DNA of 33,708 nucleotides, taken from assembly GCA_023248875.1 (NCBI GenBank), contig JAHFDT010000015.1, positions 1-33,708 of the forward strand, written 5' to 3'. This DNA is from Myxococcales bacterium (GTDB taxonomy: Bacteria; Myxococcota_A; Polyangia; Palsa-1104; SHYY01). Shown in pieces: positions 1-33,708 of the stretch; the first letter of the stretch is position 1; each line of letters starts with the position of its first letter. The notes under the pieces are model-generated. The model made no database searches. It was given only the letters and a program-made list of their open reading frames with translations, and was not told the DNA's origin. Made by a program: the position numbers and the translations under genes.

Positions 1-32
1 GGAGGCCGACGGTTCGATCCCGTTCAGCTCCA
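1..32 (+). tRNA. tRNA-Ala, 3' part only (cut by window edge)
   Basis: The first 32 bases fold as the end of a tRNA. A five-base T stem (GACGG/CCGTT, one G-T pair) closes a TTCGATC T loop. It is followed by a seven-base acceptor strand CAGCTCC and discriminator A at 32. The CAGCTCCA end closely resembles bacterial tRNA-Ala, whose 5' side would be GGAGCTG. The anticodon lies outside the window, so the isotype is inferred from the acceptor end only. The next bases are CAA, so CCA is not encoded. Confidence 0.8.
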
Positions 33-56
33 CAAATTATCGGTTATAGTACGGAC

Positions 57-869
57 GTGGTGATTACGGGTATCAGCATCGCCGACAGTGCCTTACCACC
101 GGAACATTGGCACCATCTTCCGGCGCGTCTCGGACGCATGGACCGGCTTTGTGCGCTCGCCGTAGTGGCCGTCGACCGTGCGCTCGCCGGCGCGTGCATC
201 GATCCTGCGGCATGGCAGGGCGAGCGGGTCGCTACGCTCGTCGGCACCCAGTTCGGCTGCATGGCGACCAACGAAGCCTACTATCGCGAACTGCTCTTGC
301 AGGGGGCGAGTCCCAGGGTATTCACCTATACGCTGCCTTCGTCGCCGCTCGGCGAAGTGACGATCCATTTTGGCGCGCGCGGTCCGGGGGAGACCTGGGT
401 ATCGGGTCCCCTGGCTGGCCTAGAGGCGCTCGGGCGCGCGGGGCGTCTCTGCGAAACCGGGCGCTCCGATCTGGCCATTGTGATCGCCGTAGAGGCGGCG
501 CCACCATCGCTGGTGGAGATGGGTTTTTCGCTGAAGGATGGAGCCATCGCGCTGGTGGTCGAGCCCGAGTCGTCCGCTCGGCAACGGGGCGCACCAGTGC
601 TCTGTTCGGTCTCCCAAGTCATGTCTCAGGATGTACTTGCCCCAGTGCTCCGACCGAGGCGTAATGCGCCCGTCGGAAGCCGGAACATCCCGGCTGGCCG
701 CGTTGCTCGTCGCTCGCGTACCCTTCAGGTATGCCACGCTCCTCGCGCCTTGCCACCCGGGCGCCCCGGACTTCCTGGGTGGGTGCATTACGCCTCGGTC
801 GGAGCACTAGGAGCCGTAGAACCACTTCTCGAGCGACTTAGACTTGTTTGCGGAGATACCGTGCTTTGA
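57..869 (+). CDS. beta-ketoacyl-synthase-like protein (N-terminal KS fold) carrying an in-frame palindromic insertion
   Basis: The first ~185 residues look like the N-terminal half of a ketoacyl synthase (Ketoacyl-synt_2 type). It opens with VITGI, has a GRMDRLCALAV helix and a VGTQFG strand, and then PSSPLGEV and GLEALGRA. The position aligned with the catalytic Cys (TAC-A-SG in active enzymes) reads SGP-L-AG, so Cys appears to be Pro and the protein is probably not a condensing enzyme. Residues 197-251 are encoded by a 165-bp palindromic element (644-808). After it, GAVEPLLERLR resembles the helix expected late in such domains. Without the insert the protein would be about 215 aa, a normal size for stand-alone members. 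GTG codons at 57 and 60 are both possible starts. The 3' end overlaps the convergent gene by 32 bp. Such proteins often sit in fatty-acid or aryl-polyene-like clusters, but no partner genes are visible here. Confidence 0.6.
   Translation: MVITGISIADSALPPEHWHHLPARLGRMDRLCALAVVAVDRALAGACIDPAAWQGERVATLVGTQFGCMATNEAYYRELLLQGASPRVFTYTLPSSPLGEVTIHFGARGPGETWVSGPLAGLEALGRAGRLCETGRSDLAIVIAVEAAPPSLVEMGFSLKDGAIALVVEPESSARQRGAPVLCSVSQVMSQDVLAPVLRPRRNAPVGSRNIPAGRVARRSRTLQVCHAPRALPPGRPGLPGWVHYASVGALGAVEPLLERLRLVCGDTVL
644..808. repeat. 165-bp palindromic element with perfect 24-bp inverted ends
   Basis: Bases 644-667 and 785-808 are perfect inverted copies (24 of 24), beginning AGTGCTCCGACC. Homology continues imperfectly inward. 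An inner hairpin GCCGG-aacat-CCCGGC lies at about 676-692. The element is 165 bp, exactly 55 codons, and is open in the host frame. Because it is palindromic, both strands translate to peptides that start LRPRRNAP and end HYASVGALG. No target-site duplication is obvious. It encodes no transposase, so it would be a non-autonomous palindromic element, comparable in style to the palindromic elements found inside rickettsial ORFs. Confidence 0.7.
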
Positions 870-1758
870 CGAGAGCACCCGTTTCAAAGGCGTCCTTCTC
901 GGTGGCATTCAAGTAATTGTCCTTCGTTTCAATGTATTTCTGAGACAATCGGGCATAGGCGATCATCGCCTTCAGTACCTCATCTCGCCCGTGGGGAGCG
1001 GCATCGAGGAGCGCTTTGGGATCATCGGCGTTCTCAAGCATTTGCGGGTCGATCCCATACTTTCTCGCGCTCTCGTAGAAGTGGTTCCTGGCATCGTCGA
1101 GCGCCTTACCTACGGTCTCGATATCTTCCTCGGCCTTGCCATGTTTGACCGCGCCGGCGCCATAGTTGGCCTGGTACCACTGCTGCGCCTCTTGGCCCTT
1201 GGCTCCATCCGCGTTGAGTGGACAGGCACAGGCCTCGACGGCGACATTCTTGGGCAGGTAGAGTGCCGCCGCCAAGGCATCCACGGAGGACAATCGGTTC
1301 GCCTCGAGCTGCGCCACCCGGAAAAACTGCTCGCAGTGGCGCGTCTCATGGTAGACGGTGTCGGCGAGGTTGGCGGCTGCCTCCGCATCCGGCTTGGGGA
1401 TCGCAAACGCACGGCTGCAGAGCGCCAATGTCCAGGTAGATCTGCGGAATTCACCATAGGTCGTGGCCCCCAGATCGGTCAGCAGTAGACTCGGCACAGG
1501 AACGCCCAGCGGTTGGAGCTCCGCCACGGCCGCTTCGAATAGATGTTGGGCGCGCTGCTCGGGGGTGAAGTGATGCCAGTGATGGATCACATGGTGCGCC
1601 ACTCGAACAAAACGGTCCACTGCCATTGAGCTGGAGATGCCGGTGTGGTGTGAGGCGCCAACATTCCCTTTCGCAGGGGAGGACTCCGATAGTCGCTGGG
1701 CCGTGGCGGAGCTCGACTGCTCATCGGCCTTGCGCTTTGGGTGGGAGGCGTGGGGCAT
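838..1758 (-). CDS. uncharacterised HExxH-motif protein
   Basis: I do not recognise the family. The central part (about residues 40-230 of this form) is helical and contains YHETRHCEQFF, an HExxH signature as in zinc metallopeptidases. A Glu follows two residues after the second His. Whether it is a true protease is not shown. There is no signal peptide or membrane segment. A GTG start at 1830 would add 24 residues that are His/Ser/Glu-rich and probably disordered. The ATG at 1758 is preferred here because GGAGG lies five bases upstream, though those bases also encode Glu codons, so the longer form stays possible. If GTG 1830 is used, the gene begins 9 bp after pssA ends. It is last in a five-gene run. 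Its 3' end overlaps the convergent ketoacyl-synthase-like ORF by 32 bp. Confidence 0.7.
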   Translation of the reverse strand: MPHASHPKRKADEQSSSATAQRLSESSPAKGNVGASHHTGISSSMAVDRFVRVAHHVIHHWHHFTPEQRAQHLFEAAVAELQPLGVPVPSLLLTDLGATTYGEFRRSTWTLALCSRAFAIPKPDAEAAANLADTVYHETRHCEQFFRVAQLEANRLSSVDALAAALYLPKNVAVEACACPLNADGAKGQEAQQWYQANYGAGAVKHGKAEEDIETVGKALDDARNHFYESARKYGIDPQMLENADDPKALLDAAPHGRDEVLKAMIAYARLSQKYIETKDNYLNATEKDAFETGALVKARYLRKQV

Positions 1759-1839
1759 CGCCTCCTCCTCGCTCTCTGGGGAGGCATGGGGATGCGCTGG
1801 GTGCTTCCTGTGCGAATGGTGCCGCTCCACGCAATACCC

Positions 1840-2757
1840 CTATCTTGAATGATCGGCGCTGCGGCGAAGAAGTTGCTCGTCCGGGATCTCTTGGGCCGGC
1901 CGGTCCTCCTGGTCGCTATCGTAAGCCCCGAGTTCGGCCAGCACCTCTTCGTCGGTCTGGGCGCCGCCATCCGCCTCCTGCTGCGCCGCTGCCTCCAACC
2001 GGCGTCGACGATAAAAGATGACCTCCTCGAACAGGCCGAGGGCGACATAGGCGGTCATGAGGCAGATGAAGACAAAGGCGGAGGGCACCCGCTTCCAGGA
2101 GATCGCCACCACTGCACCGCCGATGGCACCGATGCCGAGGGTGACGGAGCGGCGTGATAGGCGCACATCTTTGAAGGAGCGAAAGTGGACCCGGCTCACC
2201 ATCAAATAGGAGAGCGCCACGACGACGATGGCCAGCGCGACCTGGCCGACATCGACGAAGGAGCCGCCGAGCTGATGGTTGGCGACCACCAGCGAGACCA
2301 GCACCAGCGCTGCCGCGGGAACCGGCAGGCCGAGAAAGTATTTGCTGGGACTCTTCTTGGTATCGGCGTCGTTCATCGCCAGGACGTTGAAACGTGCCAG
2401 CCGCAGGGCTGCTGCCGCGACGAACACAAACGCGATCGCCATGCCGAGGTGGTGCTGCTCGATGCGATCGAGCCCCCACCGGTACATGAGCAGCGCCGGG
2501 GCGACGCCAAAGGTGATCACATCGGCGAGGCTATCGAGCTGCAGCCCGAGCGCGCTCTGGGTTTTGGTGAGGCGCGCGACGCGGCCGTCGGCGACATCGA
2601 AAAAGACCCCGAAGTAGATGGCGATGGCCGCCTGATAGAGCGCGCCCATCGAGGTCTTGCCGCCGCTAGCAATGGTGGCGATCGCGAAAAAACCCGAGAA
2701 CACGCTGGAAAGCGTGAAGAGATTGGGCAGGATGAAGAAGGTCTTACGTAGGTTCAC
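1840..2757 (-). CDS. pssA: CDP-diacylglycerol--serine O-phosphatidyltransferase
   Basis: This integral inner-membrane enzyme joins CDP-diacylglycerol and serine to make phosphatidylserine, the precursor of phosphatidylethanolamine. The CDP-alcohol phosphotransferase motif is complete: D57-G58-x2-A61-R62-x8-G71-x3-D75-x3-D79, with the last Asp as general base. About seven hydrophobic segments follow the N-terminal NLRKTFFILPNLFT. The last ~55 residues are acidic, Gln/Glu-rich and probably cytoplasmic and disordered, longer than in minimal family members. The start is GTG at 2757, seven bases after truA, so translation is probably coupled. No phosphatidylserine decarboxylase gene is in the window. 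Confidence 0.93.
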   Translation of the reverse strand: MNLRKTFFILPNLFTLSSVFSGFFAIATIASGGKTSMGALYQAAIAIYFGVFFDVADGRVARLTKTQSALGLQLDSLADVITFGVAPALLMYRWGLDRIEQHHLGMAIAFVFVAAAALRLARFNVLAMNDADTKKSPSKYFLGLPVPAAALVLVSLVVANHQLGGSFVDVGQVALAIVVVALSYLMVSRVHFRSFKDVRLSRRSVTLGIGAIGGAVVAISWKRVPSAFVFICLMTAYVALGLFEEVIFYRRRRLEAAAQQEADGGAQTDEEVLAELGAYDSDQEDRPAQEIPDEQLLRRSADHSR

Positions 2758-2764
2758 CCACCCA

Positions 2765-3541
2765 TCATAGCACGGGCGGGCGCGGCCAACGGGTGGGCAG
2801 CGCGAGATCGTAATCCACTCGCACGAGCGTCAAACCGTGGGGTGGGGCGGTCGGCCCGGCGACGCGTCGGTCGCCCTGCTGGAGTAGCGCCGGGATGAGG
2901 CTCGGCTCGGCCCGGCCGCGGCCAATGTCGACCAGGGTGCCGACGAGAATTCGCACCATGTGTTTGAGAAAGGCATCGCCGTAGACCGAGAGGTCGATGG
3001 CACCCGCCTGACCGACGACTTCGACGCCGTAGATCGTGCGAACGCTATTTTTCCGATCGCAGTCGGCGGCCTGGAAGGCGGCGAAATCGTGGCGGCCGAC
3101 CAGGAGCGGGGCGGCGGCGCGCATGCAGTCGCAGTCGAGCAGCGGCAGAAGGTGCCATTCGGTGCGGTGCTGGATCGGCCGGCGCGCTTCGCCGTTCCAG
3201 ATACGGTAGCGGTAGAGCTTGCCGCGCGCGTCGCGACGTGGGTCGAAGTCAAGCGGGACTTCGTCCGCCGCTACGACGGCGATGGTGCGTGGTAGCAGGG
3301 CGTTGAGGCCGCGCAAGAAACCGAGGGGCGCGACCGAGCTCGAGGTGGTGAAGGCGGCCACCTGCCCTTCGGCATGGACGCCGGAATCGGTGCGCCCAGC
3401 CCCGCGCAGCGCGAGCGACTCGCCGGTCATTTGGGTGATCGCCGCTTCGATGGCGCTCTGCACCGATGGGCCATTGGCTTGCCGCTGCCAGCCGACAAAG
3501 TCGGTACCGTCGTACTCGATCACGAGGCGAATGCGCCTCAT
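2765..3541 (-). CDS. truA: tRNA pseudouridine synthase A
   Basis: TruA converts uridines 38-40 of the tRNA anticodon arm to pseudouridine. The protein is 258 aa, a normal length. The N-terminal IEYDGTDFVGWQRQ and the catalytic segment GAGRTDSGVHAEGQ (nucleophile Asp52) are intact, as is the KHMVRILVGTLVDIGRG stretch near the C-terminus. Its ATG shares one base with the stop codon of the upstream beta-barrel gene (TGATG), and pssA starts 7 bp downstream. It therefore sits in the middle of a translationally coupled run that mixes envelope and housekeeping functions. Confidence 0.96.
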   Translation of the reverse strand: MRRIRLVIEYDGTDFVGWQRQANGPSVQSAIEAAITQMTGESLALRGAGRTDSGVHAEGQVAAFTTSSSVAPLGFLRGLNALLPRTIAVVAADEVPLDFDPRRDARGKLYRYRIWNGEARRPIQHRTEWHLLPLLDCDCMRAAAPLLVGRHDFAAFQAADCDRKNSVRTIYGVEVVGQAGAIDLSVYGDAFLKHMVRILVGTLVDIGRGRAEPSLIPALLQQGDRRVAGPTAPPHGLTLVRVDYDLALPTRWPRPPVL

Positions 3542-4323
3542 CAGAACTCGAAGGCGAGGCCGGCGTTCCAGGTGAGGTCAGAAAGGACCATCTTGGTGGA
3601 TGAATTGAAACCGTTCACCCAAGCGTAGTGCAGCTCGCCAAAGGCATAGGTGTGCTGGATGCCGATTTCGCTGCGCACGGTACGGGCGGTCGCTTCATCG
3701 AAGCGATCGAGCAGCAGCGCCACGCCGGGGTGGGCGACCAGTCCGAAGGTGCCGCCGATGCCGCGGTCGCTCATGCCATTCGAGTTGTAGGTGGCGATGC
3801 TGCCGCTACCGTTTTCGATCCACCACAAGTAGTAGCCGACGCCGCCCTTGAGGTAGGGCACGATCGGGACATAGGTGCGCAGGGCGATGAGATCGAACCG
3901 GTAGACCAGCTCGAGGGTGATCGGCATTACCGATAGGGCAGTGGTATCGCCCGAGCGGGTGCAACTCGATAGCTGGCAGGAGACATACTGGCCGGTCGAA
4001 CGATCGTATTCAAAGGCCTGAGCCGAGCGGCGGGAAAAGCCGACTCCACCACCGATTCCCAGGCTACCGAAGGCACCGTGGAGCAGCTGCCAGTCGAATT
4101 CGAGGGAGCTGATGAGCGCGCCGCCGGGGCGCTCACCGCCGGCTCCAAATAGGTCGGAAAAGGGTTTCTTGCCGCCCAGACCCGGGCTCGAATCGATATC
4201 GGGAGAATAGGCGCCCATTTTGATTTCGAGCGCAAAGTGCGTCGCGCGAGGGAGGGGATCCTTTTCGAGGTTCTGCGCCTGGGCGGTGCCGAGGAGGAGC
4301 AGACCGGCCAACGCGTATCTCAC
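3541..4323 (-). CDS. outer-membrane beta-barrel protein, secreted
   Basis: A 260-aa protein with an N-terminal signal peptide (RYALAGLLLLGTAQAQ, cleavage after AQA). Alternating aromatic and glycine-rich strands follow, ending in a barrel-type tail NAGLAFEF with terminal Phe. It resembles the small outer-membrane barrel proteins common in myxobacteria; the ligand or role is unknown. Two Cys residues in a short loop (SCQLSSC, about residue 110) may form a disulfide. The start is taken as GTG 4323, because this gives a clean signal peptide and a 4-bp GTGA overlap with the upstream gene. The frame stays open to 4572, but that extension is Arg-rich and lies inside the neighbour. Confidence 0.8.
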   Translation of the reverse strand: MRYALAGLLLLGTAQAQNLEKDPLPRATHFALEIKMGAYSPDIDSSPGLGGKKPFSDLFGAGGERPGGALISSLEFDWQLLHGAFGSLGIGGGVGFSRRSAQAFEYDRSTGQYVSCQLSSCTRSGDTTALSVMPITLELVYRFDLIALRTYVPIVPYLKGGVGYYLWWIENGSGSIATYNSNGMSDRGIGGTFGLVAHPGVALLLDRFDEATARTVRSEIGIQHTYAFGELHYAWVNGFNSSTKMVLSDLTWNAGLAFEF

Positions 4324-5639
4324 CGCCGCCTCCGTCGGAGAGAGTGGAGGAGCAGCAGCGCCGCCAGTGCCGCGACCATAGTCGCGGAGCCGGATCGCGT
4401 GCCAGTCGCGCACTGGATACCGCCGCCCGCAGCGCGGAAACGGCGAAACAGATCTTCCACCGGCTGGGGCGTCCCGAGGGCCACGTTGGAGGCGGCGGGA
4501 TTGCCGACGTCGTCGATGGCCACGACCGCGAATTGGTAGGTCTTGCCGTTTTCGAGGCCATCGATGCGCCACGAGGTCTGGGTGTTTTGGAAAGTCGTCG
4601 AGCAGATGAACTTCGGGTCGAGGCTGACAAAGGGGCTAGGACCCTCGGTGAACTGGGGTGGCAGCGCCATATCGACGGTCGCCATATCTTCCCCCGCATC
4701 GACGAGCGCTGCATCGGTGACGCCGCCATCGATCGGCTCGTCATCCGGGTCCAAATGGTCGGGATGGAGTGGCTCGCTGCTCGGGGCGACGCTGGCATCG
4801 GTGGTTGTTCCACCATCGCTGACCAGGATCGGTCCTCCGGTGGAGAGCGTGCGGCGGCGCAGTCCGCTCGGTGTGCAGGTGGAATAGGCCTGATTGCTGG
4901 TCGTGGCGAATTGGCTTTGCAGCGAGGAGACCGGATTGCCGGTCTGGTCGGCACAGAGCACCTGATAACTCTTGATCGGCACCGAAGTGGTGGGTGGCGC
5001 GGTCCAGCTGAGGGTCACTGCACCCTCGCCGGGCTGGCTGGTGAGACCGCTCGGCCCGGTAGGTGCTAGCGTTTTGGTCGGCAACGTGATGGAGCAATAG
5101 TCGGGCATCGCATTTTGTGGATTGAAGAGGAACCACACGCCGTTCGAGGCCGAAGTGCCGGCGCAGAAATTGGTGCTGGGCGTACTCGGGGAATTGAAGT
5201 TGGCGGGATTGACCAGTGCTCGCACCGAAATGGTCTGCTGCGGCAGCGATGAGCTGGTCTTGGCGAAGTTTCCCGAATTGACCTCCGCATTGAGCTTGGT
5301 GCACGCCGTGGCGCCGGTCATGCGGTTGGTCTGCTGGTTACAGTTCTGCCCGGTCCAAACCTCCATCGGCACCGAGGCGTTGGTGATGGTGGTATTGATC
5401 ATCCGCGCAGTGACGACCAAATCGCCCGCTTCGCAGCGGCACTCGGCGAGGTTGAGCACGGTGTTGATCAGCGTCGGCGCGATATCCGTGAGCGCGGCGC
5501 TCTTGGCATCCTTGATGGCCAAACCGAAGGTCGCCGTCACCAGGCTAGGATTCGAGCACATCATGGTCGGCCCGGTGCTGCTTTGGGCGTGCGCCACGGC
5601 GGTGGTGAAGAGGGCAGCCAGAAGGAGACGCGAGGCCAT
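4320..5639 (-). CDS. secreted fibronectin-type-III-like protein with MYXO-CTERM-like tail
   Basis: The predicted protein is 439 aa, starting at ATG 5639 with signal peptide ASRLLLAALFTTAVAHA. The N-terminal ~200 residues have paired cysteines (CRCEAGD, NCNQQTN, TNFCAG, DYCSI). Next comes a segment typical of FN3 domains: TSQPGEGAVTLSWTAPPTT and later WRIDGLENGKTYQFAVVAIDDVGNPAAS. A low-complexity acidic/Ser/Thr insert lies between the two halves. The C-terminus has a GGGIQCATG stretch, then a hydrophobic helix, then RRRRR. This Gly-Cys / transmembrane / Arg order matches the MYXO-CTERM type of sorting tail, though with a single Cys. I infer export followed by surface anchoring. It is the first gene of the cluster running to 838. 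Function unknown. Confidence 0.75.
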   Translation of the reverse strand: MASRLLLAALFTTAVAHAQSSTGPTMMCSNPSLVTATFGLAIKDAKSAALTDIAPTLINTVLNLAECRCEAGDLVVTARMINTTITNASVPMEVWTGQNCNQQTNRMTGATACTKLNAEVNSGNFAKTSSSLPQQTISVRALVNPANFNSPSTPSTNFCAGTSASNGVWFLFNPQNAMPDYCSITLPTKTLAPTGPSGLTSQPGEGAVTLSWTAPPTTSVPIKSYQVLCADQTGNPVSSLQSQFATTSNQAYSTCTPSGLRRRTLSTGGPILVSDGGTTTDASVAPSSEPLHPDHLDPDDEPIDGGVTDAALVDAGEDMATVDMALPPQFTEGPSPFVSLDPKFICSTTFQNTQTSWRIDGLENGKTYQFAVVAIDDVGNPAASNVALGTPQPVEDLFRRFRAAGGGIQCATGTRSGSATMVAALAALLLLHSLRRRRR

Positions 5640-5781
5640 CTGGGGGTGGGGGTGCAAGCGCAATGCCGGTCGGAAATAGCTCTTGCTGTCGGGCCGCTGC
5701 GCGTGCCGTTGCCAATTCGTCAGAGTGCTGCAGCCAACCTTCGCCAAAGTGGCAAAAGTGTATCGGCTGGGGGGAGAGCGG
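5640..5781 (-). promoter_or_regulatory. 142-bp gap upstream of the secreted-protein/truA/pssA cluster
   Basis: No gene is seen. The promoter of the five-gene minus-strand cluster should lie here. A sequence resembling a sigma-54 site (GGCAT-N5-TTGCA on the minus strand, 5653-5669) is present. It would leave a leader of about three bases before ATG 5639, so I do not rely on it. No clear Shine-Dalgarno sequence precedes the ATG; the 12 bases before it are C-rich. Confidence 0.3.
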
Positions 5782-7908
5782 TCAAAGTGGCTCGGGCGAT
5801 ATCAGGCTTGGAGTGACTACGCGGGCCGCCCATCGATCGAGCTCCTGGGGCGCAATCGGCTGCCCGCCAAAGCGGGCGGCGTAGTAGAGCGCGACCAGCT
5901 CCTGAAAAGGGGCGGCGCCGGCGTCCTGCTGCTCGTGCGCTCGCGCTGCGACTTCGGCTGGGGTATCGGCGAGCTTGGGGGTGATGCCGCGCCGTTCGAG
6001 TGCTTCCAGAGCACGCTCGAGGGCCCGTACGGCGCGCCGTTGTGTTGCGGAGGGGCGCGCTCGGTCTCGCTGGCGGAGTTGTCTCCAGCACCACCCGACG
6101 AGGGCCAGGGCTAGGGCCACCCCGGAGCTGAATAGTAACGCGGGGCCCAGGTTGCGAACACTCTCGAGCCAGTGGCGCAAGGAGCGCAGCACATCGAGCT
6201 GCTTCGCCACATTGTACTCGATCACATACTTAAACCAGGCGAGCTCCAAGGTATCGACCAGTTCGCGGTAGCGATCGCCAAATCGTCGTGCTCCTGGCGC
6301 GCCTGCCAGCGCTGGAGTGGGGTCGAACGCTTCCCAACGGCCGTCGAAATAGACCTCGACCCAGGCGTGTGCGTCGCCTTGCCGCACGCGGAGGTAGTTG
6401 CCCACGCTATTCCATTCGCCGCCGTAGAAACCCGCGGTGTGGCGGGTCGGAACTCCCACGGCGCGCAGCAGGATCGCCATCGCCGTGGCGAAATATTCGC
6501 AGTGGCCGGCCTTTTGGACGAACAGAAAGTCGACCAGGGGATCGTAGCGCAGATCGCGCCGGAGATCGGTGGTGTAGCGGTAGTTCTCTTTGAGATAATG
6601 ATCGATCGCCGCCACCTTGGATCGGTCATCGGGGGCGGCGCGCGTGATCTGGCGGGCGAGATCGAGGACTCGGGGGGAAAGACTGCGTGGCAATTCGAGG
6701 AAGAGCGAGCGGCGCCAAGGATCGAGACGATCGAGGGAGATGGGCCCATCGGGTTGCGAATAGACGGTGTATTTGACGCCGCTGTGGCGCCCGCTGAGGT
6801 AGACGTTGCCCATCCCATCGCCACTGGGTGCGATGCCGCTGTTCTCCAACTCCCGTGGCACTTCGATCGCCAGGGAGGCACTGGCGCCAAACAGCACGGA
6901 GGTATCGATCATGGGCTCGAGATAGATCTCTTGGACGACACTCCGAGTCCGCAGCCTTGCGCGGGCCTGGTCGCTCAGAGTTCCGGCCCATGGCGGCCAG
7001 GGCACAAGACCCCCGCCGAGCATGCGAGTAGTCCATGGGGCGGGCTCCCAGCGCGCACTCTTGCCATCGGGAGACTGCTGGTAGCGGCTGAAGGCGATGC
7101 CGCGAAAATAGAGCGGCCGATCGGGACGGCCGCTCGGGAACTCGACTCGCATCACCACCTGTTCGTTCTGCTTGATGGTGCCGAAAGAGCCCAGTTCGAC
7201 GCTGCGATCGTTGAATCCTGCGCGCATCCCAGTGCGCGGGGTCTGAAAAAACATGCCGACGCCGATTCGGGGAACGAGAAAAAAGATCAGCGAGGAGCTG
7301 ACGAAGATCGCGATCGATACCAACGAGCTACCGATGAGAAAGCGACGATCGACGATACGGCGCGAGTTGAGGATGCGCTGGACTTCGACCCGTTCGCTTT
7401 CGCCGGCGGCGGAATGTTTGAGAAGATAGTTGTCCTCCATCTCTCGCCGCAGGTGCAAGAGGGTCAGGGTCCACGTGGCAAACACGACGTAGGCGAGGAA
7501 ACAGAGGGCGAACACCAGATCGGTGTTGAGCGCGGTGGCGGCCACCAACATCAAGAAGGAGATGACATAGGCCTGGAGATAGTCTTTTGACGAGCGGCGA
7601 TTCCAGAGCTTGTTGACCAGCAAGAACGAGAGAAAGCCGCTGCCAGCGATGAGGAGCGATTCACCTCCGAAGACCCGCCAGACGGTGATGCAGAACAGCG
7701 CCAGCGACGCGATGTTCCAGCCGAGCTGAACGCGCCACGCCCGAGCGCTGCGAGGATCGAGAGTGGGTTCGAAGAAAAAGCTGGCGAGCCCCGCGCACAA
7801 CGTGAAGGCGATCCAGAACCCAGCGAGCTCACCCGATAGCGCCAGGGCGGTGAAGGCCGAGGCGACCATGAGGTAGGAGGAGACCCTATGAACGGTGCTG
7901 AACCGCAT
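5782..7908 (-). CDS. TgpA-type membrane transglutaminase-like protein (DUF3488)
   Basis: The protein is 708 aa. Residues 1-220 hold about six membrane segments (DUF3488/TgpA N-terminal domain). A periplasmic region follows, and then a transglutaminase core with an intact triad: Cys470 in GHCEYFATA, His514 in DAHAWVEVYF and Asp529 in WEAFDPTPA. A further membrane segment (about 595-615) leads to an Arg-rich cytoplasmic DUF4129-like tail. The family is typically encoded with MoxR and DUF58 proteins, as here. Its physiological substrate is not established; an envelope role is inferred. The ATG overlaps the DUF58 stop by one base (TAATG). Confidence 0.92.
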   Translation of the reverse strand: MRFSTVHRVSSYLMVASAFTALALSGELAGFWIAFTLCAGLASFFFEPTLDPRSARAWRVQLGWNIASLALFCITVWRVFGGESLLIAGSGFLSFLLVNKLWNRRSSKDYLQAYVISFLMLVAATALNTDLVFALCFLAYVVFATWTLTLLHLRREMEDNYLLKHSAAGESERVEVQRILNSRRIVDRRFLIGSSLVSIAIFVSSSLIFFLVPRIGVGMFFQTPRTGMRAGFNDRSVELGSFGTIKQNEQVVMRVEFPSGRPDRPLYFRGIAFSRYQQSPDGKSARWEPAPWTTRMLGGGLVPWPPWAGTLSDQARARLRTRSVVQEIYLEPMIDTSVLFGASASLAIEVPRELENSGIAPSGDGMGNVYLSGRHSGVKYTVYSQPDGPISLDRLDPWRRSLFLELPRSLSPRVLDLARQITRAAPDDRSKVAAIDHYLKENYRYTTDLRRDLRYDPLVDFLFVQKAGHCEYFATAMAILLRAVGVPTRHTAGFYGGEWNSVGNYLRVRQGDAHAWVEVYFDGRWEAFDPTPALAGAPGARRFGDRYRELVDTLELAWFKYVIEYNVAKQLDVLRSLRHWLESVRNLGPALLFSSGVALALALVGWCWRQLRQRDRARPSATQRRAVRALERALEALERRGITPKLADTPAEVAARAHEQQDAGAAPFQELVALYYAARFGGQPIAPQELDRWAARVVTPSLISPEPL

Positions 7909-8927
7909 TAGGAGGCAGCCCGATCGACCCGGACGAGGGCAGTGGCAGGCTCTACCATGGCTGCAAAGGGGACTGAATCATCGACGGTGGGAAGCAGTGC
8001 CAACATGCGCAGCAGCAGATCGGCCCGGGCGGGATTTTGAACCCATGGGGTCAAGGCATCGCTCCCTTGCCCGCGGGCGATGAGGCGAACCGCGATCGAG
8101 CGTTCGAGCAGTGCGACCGCCAGTGAGGCTGCCCGGCAGATCGTCTCTTCGAGCGCCTCGCGAGCGGCGTCATCCGCCGAAGCGGGCAGGCCATTGTCGA
8201 CGAGAAGCGTGACGCGCGGCAGCGTCTCCTCTTCATGTTCGCGGAGCATCACGCGGCCGCGCCGCGCGCTGGTTCGCCAGTGGATGTCGTGCGGATCGTC
8301 CCCGGGGCGAAACTCCCGCAGGCTATGGAACTCGCCGCGTCGGCTGCGCTGGCCGCGCAGCTGTTCACCCCGCTGTGCCGCGGCCAACAGGGGGAGCGTG
8401 TCGATGGGACGAACCTCGGGGAATACCACCACCTCGCAGGGGGCGTGGACACGACGGGATTTGCGGAAGAGGGCGAAGGGAAATTTGGTGGCGATCTGAA
8501 GACCGGTGTAGGAGTGGCGGCCGCGGCGCGGCAGGGAATAGCGGTAGGAGGTCTCCTGGTGCCGGCCGGGGGGGAGCTTGAGAAAGTAGCAGCGCTTTTC
8601 GATCAATCGATCGAAAAGCAGGTCCTGAACCTCGATGGAAAATGAGGCGAAGCGACGCTTGGCGTTGCGCAAGGAGAGCGTCATGAGAAAGGGCTGGTTG
8701 GCGTAGATCCGGAGCGGCGGACGACGCGTGACCTCGAGCTCGCGCAGTACCATCTCCGACAGGATGCCAGAGACGATGATGAGCGACAGCATCATGCCGA
8801 GGAGGAGATAGAGCAGATTGTTGCCGGTGTTGATGGCGGCAAAGCCGACGCCGAGGGTGATCCCGATGAAGTACTTGCCTTCGCGGGTGAAGCTTAACTG
8901 GCGAGGCCAGTTCCGCTGCAGATCCAT
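7908..8927 (-). CDS. DUF58 domain membrane protein
   Basis: The protein is 339 aa. Two adjacent membrane segments at about residues 20-60 are followed by a soluble region. The DUF58 signature lies at 197-222 (RRGEFHSLREFRPGDD, then HDIHWRTSAR). A vWA-like C-terminal part includes LLVDNG. DUF58 proteins work with MoxR AAA+ ATPases, probably as the remodelled partner; the exact role is unknown. The start is ATG 8927, one base after the moxR stop. The open frame extends to 9110, but that part lies entirely inside moxR and reads as shadow sequence. Confidence 0.9.
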   Translation of the reverse strand: MDLQRNWPRQLSFTREGKYFIGITLGVGFAAINTGNNLLYLLLGMMLSLIIVSGILSEMVLRELEVTRRPPLRIYANQPFLMTLSLRNAKRRFASFSIEVQDLLFDRLIEKRCYFLKLPPGRHQETSYRYSLPRRGRHSYTGLQIATKFPFALFRKSRRVHAPCEVVVFPEVRPIDTLPLLAAAQRGEQLRGQRSRRGEFHSLREFRPGDDPHDIHWRTSARRGRVMLREHEEETLPRVTLLVDNGLPASADDAAREALEETICRAASLAVALLERSIAVRLIARGQGSDALTPWVQNPARADLLLRMLALLPTVDDSVPFAAMVEPATALVRVDRAAS

Positions 8928-8928
8928 C

Positions 8929-9930
8929 TCAGTGCGGGATCGGAATCCGGTCGACGAGATCGCGCAGCACGCGTTCGGCCTCCTCGCGCGCACGCCCGAA
9001 TTCATCGCCTGCGAGTGTGCCCGCGACCACCAGGCGGTGTGCCAGCGCGGGTGCAGCCAGCTCTTTGAAGTCATCCGGGGTGCAGAACTCCCTCCCGCCA
9101 CACAGCGCATGGGCCTGGGCCGCTCGATACCAGGCCTGGAAGCCGCGTGGAGAGACCCCTAGCGTCAGCTGGCTCGAGCGACGGGTTTCCGCAATCACCT
9201 GAGCGGCGTAGTCGAGCAGCGAACCGTCGACGCGCACGTGGGAAGCCGCTGCACTGACCGCATCCAGTTCGCTAGCACTGAGTACCGGCGCGAGGTCTGC
9301 GACGGGGTCTTCGCCGGCTTGCGCTTGGACGAGGCGCCGTTCGGCGGCGGGATCGGGATAGCCCATTCGCAGGCGGAGCAGAAATCGGTCCATCTGGGAT
9401 TCGGGCAGCGGATAGGTGCCGAAGTGTTCGATGGGATTCTGGGTGGCAATGACCAGAAACGGCGAGGGGAGCACGTGGGTCTGGTGATCGATCGACACCC
9501 GTCCCTCGCTCATCGCCTCGAGCAGCGAGGACTGGGTGCGCGGCGTGGTGCGGTTGATCTCGTCGGCCAGGACGACGCTTGCGAAGATCGGACCGGGCTT
9601 GAACTCGAAGCGGGCGAGCTCCGGCTGCCAGATCGAGACGCCCAGGATGTCCGACGGCAAGAGATCGGAGGTGAACTGGATGCGACGGAAGGTGCCCCCG
9701 ATCGATTGGGCGAGGGCGCGAGCGAGCGTCGTTTTTCCCACGCCCGGCACATCCTCGATGAGGATGTGGCCGCGCGCTACCAGGGCAGCGATGGCCAACC
9801 GGACGACCTCCGCTTTGCCCTGGATGGCGCGGCTGACCTGCGCTTCGAGCCGCGCCAGGGCAGCGCGCGGGTTGGAGCGGCTGATCTCGACGGGCTCTGC
9901 GGAGTGGGGACTCGGCATGTCAGTGTCCAT
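8929..9930 (-). CDS. MoxR-family AAA+ ATPase
   Basis: A 333-aa ATPase with Walker A VPGVGKTT (residues 61-68), Walker B VVLADE (119-124), and sensor ATQNPIE followed by GTYPLPESQMDRF. The C-terminal lid is the AAA_lid_2 type, containing LGVSPRGFQAW. MoxR proteins act as chaperone-like ATPases for cofactor insertion or envelope assembly. This one heads a three-gene operon with DUF58 and TgpA-type partners. ATG 9930 is the first Met; a second Met four codons later is an alternative. Confidence 0.94.
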   Translation of the reverse strand: MDTDMPSPHSAEPVEISRSNPRAALARLEAQVSRAIQGKAEVVRLAIAALVARGHILIEDVPGVGKTTLARALAQSIGGTFRRIQFTSDLLPSDILGVSIWQPELARFEFKPGPIFASVVLADEINRTTPRTQSSLLEAMSEGRVSIDHQTHVLPSPFLVIATQNPIEHFGTYPLPESQMDRFLLRLRMGYPDPAAERRLVQAQAGEDPVADLAPVLSASELDAVSAAASHVRVDGSLLDYAAQVIAETRRSSQLTLGVSPRGFQAWYRAAQAHALCGGREFCTPDDFKELAAPALAHRLVVAGTLAGDEFGRAREEAERVLRDLVDRIPIPH

Positions 9931-9952
9931 TCTACAATGAGAAGCATGAAGC

Positions 9953-9958
9953 AGTATA
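9953..9958 (-). promoter_or_regulatory. candidate -10 box for the moxR operon
   Basis: The minus strand reads TATACT, five of six matches to TATAAT, ending 22 bases before the moxR ATG. No good -35 hexamer is present at 16-18 bases. The 92-bp gap (9931-10022) between moxR and the previous minus-strand gene contains no other signal I can support. Confidence 0.35.
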
Positions 9959-10022
9959 CGGGATTGGCCGAAGGGATCAGGGTCTCCGACTCCGTCACGG
10001 ACTCTGCCCTGGATAGAGGATC

Positions 10023-11273
10023 CTAACGTTTCTTGCCCAGGCGAATCTGCACTTCGTCGACGGCCCGTTCCGATGCCTCGATCACCTTGAGCAGCACCAG
10101 CCCGATCCGCACCGACTCGCCAATCCTCGGGATGTGGCGCAGCCGGTCGAGCATCAACCCCGCGACCGTCTCATAGTCGGGCCCCTCCGGTAGCTCCAGC
10201 TTGAGCGCGCGATTGACCTCCAAGACGGTGGTCTGCGCGCGTACCCGCCAACTCCCCTCAGCCTCCTTGCGAATCGGCGGTGGAGCCACGTCGTACTCGT
10301 CCTCGATCTCACCGACGATCTCTTCGAGAATGTCCTCGACCGTGACGATGCCGACGGCACCACCGTACTCATCCACCACCACAGCGATGCCCTTGCGCGA
10401 GCGCTGCAACTCGACCAGCACATCGAGGCACGGCTGATTTTCCGGCACGTAGCTCGGCGGCTGCATCAGCTCACTGACCGTCCGATCGCGCTCCCCTTTG
10501 AGCCCTGCGCTCAGTACCGAAAAGGAGTGCACGATGCCGACGATGCGGTCGATGCGTTCCCGATAGACCGGGAACCGGGTGTAGCCCTTCTCTTGAATCT
10601 CGCCGGATGCAAAATCTACCGACGCCGTGTCTTCGAGCGCCGCCAGCGAGGACAGCGGCACCATGACGTCGTACGCGGTTCGGTCGCCGAAGTCGAAGAT
10701 GCGCGAGATCATCCGCCGCTCGCCTTCCGTGATCTCGCTGCCCCGGGCCGCCTTGCCCTTCATGACGAGTTCGAGCTCTTCACGGGTGACCAACTTGTGG
10801 TCCTCATCGAGGCCTGCGATGCGCACCGCAGCGGTCGTGAAATGCGCCATCAGCCAAACCAGTGGAGAAAGCAGGCGCTGCGCCGCCCACAATACATAGC
10901 AGAGCCGCGGCGCCAGCCGGTCAGCATGTTCGCGCCCCAGCGATTTGGGAACAATCTCGCCGAAGATCACGAGGACGGGAGTGAGACCCAGCAGCGTGTA
11001 GAGTCCAGCGCGCGCTTCGCCATAGCGCTCCGACAGTGCGATCGTCATGGTGATGGTGGCGGTCACGATGCCGATCTGGGTCCCCATCAGGGTAGTCGCG
11101 AGCAGCCGCTGCGGCGACGCGAGCAGGTGGAGGAGCAGTCGATCGGCCCGCCGTCCCGCTGCGGCGCCGTGACGGATCCTGAGCCGATCGGCGGCGACCA
11201 CCGCGATCTCCGATCCGGAAAACAGCGCCTCGATGAGCAGACAGGCGGCCGCTATCCAAAGGGCAGTAGTCAC
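10023..11273 (-). CDS. CNNM/CorC-type hemolysin-family membrane protein
   Basis: The protein is 416 aa. The N-terminal CNNM (DUF21) domain has four hydrophobic segments within residues 1-165, starting SGSEIAVVAADR and including FGEIVPKSLG. A CBS-pair region follows at about 195-310, with DVMVPLSSL, RFPVYRERIDRIVGIVH and VVDEYGGAVGIVTVEDILEEIVGEI. The C-terminal CorC_HlyC domain covers about 325-410. Family members are linked to magnesium or cobalt homeostasis; the substrate here is inferred only. Its ATG overlaps the stop of the upstream paralogue by four bases (11270-11273). Confidence 0.9.
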   Translation of the reverse strand: MTTALWIAAACLLIEALFSGSEIAVVAADRLRIRHGAAAGRRADRLLLHLLASPQRLLATTLMGTQIGIVTATITMTIALSERYGEARAGLYTLLGLTPVLVIFGEIVPKSLGREHADRLAPRLCYVLWAAQRLLSPLVWLMAHFTTAAVRIAGLDEDHKLVTREELELVMKGKAARGSEITEGERRMISRIFDFGDRTAYDVMVPLSSLAALEDTASVDFASGEIQEKGYTRFPVYRERIDRIVGIVHSFSVLSAGLKGERDRTVSELMQPPSYVPENQPCLDVLVELQRSRKGIAVVVDEYGGAVGIVTVEDILEEIVGEIEDEYDVAPPPIRKEAEGSWRVRAQTTVLEVNRALKLELPEGPDYETVAGLMLDRLRHIPRIGESVRIGLVLLKVIEASERAVDEVQIRLGKKR

Positions 11274-12331
11274 GCTCCGGCCTCATCCGAGATGTCGCCA
11301 AAGATCTCTTCGAGCAGGTCCTCCATCGTCACCACGCCGATGAGTCGTCCATACTCATCGACTGCCAGCGCGATGTGGGTCTTGCGGCGCTGAAACTCAC
11401 GGAATAGCCGGTCGCACTTGGTGGAACGTGGCACAAAGAAGGCGGGGCGAAGTAGTTCCTGGATGGTGTGTCCTTCGAGCTGACCGCGCGGATAACCGAC
11501 CAGGTCCTTCGCATAGAGCACGCCCACCACCTCTTCGATCCGCTTGTCCTTCGCCGCCACCTTCGGCGACTTAGCAGCCGCCGGGGTGCGCAGAATCGGC
11601 ACCCGCGAATAGCGCGAGCTGGCCACCGCCTCGACCAGGCGGCCGAGCGGCATCTCGTAGGGCAACGTGAACAGCTCGTCGCCTCGGGTCATCACTTCAC
11701 CGACGGTACGGTCGCCAAACTCGAAAACGTTGTGGATGAGCTGCCGCTCGGCAACCTCCACTTCACCCTCCTCCTCCCCGACGTCCACGAGGGCGCGGAA
11801 CTCCGCCTCCCGGAGCCCCGCATCGGGCGAAGGGGAATGTCCCCCGAGAAGATTGGTCATGGCGTCCGAGACCAGTCGGATCGCGCCTCGCACCGGCGCC
11901 AGCAGCCAGACCAGCCATCCGAGCGGCGCTGCCATCGCACGTGCCCAGCGGTCGGCGAGCTTGAGGGCCAGCGTCTTGGGCGTCATGTCCCCCACCAGCA
12001 CCAGCAGCGGAACAGTGATCGCCGCGGTCGCAATCGTCACCCAAGAGTTGCGATACACGCCGAGGCCATGGGCGGCGCGTTCGCCCACTCCAGCGGCGAG
12101 TGCCGAGACGCCGACATTGACCAGCTCGTTGCACAAGATGATGGTGACGATGAGCCGCCGTGGATGGCTGAGAAGACCGAGCACGGCGCGATCCCGGCGA
12201 TCGTTGCGGGTGGCCATCACTTCGCGCTTGACGCGCGAAAGCGAGAGCAGTGCCGTTTCGGTGCCCGAAAACAGGCCCGAAGCTACCAGCAATAGGGCGA
12301 TGCCGCCGAGATGCTCGACGAGCCACATCAT
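11270..12331 (-). CDS. CNNM/CBS membrane protein lacking the CorC_HlyC domain
   Basis: The protein is 353 aa. It has the same layout as its neighbour: SGTETALLSLSR and VGDMTPKTLAL in the membrane part, then a CBS pair with EVMTRGDEL and AVDEYGRLIGVVTMEDLLEEIFGDI. It stops just after the second CBS motif, with no CorC_HlyC domain. It is a tandem paralogue of the downstream gene, and the two may form a hetero-oligomer (inference). A roughly 15-residue insert (TPAAAKSPKVAAKDK) interrupts the CBS pair. The ATG overlaps the stop of the upstream histidine kinase by four bases. Confidence 0.88.
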   Translation of the reverse strand: MMWLVEHLGGIALLLVASGLFSGTETALLSLSRVKREVMATRNDRRDRAVLGLLSHPRRLIVTIILCNELVNVGVSALAAGVGERAAHGLGVYRNSWVTIATAAITVPLLVLVGDMTPKTLALKLADRWARAMAAPLGWLVWLLAPVRGAIRLVSDAMTNLLGGHSPSPDAGLREAEFRALVDVGEEEGEVEVAERQLIHNVFEFGDRTVGEVMTRGDELFTLPYEMPLGRLVEAVASSRYSRVPILRTPAAAKSPKVAAKDKRIEEVVGVLYAKDLVGYPRGQLEGHTIQELLRPAFFVPRSTKCDRLFREFQRRKTHIALAVDEYGRLIGVVTMEDLLEEIFGDISDEAGA

Positions 12332-13029
12332 CCAGGGGAGGGGGCCAATGGGAGTGTGAACCAGAAGCTCGATCCCTGGTTGGGGATCGATGCGACGCCG
12401 ACATGGCCACCATGAGCTTCAACGAAGCTTTTTACGATGGCTAGGCCCAAGCCGGTGCCGCCGTATTCGCGGGTCGATGAACCGTCGACCTGGAAAAAAG
12501 GGTCGAAGATTTTCGCTTGTGCCTCCTCTGAGATTCCGATCCCTGAATCGGCTACGGCGATACGCAGCATCGCACCGACAGCTTCGGCCCGCACCGTCAC
12601 TCGTCCGCCTGGCGGGGTGAACTTCACTGCGTTGGAGAGCAGGTTCACCACCACCTGCCGCAACTTGTCGCGATCGCCGAGCGGTTTGGGCAATCCCGGA
12701 GGAAGCTCCGACTCCACCTCCAGTTGCTTCCGTCGTGCCGCGGGCAGAACCGTTGTCAGCGCACTTCCGATCACTTCACTGACATCGAAGGGAACAGGCA
12801 CTAGCTGGATCTGCCCCGCTTCGATCTTCGACAGGTCGAGGATGCCGGTGATGATCGACAGCAGGTGCTCGCTCTTCTCAAAAACGATCGCCAGGTATTC
12901 GTGCTGCGTCTCGTTGAGCGGTCCCGCCAGCCCCTCGAGCAGCATCTCCGAATAGCCCATGATGGAGGTAAGTGGCGTGCGCAACTCGTGGGACATGGTG
13001 GCGATGAGCAGCGGGTCAAAGAGGCTCAC
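12328..13029 (-). CDS. short histidine kinase with no sensor domain
   Basis: At 233 aa this is only a kinase core. The H box is TMSHELRTPL with His14, followed by the N box VVNLLSNAVKF, DSGIGI (G1), FDPFFQ (F) and GGTGLGLAIVK (G2). All catalytic motifs look intact. There is no membrane segment, PAS or receiver domain, and only 11 residues precede the H box. The start is GTG 13029; an in-frame TGA upstream limits any extension to non-ATG/GTG/TTG codons. The stop overlaps the CNNM gene start by four bases, so it is co-translated with a transporter-like gene. No cognate regulator is adjacent. Confidence 0.88.
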   Translation of the reverse strand: MSLFDPLLIATMSHELRTPLTSIMGYSEMLLEGLAGPLNETQHEYLAIVFEKSEHLLSIITGILDLSKIEAGQIQLVPVPFDVSEVIGSALTTVLPAARRKQLEVESELPPGLPKPLGDRDKLRQVVVNLLSNAVKFTPPGGRVTVRAEAVGAMLRIAVADSGIGISEEAQAKIFDPFFQVDGSSTREYGGTGLGLAIVKSFVEAHGGHVGVASIPNQGSSFWFTLPLAPSPG

Positions 13030-13102
13030 GCCCGTAGCTTTGGCCCTCGAGCGAGCGCTGTCAACATCCTCATCTCCAACATCGCTTCATCTCCCCCCAG
13101 AG

Positions 13103-14410
13103 CTATCGCCTTCGCTGTTCGTCCAACCACTTCATTCGCTCGGCGAGGGTCTTCTCGTAGCCCGATTCGCGCGGTTCATAGAAGCGGCGGTCGCGGAGGG
13201 CATCGGGCAGATAGGTCTGCCGAGCAGCAGCCTCGGCCTGGTCGTGCGGATAGCGGTATTCGGCGCCGTAGCCTAGCTGCTTCATGAGCGGTGTCGACGC
13301 GTTGCGGAGATGCAGTGGCACCTGCAGTGCGCCGCTCTCCGCGACCGCGGCCCGTGCGGCGCTGCTGGTTGTGAGCGCGCTGTTGGATTTGGGCGCGGTG
13401 GCGAGATAGAGCGCCGCCTCGGTGAGCGGAAAGATCCCTTCGGGCAGACCGACGAAGCGAAAGGCTTCCACCGCGGCAACCGCGACCTGTAGTGCGCGTG
13501 GATCGGCGAGGCCGACGTCTTCGCTGGCGAAGATCACCATGCGGCGCAGGATGAAGAGCGGATCTTCGCCCGCGTCGAGCAGCCGCATCATCCAATAGGT
13601 CGCCGCATCGGGGTCGGAGGCGCGCATCGATTTGATGAAGGCGGAGACGATCGCGAAGTGCTCATCGGGACCGTGCAAGAGCGTTTTGTGCTGCAGCGCC
13701 TGCTCGAGGAGCGCGCGGTCGATGGTGCGACGACCGTCCGGGTGGACCGGTGCGATGCGCGCCGCCACCTCCAGGGTATTGAGCGCGCGCCGTGCGTCTC
13801 CGCGGGCTGCGACGGCCAGCTCCTTTCTCACCTCCAGGGCACAGTCGATCGACTGTGCCCCGAGGCCGCGGCTGCGATCGACGAGGGCTCGGTCGATCAG
13901 GGCTTGGAGAGCGGCCTCGTCCAGGGCGTGCAGCTGCACCACGCGGCAGCGCGAAAGCAGCGCGGCGTTGACTTCGAACGAAGGATTCTCGGTCGTCGCA
14001 CCGATCAGCGTGACGATCCCGGTTTCTACGCTAGGTAGCAGCGCATCCTGCTGCGCCCGGTTGAAGCGGTGGATCTCGTCGAGAAATAGCACGGTGCGCT
14101 GGCTAAACTCGCCCCGAGCGCGCTCCGCTTGGGCGACCACTTCGCGCAGCTCCCTGAGCCCGGCCGACACCGCCGAGAGCGGCGCAAAGCGGGCGCCCGA
14201 CCGCGCAGCCAAGAGCGCGGCCAGCGTGGTTTTGCCGGTACCCGGCGGACCCCACAGAATCAGCGAGGGTAGTTCCGTCGCCTCCAGCAGTTTACCGGTG
14301 CCAAGAAGATGCTGTTGCCCGACAAACTCCGCCAGCTCGCGCGGCCGCATCCGCTCCGCCAGCGGCTGCAAGGCAGGGTCGTGGCGGGCGCGGTGGGTGA
14401 AGAGATCCAT
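13103..14410 (-). CDS. rarA: replication-associated recombination protein A
   Basis: The protein is 435 aa. RarA/MgsA is a clamp-loader-like AAA+ ATPase acting at stalled replication forks. Visible elements are MRPRELAEFVGQQHLLG, Walker A GPPGTGKTT (54-62), Walker B FLDEIHRF (109-116), sensor GATTENPSFEVN and arginine finger LLSRC. The C-terminal family region includes LRNASTPLMKQLGYGAEYRYPHD in part. The ATG at 14410 gives the usual family N-terminus. The frame is open to 14530, but the extra 40 residues are low-complexity. It is the first gene upstream of the kinase/CNNM run, 73 bp away. Confidence 0.95.
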   Translation of the reverse strand: MDLFTHRARHDPALQPLAERMRPRELAEFVGQQHLLGTGKLLEATELPSLILWGPPGTGKTTLAALLAARSGARFAPLSAVSAGLRELREVVAQAERARGEFSQRTVLFLDEIHRFNRAQQDALLPSVETGIVTLIGATTENPSFEVNAALLSRCRVVQLHALDEAALQALIDRALVDRSRGLGAQSIDCALEVRKELAVAARGDARRALNTLEVAARIAPVHPDGRRTIDRALLEQALQHKTLLHGPDEHFAIVSAFIKSMRASDPDAATYWMMRLLDAGEDPLFILRRMVIFASEDVGLADPRALQVAVAAVEAFRFVGLPEGIFPLTEAALYLATAPKSNSALTTSSAARAAVAESGALQVPLHLRNASTPLMKQLGYGAEYRYPHDQAEAAARQTYLPDALRDRRFYEPRESGYEKTLAERMKWLDEQRRR

Positions 14411-14535
14411 CGCCGGTGTTCTTACTACTGCCGAGCGGCGAGTGCCAGCCGCATCGCCGCTCGTCTCCGACCCCGTTCCCATGGCCTTGTCCCCGACGGT
14501 GTTGGAATTTCGTGACGGCTGAAATCGCATCGTTG

Positions 14536-15510
14536 CTACTCTTTTGCCTCCGGGGAACCGTAGAGCTCAGTCGAGAGGTACTTGAGCCCGGTGTCCACAG
14601 CTAGTGTCGCAACCGTCGCCTCCGGTGGGAGCGTGTTCGCAATACGGAGGGCAGCATGGACGTTCGCCCCCGTGGAGGCGCCAGCGAAGATGCCCTCCTC
14701 GCGAGCCAGTCGGCGCGCCATCGCATAGGCATCTTCGGAACTCACACTCAGGATCTCATCGGCCATCTTCGGGTTCCACAGCGGAGGAACGAAGCCGACG
14801 CCGATACCTTCAATCCGGTGACTACCTGTGCGCCCCTCGGACAGGATTGGTGACTCTGCTGGTTCCACGGCCACGATGCGAACACCACCGTGGTGCTTGC
14901 GGAGGATCTCGCTCACACCCGCAAGCGAGTGCGCCGTGCCAACGCTGTGGACGAAGACGTCGATGCGCTCAGCCTGCATCCAGAGCTCTTCGCCCATCGC
15001 GTGGTAGCCGTGTTGCATGTCTTTGTTGTTGAGCTGGTCTGCCCAGAATGCGCCGTGTTGCTTCGCGCATTCAGCAGCCTTGGCAATCATGGACTTGAAT
15101 AGGTCCTTCGTCATGCGGCCCTGCTCGCTTGGGATGATGGTGAGATCGGCCCCCAGTGCCTTCATGTGGTCGAGCTTCTCGCGGCTGAAGGCGTCGGACG
15201 AAACGAGCCGGCAACGGTAGCCTTTAGCTGCGCACACGAGGGCGAGCGCGACACCCGTGCTGCCACCAGTGTACTCGACGACACTCCCCCCAGGCCGAAG
15301 CCGGCCATCGTGCTCAGCAGCGTCGATCGCTGCTTGCGCCATACGATCCTTCATGCTGCCGGTTGGGTTTGCGCCCTCCATCTTCACAACGACGCGTCCG
15401 TGGTCGCGCGAGGCAAGATATCGGAGCTGGACGAGCGGCGTGTTGCCAATTGTGGCGAGCACATCCTTAGAGATAGGAGGCAAGTGGGGGCGCGTATTGT
15501 GAGTGGCCAT
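14536..15510 (-). CDS. cysteine-synthase-family PLP enzyme
   Basis: The protein is 324 aa from ATG 15510. It is a fold-type II PLP enzyme: IGNTPLVQL, the PLP lysine in NPTGSMKDRM (Lys54), the substrate loop EYTGGSTGVALA, and a Ser in GASTGAN that contacts the pyridine nitrogen. The phosphate-binding loop reads VGTAHSLAG instead of the usual GTGGT, so the exact reaction (O-acetylserine, O-phosphoserine or another substrate) cannot be called. In-frame ATGs at 15522 and 15567 are alternatives. The 15510 start has GGAGAG a few bases upstream, and 15567 would lie upstream of the predicted transcription start. It stands alone, with no serine acetyltransferase gene nearby. Confidence 0.85.
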   Translation of the reverse strand: MATHNTRPHLPPISKDVLATIGNTPLVQLRYLASRDHGRVVVKMEGANPTGSMKDRMAQAAIDAAEHDGRLRPGGSVVEYTGGSTGVALALVCAAKGYRCRLVSSDAFSREKLDHMKALGADLTIIPSEQGRMTKDLFKSMIAKAAECAKQHGAFWADQLNNKDMQHGYHAMGEELWMQAERIDVFVHSVGTAHSLAGVSEILRKHHGGVRIVAVEPAESPILSEGRTGSHRIEGIGVGFVPPLWNPKMADEILSVSSEDAYAMARRLAREEGIFAGASTGANVHAALRIANTLPPEATVATLAVDTGLKYLSTELYGSPEAKE

Positions 15511-15567
15511 GGGGCTCTCCATTGGTGCGCGGGCGGAGTTCGTGTGGGAGGCGTGGAGCGCTGGCAA

Positions 15568-15596
15568 TTGCTACCCCGCCTCCGACGCACCGTCAA
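15568..15596 (-). promoter_or_regulatory. candidate sigma-70-type promoter for the cysteine-synthase-like gene
   Basis: On the minus strand TTGACG (15591-15596) is followed after 17 bases by TAGCAA (15568-15573). The predicted transcription start is near 15561, about 50 bases before ATG 15510. The -35 box is a good match and the -10 box a fair one. Confidence 0.4.
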
Positions 15597-15653
15597 CGAC
15601 TCGGTCGAGGATACGATCGTTTTGGCGTAGAGCATCGAGTAGTAAAGGCATGC

Positions 15654-15884
15654 CGTTGGTCGCTGCCTTGATGCGACGGAAACGGGACTGTGCCTCCTTA
15701 CCAGTTCGCCGGGCGCATGGCCGGCGCGCATCGCGCGGCGTTCGGCATCGTGCCGGTAACGCTCACCGCACAGCTGCGTTCGTTCGTCCTCGAGGAGCAC
15801 GTCGAGCGTCTGCATACCAGCTTCGACGACCAGCTCACGTAGCCCGCGCCTCAGGGTGAACGCCAGCACGGTTAGCGGCAGCAT
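15654..15884 (-). pseudogene. remnant of an IS256-family (mutator) transposase, N-terminal part
   Basis: About 77 codons on the minus strand resemble the N-terminal region of IS256-type transposases. The stretch RELVVEAGMQTLDVLLEDER, then QLCGERYRHD, then RRAMRAGHAPGELV matches the usual order of a helical start, an LCG.RY motif and a GH.PGELV motif. The catalytic DDE domain is absent. After VSVASRQR the sequence loses resemblance and runs into the promoter region of the cysteine-synthase-like gene. No terminal inverted repeats were found. It is a fossil, probably not expressed. Confidence 0.6.
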
Positions 15885-15895
15885 GCGCTGACTTT

Positions 15896-16095
15896 GATAC
15901 CGACGCCGTTCCCGATGCCGTCACCGTCTTTGATACCGACTCCGATACCGACGCCGATGCCGATACCGATACCGATTCCGCCCCCGACTCCGCCCCCGAC
16001 TCCGATACCGACGCCGACACCGATACCGACGCCGATACCGACGCCGTCTCGGACAGCGATTCCGATATCGACAGCGATGCCAAAACCGATGTCAT
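15896..16095. repeat. degenerate hexanucleotide tract, about 33 units of CCGAYN
   Basis: About 200 bp are built from six-base units such as CCGATA, CCGACG, CCGATG and CCGACA, with a few CCGCCC and CCGTCT variants. Because the period is two codons, every frame is open. One plus frame gives alternating Asp-Thr/Ala/Ser, another Pro-Thr/Ile, and minus frames give Ser-Val/Ala and Gly-Ile/Val. The Asp-X frame (codons starting at 15896) is open from about 15860 to beyond 16200 but has no start codon. It resembles acidic linkers of secreted proteins, so this may be a gene remnant. It directly abuts the transposase fossil. Confidence 0.75.
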
Positions 16096-16252
16096 ACGCC
16101 GTCTCCGTACTAAACCTCACCCCGGTTCCCGATGGTGCCCGGACCGCCCCTGTCTTTTGACGCTTCGCGTGATGCTTTCACCCGCCAGCGGGGCGTACCC
16201 GAACAGCCAGCTCCAATCAGCGAAAACCTGAATCATTTTGAGGGTAACCTGC

Positions 16253-16269
16253 CTGGCACTCTCCTTGCT
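16253..16269 (+). promoter_or_regulatory. sigma-54 (RpoN) -24/-12 promoter
   Basis: The sequence CTGGCACTCTCCTTGCT matches the RpoN consensus (TGGCAC-N5-TTGCW) with exact spacing: the -24 GG and -12 GC are separated by ten bases. Transcription should start near 16280. A strong AGGAGG (16283-16288) then sits five bases before ATG 16294. Such promoters need an enhancer-binding activator; no binding site was identified upstream. Confidence 0.65.
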
Positions 16270-16293
16270 GTTCGCCCCGCCCAGGAGGATTCC

Positions 16294-16818
16294 ATGAACC
16301 GGATCCCGACTATTCTTTCGTTGACCATCCTATCGCTCGGCGCCAGCCCTAGCTTCGCTGCACTCTCGCCCGCCAGGGCGCGCGCGATCGTTCAGGACCG
16401 CTTCACCCACGCCCGCGACTTGGAGTGGGTGAAGGCGACGCACGTGCTCAAGCGCACGCCGCGGAGCACCTGGGTGGCTTTTGTCACGGATGGGGAGGAG
16501 CTGCGCGTAGCCAAGCTAGATAACCGCCGCGGCGCGGTCCGCTCGGTGACGCCCAACCTGGCCAAGGCAGTGATTCGCAAAGCTACGGGCGCGGAGCTCG
16601 CGCGCCGGGATCCCGCCGCCGCCTGGGGCCATCTCAACCAGCTGGAGGAAAGCAGCTTCACGCCATCGGGTCGCGTACGCGTGACCGTCTATTCCAGGCA
16701 GCCGCGGAGCTTGGGAGCGAGCTGGCGTGCTCGCTACTCGGTCGGCTTCTTGTCCACCGGACGGGTCGGCACGGCGGAGCACGAAAGGCTCGAGCACGTC
16801 TACGAGTACCGCTACTAG
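16294..16818 (+). CDS. secreted protein of unknown function
   Basis: The protein is 174 aa with signal peptide NRIPTILSLTILSLGASPSFA. The mature part is basic and soluble, without Cys. It has a region DGEELRVAKLDNRRGAVRSV and a C-terminal half with alternating polar and hydrophobic residues (VRVTVYSRQ, WRARYSVGFLSTGRV), suggesting beta strands. I do not recognise the family. ATG 16294 is chosen for its AGGAGG site and signal peptide; the frame is open from 16132 but that part looks non-coding. The next gene starts 10 bp after the stop, so the two are probably an operon under the sigma-54 site. Confidence 0.72.
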   Translation: MNRIPTILSLTILSLGASPSFAALSPARARAIVQDRFTHARDLEWVKATHVLKRTPRSTWVAFVTDGEELRVAKLDNRRGAVRSVTPNLAKAVIRKATGAELARRDPAAAWGHLNQLEESSFTPSGRVRVTVYSRQPRSLGASWRARYSVGFLSTGRVGTAEHERLEHVYEYRY

Positions 16819-16828
16819 TAGCTCTCCA

Positions 16829-17653
16829 ATGCGCGCTCTCAGCATCGTTGCTTGGGCCAGCCTCTCCGTCGCAATGCCAGCCGACGCGGCGCCCCCCTCC
16901 CTTTTCGCAAAGATGACCCGAGGGGTACGCGCTCTCGGTCAGAGGCTCCAGCCCTCCGCGCCGAAACGGAGCGCGATCCATCGCTACGCGCCCGCCCGCG
17001 ATGCACTGAAGCAGATGGTCTTGCGTTTGGAACAGGAGCCCACGGCTCCCGCGACTGGCCGTGCCTCCCCAGAGCAGGCCCTGGTAACGACGAGCCGGCA
17101 ACAGGAGCTGCGGCAGGCGATCACCGCCCTTGAGACGGGCAGAACGATCGGCCAGTCCATCCGGGGGATCGACCGCGTTATCCAGGTCAAGACCCGCCAG
17201 CTACGAGAAATCGATCGCAGCAAGCCGAGGATTTGGCAGCGCCTATGGCGACGCTCTCCTCGCGAGATCGCATCGAAAGAAGAAAAGGCGCGGACTCGGC
17301 AGCAGCTCCGATCCGAGATCGATGGGATGAAACTGGCCGTCAATGACCTGCTCGAGAATGCGCACGGGCTCAGGGGCAGCGCCATCGCCTTCGAGACTGG
17401 AATCTCGGCGAGCTTCTTCTCCCTGGCATCGCTGAACGCTCGCCTGGGGATCCAGCTGAATGGTAGTGATACCGGTCGCTTCCCCGTCCGGCCCTATCTC
17501 CGATTGGGCGGCGGCCTGAATCTTGGACCGGTCGGGAGTCGGGGAAACGTAGTGATGGGGGGGATCAACGGCACCTACGGCTCAGGAGCCGTAGGCCTAG
17601 GAGCGAGGTTAGAGCTTTCCCCCTACGATCCGGTCACCCCCAACAAGCTTTAG
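16829..17653 (+). CDS. secreted helical protein of unknown function, ended by an in-frame TAG
   Basis: The protein is 274 aa with signal peptide RALSIVAWASLSVAMPADAA. Residues ~50-185 are Arg/Glu/Gln-rich and probably coiled-coil (QQELRQAITALETGR, KTRQLREIDRSK, EEKARTRQQLRSEIDGMK). From about 190 on, the sequence turns to glycine-rich strands as in outer-membrane barrels (AFETGISASFFSLASLNARLG, PYLRLGGGLNLG, GLGARLELS). The barrel-like part ends abruptly at TAG 17651. The same frame continues with coding character to 17956, so this may be a broken or readthrough gene. ATG 16829 lies 10 bp after the upstream stop. No family recognised. Confidence 0.7.
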   Translation: MRALSIVAWASLSVAMPADAAPPSLFAKMTRGVRALGQRLQPSAPKRSAIHRYAPARDALKQMVLRLEQEPTAPATGRASPEQALVTTSRQQELRQAITALETGRTIGQSIRGIDRVIQVKTRQLREIDRSKPRIWQRLWRRSPREIASKEEKARTRQQLRSEIDGMKLAVNDLLENAHGLRGSAIAFETGISASFFSLASLNARLGIQLNGSDTGRFPVRPYLRLGGGLNLGPVGSRGNVVMGGINGTYGSGAVGLGARLELSPYDPVTPNKL

Positions 17654-17956
17654 TTGTCGCTCCTGTCTCTGCGCCTTAGCGTGGCAGGCCGACGGACACT
17701 GGGCGGCGAGCTCTCGCTGCCACTGCCCATCTCTCCTGTCTTCACCGTCATGGTGGAGAACACGAAGCTCAACGGTGCACGCGACCGGCTTCTGAACCGT
17801 GGCGCGATCGCTCGACAGCGGCAGAAGTTTCCCCTCTTGGATCGAATTCTCTCGGAAACACCGCCCAGTCCTTCGGAGATCCTCTCGGAGATCCGCTCCG
17901 CACGTGCAGCCAAGCAGCAGCTGAAACAGTCTCTGCCCGCTGCGGCGCTACCGTGA
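17654..17956 (+). CDS. in-frame continuation of the upstream secreted protein past a TAG stop
   Basis: The reading frame of the preceding gene continues for 100 codons after TAG 17651-17653. The sequence begins with strand-like segments (LRLSVAGRR, GGELSLPLP, PVFTVMVEN), as if completing the barrel. It ends in a charged helical tail (SEILSEIRSARAAKQQLK). Codon use is as GC3-rich as in the neighbours. It could be the lost C-terminus of the 16829 gene, or a separate short gene from an internal TTG, GTG or ATG (ATG 17750). No strong ribosome-binding site was found for a separate gene. It overlaps the convergent gene end by 9 bp. Confidence 0.4.
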   Translation: MSLLSLRLSVAGRRTLGGELSLPLPISPVFTVMVENTKLNGARDRLLNRGAIARQRQKFPLLDRILSETPPSPSEILSEIRSARAAKQQLKQSLPAAALP

Positions 17957-19531
17957 TTTCTTTTCGACCCGCGCCAACGATGAGAACTGGGCAGTCGGCA
18001 GGATTTCGAAGCCGCTGACCGAACGGTTCATCACCACTACGTTGTGTTCGTGCCACAGGCTGAGCACCGGCAGATCTTGCGCCAGGATCTGCTGCACGCG
18101 ACGGTAATCTTCGCGCCGCCGGCCCCAGATGATTTCGCGGCGCGCGCGATCGAGGAGATCGTCCAATTCAGGATTGTGATAGCGAACCCGGTTGTTGCCC
18201 TGGTCGGGATTCTCGCGCGTCGGAATGAAGCGCGAATGGAAAAAGGGCGAATAGAGATCGGGCTCCGCCACCTCGGGCACCTGCATCGTGAAGATCTGGT
18301 AGTTGCCGGCCTTGATATCGGCCAAGAAGGTGGCGAATTCCAGCGAGCGGATCTCGACCTCGATCCCGATTTCGGCCAGCTGCGCGGCGATTACCTGCGC
18401 TACCGCGACGCGAAAGCGGTTGGAGGAGGTCTTGTAGACGAGCGAAAAGCGCGGGCGTGGCCCCTCCCCATCGGGGTCGGGATAGCCGGTAGCGTCGAGC
18501 AGCGCACGGGCACGTGCAAGATCGTGCGGCCAGTGCTCGACCTCGCCGCTGTAGGCCCAGTGGAACGTCGGCAACATTCCCGTCGCCAATTCGGCGCGAC
18601 CGCCCAATTGGGTAGCGACGATGCGTTCCCGGTCGATGGCGAGTGCGATCGCCTGGCGCACGCGCACATCGCGCAAGATCGAGTCTTGGCAGTGGAAGCC
18701 GAGATAGGTATAGACCGAGGAGCGCTGACTCTCGACGCGCAGCTGGGGCTGGCGTGCCACCGCTTCGAGCAAGAGCGGCGAGACAGTATTTTGCGTCAGA
18801 TCGCCCGAGCCGCCCACTAGCGCGAGCAGTCGCGAGTTGTCATCGCGTACCACGCGCACCGTCAGCCGGTGCGTGGGGGGGCGGCCGAAGAGATAGTGGG
18901 GATTGGCGCGAAAGTGCCAGCGGTCGCTGCGCACAGGCACGCTGTCATCGAGGACAAACGCTCCCGCACCCAGCGGACGATCCTGCTCGTGGCCGGGCGC
19001 GGGGCGCGACAGGATGCCAAAATCGAGATCGGTGATGAACGGTGCATGCGGGTGGGACAGGATGAAACGCACGCGCCGATCGTCGACGATCTCCATGCGC
19101 TCGAGCCCATCATCACGAAAACGCATAGAGAGGCGCCCGACCGCGTGGCCGGAGCGAATCGAATCGATGGTGTAGACGACATCGGCGGCAGTGACGCGCC
19201 GTCCATCGGAAAAGCGTGCCTCTGGCCGCAGCGTCACCAGGTATTCTGTCGGAGATATGGCGGCTACCGATTCGGCCAGCTCCATCTTCGGTTCGACGGT
19301 CGGGGTATCCACCGAAACCAATGGCGCGTAGACCAGTCGCGAAAGTTTGAAATCGTAGGCGCCTACAGCGAAGCGTGGATCGAGAGTTTGTGCGGGCGAT
19401 TCGATGAACACGACGAGCTCATCGGAGCCGCGGTGCTGCGATGGACAGGCAGCGAGAAGCAGAGCGTATGCCCCGGCGCGAATTGGCCGCCATCTCGGGC
19501 TGGTGCTACGCTTGCCGCATGTTCCACTCAC
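17948..19531 (-). CDS. peptide-type ABC transporter substrate-binding lipoprotein (SBP_bac_5)
   Basis: The protein is about 527 aa. A lipoprotein signal ends in LLLAAC. Family 5 extracellular solute-binding features follow: the opening QTLDPRF, TLRPEARFSDGRRVTAADVVYTI in part, ILSHPHAPF, and the conserved RVRQAIALAIDRERIV and TGYPDPDGEGPRPRF stretches. It should bind oligopeptides, nickel or related ligands in the periplasm. No permease or ATPase genes are adjacent, so it is an orphan. The start is uncertain. GTG 19531 gives a basic N-region before the lipobox, but it overlaps the divergent dacB start by 13 bp. The frame runs to 19717, which is implausible because it lies inside dacB. Confidence 0.88.
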   Translation of the reverse strand: MSGTCGKRSTSPRWRPIRAGAYALLLAACPSQHRGSDELVVFIESPAQTLDPRFAVGAYDFKLSRLVYAPLVSVDTPTVEPKMELAESVAAISPTEYLVTLRPEARFSDGRRVTAADVVYTIDSIRSGHAVGRLSMRFRDDGLERMEIVDDRRVRFILSHPHAPFITDLDFGILSRPAPGHEQDRPLGAGAFVLDDSVPVRSDRWHFRANPHYLFGRPPTHRLTVRVVRDDNSRLLALVGGSGDLTQNTVSPLLLEAVARQPQLRVESQRSSVYTYLGFHCQDSILRDVRVRQAIALAIDRERIVATQLGGRAELATGMLPTFHWAYSGEVEHWPHDLARARALLDATGYPDPDGEGPRPRFSLVYKTSSNRFRVAVAQVIAAQLAEIGIEVEIRSLEFATFLADIKAGNYQIFTMQVPEVAEPDLYSPFFHSRFIPTRENPDQGNNRVRYHNPELDDLLDRARREIIWGRRREDYRRVQQILAQDLPVLSLWHEHNVVVMNRSVSGFEILPTAQFSSLARVEKKSR

Positions 19532-21027
19532 CGTCGACAACCTGGGCGCTCCTCTTGCTGAGCAGTGTGGCACAGGCGCAGAGTGACGCCGGTGTGCCGA
19601 GCGATGCGCATGCGATCGAGCTGCCCGCGCAACCGAACGGAACGGCTGCCGATCGGCTTCACTGGCTGCACCAGAAGATCGAGCAGACACTGGCACGCCG
19701 GTCGCTGGCTGAGGCAAGGATAGGAATTTCGGTGGCGGAAATCGATGGGGGTCGCACGGTCTATCATCGCAATGAAGAGGCGCTCTACAACCCCGCCTCG
19801 AACGTGAAGCTTATCACCACCGCGGCGGCATTGGCGCTGCTGGGCCCGGAATTTCGCTTCAAAACGACCTTGCTGGCCGAGAGCGTGGTGCGCGGCGAAG
19901 TGACCGGGAGTCTCTACCTCCAGGGGCGAGGGGACCCCTCGCTGGTCACCGAAGATCTCTGGAAGATGGCCGGCGATCTGGCCGCTGCCGGAGTGCGCAA
20001 GATCAACGGCGATCTGGCGATCGACGACCGTTACTTCGATGAAATCCGCGTCGGTCCCGGCTTTGCGATGAAGTCGGAGGACCTGCCCTTCCGCGCTCCC
20101 AATGGTGCCGTCTCACTCAACTACAACGCCTGTTCTGTACATGTTCTGGCTGGTGCCAAAGACGGAGCGCCCGCGCGGGTGCTCGCGGAGCCCGCTTCGC
20201 CCTATCTCGTGGTGGTCAACCATACGCGTACCGTCACTGAGGGAAAGACGAAGCTCACCATCGCAGCACACGATCGCGAAGCCCTGACCGAGCTCGAGGT
20301 CGAAGGACAGATCCGCAAGGGCGATCCGCCGCAGGTGGAGCACCGCCGCATCGGCCATCCCGATCTCTACATGGCCCATTCGTTTCGCGAAGTCCTGGCC
20401 CGGCGCGGCATCAAGGTCGGCGGTCAAATCGTGCGGGCGGCTACTCCGCCCGCTGCAAGGCCGTTGGTTACCCATTTTTCATCGCCGCTCGGTGTGCTGG
20501 TGCGGGATGTCAACAAGCTTTCAAATAACTTCATGGCGGAACAGGTTCTCAAGACGTTGGGCGCCGAGACGGGCGGCACGCCTGGTACCTGGCCGAAGGG
20601 GATAGCGGCGATCGGACGCTTTCTCCTGGAGCGGCTCGGCCTGCGCGGGGACCAGTACCAGATGACCAACGGCTCCGGTCTCTACGATTCGAACCGTTTT
20701 TCGCCCGCGCAGATCGTACAGCTGCTGCGCACCGCCTACCATGATTTTCGTTTTGCCGCCGACTTCGTTGGTTCTCTGTCGCTCGCCGGCGCCGACGGCA
20801 CGATCGGCCATCGCATGAATGGCAGCAGCGCCCAGCGCTATGTACGCGCCAAGACCGGCACGCTCGAAGGCGTTTCGTGTCTTTCGGGCTACGCCGGCGC
20901 GCCTGGCCGTGTCCCGCTGGCCTTTTCCGTGCTCATGAACCAGGTGCCGGAGAGCGCCGTCGGCGATGCGCGACGCGCACAGGACGAGATCGCCGAGGCG
21001 CTTGTGACCTATCTACAAGCCCCGTAA
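19519..21027 (+). CDS. dacB: D-alanyl-D-alanine carboxypeptidase/endopeptidase, PBP4 family
   Basis: The protein is 502 aa with signal peptide FHSPSTTWALLLLSSVAQAQ. It is a class C penicillin-binding protein that trims or cleaves peptidoglycan cross-links in the periplasm. All three active-site motifs are present: S94-N-V-K97, S335-N-N337 and K445-T-G447. The long insertion between the first two motifs is typical of PBP4. ATG 19519 gives a clean signal peptide; upstream in-frame Mets would place charged residues before it. It is divergent from the substrate-binding gene, with the two start regions overlapping. Confidence 0.93.
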   Translation: MFHSPSTTWALLLLSSVAQAQSDAGVPSDAHAIELPAQPNGTAADRLHWLHQKIEQTLARRSLAEARIGISVAEIDGGRTVYHRNEEALYNPASNVKLITTAAALALLGPEFRFKTTLLAESVVRGEVTGSLYLQGRGDPSLVTEDLWKMAGDLAAAGVRKINGDLAIDDRYFDEIRVGPGFAMKSEDLPFRAPNGAVSLNYNACSVHVLAGAKDGAPARVLAEPASPYLVVVNHTRTVTEGKTKLTIAAHDREALTELEVEGQIRKGDPPQVEHRRIGHPDLYMAHSFREVLARRGIKVGGQIVRAATPPAARPLVTHFSSPLGVLVRDVNKLSNNFMAEQVLKTLGAETGGTPGTWPKGIAAIGRFLLERLGLRGDQYQMTNGSGLYDSNRFSPAQIVQLLRTAYHDFRFAADFVGSLSLAGADGTIGHRMNGSSAQRYVRAKTGTLEGVSCLSGYAGAPGRVPLAFSVLMNQVPESAVGDARRAQDEIAEALVTYLQAP

Positions 21028-21051
21028 CTATTCCTCAGCACGATCGGGGTA

Positions 21052-21714
21052 CTAACGGAACTGCTCCTCCAGTCGACGGAGCGCGATTTCGGTCTTCATA
21101 TCCTCAAGCTCACCTCGTCGGCACATCGCCACCGCTTCATCAAGGGCCACCCAGCGCACCTGGGCACCCTCCTCCATCGGCGAGCCATCGCCCGGCGGCG
21201 GCTCGGGCTCGCCATCCGGCGCGCGCGCCGACATGAGCCACAGCCGCTCCGAGGTCATGCCGGGCGAGGGAAAAATCGGCGGACCGAGCCATTCGAACTG
21301 GTCGACGCCAATGCGATAGCCCGCCTCTTCCCAGGCTTCATCGACGGCACGCTGGCGGATCGCCGGTTCGCCACGCTCGCCGGGCTCGATGATGCCGGCA
21401 ACGATCTCGGTGAGAAAAAAGTAGTCGCGCCGATCGGGGATGGGAAGGCGCTCTGGATCGCGTCCGAAATGGAGCGCGGGCCGCAGCCCTTGGCGCAGCA
21501 GCACTTCGACGGAGCCATCGCTGCGCGGTCGCCACAACACGACCGCCACCGCATCGGGGCCGCGCGAGCGCTCGATGAAATCGCACAGCCACTCGCGCGA
21601 GCGAGTGCCATCGGGATGGCGGTTGCGCAGGCGAATGCGCCGGAGAAAGAGAAATCCATCGGTGCCGATCCGCTGGTCGGAGATCACCTCGAGTTCGTAA
21701 GGGCGTGGGTTCAT
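21052..21714 (-). CDS. NUDIX hydrolase
   Basis: The protein is 220 aa. The Nudix box lies in [20 protein letters not shown] followed by AWEEAGYRI. The EExG metal-binding core is intact, but the usual Arg before the Glu is Asp and the spacing is one residue longer. The family hydrolyses nucleoside diphosphate derivatives; ADP-ribose-type substrates are common for this length, but the substrate is not determinable here. The start ATG 21714 overlaps the stop of the 432-aa upstream gene by four bases, so the two are translationally coupled. It is convergent with dacB, 24 bp apart. Confidence 0.85.
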
Positions 21715-23009
21715 TTTTCCAGCCCGTAGAAGACCAGGAGCGGTTGTAGCCGATTCGCGGCCGCCAACTCCAACACCGTTCGCCACTCCGCCCAGGCGCA
21801 CAGAAAGCGCTGGATGTCGGCGCCGCTACGCTCGTCGAATTCGGCGCGCCAGGTCTCGAAGGCCTGATCCAGCGGGCCGTCATGGCCTGCCTTCCACCAG
21901 GCGCGATAGAAGCGGTCGACGCGCCCCGCCACATCCCGTGCATCGATGCTACCGAGGAGCTCACGGAGCCGCTCGCCGCGAAAACGAAATAGCGATCCGA
22001 TATACTCGGCGCCCGACTCCGCCCACGGCGCCAACGGCTGTAGCTCGTCGTCGCCAAGCTGCTCAAGCATGGCGCCTTCCGGCGAAGCATAAGGCATCAC
22101 TTCGCTCATCACCTCGAGCACGCTCCCGCGCCCCTCGAGCTCGACCGCCTCCTCGTCATCCTCGAACGTCGGGTCGCCCGGCGCGAGCGAAAAGATCGGC
22201 AGCACCCGTTCATCGAGGTAGCAGACCGATTCACCGCCGCCAAAGACGTAGCACTCGCTGAGCGCCACCAGCTCGAGGGCCACCACCGAACGCAGTCCGG
22301 CCGCTTCGGGCGAACGCTCGTCGAGTGCCCCGAGTGCCGAGCAAACCTCATCGCGCACACCAGCGAGCGGCCCGAGCAGCGGCGGCGTCAGCGCAGCGAT
22401 GCGTCGGGCCAGCTCCGTGCCGCTGATCGTTTTCCAGGCCGCCGTCGTCGCTGCGAGGTCGCAGGCCACCAGCGCCACCCGGTCAAGTTCACTCGGATCG
22501 GGTCCGGCGGGACTGCCATCGTGAAAGTGAAAGCTGTGCAGTGCAGTCGGCAGCCCGACCGGAGCGGCCAGCTGACGCCCGCGCGTGCGGGCGATGGTGC
22601 TCGATGCGGTTTGACCGAGCCCGAGCCGGGAACCATCGTCGGCACCGACCAGCTCCGCGAGCGTTTTTTGAAAGAGCTCGCTCAGCTTGCCGTCGAGCCC
22701 CTCGGGCTCGCCGAGCCAGCCCTCATCCGCCGCCTGCCCATCGGCAAAGGCATGCACCATCGCCTGACGCGCATCGTGGTTGATATGGACGAAAACGGCG
22801 CGGCGCTGTCCACCCGACAGGGCCTCCAAGAACGCCGGATCGGCGCTCGGCAGCCCCGCGTCGTCCAGCAGTTCGATCTGCCACAGCCCCACCACATCGA
22901 GCGCGCGCACCCGCAGCCAACCGGGGCCATCTCCACGCTCCAGTACGATCCGCCGCACCGATTCAGCATCGTGATGATCGAGGGGAACAAACACTGCGGT
23001 CAGGTCCAC
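21711..23009 (-). CDS. conserved-looking hypothetical protein, 432 aa
   Basis: I do not recognise this protein. It is acidic and soluble, with no signal peptide. The first ~100 residues look alpha/beta (AVFVPLDHHDAESVRRIV, RVRALDVVGLWQIELLDDAG), including AVFVHINHDARQAMVH. The middle contains HSFHFHDGSP and VALVACDLAAT. The last third is helical with many Trp residues (YRAWWKAGHDGP, CAWAEWRTV). Codon use matches the neighbours, and the 4-bp overlap with the Nudix gene supports reality. The start codon lies 64 bp from the divergent gene at 23074. Confidence 0.72.
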   Translation of the reverse strand: MDLTAVFVPLDHHDAESVRRIVLERGDGPGWLRVRALDVVGLWQIELLDDAGLPSADPAFLEALSGGQRRAVFVHINHDARQAMVHAFADGQAADEGWLGEPEGLDGKLSELFQKTLAELVGADDGSRLGLGQTASSTIARTRGRQLAAPVGLPTALHSFHFHDGSPAGPDPSELDRVALVACDLAATTAAWKTISGTELARRIAALTPPLLGPLAGVRDEVCSALGALDERSPEAAGLRSVVALELVALSECYVFGGGESVCYLDERVLPIFSLAPGDPTFEDDEEAVELEGRGSVLEVMSEVMPYASPEGAMLEQLGDDELQPLAPWAESGAEYIGSLFRFRGERLRELLGSIDARDVAGRVDRFYRAWWKAGHDGPLDQAFETWRAEFDERSGADIQRFLCAWAEWRTVLELAAANRLQPLLVFYGLEK

Positions 23010-23073
23010 GCCCTCTCCGTAGCAGTTTTCTGTTGTCGAAAACAGCCGATTCGACGTTCAATCCCCTACCCCC

Positions 23074-24078
23074 ATGGAACAGGACAATGCGATGGTCTGG
23101 GCGCGCTCGCCCGGCCACTACGAGGTCTGGTACACCACGCTCTCGCACCGCGCCTCATCGACCGGCTTCTGGATCCGCTACACCCTCGAGGCGCCCACCC
23201 ACGGCGAGGCCTACGCACAGCTCTGGTTCGCGCGCTTCGATGCCCACGATCCGGCCGCTACGTTTGGCATCAACCGCAGATTTCCCATCTCGCAGCTGCG
23301 CAGCGAGACGAGCCCCTTCCTGCTGGCGATCGGCGACGCGTACCTCAGGCACGACCCCATGCAGGGCAGTCTCGCCGGCAGCGGCCACGAGGTGCGCTGG
23401 GATCTCCGGTGGCGCCCCGCGACGCGCACGGTCCGCTTCCTGCCCGACCTCGCCTATCACAGCAATCTGGCCACGACCAAAGTCCATTCGCCCAATCAAG
23501 ATATTCGGCTGAGCGGCGAAATCGTCGTCGATGGGCAACGGTACGCGATGGACGGCGATGCGGCCGGCCAGACCCATGTGTGGGGTCGCAAACACGCCTA
23601 CTCGTGGGGCTGGGCGCACTGCAATAGTTTCGACCCACCGGGTGCTTCGCTCGAGGTACTCAGCGTACGTCTACAGCGTGCTTCCGTCATTCTGCCGACC
23701 TTGACGATGTTCACGCTTTTTCTCGACGGGGAACAGTTCGCCTTTCGCCAACCCTGGGCGATGCCCTTCGCGCGTTCGCACTACGCCACCGGCACCTATA
23801 TCTTCTCTGGCGCCCACGCCACGGCCCGCATCGAAGGGAGCTTCTCCTGCCGTCCGGAGGACATGATCCTGGCGGAATATGTCGACCCCGATGGCGATCC
23901 AGCCTTTTGCCACAACAGCTGCTGCGCGGCGGCCGAAGTGAAGGTGTGGCGCCGCAGCCCCTTCGTCGGGCGCTGGCGCGAACACCGCAGACTCGCTACT
24001 GCGACTGGCGGCCATTTCGAATGGGGCGGACGCGCCGGCGATGTTCTGCGCGTCAAGAAGAGCCACGAGGCCGTGTGA
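23074..24078 (+). CDS. calycin-like protein, CrtC/AttH or tocopherol-cyclase type
   Basis: The protein is 334 aa, soluble and rich in Trp, His and beta strands. Its layout suggests a double lipocalin-like barrel: GHYEVWYTTLSH and FWIRYTLEAPTHG early, AQLWFARF, then GQTHVWGRKHAYSWGWAHCN in the middle. The HxWG-type motif followed by W-x-W is reminiscent of hydroxyneurosporene-synthase/AttH-like and tocopherol-cyclase-like proteins. The match is by eye and weak. A Cys cluster (FCHNSCC) near residue 275 is unusual. It starts 64 bp from a divergent gene and converges on a methyltransferase. The intergenic region has an inverted repeat GTTTTC/GAAAAC. Confidence 0.6.
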   Translation: MEQDNAMVWARSPGHYEVWYTTLSHRASSTGFWIRYTLEAPTHGEAYAQLWFARFDAHDPAATFGINRRFPISQLRSETSPFLLAIGDAYLRHDPMQGSLAGSGHEVRWDLRWRPATRTVRFLPDLAYHSNLATTKVHSPNQDIRLSGEIVVDGQRYAMDGDAAGQTHVWGRKHAYSWGWAHCNSFDPPGASLEVLSVRLQRASVILPTLTMFTLFLDGEQFAFRQPWAMPFARSHYATGTYIFSGAHATARIEGSFSCRPEDMILAEYVDPDGDPAFCHNSCCAAAEVKVWRRSPFVGRWREHRRLATATGGHFEWGGRAGDVLRVKKSHEAV

Positions 24079-24090
24079 GGGCTATGGAAG

Positions 24091-24753
24091 TTATTCGAAG
24101 TAGATGAACTCGTAATCCCCGGTGTAGCCGAAGTGCCGGTAGAGCCAGATCCACTCGGCGGTATCGAAAAACGACTCGCAGGTGAGCGCCCAGCATTGAA
24201 GGTTGAACAGCTCGAGCTCGCTGCGATAGCTTTCGAGCATCACATACTTGTTCCGTCCGACCCGCTCGATCTCGGCCAGGGCGGTTTTGAGCTCGAAGAC
24301 CCGCAGGTTGTGCAGGCAGCCCAAGGAGACCACGAGATCGAAATAGCCATCGCCAAAGGGATAGGCATCCTGGGCGCGATAGCGGAAGAGGCGATCTCGG
24401 ATCGGTTCCGGAGCGTCGCCGAGACCATGCCGCGAGATGTCGAAGCCGTGGAGCTCTGCCTGCGGCAAGAGTCGCTGAAACTCGTGGAGTAGGTGCGCCT
24501 TGCCGCAACCGACGTCGAGGATTTTCGCATCGGACTTGAGACCGTAGGTCTTGATCATGTTTTCGGCGACGACCTTCCAGCGACCGTCGTACTTGTAGCC
24601 GCCATAGCCATAGCGGCGGTTGCCGTCCCAATAGTCGCCTTCGTACTCCTTGGCCTTGAGCATGCAGTGGACCTTCTCGTCCACCATGCGCGCGAGATAG
24701 TCCCTCTTCGTCCTCCGGTGCAGGGGCGTAACGAAGTTCATCAATTGGCTCAT
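24091..24753 (-). CDS. class I SAM-dependent methyltransferase
   Basis: The protein is 220 aa. Motif I is ILDVGCGKAHLLHEF (about residues 77-91), followed by ELHGFDIS (motif II acidic strand) and YFDLVVSLGCLHNL (motif IV region). The N-terminal region has an unusual Tyr/Gly-rich stretch (GNRRYGYGGYKYDGRW), a feature I associate with methyltransferases of cell-surface or secondary-metabolite clusters. The substrate is unknown. It ends 12 bp from the convergent calycin-like gene. The start is ATG 24753. Confidence 0.85.
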   Translation of the reverse strand: MSQLMNFVTPLHRRTKRDYLARMVDEKVHCMLKAKEYEGDYWDGNRRYGYGGYKYDGRWKVVAENMIKTYGLKSDAKILDVGCGKAHLLHEFQRLLPQAELHGFDISRHGLGDAPEPIRDRLFRYRAQDAYPFGDGYFDLVVSLGCLHNLRVFELKTALAEIERVGRNKYVMLESYRSELELFNLQCWALTCESFFDTAEWIWLYRHFGYTGDYEFIYFE

Positions 24754-24869
24754 AAAGTCTCTCCCGATCGTCGAGCGCCTTGCTCTGAGTCTCGCATGTT
24801 ATAGACGACTTCAGATCCCTGGGTCCAGTTATCGAGGAGCCATGCGGCGGTAGCGAGCATGAAGGGCGC

Positions 24870-24897
24870 TTGACCGGCCGGTAGTGATCGGTATGCT
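24870..24897 (+). promoter_or_regulatory. sigma-70-type promoter of the glycine cleavage operon
   Basis: TTGACC (24870-24875), a 16-base spacer, then TATGCT (24892-24897). The predicted start near 24904 is only about six bases before the gcvT ATG at 24910, and no Shine-Dalgarno sequence precedes that ATG, so the mRNA may be nearly leaderless. No glycine riboswitch could be recognised in 24754-24909. Confidence 0.5.
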
Positions 24898-24909
24898 CTC
24901 CCCGCTATC

Positions 24910-26001
24910 ATGACGACCTCAGGGACGCCGAAACGGACCCCCCTCTACGATCGCCACCTTGCGCTCGGCGCCAAGGTGATCGATTTTGGCGGCTGGGCCA
25001 TGCCTGTGCAATATTCCGGTATCCTCGATGAGCACCGCACGGTGCGCGAAGCGGTGGGGCTATTCGACGTCTCCCACATGGGCGAGATCGAATTCCGCGG
25101 CAGCCACGCGCTCGAGGCGGTACAGCGAGTGGTCACCAACGATGTCACTAAGCTCGTGGACGGCGGCGCGCAGTACACCTGCACCTGCCGCGAGGACGGC
25201 GGCATCGTCGACGACTGCATCGTCTATCGTCATGCCGCGGATCGCTTTCTCATCGTCGTCAACGCCTCGAACATCAAGAAGGACTTCGCCCACTTTTGGC
25301 AGCACGCGGGGACGCTGGCCGATATCGTCGACCGCTCGTGGGAAATTGCGCTGCTGGCGATCCAGGGGCCGCGTGCGTTAGCGCTGGCTGCTGAGCTGAC
25401 CGATGGGGTGGTCCCGGAGCGGCCGTTTACTTTTCGTGCCGCAAAAATGGGCGGCGTTGCGGTCGAGCTGGCACGCACTGGCTACACCGGGGAGGATGGG
25501 GTCGAAGTTTTCCTGCCGGCCGATGCCGCGCCCCTGATCTGGGATCGAATATTGGAGCGCGGTGCCCGACAGGGCATCAGGCCGATTGGCCTGGGTGCGC
25601 GTGATACCCTGCGACTCGAGGCCAGGCTCTGCCTCTACGGCAACGATATCGACGAGCAGCACAATCCACACGAAGCGGGACTCTCTTGGGTGGTCAAGGG
25701 CCAGGGGTTCGTGGGTGCGGCGATGCTCGATGCCATCCGTGTGGCGGGCGTACGTAGGCGCCTCGTCGGATTCAGGGTGCACGGTCGCGGCATCGCCCGA
25801 CATGGATATCCGATTTTGAAGGATCTCACTCCGGTGGGCGTCGTGACCTCGGGAACCACCGGCCCCACGGTAGGCTGCGCCCTCGGCATGGGTTATGTAC
25901 CCACCGAACTATCCGAACCAGGCACTCCTCTCATCGTCGATTGCCGCGGCAAGCCGGCCGACATCGAAATTGTCAAAGGTCCTTTTTACCGACGAGCATA
26001 G
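24910..26001 (+). CDS. gcvT: glycine cleavage system T protein (aminomethyltransferase)
   Basis: The protein is 363 aa. GcvT transfers the methylene carbon of the GcvH-bound aminomethyl group to tetrahydrofolate, releasing ammonia. Family segments are clear: KRTPLYDRHLALGAKVIDFGG in part, MPVQYSG, LFDVSHMGEIE, GGIVDDCIVYR, ARTGYTGEDGVEVF, LGARDTLRLEA and VTSGTTGPTVGCALGMGYV. Length is normal. It heads the cytoplasmic gcvT-gcvH-gcvPA-gcvPB operon. The gap to gcvH is 17 bp. Confidence 0.97.
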   Translation: MTTSGTPKRTPLYDRHLALGAKVIDFGGWAMPVQYSGILDEHRTVREAVGLFDVSHMGEIEFRGSHALEAVQRVVTNDVTKLVDGGAQYTCTCREDGGIVDDCIVYRHAADRFLIVVNASNIKKDFAHFWQHAGTLADIVDRSWEIALLAIQGPRALALAAELTDGVVPERPFTFRAAKMGGVAVELARTGYTGEDGVEVFLPADAAPLIWDRILERGARQGIRPIGLGARDTLRLEARLCLYGNDIDEQHNPHEAGLSWVVKGQGFVGAAMLDAIRVAGVRRRLVGFRVHGRGIARHGYPILKDLTPVGVVTSGTTGPTVGCALGMGYVPTELSEPGTPLIVDCRGKPADIEIVKGPFYRRA

Positions 26002-26018
26002 TAGGCCAAGGAGCGATC

Positions 26019-26411
26019 ATGAGCAGCGATTACCCGAACGACCTCCGTTACACCAAGGAGCACGAATGGGCCCGTCTCGAGGGCAACCGCGCCACCATCG
26101 GCATCACCAAGTTTGCGGTCGAATCCTTGGGGGATATCACCCAGGTCGATTTGCCGAAGGAGGGCGAGGCCATCCGCAAGGATGCGGTGTTTGGCACGGT
26201 CGAATCGGTCAAGGCGGTGTCGGATCTGTTTGCCCCCTGCAGCGGCAAGGTATTGAAGGTCAACGATCCGCTCAGCGATTCCCCCGAGTACATCAATGAG
26301 GACTGCTACGACGAGGGCTGGATGCTGGTCGTGGAAGTGGCTGATCTGAAGGAGATCGAAGCGCTGATGACCGCGCAGCAGTACGCCGAGTATCTCAAGG
26401 AAAACCACTAG
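26019..26411 (+). CDS. gcvH: glycine cleavage system H protein (lipoyl carrier)
   Basis: The protein is 130 aa. GcvH carries the aminomethyl intermediate on a lipoyl arm between the P, T and L proteins. The lipoylation site is Lys65 in GTVESVKAVSDL. RYTKEHEWARLEGN and ITKFAVESLGDITQVDLP are typical. ATG 26019 follows CCAAGGAGCGATC, a good ribosome-binding site. Its stop codon shares one base with the GTG of gcvPA (TAGTG). Confidence 0.97.
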   Translation: MSSDYPNDLRYTKEHEWARLEGNRATIGITKFAVESLGDITQVDLPKEGEAIRKDAVFGTVESVKAVSDLFAPCSGKVLKVNDPLSDSPEYINEDCYDEGWMLVVEVADLKEIEALMTAQQYAEYLKENH

Positions 26412-27736
26412 TGCGCTATTTGCCTCACACCGAGGCGGATGTCGCACGGATGCTGAAAGTCATCGGCGCGCCTGCAGTGGAAGCGCTATTTGCCCACATT
26501 CCGGCGGCGGTGCGTTCGCAGCGGCCGCTCGATTTGGGCCCCGCGCTCGACGAGGCAGCGCTGCTCGACCACCTCGGAGAGATAGCGGCCCAGAGCCGGC
26601 CCGCCGGTGCTGAGGGCGCGCTCTCCTTTCTTGGCGCCGGTCTTACGCCCCACCACGTACCGACGGCGGTCGATGCACTCCTCGGTCGGGCCGAGTGGTA
26701 CACCTCCTACACGCCCTACCAGCCGGAGATTTCGCAGGGGACGCTGCAGGCGATCTTCGAGTTCCAGACCATCGTCGCGGAGCTGTTCGGGCTCGGGGTC
26801 GCGAATGCTTCGATGTACGACGGTGCCTCGGCTGCTGCAGAAGCGATCTTGATGGCCAAGCGAGTGACGGGCCGCGGCCATGCAGTGATTTCGGCGGGGC
26901 TGCATCCGCACTACGTGGCGACCGCCGAGACCTATTTATCGGGTCTCACCGACTCGTTCCAACTGGCGCCGCTCGACGACAGAACGGGACGCACCACGCT
27001 CAGCGAACTCGGTGAGGTCAGCTGCCTGGTCGTTCAGTCGCCCAATTATTGGGGAGTGGTGGAAGATCTTCCCGCCCTGGCACAGGCCGCACACGCGCGC
27101 GGCGCGCTGCTGGTGGTGGCCACCACCGAACCGCTGGCCTATGGCGCACTCGAATCGCCAGGCGCCTGCGGTGCCGATATTGCTTGCGGCGAAGGCATCG
27201 GCCTGGCCACTGGACCTTCGCTGGGCGGCCCTGGCGTCGGGCTTTTTGCAGCGCGCACCGAGCACACGCGCAAGCTGCCGGGGCGGCTCATCGGCGAAAC
27301 GGTCGACCACCAGGGGCGGAGGGGTTACGTGCTCACGCTCGCGACCCGGGAGCAGCACATTCGCCGGGAGCAGGCGACTTCGAACATCTGTACCAATCAG
27401 GGCCTCATCGCCCTCGCCTTTACGATTCACCTGTGTCTGCTGGGCCGGCGCGGCTGGAGGGAGCTCAGCGCGCTCAATTTGGCCAAGGCCGAATATGCCA
27501 AGCGGCAGCTCGCATCGTTGCGCGGCTTCTCGTTACGCTATACGGCGCCGACTTTCAACGAGTTCGCCCTCCGCGTGCGCGGAGGTGATGCGGCGCGCGC
27601 CGTCGAGAAGCTGGCGGAGCACAATCTCTTTGCCGGCGTGGCGGAGAACGATACCCTCTTGGTTTCCGTGACTGAAAAACACCGCAAAGGAGATATCGAT
27701 CGACTGGTGAAGGAACTGAATGAGGTTCTTCCATGA
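26411..27736 (+). CDS. gcvPA: glycine dehydrogenase (decarboxylating) subunit 1
   Basis: The protein is 441 aa. This is the N-terminal half of the P protein, the PLP-dependent glycine decarboxylase, in its two-subunit form. Conserved stretches include FLGAGLTPHHVPTAVD, YTSYTPYQPEISQGTLQAIFE in part, FGLGVANASMYDGASAAAEA and GRRGYVLTLATREQHIRREQATSNIC in part. The start is GTG 26411, overlapping the gcvH stop. Its stop overlaps the gcvPB ATG by four bases. Equal output of the two halves by coupling is inferred. Confidence 0.96.
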   Translation: MRYLPHTEADVARMLKVIGAPAVEALFAHIPAAVRSQRPLDLGPALDEAALLDHLGEIAAQSRPAGAEGALSFLGAGLTPHHVPTAVDALLGRAEWYTSYTPYQPEISQGTLQAIFEFQTIVAELFGLGVANASMYDGASAAAEAILMAKRVTGRGHAVISAGLHPHYVATAETYLSGLTDSFQLAPLDDRTGRTTLSELGEVSCLVVQSPNYWGVVEDLPALAQAAHARGALLVVATTEPLAYGALESPGACGADIACGEGIGLATGPSLGGPGVGLFAARTEHTRKLPGRLIGETVDHQGRRGYVLTLATREQHIRREQATSNICTNQGLIALAFTIHLCLLGRRGWRELSALNLAKAEYAKRQLASLRGFSLRYTAPTFNEFALRVRGGDAARAVEKLAEHNLFAGVAENDTLLVSVTEKHRKGDIDRLVKELNEVLP

Positions 27737-29241
27737 AACGGGCCCAGCCGATCGAGACGCGCCAGCTGCTCCACAGCGAGCCGCCGATCTTTGAGCAGGG
27801 TTCGCCCGGCCGCAGCGGCGCTTCGCTGCCGCCGCTCGACGTGCCCGCGGTCGATCCGGTGGCCCACTTTGGTGCGCTGGCTCGCGCTGCCGATCCCGAG
27901 CTCGCCGAAGTGAGCGAAGTCGAAGTCACACGCCACTTCACCCGCCTTTCGCGTTGGAACTACGCCATCGATATCGGTCTCTACCCGCTCGGCTCCTGCA
28001 CCATGAAGTACAACCCCAAGGTGAACGAGCGCGTGGCGCGATGGCCAGGCTTCGCTGGGCTGCATCCAGCGCAGCCGCCCTCATCGCTGCAGGGAGCCTT
28101 GGCCCTCATGTGGTCGCTCGAGCGCCTCCTGTGCGAAATCGGCGGCTTTGCTCGTGCGACATTGCAACCGGCAGCCGGCGCACATGGGGAGCTCGCTGGT
28201 CTTATGATGATCCGCGCCTATCATCAGGATCGCGGCCGCCACCCCACCCAGGTGCTGATCCCTGACAGTGCGCACGGCACCAATCCCGCCTCCTGTACGC
28301 TCAATGGCTTTACCACCGTGCCGCTCAAGACCGGTGCCGATGGTCTGCTTGATCTCGACGCCCTGCGCGCGGCGGCCAACGGCGAAACCGCCGCGCTCAT
28401 GATCACCAATCCATCGACGTTGGGGCTCTTCGAAGAGCGTATCGCCGAGATTGCCGAGGTCGTTCACCGCGCCGGCGGCCTGGTGTACATGGATGGCGCC
28501 AACCTGAACGCGCTGCTGGGCAAGGTGCGACCGGGCACGACCGGCGTCGATGTGATGCATATCAATTTGCACAAGACCTTCACGACCCCCCACGGTGGCG
28601 GCGGTCCCGGCTCGGGTCCGGTGGGAGTGGTGGCCGCGCTCGAGCCCTTTCTGCCGACGCCTACCATCGAGAAAGAGGGCACCAGCTACCGCATCGAATA
28701 TGCACGACCGAAGTCGGTCGGTCGGCTCCGCTCCTTCTTTGGCAACTTCGGCATGCACGTGCGCGCCTACACCTACATCCGTGAGATGGGCGGCGAAGGC
28801 CTCACTCGGGCGACGGAGATGGCGGTGCTCAACGCCAACTACCTCCGTGCTCGGCTGCAAGGGGCCTTTCCGCTGGCCTACGACCGCCCTTCGATGCATG
28901 AGGTGGTTTTTACCGATAAGCGCCTCAAGAAGGAGACCGGCGTGCAGACACTGGATGTCGCCAAGCGCCTCATGGACTATGGCTACCATCCGCCGACGAT
29001 CTATTTCCCGCTCCCGGCCGTGACGGGCGGCGCGGGCGCGCTCATGATCGAGCCGACCGAAACCGAAACGCCCGAGACGCTCGATGCCTTTGCCGATGCA
29101 CTGTTGTCGATCGTCGAGGAGGCGGTGGAGAATCCCCAACTGGTCAAGGATGCACCGCATCAGACGGCGATCGGTCGTCTCGACGAGACCCTAGCAGCTC
29201 GTAAGCCGCGACTCCGGTGGACCAAGCAGTCCTCTACTTGA
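27733..29241 (+). CDS. gcvPB: glycine dehydrogenase (decarboxylating) subunit 2
   Basis: The protein is 502 aa. This C-terminal half of the split P protein holds the PLP lysine, Lys281 in INLHKTFTTPHGGGGPG. Other landmarks are YPLGSCTMKYNPK, LQPAAGAHGEL, PDSAHGTNPAS, and PTETETPETLDAF near the end. Length is typical for the two-subunit form. No lipoamide dehydrogenase gene (L protein) is in the window, so that subunit must be supplied from elsewhere. Confidence 0.97.
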   Translation: MKRAQPIETRQLLHSEPPIFEQGSPGRSGASLPPLDVPAVDPVAHFGALARAADPELAEVSEVEVTRHFTRLSRWNYAIDIGLYPLGSCTMKYNPKVNERVARWPGFAGLHPAQPPSSLQGALALMWSLERLLCEIGGFARATLQPAAGAHGELAGLMMIRAYHQDRGRHPTQVLIPDSAHGTNPASCTLNGFTTVPLKTGADGLLDLDALRAAANGETAALMITNPSTLGLFEERIAEIAEVVHRAGGLVYMDGANLNALLGKVRPGTTGVDVMHINLHKTFTTPHGGGGPGSGPVGVVAALEPFLPTPTIEKEGTSYRIEYARPKSVGRLRSFFGNFGMHVRAYTYIREMGGEGLTRATEMAVLNANYLRARLQGAFPLAYDRPSMHEVVFTDKRLKKETGVQTLDVAKRLMDYGYHPPTIYFPLPAVTGGAGALMIEPTETETPETLDAFADALLSIVEEAVENPQLVKDAPHQTAIGRLDETLAARKPRLRWTKQSST

Positions 29242-29248
29242 TCAGCCG

Positions 29249-29836
29249 ATGACACGGCTGCGCCGCCTGTGCGTCTTTACTGGTTCGCGCTCCGGTACGC
29301 GACCGAGCTACCTCGAGCAGGCGACCGAGCTCGGGCGACTCTTGGCCGAGCGCGACATCAGTCTGGTCTACGGCGGCGCCAAGGTTGGACTGATGGGGGC
29401 GCTCGCCGGCGCCGCCCTCGCCGGGGGGGGCGAAGTGGTCGGCGTAATTCCCCATGCGCTGGTCGCCAAAGAGATTGCGCACGATGCGCTGAGCGCGCTT
29501 CACGTCGTGAGCAGCATGCATGAGCGCAAAGCGAAGATGGCCGAGTTGAGCGACGCCTTCGTCGCGCTCCCCGGTGGATTTGGAACGCTCGAGGAGCTGT
29601 TCGAAGTGATCACCTGGAGCCAGCTCGGCCTCCACTCGAAACCAATCGGCCTTCTCAATACCGACGGCTATTTTGGTCCGCTGCTTGATTTCCTATCGCA
29701 CGTGGTCGTCGAGGGCTTCAGTAATTCGGACGCGCTCTCCGTGTTTGTGATCGAAAAAACGCCCCAGCGGCTACTGGACGCGTTGGGTGGGTGGCATCCC
29801 GTGGCGCTCGGCCCCAAGTGGGTGGCCAAGGCCTGA
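29249..29836 (+). CDS. LOG-family (TIGR00730) protein, putative cytokinin riboside 5'-monophosphate phosphoribohydrolase
   Basis: The protein is 195 aa. The start CVFTGSRSG, the YGGAKVGLMGALA glycine loop, MHERKAKM and the signature PGGFGTLEELFE (108-119) place it in the LOG family. Members release a nucleobase from nucleoside 5'-monophosphates; the natural role in non-plant bacteria is often unclear, and lysine decarboxylase labels in databases are misleading. It starts 7 bp after gcvPB and is probably transcribed with the glycine cleavage genes. It is convergent with the TonB-like gene, 46 bp apart, without an obvious terminator. Confidence 0.9.
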   Translation: MTRLRRLCVFTGSRSGTRPSYLEQATELGRLLAERDISLVYGGAKVGLMGALAGAALAGGGEVVGVIPHALVAKEIAHDALSALHVVSSMHERKAKMAELSDAFVALPGGFGTLEELFEVITWSQLGLHSKPIGLLNTDGYFGPLLDFLSHVVVEGFSNSDALSVFVIEKTPQRLLDALGGWHPVALGPKWVAKA

Positions 29837-29882
29837 ACTCTTCCAGGAGGAGACCCTGCGAACGTTGCTCCAGGGCGGATAA

Positions 29883-31007
29883 TCACTGGTAACGAAATAC
29901 CTTGAAGTTGGTATTACCCGAGAGCTCGAAAACGAAGCCGAAATTGAAGTGGATGAGGCCATCCGCATCGACCAGCAGGGGCGGCGGATTGACGAACGGC
30001 TGAGCGCGCCGGAAGGAGTCGATCGCTTCATCGTCGAGGAAGCCGACGCCCGAGGATTGCATCACCGTGGCGTGGTGAAGCGATCCATCGGGCCGCAGGT
30101 GGACCCGCAGCACGGTGATGCGATCCTTCGAACCGTAGACATTACCGGTCGGATCATGGCGCACATAGATGAGGTCGGGGTGCCACTCCTCGGCGACGGC
30201 GCGCTTCACCCGATTGAAAAAGGAGGCGTACTTAAATTTCTTGGCGTTGAGCGCGGTAGCTTCCCCCTCGTCGACATCTCGCAGGTAGTCGGGCGAACCT
30301 GTTCCCTTTCCGATGGCGCGCGCGAGCATCTCCTCGGTCGGCTGGAGATTGGGTCGCTCTTGTCCGGGCACGCCGGGAAAGCCTGGGGACACGGGCGGCG
30401 CAGTACCGGGCGCTCCCGGCCTCCGCTCGACGCCCTCGTCAGTCAGCCGATCCGCTGCGCCCCCTTCGCCATTTCCCCCGGGCGGTCTGCGCGACGGCGA
30501 AAGGGTGAACCGCGCCCCACCCGTTCCGGCAGGACCGGGATGCGCGGTTGGAGTGCGCTTGGGCACCCTCTGAGAGCCCGCGCTCTCGACCGCGGCACCC
30601 GCTCGGTCGCGCCCTGGCCGCCCGCGTGTCTCCCGCTCGACTTTCGAGTCATACTCGGCCAGAAACTTGGCCTTTTCGGGCGGCTCTTCGAGCGGTGGCC
30701 GCGCGATATCGATCACCTGCCCTTCGGCCTTCTCCTCCTCTCGCTGCTTCTCCTCTTCGGTCCGGCGCTCCTCTTCGGTCTTCTCGTCGGGAGACTGGAG
30801 CGCTTCCACGAAGGTCTGGATCTCAATCGGCCGGTTGGCGCCCTCCTCCTGATCCTGGGAACGCGCCGTCGCCAACGCCCCCGAGCGGACGAGCGGCGCA
30901 AGGCTGCCGGTCATCCACATGAGCCAGAGCCCCGTGCCGTGCACCGCCACAGCAACCAACAGCGCCAATACCCAGCGCCCACGGGATAGCTTGCGACGGG
31001 TGGTCAT
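29883..31007 (-). CDS. TonB-family protein (TonB C-terminal domain, proline/glycine/Glu-rich linker)
   Basis: The protein is 374 aa. One N-terminal membrane helix (about 11-32) is followed by a highly charged Glu/Lys/Arg stretch (about 75-95, EEERRTEEEKQREEEK). A Pro/Gly/Arg-rich linker to about 230 leads to a C-terminal domain with FFNRVKRAVAEEWHPDLIY and RVHLRPDGSLHHATVMQSSGVGFLDD in part, then AIDSFRRAQPF, as in TonB_C. It should span the periplasm and transmit inner-membrane energy, or act as an AgmX/GltG-like gliding component (inference). No ExbB/ExbD genes are adjacent. It starts 29 bp from the divergent small gene. Confidence 0.85.
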   Translation of the reverse strand: MTTRRKLSRGRWVLALLVAVAVHGTGLWLMWMTGSLAPLVRSGALATARSQDQEEGANRPIEIQTFVEALQSPDEKTEEERRTEEEKQREEEKAEGQVIDIARPPLEEPPEKAKFLAEYDSKVERETRGRPGRDRAGAAVESAGSQRVPKRTPTAHPGPAGTGGARFTLSPSRRPPGGNGEGGAADRLTDEGVERRPGAPGTAPPVSPGFPGVPGQERPNLQPTEEMLARAIGKGTGSPDYLRDVDEGEATALNAKKFKYASFFNRVKRAVAEEWHPDLIYVRHDPTGNVYGSKDRITVLRVHLRPDGSLHHATVMQSSGVGFLDDEAIDSFRRAQPFVNPPPLLVDADGLIHFNFGFVFELSGNTNFKVFRYQ

Positions 31008-31036
31008 GGGTAACCACCTACATTATAAATGACGCC

Positions 31037-31270
31037 ATGGCGGTGCACCAGGAGATCGCTGCTCGAACCCGGAAGCGCTGGTCTTCGCGCCTGCGAACTG
31101 CCGGAGCTCTCCTGCTGCTGGGCGGAACGGTCGCGCTCGCGGATCGGCTCCTACCGCGTGCACCCGATCCGGTGTGGGGAGCCGAGCGCTCGGCCACGCT
31201 GTGGGTGGCAGGGGGGATCCTGGTTGTCGTTGGGGCGTTTCTGTTCCGCCTGGGGCACCGTTGGCACTAA
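31037..31270 (+). CDS. small membrane protein, 77 aa, unknown
   Basis: The N-terminus is basic (ARTRKRWSSRLR). Two hydrophobic segments follow, at about 21-37 (TAGALLLLGGTVALADRLL) and 53-71 (LWVAGGILVVVGAFLFRLG). It is short and family-less to me. The ATG lies 29 bp from the divergent TonB-like gene. A strong hairpin follows 8 bp after the stop, which supports a real transcription unit. Another ORF in a different frame (31029-31412) overlaps it and looks less coding. Confidence 0.6.
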   Translation: MAVHQEIAARTRKRWSSRLRTAGALLLLGGTVALADRLLPRAPDPVWGAERSATLWVAGGILVVVGAFLFRLGHRWH

Positions 31271-31278
31271 TGCGCAGG

Positions 31279-31309
31279 GCGGAGAGGAGGAGCAACCCCT
31301 CCTCTCCGC
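31279..31309. terminator. bidirectional terminator-like hairpin
   Basis: A perfect 12-bp stem (31279-31290 with 31298-31309, GCGGAGAGGAGG / CCTCCTCTCCGC) with a 7-base loop lies between two convergent genes. It starts 8 bp after the 31270 stop. There is no clean T tract on either side, so termination efficiency is uncertain. Confidence 0.6.
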
Positions 31310-31371
31310 GCAAAAGTTAGAAGGAATATCCCGCGCCGCGTCCGCGCAAAAGTTAGAAAGAATACCCCGCG
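31305..31371. repeat. 31-bp direct repeat, period 36 bp, duplicating the end of the barrel gene
   Basis: Copies at 31305-31335 and 31341-31371 differ at two positions. Each contains, on the minus strand, codons for Ala-Gly-Tyr-Ser-Phe and a TAA stop. The second copy is the true C-terminus of the 31353-31952 gene. The first copy is a duplicate of the tail and stop lying downstream. The period equals 12 codons. It overlaps the right arm of the hairpin by a few bases. Confidence 0.8.
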
Positions 31372-31952
31372 TTCAGCGTGGCATTCCACATATCCGGCCG
31401 TTCGTGGAATGAAGTGAAGTCCTTGTCGGCGATCAGCTGATAGTTGAAACGCGCATCGAGGACGGCATGGCTTCCGAGGTAGGTCGCCACGCCACCGCCC
31501 AGCGGAATCGCCACGGCGTTGATGTCGTGCTTGAAGTGGGTCGCTGCGGTCGGTGCGATGTCGCGGCCGAAGCTATGAAGGTTGACCCAGCCGGCCCCCG
31601 CGGTGAGAAACGGTTGGACTCGCCAAAGTGTGAAATTGACCCGCCCGTTCCCCGAAAGAGTCGAGGTCGTGAGCTCCGGTGGATTAAACCCCGTCGGTAC
31701 ATGTTCTCGCGAGAGGGTGACGAGGTAGTTGACTTCGAATGCCAACGGTGTGCCCGTACCGATGGTCAGACGCGCGTCCGCGGCGCCGCCTGGGGTGGTT
31801 TGGGCCTCCGTTTGACCCTTGACGAAGTTGGCAACTCCGCCGCCGAGGGTGATTGCGCCGAGCCGCGGCATGAAGCGGGCATGGGCCGGGCGCACTGAGA
31901 CGAGCAGTGCGAAGACCGCACCGCATGCCAGCAGTGTCTTTCGCAAATGCAT
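31353..31952 (-). CDS. small outer-membrane beta-barrel protein
   Basis: The protein is 199 aa with signal peptide HLRKTLLACGAVFALLVSVRPAHA. The mature part is built of Gly- and aromatic-rich strands (GAITLGGGVANFV, PLAFEVNYLVTLS, NGRVNFTLWRVQPFLTAGAGW, VLDARFNYQLIA) and ends in NAGYSF, with a terminal Phe like other 8-strand barrels. Its function is unknown; OmpW- or OmpA-barrel-like proteins are the closest picture. AGGAGGAGCC precedes the ATG at 31952, a strong ribosome-binding site. The C-terminal codons are duplicated downstream. It begins 93 bp after the acyl-CoA dehydrogenase gene ends on the same strand. Confidence 0.8.
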   Translation of the reverse strand: MHLRKTLLACGAVFALLVSVRPAHARFMPRLGAITLGGGVANFVKGQTEAQTTPGGAADARLTIGTGTPLAFEVNYLVTLSREHVPTGFNPPELTTSTLSGNGRVNFTLWRVQPFLTAGAGWVNLHSFGRDIAPTAATHFKHDINAVAIPLGGGVATYLGSHAVLDARFNYQLIADKDFTSFHERPDMWNATLNAGYSF

Positions 31953-32045
31953 GGCTCCTCCTTTTGTACGCGCGAGCCGAACAGGCGGCCCGCTACTATG
32001 GCGATAAGTTGCACACCATGGGCCAGATCGAAGAAACGGCCCCGG

Positions 32046-33191
32046 CTACATCCAGCCGAGGCGCTTCGAGAGGATCTCTTTCATGATCTCACTGGTTCCA
32101 CCGCCGATGGTGATGAGGCGCGCATCGCGGAAGGCGCGCGAAATGCGGAATTCATCGGAATAGCCGAAACCGCCGTGCGCCTGGAGGCAGCGATCGACCA
32201 CTCGGTTGAGCAGCTCGCCGGCGAACAGTTTGGCCATGGTGATTTCGGTCGTCGCATCTTGGCCGCGGTTCGCGAGGTCACAGGCCCGGTAGGTGAGCCA
32301 GCGCGCCGCTTCGATCTCGGTGGCGAGATCGGCAAAGGTATGGCGCCACACCTGGTGTCCGAGGATGGGGCGGCCAAAGGTGCGACGCTCCTTGGTGTAC
32401 TGGACGGTGTAGTCGAGGGCAAATTGCGCGCCCGCCACCGCGGCGACGGCAGCGATGAGCCGTTCACCCTGAAAGTTGGTCATGATGTAATGAAAGCCGC
32501 GGTTCTCCTCGCCGAGGAGATAGCGGGTTGGAATCTTACAATCTTCGAAGACTAACTCCGCCGTGTCCGACGCATGGTTTCCCATCTTCTTGATCTTCTT
32601 GGCCACGCGGAAGCCGGGCACATCGGTGGGAAAGGTCACCAGCGAGATCCCCGAATGGCCAGGACCACCGGTGCGCACCGCGAGCGTGATGAAGTCGGCG
32701 CGAGTGCCGTTGGTGATCCAGCACTTGGCGCCATTGATGACATAGTCGCCACCGACGCGGCGTGCGGTGGTCGTCAGGGCCGCGACGTCGGAGCCGCAAC
32801 CTGGCTCGCTGATGCCGAGCGCGGCGATTTTCTTCCCCTGGATCGCCGGCGCGAGAAACTCTCGCTTTTGCTCCTCGCTTCCGATCTCGTCGAGGATGGG
32901 CGTGGCCATGTCGGTTTGCACCATGAGCGCCATATTGAGCCCCGCACTGCCGGAGCGCACCAGCTCTTCACCCCACACCACCGAGTACCAGTAGTCGCCG
33001 CCTCCGCCGCCGAGCGCTTCGGAATAGTGGGGTCCGAGGAAGCCGAGCGCGCCGCAGCGTCGGAAAATTTCGCGTGGGAACTCCTCCGCGCGCTCCCAGG
33101 CGTCGACGTGGGGGACCAACTCCTTGGCCACGAACTCGCGCAGTGACTTGCGAAAAATTTCATGCTCTTCTCGGAAAAAGGTCTGCAGCAC
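32046..33191 (-). CDS. acyl-CoA dehydrogenase
   Basis: The protein is 381 aa. The flavoenzyme oxidises acyl-CoA at C2-C3. Signature pieces are ALGISEPGCGSDVAAL and CWITNGTRADFI (FAD and substrate site), ERRTFGRPILGHQ and LQAHGGFGYSDEFRISRAFRDAR in part. The usual C-terminal catalytic Glu (YEGT in medium-chain enzymes) reads IGGGTSE here. A Glu is present in QGERLIAA, the position used by isovaleryl- and long-chain-type enzymes, so the latter type is inferred. The start is GTG 33191, with GGAGG five bases upstream; GTG 33224 would add 11 residues. It probably serves fatty-acid or branched-chain amino-acid breakdown. Confidence 0.93.
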   Translation of the reverse strand: MLQTFFREEHEIFRKSLREFVAKELVPHVDAWERAEEFPREIFRRCGALGFLGPHYSEALGGGGGDYWYSVVWGEELVRSGSAGLNMALMVQTDMATPILDEIGSEEQKREFLAPAIQGKKIAALGISEPGCGSDVAALTTTARRVGGDYVINGAKCWITNGTRADFITLAVRTGGPGHSGISLVTFPTDVPGFRVAKKIKKMGNHASDTAELVFEDCKIPTRYLLGEENRGFHYIMTNFQGERLIAAVAAVAGAQFALDYTVQYTKERRTFGRPILGHQVWRHTFADLATEIEAARWLTYRACDLANRGQDATTEITMAKLFAGELLNRVVDRCLQAHGGFGYSDEFRISRAFRDARLITIGGGTSEIMKEILSKRLGWM

Positions 33192-33285
33192 GGTTCCCTC
33201 CGTCGGTGTTGCGTATGGAAGCACGCGCTCGAGGGTGCGTCAAACCACGATTGACCGCCTCGGTAGTGCCGCATACACTCGCTCC

Positions 33286-33708
33286 GTGGCCTCGATCAAA
33301 GTTCTGATCGCCGATGACGATCCCTGGATCTTGCGGATGGTGACCACCGTATTGCAAAAGCGCGGCTTTGGTGTGGTCACCGCGGGCAATGGCAAGGAGG
33401 CTTTCGACCGAGCACTCAAGGAGCGGCCCGATCTCATCATCAGCGATGTGATGATGCCGGCGATGGATGGCTGGCAGCTCGTTTCCCAGCTGCGACAGCG
33501 ACGGGAATTCGCCACCACGCCGGTGATCTTTCTCACCGCGCTCGGGGGAGAGTTCGACCGCAGTCAAAAGTATGCCCCCGCCGACTACCTGCCCAAACCG
33601 TTTCGCTTTGAAGAGCTCGATCAGCGCGTAGCGCTGGCGCTGAAGACACGCCCCGAGGCAGCTCCTGCCGCCGAGCCCTTGCCTCCGCCGACGCCGGCCT
33701 CCGGAGGG
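33286..33708 (+). CDS. response regulator, N-terminal receiver domain (cut by window edge)
   Basis: 141 codons are visible and the frame is still open at the edge. The receiver domain is complete: acidic pocket ADDDP (10-12), phospho-acceptor Asp54 in ISDVMMPAMDG, Thr84 in FLTAL and Lys104 in YLPKPF. After residue 115 comes an Ala/Pro/Glu linker (EAAPAAEPLPPPTPAS), so an output or second domain should follow. The start is GTG 33286, 94 bp from the divergent acyl-CoA dehydrogenase start. No kinase gene is adjacent in the window. Confidence 0.92.
   Translation, partial: MASIKVLIADDDPWILRMVTTVLQKRGFGVVTAGNGKEAFDRALKERPDLIISDVMMPAMDGWQLVSQLRQRREFATTPVIFLTALGGEFDRSQKYAPADYLPKPFRFEELDQRVALALKTRPEAAPAAEPLPPPTPASGG

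Follow-up and report, generated by a model that had tools for sequence, protein, structure and literature searches.

A Palindromic Mobile Element Inserted in Frame in Protein Genes of a Myxobacterial Genome

How can a palindrome of 165 bp lie inside a protein gene without closing its reading frame, and does the host protein continue beyond it or end there? The question is raised by a ketoacyl-synthase-like gene in the window, the 33,708-nucleotide stretch of Myxococcales DNA analyzed here, in which an earlier note had suspected a protein-invading palindromic element. Its description of the structure holds: the inverted ends are perfectly complementary over 24 bp (94% for arms 641-671 and 781-811), and the host frame crosses positions 644-808 in 55 codons without a stop. 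No stop interrupts this phase on the reverse strand either, both peptides running VLRPRRNAP ... HYASVGA(L), in keeping with the LRPRRNAP...HYASVGALG given in the earlier note. As for the other two phases of the "+" orientation, one meets a stop at codon 7 and the other is the frame that runs into TAG wherever the CTAG junction is intact. Folded as RNA, the 165 nt form a single hairpin with an energy of -109 kcal/mol (z = -10.3; none of 200 shuffles equal it), and DNA folding gives z = -9.8; in an mRNA such a hairpin could bring cleavage or pausing. An Rfam scan of window positions 1-3000 returned no match, and the element is absent from the phage and plasmid records searched. It is not a chance palindrome, since the same genome carries further copies (table 1).

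Table 1. Positions of the host gene, the element and its further copies (window coordinates unless a contig is named).
Feature	Position	Strand	Remarks
Host gene, ketoacyl-synthase-like	57-869	+	PF00109 N-terminal domain, residues 15-157; element after ~residue 196
Palindromic mobile element proper	645-807	.	G...C, 163 bp
Left terminal inverted repeat	644-667	+	AGTGCTCCGACCGAGGCGTAATGC
Right terminal inverted repeat	785-808	-	perfect complement of 644-667
Left target junction	642-645	+	CCAG, decayed CTAG; TA copy reads CA (643-644)
Right target junction	807-810	+	CTAG; TA copy 808-809
Element core	686-768	.	imperfect hairpin
Copy 2	C2:36364-36528		96% identity
Copy 3, left half	C85:7420-7572, contig end		95% identity
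Copy 3, right half	C252:1-158, contig start		96% identity

The source genome (G000) is a 4.0-Mb draft of 304 contigs, 88% complete, in which the window belongs to contig C59. The element occupies three unrelated sites there, with 95-96% identity among copies, and is thus mobile. A search of the genome with the terminus pattern matched the window copy and those on C2, C85 and C252 and nothing else, while relatives of the core number about a dozen besides the full copies. The search for copies inside open reading frames that the earlier note had called for therefore yields two further sites, both within protein genes. All three sites use the sole phase open on both strands (VLRPRRN...HYASVGAL), and both orientations occur.

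The ends of related elements in two sister genomes (G318 and G319) clarify the boundaries. These read TAGTGC...GCACTA, preceded by C and followed by G or A, giving CTAG at both sides; hence we take the element proper to be the 163-bp palindrome from G to C. Most sister copies have TA at both ends, and the left junction of the window copy is read as a decayed CTAG by comparison with the CTAG found at both of their ends. Every one of the three sites has lost one intact TA copy (CCAG at the left in C59 and C85, CTCG at the right in C2), and we therefore infer, rather than observe, insertion at the TA of CTAG with duplication of the TA. The net insertion would then be the 163-bp palindrome plus a 2-bp TA copy, that is 165 bp or 55 codons. 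The net multiple of three in two hosts argues for such a 2-bp duplication, or for a length-equivalent 4-bp duplication of CTAG: were the TA part of the element and not duplicated, the insertion would amount to a net 167 bp, putting the two other host genes out of frame.

What of the window gene itself? Its orthologues extend well beyond the insertion point, and their C-terminal part is missing here. After the motif TLPSSP the host has 118 residues without the element, against 145-202 in nine complete orthologues, and it falls short by 55-80 residues. The claimed resumption of the host protein (GAVEPLLERLR) comes down to 19 codons with low third-position GC, whose product scores -1.4 bits against the profile of the orthologue C-terminus, a value reached by 213 of 500 shuffles. 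AlphaFold2 models the ketoacyl-synthase-like half well and leaves the element disordered. Given the short C-terminus, the unrecognised tail and the drop in third-position GC, truncation or decay of this gene copy is the most likely reading. The alternative already voiced in the earlier note, that the element simply truncated the gene and the residues after it are there by chance, thus fits better and is likely to be correct for this copy, even though GALGAVEPLLERLR in the host vaguely resembles GALGAAPLLAAARF of the orthologues. The C-terminus may also have been lost by a deletion later than the insertion, and truncation of the window gene leaves two in-frame hosts elsewhere unexplained. That the 55 residues belong to the fold of the protein family is excluded, the same DNA sitting in two other genes. 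One sequence (L055) that seemed to be an orthologue ending near residue 195 was dropped because its contig stops there.

The second host, on contig C2, encodes a multi-membrane protein of 597 residues; among 58 related genomes, 47 have relatives. The element falls between membrane segments 1 and 2. When it is removed, the host sequence WRILLV/LGLVCLAALAWAWHLRW (the slash marks the junction) aligns ungapped with WFVRLALGATLVLSLVCAWRLRW of the nearest orthologue (L073), and 23 residues separate W from RW in both. Some 500 conserved residues follow downstream, and GC periodicity of the coding type is present on both flanks. In the AlphaFold2 model most of the insert has low confidence and the host helices are confident; a Foldseek search with this model gave AftB, a GT-C arabinosyltransferase, as best PDB match (E = 1.6e-9), so that the host is a predicted AftB-like GT-C glycosyltransferase. 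The element lies near the N-terminus, and translation may start after it.

The third host is the cleanest in-frame case. One reading frame enters the element on C85 and another leaves it on C252 in the same phase; the site is thus split over two contigs of the draft, yet the halves joined without the element give a two-lobed protein of 175 residues. In four related genomes orthologues are uninterrupted across the junction (43-45% identity, E 1e-25 to 1e-30), and because they span it they also show that both contig ends belong to a single insertion. Conserved blocks lie on either side (LGVxAVQV... and ARAFGHVYCRWLRHGEIEPGFDLTEF), with the element in a Pro-rich linker. In hosts 2 and 3 alike, the residues flanking the element are therefore adjacent in uninterrupted orthologues, as the earlier note had asked of its own host. 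The element is inserted in frame in at least two otherwise intact genes and lies at the broken end of a third. Judged by their sequences, the two intact genes carry frame-neutral insertions and would be translated across them; the idea of a protein-invading element stands for these hosts outside the window and is weakest for the window copy from which it arose.

These observations are best explained, we consider probable, by a non-autonomous palindromic MITE with a CTAG/TA target and a length, divisible by three, that lets hosts read through. Like other MITEs it has terminal inverted repeats, contains no transposase gene and occurs in several dispersed copies. It would insert at the TA of CTAG and duplicate the TA; starting with G and ending with C, it would restore CTAG at both ends. 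The phase CTA-GTG-CTC-CGA... is open in both orientations and 165 bp are added net; an element landing at a CTA-G in frame would thus be frame-neutral, contributing 55 mostly disordered, Arg/Pro-rich residues before the host protein continues. Insertion in a stop codon (xxC-TAG) would keep the stop intact, and insertions elsewhere would truncate the host protein and mostly be lost, presumably through selection against their harm.

To place the element in a wider context we compared it with the 58 related genomes and with a class set of 318 genomes. The core is 75-85% identical to palindromic elements in 18 of the 58, with up to 14 copies per genome. Compensatory double changes occur at 7 of 19 predicted pairs and several unpaired positions are invariant, a pattern indicating that the hairpin shape is kept, mismatches as well. 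Families with different ends and duplication lengths (TA versus 3 bp) have this core in common. Within the source genome most core relatives end in GGGCCC, measure mostly 159 bp and are flanked by 3-bp duplications (TAA/TAA, TTA/TTA, CAA/CAA, TTG/TTG), for a net 162 bp in most copies; no copy of the GGGCCC families was found in gene interiors of that genome. In the two sister genomes the net length is 160 or 161 bp, not a multiple of three, and 9 of 11 scorable sense-coding ends stop exactly at the element-boundary TAG, the two others, both weak, reading CTA-G. At the same loci only 3 of 49 CTAG sites within reading frames but outside elements (about 6%) are stops, for a binomial P of ~6e-10 that is rough, given that coding calls were made by the analyst, that one element contributes both of its ends to the 11 and that insertions may share ancestry. 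The 165-bp family is the only TA family with a length divisible by three and the only one seen inside genes. Gene-internal insertions that break the frame are thus apparently purged, as the sister families, whose lengths are not divisible by three, gather at stops and are nearly absent from gene interiors. The terminal pattern was found in two MAGs only among public genome contigs, one of Nannocystineae and one deltaproteobacterial. Overall, the core defines a class-wide palindromic superfamily, probably of Polyangia/Myxococcota and apparently undescribed. A peptide search of the 318 class genomes gave strong matches only to the genome's own copies; other matches (E ~1e-4 to 1e-2) were driven by composition, many with stops.

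Several individual loci of the superfamily deserve mention. In the source genome, copies of the 159-bp GGGCCC family with 3-bp duplications (L005-L011) lie mostly at or a few codons from the ends of genes; several, L006 and L007 among them, coincide with the stop codon. Another GGGCCC-family palindrome (L012; C254, ~10409-10567; TTG/TTG duplication) is located in T/TGA, and the 119-codon reading frame reads through it for 54 further codons before the original TGA; here a different family of the superfamily has produced a C-terminal fusion. Solo half-elements of ~23-31 bp with one terminus (L109, L112, L114 and L117), some at stop codons, are reminiscent of single REPs or of remnants of hairpin deletion. 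In G318 (C245:183-251; L121) the right terminus GCCTGGGYCGAGGCACTAGGGCTAC is repeated three times in tandem behind one element copy. Two candidates were set aside: L096 (VLRPGRNP...), considered as an in-frame relative, continues as ordinary-looking coding sequence and lacks the palindrome, and L097, considered as a phase-A case, has a right flank that in the analyst's reading is an open frame ending at the element TAG, its left-flank score being discounted because the model was trained on L097 itself.

Is the element adapted to proteins, or has chance placed it in frame? Its placement suggests selection, that is, adaptation to life in proteins; this is suggested rather than proven, because 33 of 68 CTAG sites in sampled sequence of the source genome are in CTA-G phase, and from the target phase alone all three sites would be in frame with P ~0.11-0.16. 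An ordinary MITE without protein adaptation, combining a CTAG target with a length divisible by three by chance, in hosts that may be non-functional, is accordingly given slightly less than an even chance. It agrees with the lower of these values, with the truncated window host and with the lack of any sign of constraint on the peptide: all four codons that differ between the C59 and C252 copies, which share the same phase, change the amino acid, and so the insert looks tolerated rather than conserved. However, long conserved stretches of coding character flank the insert on either side in hosts 2 and 3, and the near absence from gene interiors of the sister families whose lengths are not divisible by three, with their enrichment at stops, points to a selective filter. 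More tentatively, and with the odds against it, the superfamily, with its core under differing ends and duplications, may normally hide in stops, one lineage of length divisible by three and open on both strands having evolved an intragenic life.

In-frame palindromes inside unrelated protein genes recall the Rickettsia palindromic elements (RPE). These and the Wolbachia palindromic repeats are ~100-150 bp long, have open frames and form in-frame fusions within a variety of unrelated genes for proteins, and a guanylate kinase bearing such an insert is translated and active (PMC2229807). As with RPE, we find a palindromic repeat forming a single long hairpin, in frame in several unrelated genes (two clean hosts and one truncated) with the used phase open. 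The likeness drawn here is one of behavior: the present element belongs to a different phylum, is GC-rich, measures 163 bp, has a CTAG/TA target and a class-wide core, and occupies three sites, against 44 RPE integrations reported in R. conorii (PMC10969869). By analogy it would work like an RPE, without being classed as one. The earlier note rightly traced this behavior to Rickettsia, but it is not confined there, in-frame intragenic elements being on record from Rickettsia and Wolbachia and for ERIC/RU, open-frame Correia, Coxiella QMITE1 and the REPs of several species (PMC2229807, PMC3733652, PMC10969869). Correia and ERIC/RU-1 MITEs are likewise TA-flanked long hairpins, though of other lineages and sequences. 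The Correia elements of 107/155 bp have an open-frame variant inside open reading frames and a stop-rich variant between genes (PMC2229807), a split paralleled here by the 165-bp and 160/161-bp families. The literature searched, which covered few subscription journals, held no myxobacterial report of in-frame palindromic elements. The element extends in-frame protein invasion to a myxobacterial lineage and to GC-rich, free-living bacteria. It also offers a natural comparison between families with common core and target, of 160-161 bp at stops and 165 bp inside genes, so that tolerated and protein-adapted elements become directly testable across relatives. Furthermore, a common core under unrelated ends raises the question of what recognises or maintains the hairpin.

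Which enzyme moves the element is a related question. By analogy, a TA-targeting DDE transposase of IS630 type would act in trans; a partner IS would have the ends GTGCYYCGACCSRGGCGTAATG. IS630 prefers CTAG targets. RUP, a short palindromic MITE linked to IS630, also targets TA but is described as intergenic (PMC2229807). The genome holds remnants of IS630-type DDE_3 genes whose ends differ from those of the element; a scan of the IS630 (DDE_3) loci and of the Y1/RAYT loci of the genome detected no element ends within 6 mismatches, and hence no IS630 copy whose ends match, and a search of a sister genome for end pairs 1-2 kb apart saw no autonomous copy. Separately, a TA-flanked palindrome (TAGACCGACCTCACGTTAAG...CTTAACGTGAGGTCGGTCTA) lies directly behind an IS630-type DDE_3 fragment on another contig (L145; C167, ~205-370). 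In an alternative scenario the element would be of REP/REPIN type, moved by a RAYT (Y1) transposase, its TAG ends representing the tag tetranucleotide. GTAG/CGTC REPs are palindromes at gene 3' ends that are reported to supply TAG stops to flanking reading frames and sometimes lie within reading frames (PMC3733652); the solo half-elements would suit this origin, as would the presence of six genomic matches to Y1_Tnp, of which five exceed the family cut-off. Yet the arms are far longer than a REP of 20-40 bp, the palindrome measures 163 bp, the base before the TAG is variable, and the junctions point to a probable target duplication. With no linked Y1 gene, and with frame neutrality requiring a duplication (the 167 bp expected otherwise would shift the frame of hosts 2 and 3), mobilisation by RAYT is less likely than by a TA-targeting DDE transposase, and we regard a REP/REPIN origin as improbable. 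That the three sites reflect an assembly artefact or chimera is hardly credible: the draft is fragmented and the C85 and C252 copies stop at contig ends, but the two remaining copies are internal to their contigs and have coherent flanks, independently assembled public genomes contain sister families, and orthologues confirm the join in host 3.

Finally, a few features elsewhere in the window are recorded. Positions 1-34 resemble the 3'-terminal part of a tRNA gene, truncated where the contig begins (GGTTCGATCCCGTTCAGCTCCA), and contig C131 overlaps the first ~160 bases with 97% identity. A 12-bp periodic array (CCGATACCGACG...) spans 15864-16107, one strand of which translates to an acidic, Asp-rich repeat. 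At 31305-31371 two 31-bp direct repeats (TCCGCGCAAAAGTTAGAAGGAATATCCCGCG), 94% identical, are found 36 bp apart.
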